A stretch of 6,127 bases of DNA from positions 1-6,127 of the forward strand of contig JAKAWF010000218.1 of assembly GCA_021817025.1 (NCBI GenBank), in the 5' to 3' direction. Shown here in pieces: positions 1 to 6,127 of the stretch. Source of the stretch: a bacterium (lineage in GTDB: Bacteria; Chloroflexota; Dormibacteria; UBA8260; Bog-877). Positions within the stretch are counted from its first letter, which is position 1. Each line of letters opens with the position of its first letter. The position numbers were made by a program, and so were the translations under genes. The notes under the pieces are model-generated. The model worked only from the letters and a program-made list of their open reading frames with translations, had not been told where the DNA came from and searched no databases.

Positions 1-71
1 AGCACCGCTTGCCAGGGGCTCGCATCCCGTCATGGACGCGATGGTACGCCGCCCACGGCGCAGCCGAAGTT

Positions 72-122
72 GGTTCGCGCCAGGCTTGGGTTATGCGCTT
101 TTTGGACCGGACCATCTAAACT
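72..122 (+). promoter_or_regulatory. Promoter/operator region of the GntR repressor gene
   Basis: An imperfect palindrome TGGACCGGACCA (103-114, 10 of 12 positions symmetric) lies 17 nt before the GTG start. A variant, TGGACCGTACCA, recurs at the next promoter (1053-1064). Upstream, GGTTCGCGC-N4-CTTG (72-88) is also found with the same internal spacing at 1012-1028. TAAACT (117-122) is a possible -10, but no good -35 is spaced to it. Seen: the repeated motifs. Inferred: autoregulatory binding by the product of 132-917, as is common for GntR repressors. Confidence 0.5.
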
Positions 123-131
123 GGAGCAGTT

Positions 132-917
132 GTGAGACCCACCCTGGAACGCGACAGCCCGGTGCCGCTGTATCAGCAGTTGGCAGATCACCTGCGCCAG
201 GACATAGCGGAGGGGCGCCTGCCGACGGGGGTGGCTTTCCCATCGGAGCGCAAGCTGATGGCCCGGTACCAGGTCACCAGGACCACGGTGCGGAGCGCCA
301 TCGGCCTCCTGAAGCAGGAGGGGATGGTGGTCGCCGAACACGGGGCTGGCAGCTTCGTGCGTGACCCCAAGGCGGATCGGAGACTGGTGGACGCGACGCA
401 GGTGAGCTCGGCCCGCTTGTCGGCGTCCGCGGATGGGGATCGGACCGGATCCGGTCCCGTGAGATCGTTCCGGTTCAGCGCGCCGATCGAGCCGGCTACG
501 CGTCGGTTGCCCGCGACTCCCTGGATATCGGGTCTGCTCCAGGTGGAGGCCGGGACGGCGGTTCTGGTGCAGGAGTCGGTGGGATACGGGGCCGAGGGCA
601 TCCCCTCGCTCCGTTGTGCTTGGCTTCACCCCAGGGTCGAGCAGGACCTGAGGTTGACAGCGGCGGATCTGGACGGTCAGTGGCTTCCCGATCTGCTCGC
701 AAGCCGGGGGATGGCGGCAGCGGACGGAGAGGATGTCGTTGAGGCGATGATGCCGGCGCCGGACCTCAAGCGGGTCTTGGCCGTGCCGGACGGTGTCCCG
801 GTGCTTCAGCTGTACCGGGTCATGAAGCAGGATGCCCTGGCGGTCGCGGTCATCGAGGTCTACCTGCCAGCCGACCTGACGACCCTGGTCTTCCGCCGGA
901 CTCCGCTCGGCCGCTGA
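132..917 (+). CDS. GntR-family (HutC/UTRA-type) transcriptional repressor
   Basis: A 261-aa DNA-binding regulator, probably the master repressor of the element. Residues about 10-77 form a typical GntR winged helix: PLYQQLADHLRQDI, then FPSERKLMARYQVTRTTVRSAI as the helix-turn-helix (about 36-57), then LLKQEGMVVAEHGAGSFV as the wing. Residues about 105-255 fit a UTRA ligand-binding domain, ending in LQLYRVMKQD and a final beta segment. Length is normal for HutC-type members. The GTG start at 132 is chosen because GGAG (123-126) sits 5 nt ahead and the GntR fold begins right after it. It stands alone, upstream of the replication operon and in the same direction. Matching operator-like palindromes precede it and the operon, recalling KorSA of pSAM2, a GntR protein that represses element replication. 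Family and domains are seen; the KorSA-like role and any small-molecule inducer are inferred. Confidence 0.9.
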   Translation: MRPTLERDSPVPLYQQLADHLRQDIAEGRLPTGVAFPSERKLMARYQVTRTTVRSAIGLLKQEGMVVAEHGAGSFVRDPKADRRLVDATQVSSARLSASADGDRTGSGPVRSFRFSAPIEPATRRLPATPWISGLLQVEAGTAVLVQESVGYGAEGIPSLRCAWLHPRVEQDLRLTAADLDGQWLPDLLASRGMAAADGEDVVEAMMPAPDLKRVLAVPDGVPVLQLYRVMKQDALAVAVIEVYLPADLTTLVFRRTPLGR

Positions 918-937
918 AGGGGTAGGCAGAGCCCGGT

Positions 938-965
938 CCATCCAAGGGGATGCCCATTTGGATGG
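938..965 (+). terminator. Hairpin after the GntR gene, probable terminator
   Basis: CCATCCAA (938-945) and TTGGATGG (958-965) form a perfect 8-bp stem with a 12-nt loop, 20 nt after the repressor stop codon. A short GGG/CCC pairing is possible inside the loop. No T-run follows, which is common for high-GC terminators. It separates the repressor transcript from the promoter at 1026; a regulatory dyad is the alternative. Confidence 0.45.
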
Positions 966-1025
966 GTGTCCCGCGGTCAGTGGCCGAGGGTTGGGCTTGA
1001 AGGCGAGTGGGGGTTCGCGCACCCC

Positions 1026-1053
1026 TTGACGCGGCGTGTGGTCCTGATATAAT
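1026..1053 (+). promoter_or_regulatory. Strong sigma-70-type promoter of the replication/integration operon
   Basis: TTGACG (1026-1031) and a perfect TATAAT (1048-1053) are separated by 16 nt, placing the transcription start near 1060. Such a close consensus match is striking in DNA this GC-rich. It points toward the ORF at 1101 and the overlapping rep, xis and int genes, so it probably drives the whole operon. The operator-like palindrome begins on the last T of the -10 box, so repression is expected. Confidence 0.75.
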
Positions 1054-1064
1054 GGACCGTACCA
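1053..1064 (+). promoter_or_regulatory. Operator-like palindrome over the transcription start
   Basis: TGGACCGTACCA matches TGGACCGGACCA (103-114) in 11 of 12 positions; the common dyad is TGG-N2-CG-N2-CCA. It covers about -7 to +5 of the predicted promoter, where a bound repressor would block polymerase. The likely binder is the GntR protein encoded at 132-917. The repeat is seen; the binding is inferred. Confidence 0.55.
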
Positions 1065-1100
1065 CATGGCGCGGTGCAGCGAATCACCAGGGGGCGAGAG

Positions 1101-1580
1101 ATGGCGGAGACTTGGCGAAGCACTCTTGGGCTCGCCGGTCTCGCGTACCCGATGCAACCGAGTGAGTCAGCTGCCCGACCGAGGTGGTCCTGGCTCGCGA
1201 GCGGGGTGGTCGAGGTTGTGGAGCTCAGCTGCTGTGCCCTGCGCGCAAACCGGGCCACCCGTGCCGCCAATGAGGCGGAGAGCGGGTGGCCCGGTGCTCG
1301 TGCCGGAGCGGAGCAGGCGGCTTGGGTCAACCTCGGCCGCTTCATCACGAGAGCCAGAGCCGCCGCCGACTTCGGGCAGCGGCCAACCCAACTCGACCTC
1401 AGCGGGAGCGAGTGTGGTCCAGGCCGCGTGAGCGGAGCGACCCCGCCAGACAGAATCGCGGTCGGCCCGGTATCGGCCGTGCGTGGCAGGTGGAGTTCCA
1501 TCAGCCCACAGCCACCAGGGGTGCTTGTAACACCCTGGTGGCAAAGTACATTGGCTCGAGATCAGGGCGAGATCGGGTGA
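1101..1580 (+). CDS. Unrecognised 159-aa protein, first gene of the rep operon
   Basis: I do not recognise this protein. It is the first ORF after the strong promoter. ATG 1101 has a purine-rich GGGGCGAGAG directly ahead. Its TGA (1578-1580) overlaps an in-frame GTG of rep at 1577, which suggests translational coupling. The first 105 codons or so mostly end in G or C and encode a plausible alanine-rich helical protein (VVEVVELSCC... NLGRFITRARAAADFG). The last 50 codons look less protein-like and contain the hairpin at 1511-1542. No signal peptide, membrane segment or known motif is visible. In pSAM2 the equivalent slot (repressor-controlled, upstream of repSA) holds the replication activator pra; that is only a positional analogy. 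It might be non-coding leader instead. An ATG at 1074 in the same frame is a less likely start. Confidence 0.45.
   Translation: MAETWRSTLGLAGLAYPMQPSESAARPRWSWLASGVVEVVELSCCALRANRATRAANEAESGWPGARAGAEQAAWVNLGRFITRARAAADFGQRPTQLDLSGSECGPGRVSGATPPDRIAVGPVSAVRGRWSSISPQPPGVLVTPWWQSTLARDQGEIG
1511..1542. other. Strong hairpin before rep: candidate nick site or rep control structure
   Basis: GCCACCAGGGGTG (1511-1523) pairs with CACCCTGGTGGC (1531-1542): 12 bp with one bulged G and the 7-nt loop CTTGTAA. It ends 34 nt before the GTG and 40 nt before the ATG of rep. Rep_trans-type initiators and relaxases nick at short GC-rich inverted repeats, and from memory the ICEBs1 oriT is such a repeat just upstream of nicK. 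An origin (dso/oriT) is therefore a good candidate. An attenuator of rep expression is the alternative. Confidence 0.45.
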
Positions 1581-1582
1581 GC

Positions 1583-2353
1583 ATGGTCAATCTCCTCACC
1601 TCTGGAGTGGACACCATCCACGCCTCAGCGCCGGGTCTGCTCCGCGCGGGCCTGCGCCAGGAGCTGGCTGGGCTCCGCAGCGAAGCTGGTGCTGACGGGT
1701 CCATGGTTGACCTCGGCGAGAACCCCGAGGGCTTCATCCTCAAGCCGCACGGGTGGAGGGGCTACCCGATCTGGCTGCGCTCGGCACGGATCGAGCTGAT
1801 GCTGGGCGCAGCCGATCCCTTCCCGCCGGTCTTCGTGCAGTGGCACTCGCCATTCATTCACGCGTACGGGGTTGAGACCGCCGTCGCCATGGTGGAGGGA
1901 TGGCTGAGCGAGGCCGTGCTGGAGGTGATGGGTCCGCTGCGGGTGTCGAGACTCGACCTGTACTGCGACTTCCAGGGTTGGATCCCGGTGGCTCAGGACC
2001 TCTCGGACTTCAGCTGCCGGGCCACTCGCCGCCGGCTCTTCGAAGTTCCCCGTCAGGCGCATCTCAGCGGGCGAAGCTTCTCCGGCTTCACCTTCGGCAA
2101 AGGTGACGTGGTCTGCCGGATCTACGACAAGTCGCTGGAGATGGCGGGCAGGGACCAGCACTGGCAGGAGGAAATCTGGCGGGGCCGCGATCCCGAGCAG
2201 CCCGTCTGGCGGGTCGTTATGTCATCTATAGGGGTGTCCACTCGTTTCGTGTCTCACCGCGAGGAGGCCAAGGGCGAGTCCCACGGTCTCATCCCGGGGC
2301 AGGCCACAATACCGCATGTCCCAGACTGTCCCCCATCACCCCTCTGGGGGTAG
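1583..2353 (+). pseudogene. rep: Replication initiator (Rep_trans type), N-terminal part, cut off by an insertion
   Basis: This is the N-terminal 211 residues of a rolling-circle-type initiator, which would nick the origin and start replication of the excised element. Recognisable Rep_trans features are RVSRLDLYCDF (residues 120-130) and a segment with KGDVVCRIYDKSLEM (173-187), whose RIYDK motif is a family hallmark. Natural sequence runs to PVWRV (207-211). The frame then enters inserted DNA and reads about 45 foreign residues to a TAG at 2351-2353. The expected continuation, EFQFRRRALRAFG, resumes in another frame at 2432. Joining 1583-2214 to 2432-2897 gives exactly 366 codons including stop. 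ATG 1583 is preferred; GTG 1577 overlaps the previous stop. Either the gene is inactive or a 256-aa truncated protein is made. The family call is firm; loss of function is inferred. Confidence 0.8.
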
Positions 2354-2431
2354 GACAGCGGGGTGAGACAGCTCGTCGTAGTCACATAACACCTGCAACC
2401 GTGAGGCACGGTGAGGTGAGCACATAAGGGT
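2215..2431. mobile_element. 217-bp MITE-like insertion inside rep
   Basis: The block between PVWR-GGGT (to 2214) and the resumption of rep (2432) has GGGT at both junctions (2211-2214 and 2428-2431), a possible 4-bp target duplication. The left end has GTTATGT (2216-2222). The right end has inverted copies ACATAAC (2384-2390) and ACATAA (2422-2427), the right pair forming a direct repeat CACATAA 38 bp apart. TGTCTCACC (2250-2258) pairs with GGTGAGACA (2362-2370). Hairpins occur at 2326-2358 (CTGTCC/GGACAG plus C-run/G-run) and 2398-2412 (ACCGTG-AGG-CACGGT). TGTC recurs at 2220, 2235 and 2250, exactly 15 bp apart. No transposase is encoded, so it looks non-autonomous. Repeated terminal motifs with a 4-bp duplication recall IS21-type ends, but I cannot assign a family. 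Group I or II intron hallmarks are not evident. Confidence 0.7.
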
Positions 2432-2897
2432 TGAGTTTCAGTTCCGCCGCCGAGCACTGCGAGCGTTCGGGCTGGAGACCCTCGAGCAGGCGCTCCGGTC
2501 GCGCCAAGGGCTGTGGGAGTACGGGATGGGGTGGATCTCGCTCCGCCGCCCGGGGAAGGACAGCAACCGCTCCCGGTGGCACCAGGATCCGGTCTGGAGC
2601 GAGCTCCGCCGGGCCGAGCTGGGGTCACCATCGTCGCCACTGGTGCGGCTGCGCGTCCGGGCCGCGGCCCAGGAGAGGTTGGTGCGAGGCTTCATCGGCT
2701 ATGCCAGCGCACTTGGGGCGCTCTCCACCGAGGACGACCTTGCGGCGGTGCTGCGCACGGCGGGTTCGCTTGCGACCCGCCACCTCCAGGCGAAGGGGAG
2801 GCACTTCGAGGGGTTGGTGGACGCCAAGCGGGACCGCCTCCGGGCGGAGCGGATGTTCAGGATCACCCCCGACCTGATCTGGGAGGCGGTCCAATGA
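2432..2897 (+). pseudogene. rep: Replication initiator (Rep_trans type), C-terminal part
   Basis: This is the remaining 154 codons of the replication initiator. It runs from EFQFRRRALRAFGLETLEQA through GLWEYGMGWISLR and SRWHQDPVWSELRRAE to LIWEAVQ. 'VWRVE-Q-RRRALR-F' followed by an aromatic-rich 'W-Y-WI-LR' block and 'RW--DP-W' is the usual order in this family, so the join to PVWRV (ending 2214) is convincing. No ATG or GTG occurs in this frame before ATG 2526, which has GGGAG at 2515-2519. A 123-aa fragment (2526-2897) could be translated on its own, keeping the downstream overlap in use. Its TGA (2895-2897) overlaps the xis ATG at 2894. The frame has stayed open without stops, so the disruption is probably recent. 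Confidence 0.8.
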
Positions 2898-3106
2898 CTG
2901 AAAAGCTGCTCCTCAACGTGGATGAGGCCGCCCACCTGCTCGGGTGCAGGCGGACCTACCTCTATGGAATGATCCAGCGGGGAGAGCTACCTGTCGTCAA
3001 GCTGGGCCGGCTGACCCGCGTCCCGGCGGCAGCGGTCGAAGGTTACGTGCGTGAGCGGTGGGAGCGATCGCCACTGGTAGGCTTCGGGCCCCCCGAAGAG
3101 CTGTGA
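2894..3106 (+). CDS. xis: Small HTH DNA-binding protein, probable excisionase
   Basis: A 70-aa protein consisting almost entirely of a MerR/AlpA-like winged helix (HTH_17 or excisionase type). LLNVDEAAHLLGCRRTYLYGMIQRGELPVVKLGRLTRVPAAAVEGYV (residues 6-52) shows the usual order: 'V-EAA-LLG--R--LY-MI--GELP--K-GR--R-P--A--'. Length is normal for Xis. Such proteins bend DNA at attachment sites and direct the integrase toward excision. ATG 2894 overlaps the rep stop by 4 nt, and GGGAGG (2881-2886) lies 7 nt ahead. Translation would normally be coupled to rep, so the insertion in rep may lower xis and int expression. The int gene starts 7 nt after its stop, supporting a Xis-Int pair. The fold is clear; the excisionase role rests on position. 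Confidence 0.85.
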   Translation: MTEKLLLNVDEAAHLLGCRRTYLYGMIQRGELPVVKLGRLTRVPAAAVEGYVRERWERSPLVGFGPPEEL

Positions 3107-3113
3107 GTCCGAC

Positions 3114-4226
3114 GTGGCCAAGCGAGCCAACGGCGAGGGCACGATCTACCACCGCAAGGATGGCCGCTGGGAGGCGGCGATCTTCCTGGGCGGGCGCCGG
3201 CATCGGCTGTACGGCTCGACCCGGGAGGCCGTCAACCGGCAGTTGGTGGCCGCGCTCAAGTCTCATGAGGACGGCTTCCTCCCGGGCGGCGGCCGCGAGA
3301 CCTTCGGGCACTACTGGGAGGTCTGGCTGCCTGGAATGCAGCCTCACCTCCGTTCTCGGACCCTGCAGCGATATGAGGAGCTCGGGCGCCTGCACCTGAT
3401 CCCCGTCCTGGGACGGGTGCGCCTGTCGCAAGTCGGACCCCAACACGTGCGTGAGGTTCACCGCCGGATGCTGGATGCCGGGATCAGCCCAACCACGGCG
3501 CACCACGCCCACGCCGTCCTCCATCGCGCTCTCGCCGACGCCGTCCGGTGGGGCATGGTCCCGCGGAACGCCGCCGGACTTGTGCGTCCCCCCAGAATGG
3601 TCAGCGCCGAGATGAGGACCCTGACCTCAGAACAGGTGAAGCTCCTCTGCCGAGCGGCCGCAGAGAGTCCGTTCGAAGCCCTCTACGTGGTTGCGGTCAC
3701 CACTGGCATGAGGCAGGGGGAGCTCCTGGCACTTCGGTGGTCTGCGATCGATCTCGGCCGCCGGACCGTCCAGGTGACCGGCACCGTGACCAAGGTGGGG
3801 TCACAGCTGCTCATCACGCCGCCGAAGACCGCTCGGTCCCGGAGAGCGGTGGTGCTCACGCCTCAAGCCGTGGCCGCGCTGGAGCGCCATCGACTGCGGC
3901 AGGACCAGGATCGGGCGCGGCTCGGAGCCGCCTGGGAAGACCGCGACCTGGTCTTCACGACAGCCGTCGGCGGGCTCCTCGAGCGCGATCAGGTAGTTCG
4001 CCGCGACTTCCTGCCACTGCTGAAGCGGATTGGCCTGCCGCCCGTGAGGTTTCACGATCTACGCCATACGGCGGCGACCTTGCTTCTCAGCCAAGGAGTA
4101 CACCCGAAGGTCGCGAGCGAGATGTTGGGCCACGCCACCGTGGCCATCACTCTGGACCGGTACTCGCACGTCACCGAGACCATGCAGCGCGCCGCAGCGC
4201 AATCGATCGCAGCCCTGCTCGAATGA
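3114..4226 (+). CDS. int: Tyrosine site-specific integrase
   Basis: A 370-aa phage/ICE-type tyrosine recombinase that would integrate and excise the element at the tRNA-Ser site. Residues 1-50 (GEGTIYHRKDGRWEAAIFLG) form an N-terminal arm-binding, AP2-like domain. Residues about 60-160 are the core-binding SAM-like domain (TFGHYWEVWL... SRTLQRYEELGRLHLIPVLG). Residues about 168-370 are catalytic. All key residues are visible: R200 in TTGMRQGELLALRW, K238 in PPKTARSRR, H314 and R317 in HDLRHTAATLL, H340 in MLGHATVAITL and nucleophile Y350 in DRYSHV. Length is typical and the gene looks intact. GTG 3114 is the only sensible start, 7 nt after xis. Integrases of this type in actinomycete elements usually target tRNA 3' ends, matching the tRNA fragment at 5664-5721; cargo of 1.4 kb lies between. 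Confidence 0.96.
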   Translation: MAKRANGEGTIYHRKDGRWEAAIFLGGRRHRLYGSTREAVNRQLVAALKSHEDGFLPGGGRETFGHYWEVWLPGMQPHLRSRTLQRYEELGRLHLIPVLGRVRLSQVGPQHVREVHRRMLDAGISPTTAHHAHAVLHRALADAVRWGMVPRNAAGLVRPPRMVSAEMRTLTSEQVKLLCRAAAESPFEALYVVAVTTGMRQGELLALRWSAIDLGRRTVQVTGTVTKVGSQLLITPPKTARSRRAVVLTPQAVAALERHRLRQDQDRARLGAAWEDRDLVFTTAVGGLLERDQVVRRDFLPLLKRIGLPPVRFHDLRHTAATLLLSQGVHPKVASEMLGHATVAITLDRYSHVTETMQRAAAQSIAALLE

Positions 4227-4418
4227 ACGATCGCTCGGGTCCCAGACCTCTCTCGGAGGCTCGTGGGTCAGACTCAGGGCCAGCAGCTCCTGCCCCAAGG
4301 CAGATCTGCTCGAGGCTCGCTTGCTCGGCACTCCCGCCATCTGATACTTGGAGGGTGCGTAGCTATCAGGGCGCGAACGACCAGTGGCGCGCGGTGCCAC
4401 GGGGGGAGTCGCATCCTC
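4227..4418 (+). promoter_or_regulatory. Intergenic region with a weak candidate promoter for the RelA/SpoT gene
   Basis: This 192-nt gap separates int from the cargo pair. TTGCTC (4321-4326) and GATACT (4343-4348), 16 nt apart, are a weak promoter candidate with a start near 4355. GCGCGAAC (4371-4378) is the reverse complement of 8 bases of the GGTTCGCGC motif shared by the promoters at 72 and 1012; this may be chance. GGGGAG (4403-4408) is the probable ribosome binding site for GTG 4419. I see no convincing terminator for int, so read-through is possible. Confidence 0.35.
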
Positions 4419-5099
4419 GTGCCTGATCGGCCCAATTCCCAGATCGACGCCCTCGGAGAGCGTCTTCGTGGTGGAAGCCGGGCGCCTGGCTGCATCCGGG
4501 AACTGGACAGTTACCGCCGTTCGTTCGTTCCAGCCTACGAGGCGGTCATGGCAAGGATCCGAAGCGAGCTGGACCTCGCTCCAACGGGTCGCCCGGGCAA
4601 GTCAACTGCATCGATAGTCTCCAAGCTGGCTCGGGGATCCATGCGCCTATCGCAGATGCAGGACATCGCGGGCTGCAGAATTATTGTCCTTGACCGCACG
4701 GCCCAAGACAGGCTGGTGGCGGCGTTGTCTCAGCTATTTCCCCAGGTACGGGTCCTTGATCTCCGGGTCAGGCCGAGCCATGGGTACCGTGCCGTACACG
4801 TCGTTCCGATGATCGATGGGTACCGGGTGGAGGTGCAGGTCCGAACGAACCTTCAACACTGGTGGGCAGAGCTATCGGAAACGCTCGCACTTGGCCACGC
4901 AGCGCCGGAACTCAAGTACGGCGGCGACGTTCCCGAGCGGCCGGGAACTCGAGGTCGGTTACTTCTGCTGAGCGACGTGATAGCTGCATTTGAAGAGTCT
5001 CCGGATGACCTCAATCCTATGTCACGATTGGTCACTGCGCTCGGGATCGGTCTGGTCGGGTATACCATGGTGAGCGAAGTGAAGAGGCAACAGCCATGA
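4419..5099 (+). CDS. Small alarmone synthetase-like RelA/SpoT-domain protein, toxSAS candidate
   Basis: A 226-aa single-domain RelA/SpoT nucleotide pyrophosphokinase, counted from GTG 4419. An upstream helical segment (QIDALGERLR... LDSYRRSFVPAYEAV) leads into the synthetase fold: GRPGKSTASIVSKL (57-70, R58, K61, S65, K69, ATP side), DIAGCRI (82-88, metal-binding D82), RPSHGYRAVHV (118-128, the G-loop with stacking Y123), VEVQVRT (137-143, catalytic E138) and HWWAELSE (147-154). No hydrolase, TGS or ACT domain exists, so it cannot remove alarmones itself. Family members make (p)ppGpp; toxSAS members make (pp)pApp or pyrophosphorylate the CCA end of tRNA. The product here cannot be told. Residues 204-218 form an odd hydrophobic tail (LVTALGIGLVGYTMV). 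GTG 4419 is chosen because VPDRP... suits the family and GGGGAG lies 10 nt ahead; a GTG at 4263 would add an implausible 52 residues. Third-position G+C looks lower than in int, suggesting separate acquisition. Confidence 0.88.
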   Translation: MPDRPNSQIDALGERLRGGSRAPGCIRELDSYRRSFVPAYEAVMARIRSELDLAPTGRPGKSTASIVSKLARGSMRLSQMQDIAGCRIIVLDRTAQDRLVAALSQLFPQVRVLDLRVRPSHGYRAVHVVPMIDGYRVEVQVRTNLQHWWAELSETLALGHAAPELKYGGDVPERPGTRGRLLLLSDVIAAFEESPDDLNPMSRLVTALGIGLVGYTMVSEVKRQQP

Positions 5100-5356
5100 G
5101 CCTGTTCTTGATCGTCTACGATCGGGAGGCGGGGCGGTTGGTCGACCTGCGCCAGTTCAGTTCGTCTCAGGGTGAGGCCGCTGTGAAGGCTAGGCTTGAC
5201 TTGGAGTTAGGAGCGTCTCCGAGCACGGAGGTAGTGATCTTGGAGGCCGAATCGGAAACTCAGCTTCGCGCTACCCACGCTCGCTACTTCGGGGACGAGG
5301 CTGTGGACGCCTTGGCCAGCGAGGAGAAGTCCAGGCTAATTCCTCAGCGAGCCTAG
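5096..5356 (+). CDS. 86-aa partner of the RelA/SpoT-like protein, putative antitoxin
   Basis: A small, mildly acidic protein of no family I can name. It starts FLIVYDREAGRLVDLRQF (4-21), has a helical stretch (GEAAVKARLDLEL), then a strand STEVVILEAES (43-53), and a distinctive TQLRATHARYF (55-65). The alternation of strands and helices suggests a compact alpha/beta fold; there is no signal peptide or membrane segment. ATG 5096 overlaps the synthetase stop by 4 nt, and GAAGAGG (5081-5087) lies 8 nt ahead, so the two are co-translated. A hairpin follows 18 nt after the stop. From memory, similar YDR...THxRYF proteins accompany RelA/SpoT proteins in other actinobacteria. Antitoxin or regulatory partner is an inference from the pairing; an accessory role in nucleotide signalling is equally possible. 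Confidence 0.8.
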   Translation: MSLFLIVYDREAGRLVDLRQFSSSQGEAAVKARLDLELGASPSTEVVILEAESETQLRATHARYFGDEAVDALASEEKSRLIPQRA

Positions 5357-5374
5357 TCGGGGGTTCTAGTTGCG

Positions 5375-5398
5375 TCGCCGGAGTTGAAGAGCCGGCGA
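5375..5398 (+). terminator. Terminator-like hairpin after the RelA/SpoT pair
   Basis: TCGCCGG (5375-5381) and CCGGCGA (5392-5398) form a perfect 7-bp GC-rich stem with a 10-nt loop, 18 nt after the stop of the 86-aa ORF. No T-tract follows. Its position suits the end of the bicistronic transcript. Confidence 0.55.
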
Positions 5399-5663
5399 GG
5401 GTTCCGACATCAACCGCAGGGGCAGGCCGCCCCATGATCAGCTGCAAGCCCAGTCACCACGCTGGCGAACTCAAAGATCGCCACCTCGCCTGCGTCACCG
5501 ACCAGAACCTTCCAAACCTCCGTGGACGGCGCGTCAGTGACGGCAACCGCGACGGCAACCTGAGCGTATCCAACCGGACAGAGGCAGCCAGTGGCGGACC
5601 CACGAGTTCCGATTCGTGATCACGGTGAACGTCGGCGGACGCCTGCGAACATCAGTGTGAGAG
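5399..5663. repeat. Non-coding stretch before the att site, with short repeats (possible integrase arm sites)
   Basis: I see no convincing gene here. It holds a 10-bp direct repeat GACGGCAACC (5539-5548 and 5551-5560, 12-bp period), a GGGGC/GCCCC hairpin (5419-5433) and a CACGA/TCGTG dyad (5601-5618). Tyrosine integrases bind short direct repeats (arm sites) 50-200 bp from the crossover, and Xis binds nearby, so the repeat pair about 105-125 bp from the att core is a fair candidate. This is inferred from position only. The short frame 5434-5619 has no support. Confidence 0.35.
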
Positions 5664-5721
5664 CTTGAAAACCGCTGAGGCGGCAACGCTTCCGGGGGTT
5701 CGAATCCCTCTCCCTCCGCCA
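5664..5721 (+). other. attR: 3' portion of a tRNA-Ser(UGA) gene
   Basis: The sequence begins with the anticodon loop CTTGAAA (5664-5670, anticodon TGA 5666-5668). It continues with the 3' anticodon stem ACCGC (5671-5675), a serine-type long variable arm AGGCG-GCAA-CGCTT (5678-5691), a T arm GGGGG-TTCGAAT-CCCTC (5694-5710), the acceptor 3' strand TCCCTCC (5711-5717), G73 and an encoded CCA (5719-5721). The required 5' stem GCGGT is absent: GAGAG precedes the loop, and no D arm or acceptor 5' strand is found. It is therefore not a functional tRNA but the duplicated 3' end left by integration, with crossover at the anticodon loop, a known sublocation for tyrosine integrases. The intact tRNA should lie to the left, outside the window. 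Confidence 0.85.
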
Positions 5722-5748
5722 ACTCTGATCTCGATTAGAGCCCTGACG

Positions 5749-5906
5749 CCGAGGCTGCCGCTACGCACCAGCCGAGCCGGGACCGTGAACAGCCAACGCC
5801 GCAGCACGGCGGTGGTGTGCACCTGCCCCCCTTTGGCGAGATGTTCGGCAGTGAGGCCTTCGTCGGCAGCGGCCTCAGCTTCCCGGAGCGCCTCTATGGG
5901 CAGCGC
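5749..5906 (-). pseudogene. Possible transposase C-terminal remnant
   Basis: On the minus strand an open stretch after a TGA (5909-5907) reads ALPIEALREAEAAADEG, then LTAEHLAKGGQVHTTAVLRRW, then LFTVPARLVRSG. The ending 'LRRWLFTVPARLVRSG' recalls the C-terminal region of DDE transposases such as the IS1380 group, from memory only. There is no start codon, and similarity fades toward the att site. If real, it is a decayed fragment in the flanking DNA, not part of the element. Random open frame is the alternative. Confidence 0.3.
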
Positions 5907-5950
5907 TCAGCCCAGACGCCCAAAACCTGTGTTCTGGGGGCTGAAGCAGC

Positions 5951-6127
5951 GTGAGTGACGAGGTCACGACGTAGGCACGGATCGCGGACCCAGGGATCTT
6001 CCCGCTGCTCTGGGCTTTGGGGGAGGAGTGGTCCACCGCCGTGCGTGAGGTTTACCGGCGGGTGGTGATCCGGGGCGAGCCGTGGTTCACCCAGGGCAAG
6101 GGCGGAGTCAGGAGCGAGCTGATCGTC
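5951..6127 (+). pseudogene. Partial, possibly broken ORF running off the window end
   Basis: GTG 5951 encodes VSDEVTT, then meets an in-frame TAG (5972-5974). The same frame then stays open to the window end as ARIADPGIFPLLWALGEEW, STAVREVYRRVVIRGEPW and FTQGKGGVRSELIV. The latter looks like real protein (amphipathic helix, then a GKGGV turn) and distantly resembles small terminase subunits of the P27 type, which I cannot confirm. Either the gene carries a nonsense mutation or the true start lies elsewhere. No clear ribosome binding site is present. The intervening sequence 5907-5950 shows nothing. Confidence 0.3.

What the first reader, a model, noticed from the sequence alone, without database searches (positions are those of the whole stretch)
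4419..5356. toxSAS-like bicistron as cargo between int and the attachment site
A stand-alone RelA/SpoT synthetase with all catalytic motifs overlaps by 4 nt an 86-aa unknown protein and ends in a hairpin. Synthetase plus small partner on a mobile element is the layout of toxSAS toxin-antitoxin systems, which act in anti-phage defence or element maintenance. The partner, with YDR and THARYF signatures, belongs to no antitoxin family I know. The toxin's hydrophobic tail (204-218) is also unusual.
Basis: partly seen in the sequence, partly recalled or inferred. Interest (0 to 1): 0.7.

Follow-up and report, generated by a model that had tools for sequence, protein, structure and literature searches.

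The report
PhRel-type toxin-antitoxin pair on mobile element
A small mobile DNA element carries a two-gene unit that looks like a known kind of bacterial phage-defence switch: an enzyme expected to disable transfer RNAs, and a small partner protein expected to keep it off until needed.

Summary
Window 4419-5099 encodes a stand-alone RelA/SpoT synthetase with conserved catalytic residues; 5096-5356 encodes an 86-aa partner overlapping it by 4 nt. Both are under purifying selection and lie between a tyrosine integrase and a tRNA-Ser 3'-half attachment site. The terminal hairpin is no better than chance.

The partner is not of unknown family. It is homologous to ATphRel (gp30 of mycobacteriophage Phrann) and, more distantly, to the C-terminal antitoxin/phage-sensor domain of fused CapRel. 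All 44 evaluable loci among the 47 nearest relatives have the partner downstream; 16 of 18 partner genes found by partner profile in 993 genomes (12 of 14 without the seeds) sit next to or fused with a synthetase.

Best reading: a PhRel/ATphRel-type toxSAS toxin-antitoxin module carried as defence or maintenance cargo, probably tRNA-CCA pyrophosphorylation blocked by the partner at the ATP site. Toxicity, substrate, trigger and fold are untested. New member of a known kind.

Side finding: in one related proteobacterial branch the pair, with a membrane-tailed antitoxin, sits between hsdM and hsdS of type I restriction operons.

The parts
4419..5099 (+). PhRel-like stand-alone toxSAS-type RelA/SpoT synthetase (predicted toxin), 226 aa; hydrophobic tail at residues 204-218
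5096..5356 (+). ATphRel-like 86-aa partner (predicted antitoxin), HXXYF motif at residues 61-65 (HARYF)
3114..4226 (+). tyrosine integrase of the element (context)
2894..3106 (+). excisionase-type HTH protein (context)
5664..5721 (+). 3' half of tRNA-Ser, attachment-site copy at the element's right end (context)
5375..5398 (+). 7-bp hairpin after the partner gene; not more stable than shuffles

Best explanation
The pair is a PhRel/ATphRel-type toxSAS toxin-antitoxin module carried as cargo by a tRNA-Ser-integrating element. SHOWN by sequence: homology of both genes to the published PhRel/ATphRel pair, more distantly to fused CapRel; conserved catalytic residues; close pairing; purifying selection. 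[quoted passage not shown] the partner docks on the synthetase and puts its HXXY motif (His61, Tyr64) into the ATP-donor pocket at R58 and R87, as YXXY does in CapRel and ATfaRel2; phage infection, or loss of the element, frees the toxin, giving abortive defence or element maintenance. The short hydrophobic tail of the toxin may hold the complex at the membrane (weakest step).
For: PADLOC PDC-S33 matches the toxin at model positions 10-193 (E 4.6e-23) and the partner at 265-331 (E 1.1e-4), in the same order. Five fused proteins match PDC-S33 over nearly its whole length, and the one compared with the PDB (L071) matches solved CapRel-SJ46 over residues 18-368 (E 2e-42). Partner profile A2, built without phage rows, finds the four phage partners, Phrann gp30 included, at E 4e-11 to 1.4e-12 and gp30 by hhalign at 98.3%; A2 against fused C-termini P 1.2e-8, probability 95.6%; fused C-termini against CapRel residues 307-370 E 1.1e-8. 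Tree: window and phage PhRel on one side of a branch (96/87), the fused rows on the other. 44 of 44 evaluable loci have the partner downstream. Literature: the Phrann pair defends as a prophage (PMC9262239 passage) and PhRel is named as tRNA-targeting (PMC11559606 passages); YXXY blocks the ATP site (PMC9712102 passages; PMC11782079 sections).
Against: No toxicity, substrate or phage test. Window-to-PhRel identity is only about 35% over 63% of the query. The AU test does not reject window+RelQ (p 0.161). Profile A2 alone does not find CapRel in the PDB: the link runs through the fused family. The first Tyr of YXXY is His here, so mechanism by analogy is not assured. Two of 18 partner genes have no synthetase (L143, L148). 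Fold and docking could not be predicted.
Confidence: 0.82

Rival explanations
1. The module is a toxin-antitoxin system of this fold whose toxin makes (pp)pApp or (p)ppGpp instead of pyrophosphorylating tRNA, so that growth stops through nucleotide depletion or alarmone signalling.
For: FaRel and Tas1 are toxSAS that make (pp)pApp (PMC11782079 section). Substrate cannot be read from the catalytic residues, and the window branch differs from nearly all relatives in the stretch before KYGG (residues 158-159).
Against: (pp)pApp makers described so far are neutralised through the acceptor site by Tis1-like domains, tRNA-targeting ones by pZFD-type domains at the donor site (PMC11782079 section); this partner aligns with the latter type.
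Confidence: 0.13
2. A housekeeping RelQ/RelP-type alarmone synthetase with a regulatory small partner, not a toxin.
For: Best PDB hits of the synthetase by sequence are RelQ (YjbM) chains at 25 bits, with CapRel next at 23 bits; the AU test does not reject a window+RelQ grouping (p 0.161).
Against: Score 80 bits to PDC-S33 against 17 bits to the RelQ model, whose cut-off is 320 and which both RelQ reference rows pass; the free tree places RelQ outside a branch (96/89) that holds all other short-synthetase rows; mobile-element context and sparse distribution (15 of 993 genomes).
Confidence: 0.05

Closest known systems
PhRel:ATphRel (gp29:gp30) of mycobacteriophage Phrann
   Same: Toxin gene first, small antitoxin gene directly after; homologous toxin (35% over 63%) and antitoxin (hhalign 98.3%); THSRYF in gp30 as THARYF in the window; both on mobile DNA.
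   Different: Distant in sequence; the window pair overlaps by 4 nt, its toxin has a hydrophobic tail absent from gp29, and it sits in an integrative element with integrase and excisionase, not shown to be a phage.
CapRel (SJ46) fused toxin-antitoxin
   Same: Same order of domains; partner aligns with the C-terminal antitoxin/sensor region that holds YXXY.
   Different: Two separate proteins here; HXXYF instead of YXXYF; window with the fused rows as one clade is rejected (p 5e-5).
FaRel2:ATfaRel2
   Same: Bipartite toxSAS with a stand-alone antitoxin of the pZFD type (PMC11782079 sections).
   Different: ATfaRel2 is described as suggestive of a circular permutation relative to CapRel's domain; no FaRel2 sequence was in the comparison.
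PADLOC PDC-S33 (phage defence candidate)
   Same: Its single model covers both proteins of the window.
   Different: The model has 349 positions and is matched nearly end to end by fused proteins; the window proteins are separate and match it only in part.

Membership tests
PhRel/ATphRel toxSAS toxin-antitoxin | toxSYNTH domain with ATP-site and G-loop residues | tested here: met
   R58, K61, D82, R87, Y123, E138, R142 identical in 42 of 42 aligned sequences; equivalence of R58/R87/Y123 with CapRel R79/R116/Y155 is my reading of the alignments
PhRel/ATphRel toxSAS toxin-antitoxin | separate antitoxin homologous to Phrann gp30, directly downstream | tested here: met
PhRel/ATphRel toxSAS toxin-antitoxin | groups with PhRel toxins apart from fused CapRel and RelQ | tested here: inconclusive
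   Recovered: 96/87 branch, fused grouping rejected p 5e-5; but RelQ grouping not rejected, p 0.161; no FaRel, FaRel2, PhRel2 or unfused-CapRel rows in the tree
PhRel/ATphRel toxSAS toxin-antitoxin | toxin inhibits growth, antitoxin neutralises by binding | not testable with these tools
   needs expression tests
PhRel/ATphRel toxSAS toxin-antitoxin | tRNA 3'-CCA pyrophosphorylation | not testable with these tools
   needs an enzyme assay
CapRel (fused) | toxin and antitoxin in one polypeptide | tested here: not met
   two ORFs in different frames; unfused CapRel exists too (PMC9712102 passages)
CapRel (fused) | YXXY neutralisation motif | tested here: not met
   HXXY in the window; HxxYF or HxxFF in 46 of 48 stand-alone rows (one further row cut off, one YxxYF), YxxYF in 24 of 24 fused rows
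pZFD antitoxin fold | three-stranded antiparallel sheet with connecting helix | not tested
RelQ/RelP housekeeping synthetase | meets the curated RelQ model | tested here: not met
   17.3 bits against a cut-off of 320; the two RelQ reference rows score 355 and 332

The most novel reading that the evidence does not exclude
The window pair belongs to a broad lineage of two-protein toxSAS modules that is built on an HXXY neutralisation motif and whose complex can be tied to the membrane through either subunit: the toxin's tail in the window branch, the antitoxin's transmembrane tail in a beta/gammaproteobacterial branch. That latter branch is wired into type I restriction-modification operons (hsdM-toxin-antitoxin-hsdS), where the toxin could act as a guard that fires when a phage disables the restriction enzyme, in the manner of PrrC in EcoprrI but by modifying tRNA ends instead of cutting anticodons.
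Probability: 0.25. Interest if true: 0.75.

Novelty: new member of a known kind. Interest (0 to 1): 0.42.

Why it matters
It moves a presumed orphan bicistron into a family with a known mechanism. It extends PhRel-type modules to relatives in records labelled Planctomycetota, Acidobacteriota, Gemmatimonadota, Omnitrophota, Elusimicrobiota and Proteobacteria. It supplies a natural contrast (HXXY in stand-alone, YXXY in fused antitoxins) that makes the neutralisation model testable, and it points to restriction-operon-embedded relatives that could be a second example of a tRNA-targeting guard.

Tried and rejected
Partner as a new antitoxin family: rejected, homology to gp30 and to CapRel's C-terminus. 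Partner as PF14251 (DUF4346): 14 bits against a cut-off of 29.6, not credible. Hairpin as terminator: no better than shuffles, no terminator-like site. Toxin tail as a firm transmembrane helix: the 19-residue mean is 1.28, too low to claim, and L013 has a tail as hydrophobic as L002's. Profile A2 against the PDB gave no CapRel hit, only E above 0.1; a reversed-sequence control gave no hit at E up to 1. L014's partner against plasmids: no match. Membrane-tailed partners in viral contigs: 67 pattern matches, none confirmed. Papers for PDC-S33: none. Structure of the partner and of the pair: could not be run.

Full report
What is there. The window holds a GntR-type regulator (132-917), two reading frames without any family match (1583-2353 and 2526-2897; I take them for pieces of a replication gene, from recall, no call supports it), an excisionase-type HTH (2894-3106), a tyrosine integrase (3114-4226), the synthetase (4419-5099) and the 86-aa partner (5096-5356). 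The synthetase has RelA_SpoT at 46.1 bits (cut-off 27). R58, K61, D82, R87, Y123, E138, Q140 and R142 are identical in 42 of 42 aligned sequences, Phrann gp29 included; L032 was left out of the 43. dN/dS of the window gene is 0.14 and 0.20 for the synthetase (against L001, L002) and 0.13-0.19 for the partner (against L001, L002, L003); among the relatives it is 0.18-0.31, the last from a pair with hardly any change. The two genes overlap as ATGA. The hairpin behind them is not better than shuffles.

The element. L002 is collinear with window 1934-5361, integrase included (92% identical protein), except for about 211 bp (2217-2427) that the window has and L001 and L002 lack. In L001 the stretch 2734-4266 (part of 2526-2897, excisionase and integrase) is missing but the pair is kept; L003 holds the 3' part of the pair. 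Similarity to L001 and L003 ends at 5721, the end of a 3' half of tRNA-Ser (5664-5721); L001 has one more match at 6061-6127. L030 holds a complete tRNA-Ser at 1994-2083 whose 3' part is identical and whose flank matches the window to 5746, together with a remnant of the synthetase; L002's match runs to 5750. The right attachment site is thus well supported; the left one lies outside the window and was not seen.

The partner family. A scan of genome contigs kept 80 of 89 loci. For the best 47 (L001-L047) a homologue of the partner lies downstream in 44. Of the other three, L022 and L045 end at the contig edge and L030 is a synthetase remnant, so 44 of 44 evaluable loci have it. Counted among the 44 are loci with a cut or broken synthetase frame (L003, L024, L031, L034) and L020, whose partner is cut by the contig end. 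A profile of these partners found the same domain fused at the C-terminus of the synthetase in 24 of the remaining 33 loci at E up to 0.001, in records labelled as DPANN archaea, Patescibacteria and Proteobacteria, and as a separate ORF in one more, L073; in eight (L055-L058, L066, L070, L072, L078) it was not found at that level. Five of the fused proteins were scanned and match PADLOC PDC-S33 over nearly its length (377-423 bits); the one compared with the PDB (L071) matches CapRel-SJ46 to residue 368.

The chain of homology. Profile A2 (38 stand-alone partners, no phage rows) finds the partners of phages Phrann, WST1, IME1320_01 and the Pasteurella phage at E 4e-11 to 1.4e-12 among 9178 ORFs, with no hit on reversed sequences; hhalign to gp30 gives 98.3% and to the fused C-termini 95.6%, P 1.2e-8; the fused C-termini match CapRel at E 1.1e-8 over residues 307-370, which include AYPNYF. 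A2 against the PDB directly gives no CapRel hit. In PMC9712102 (passages seen) Y352 and Y355 form the YXXY motif that blocks the ATP site, and the authors already state that CapRel's C-terminus is homologous to ATphRel.

Motif census. 48 stand-alone rows (window, gp30, 44 loci, L081, L073): 45 HxxYF, 1 HxxFF (L012), 1 cut by the contig end (L020), 1 YxxYF (L073). 24 fused rows: 24 YxxYF. Six duplicate loci (L082-L087) were dropped before the count. Many rows are related by descent. In ATfaRel2 the second Tyr is essential and the first less so (PMC11782079 section), which fits His at the first place.

Tree (73 rows). Window, L001 and L002 are one clade (100/100). They fall with 39 further stand-alone rows beside four phage PhRel rows on one side of a branch (96/87); on the other lie 22 rows that I had labelled fused and two plasmid rows (85/81); RelQ and a long RSH lie outside (96/89). 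The two RelQ rows pass the curated RelQ model (355 and 332 bits). One of the 22, L081, was mislabelled by a length rule: it is a stand-alone pair with HxxYF on a long branch, so the stand-alone/fused divide is not perfect; holding L081 with the stand-alone rows is not rejected (p 0.332). Window with the 22 as one clade is rejected (p 5e-5); window+RelQ is not (p 0.161). FaRel, FaRel2, PhRel2 and unfused CapRel were not available.

Linkage without the synthetase as bait. Partner profile A2 was run on 993 genomes drawn from four groups: 18 hits in 15 genomes. 15 hits have a synthetase match directly upstream (some broken or shortened: L109, L112, L113), one is fused (L147), two have none (L143, L148). 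Four of the 18 are the seeds themselves (L108, L116, L145, L146 = L001, L012, L038, L010), so among 14 new hits the figures are 11, 1 and 2. L143 sits 64 nt behind a two-gene defence candidate, PDC-M31A/B. Distribution is sparse, as for mobile cargo; the first look of that search scores only part of its candidates in many genomes, so it may miss some.

Mechanism. For tRNA-targeting toxSAS the antitoxin domain blocks the pyrophosphate-donor site; for (pp)pApp makers a Tis1-like domain blocks the acceptor site (PMC11782079 section). The partner is of the first kind by profile, and PhRel is named as tRNA-targeting (PMC11559606 passages). Phrann gp29/gp30 defends a lysogen against several phages (PMC9262239 passage). 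I therefore commit to tRNA-CCA pyrophosphorylation held off by the partner. Everything after homology, pairing and selection is inference.

Membrane tails. The toxin tail 204-218 is kept in window, L001 and L002 (15-residue means 1.53-1.89) and L003; of the others L013 (1.64) and L011 (1.33) come next, so it is uncommon but not unique by this measure. In the beta/gammaproteobacterial branch (L036-L044, L046, L047) the partner ends in a far more hydrophobic helix (2.25-2.92 in the eight measured, 2.67 for L038; alignment of all 11).

The restriction-embedded branch. Of those 11 loci, nine (L036-L043, L046) have hsdM directly upstream of the synthetase, and eight of these have hsdS directly downstream; L046 shows no hsdS match in its remaining 1.1 kb, L044 and L047 have no hsd match. 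HsdM and HsdS were named by Pfam in L038 and L041; the other loci were matched to those two by tblastn. The branch is one clade (100/100), so these are not independent events. A further search of 369 genomes with the membrane-tailed partners found only L038's own genome and two weak hits (L155, L156) whose neighbours were not examined. PrrC in EcoprrI is the known case of a tRNA-attacking protein embedded in a type I operon (PMC3874165 passage). The listings of my searches for a toxSAS in this place show no paper on it by title or abstract start; most of those papers were not opened, and only openly licensed full texts are held, so this is weak evidence of novelty.

Noticed in passing
L036-L043, L046 (for example L038:2429-6207): PhRel-like toxin and membrane-tailed antitoxin lie between hsdM and hsdS of a type I restriction-modification operon: hsdM upstream in 9 of 11 loci of this branch, hsdS downstream in 8. 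Possible PrrC-like guard.
   Followed up: partly
L143:744-1761 (L151): An ATphRel-like partner with HxxYF but no synthetase match follows the defence candidate pair PDC-M31A/B by 64 nt; remnant or partner swap.
   Followed up: partly
window 2217-2427: About 211 bp absent from the matching region of L001 and L002; this stretch lies between and partly within the two reading frames without family match (1583-2353, 2526-2897).
   Followed up: no
L048-L080: Full-length fused CapRel-like proteins occur in DPANN archaeal records (Woesearchaeota, Pacearchaeota, Aenigmatarchaeota and others).
   Followed up: partly
G001 (genome of L001): L108, L112, L113, L114: One MAG carries four partner loci, two of them with a shortened or frame-broken synthetase (L112, L113).
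   Followed up: no
L081:1162-2459: Stand-alone pair with HxxYF whose synthetase branches, on a long branch, with the fused rows.
   Followed up: partly
L026:4819-5310: Partner with an extra C-terminal extension (164 aa in all).
   Followed up: no
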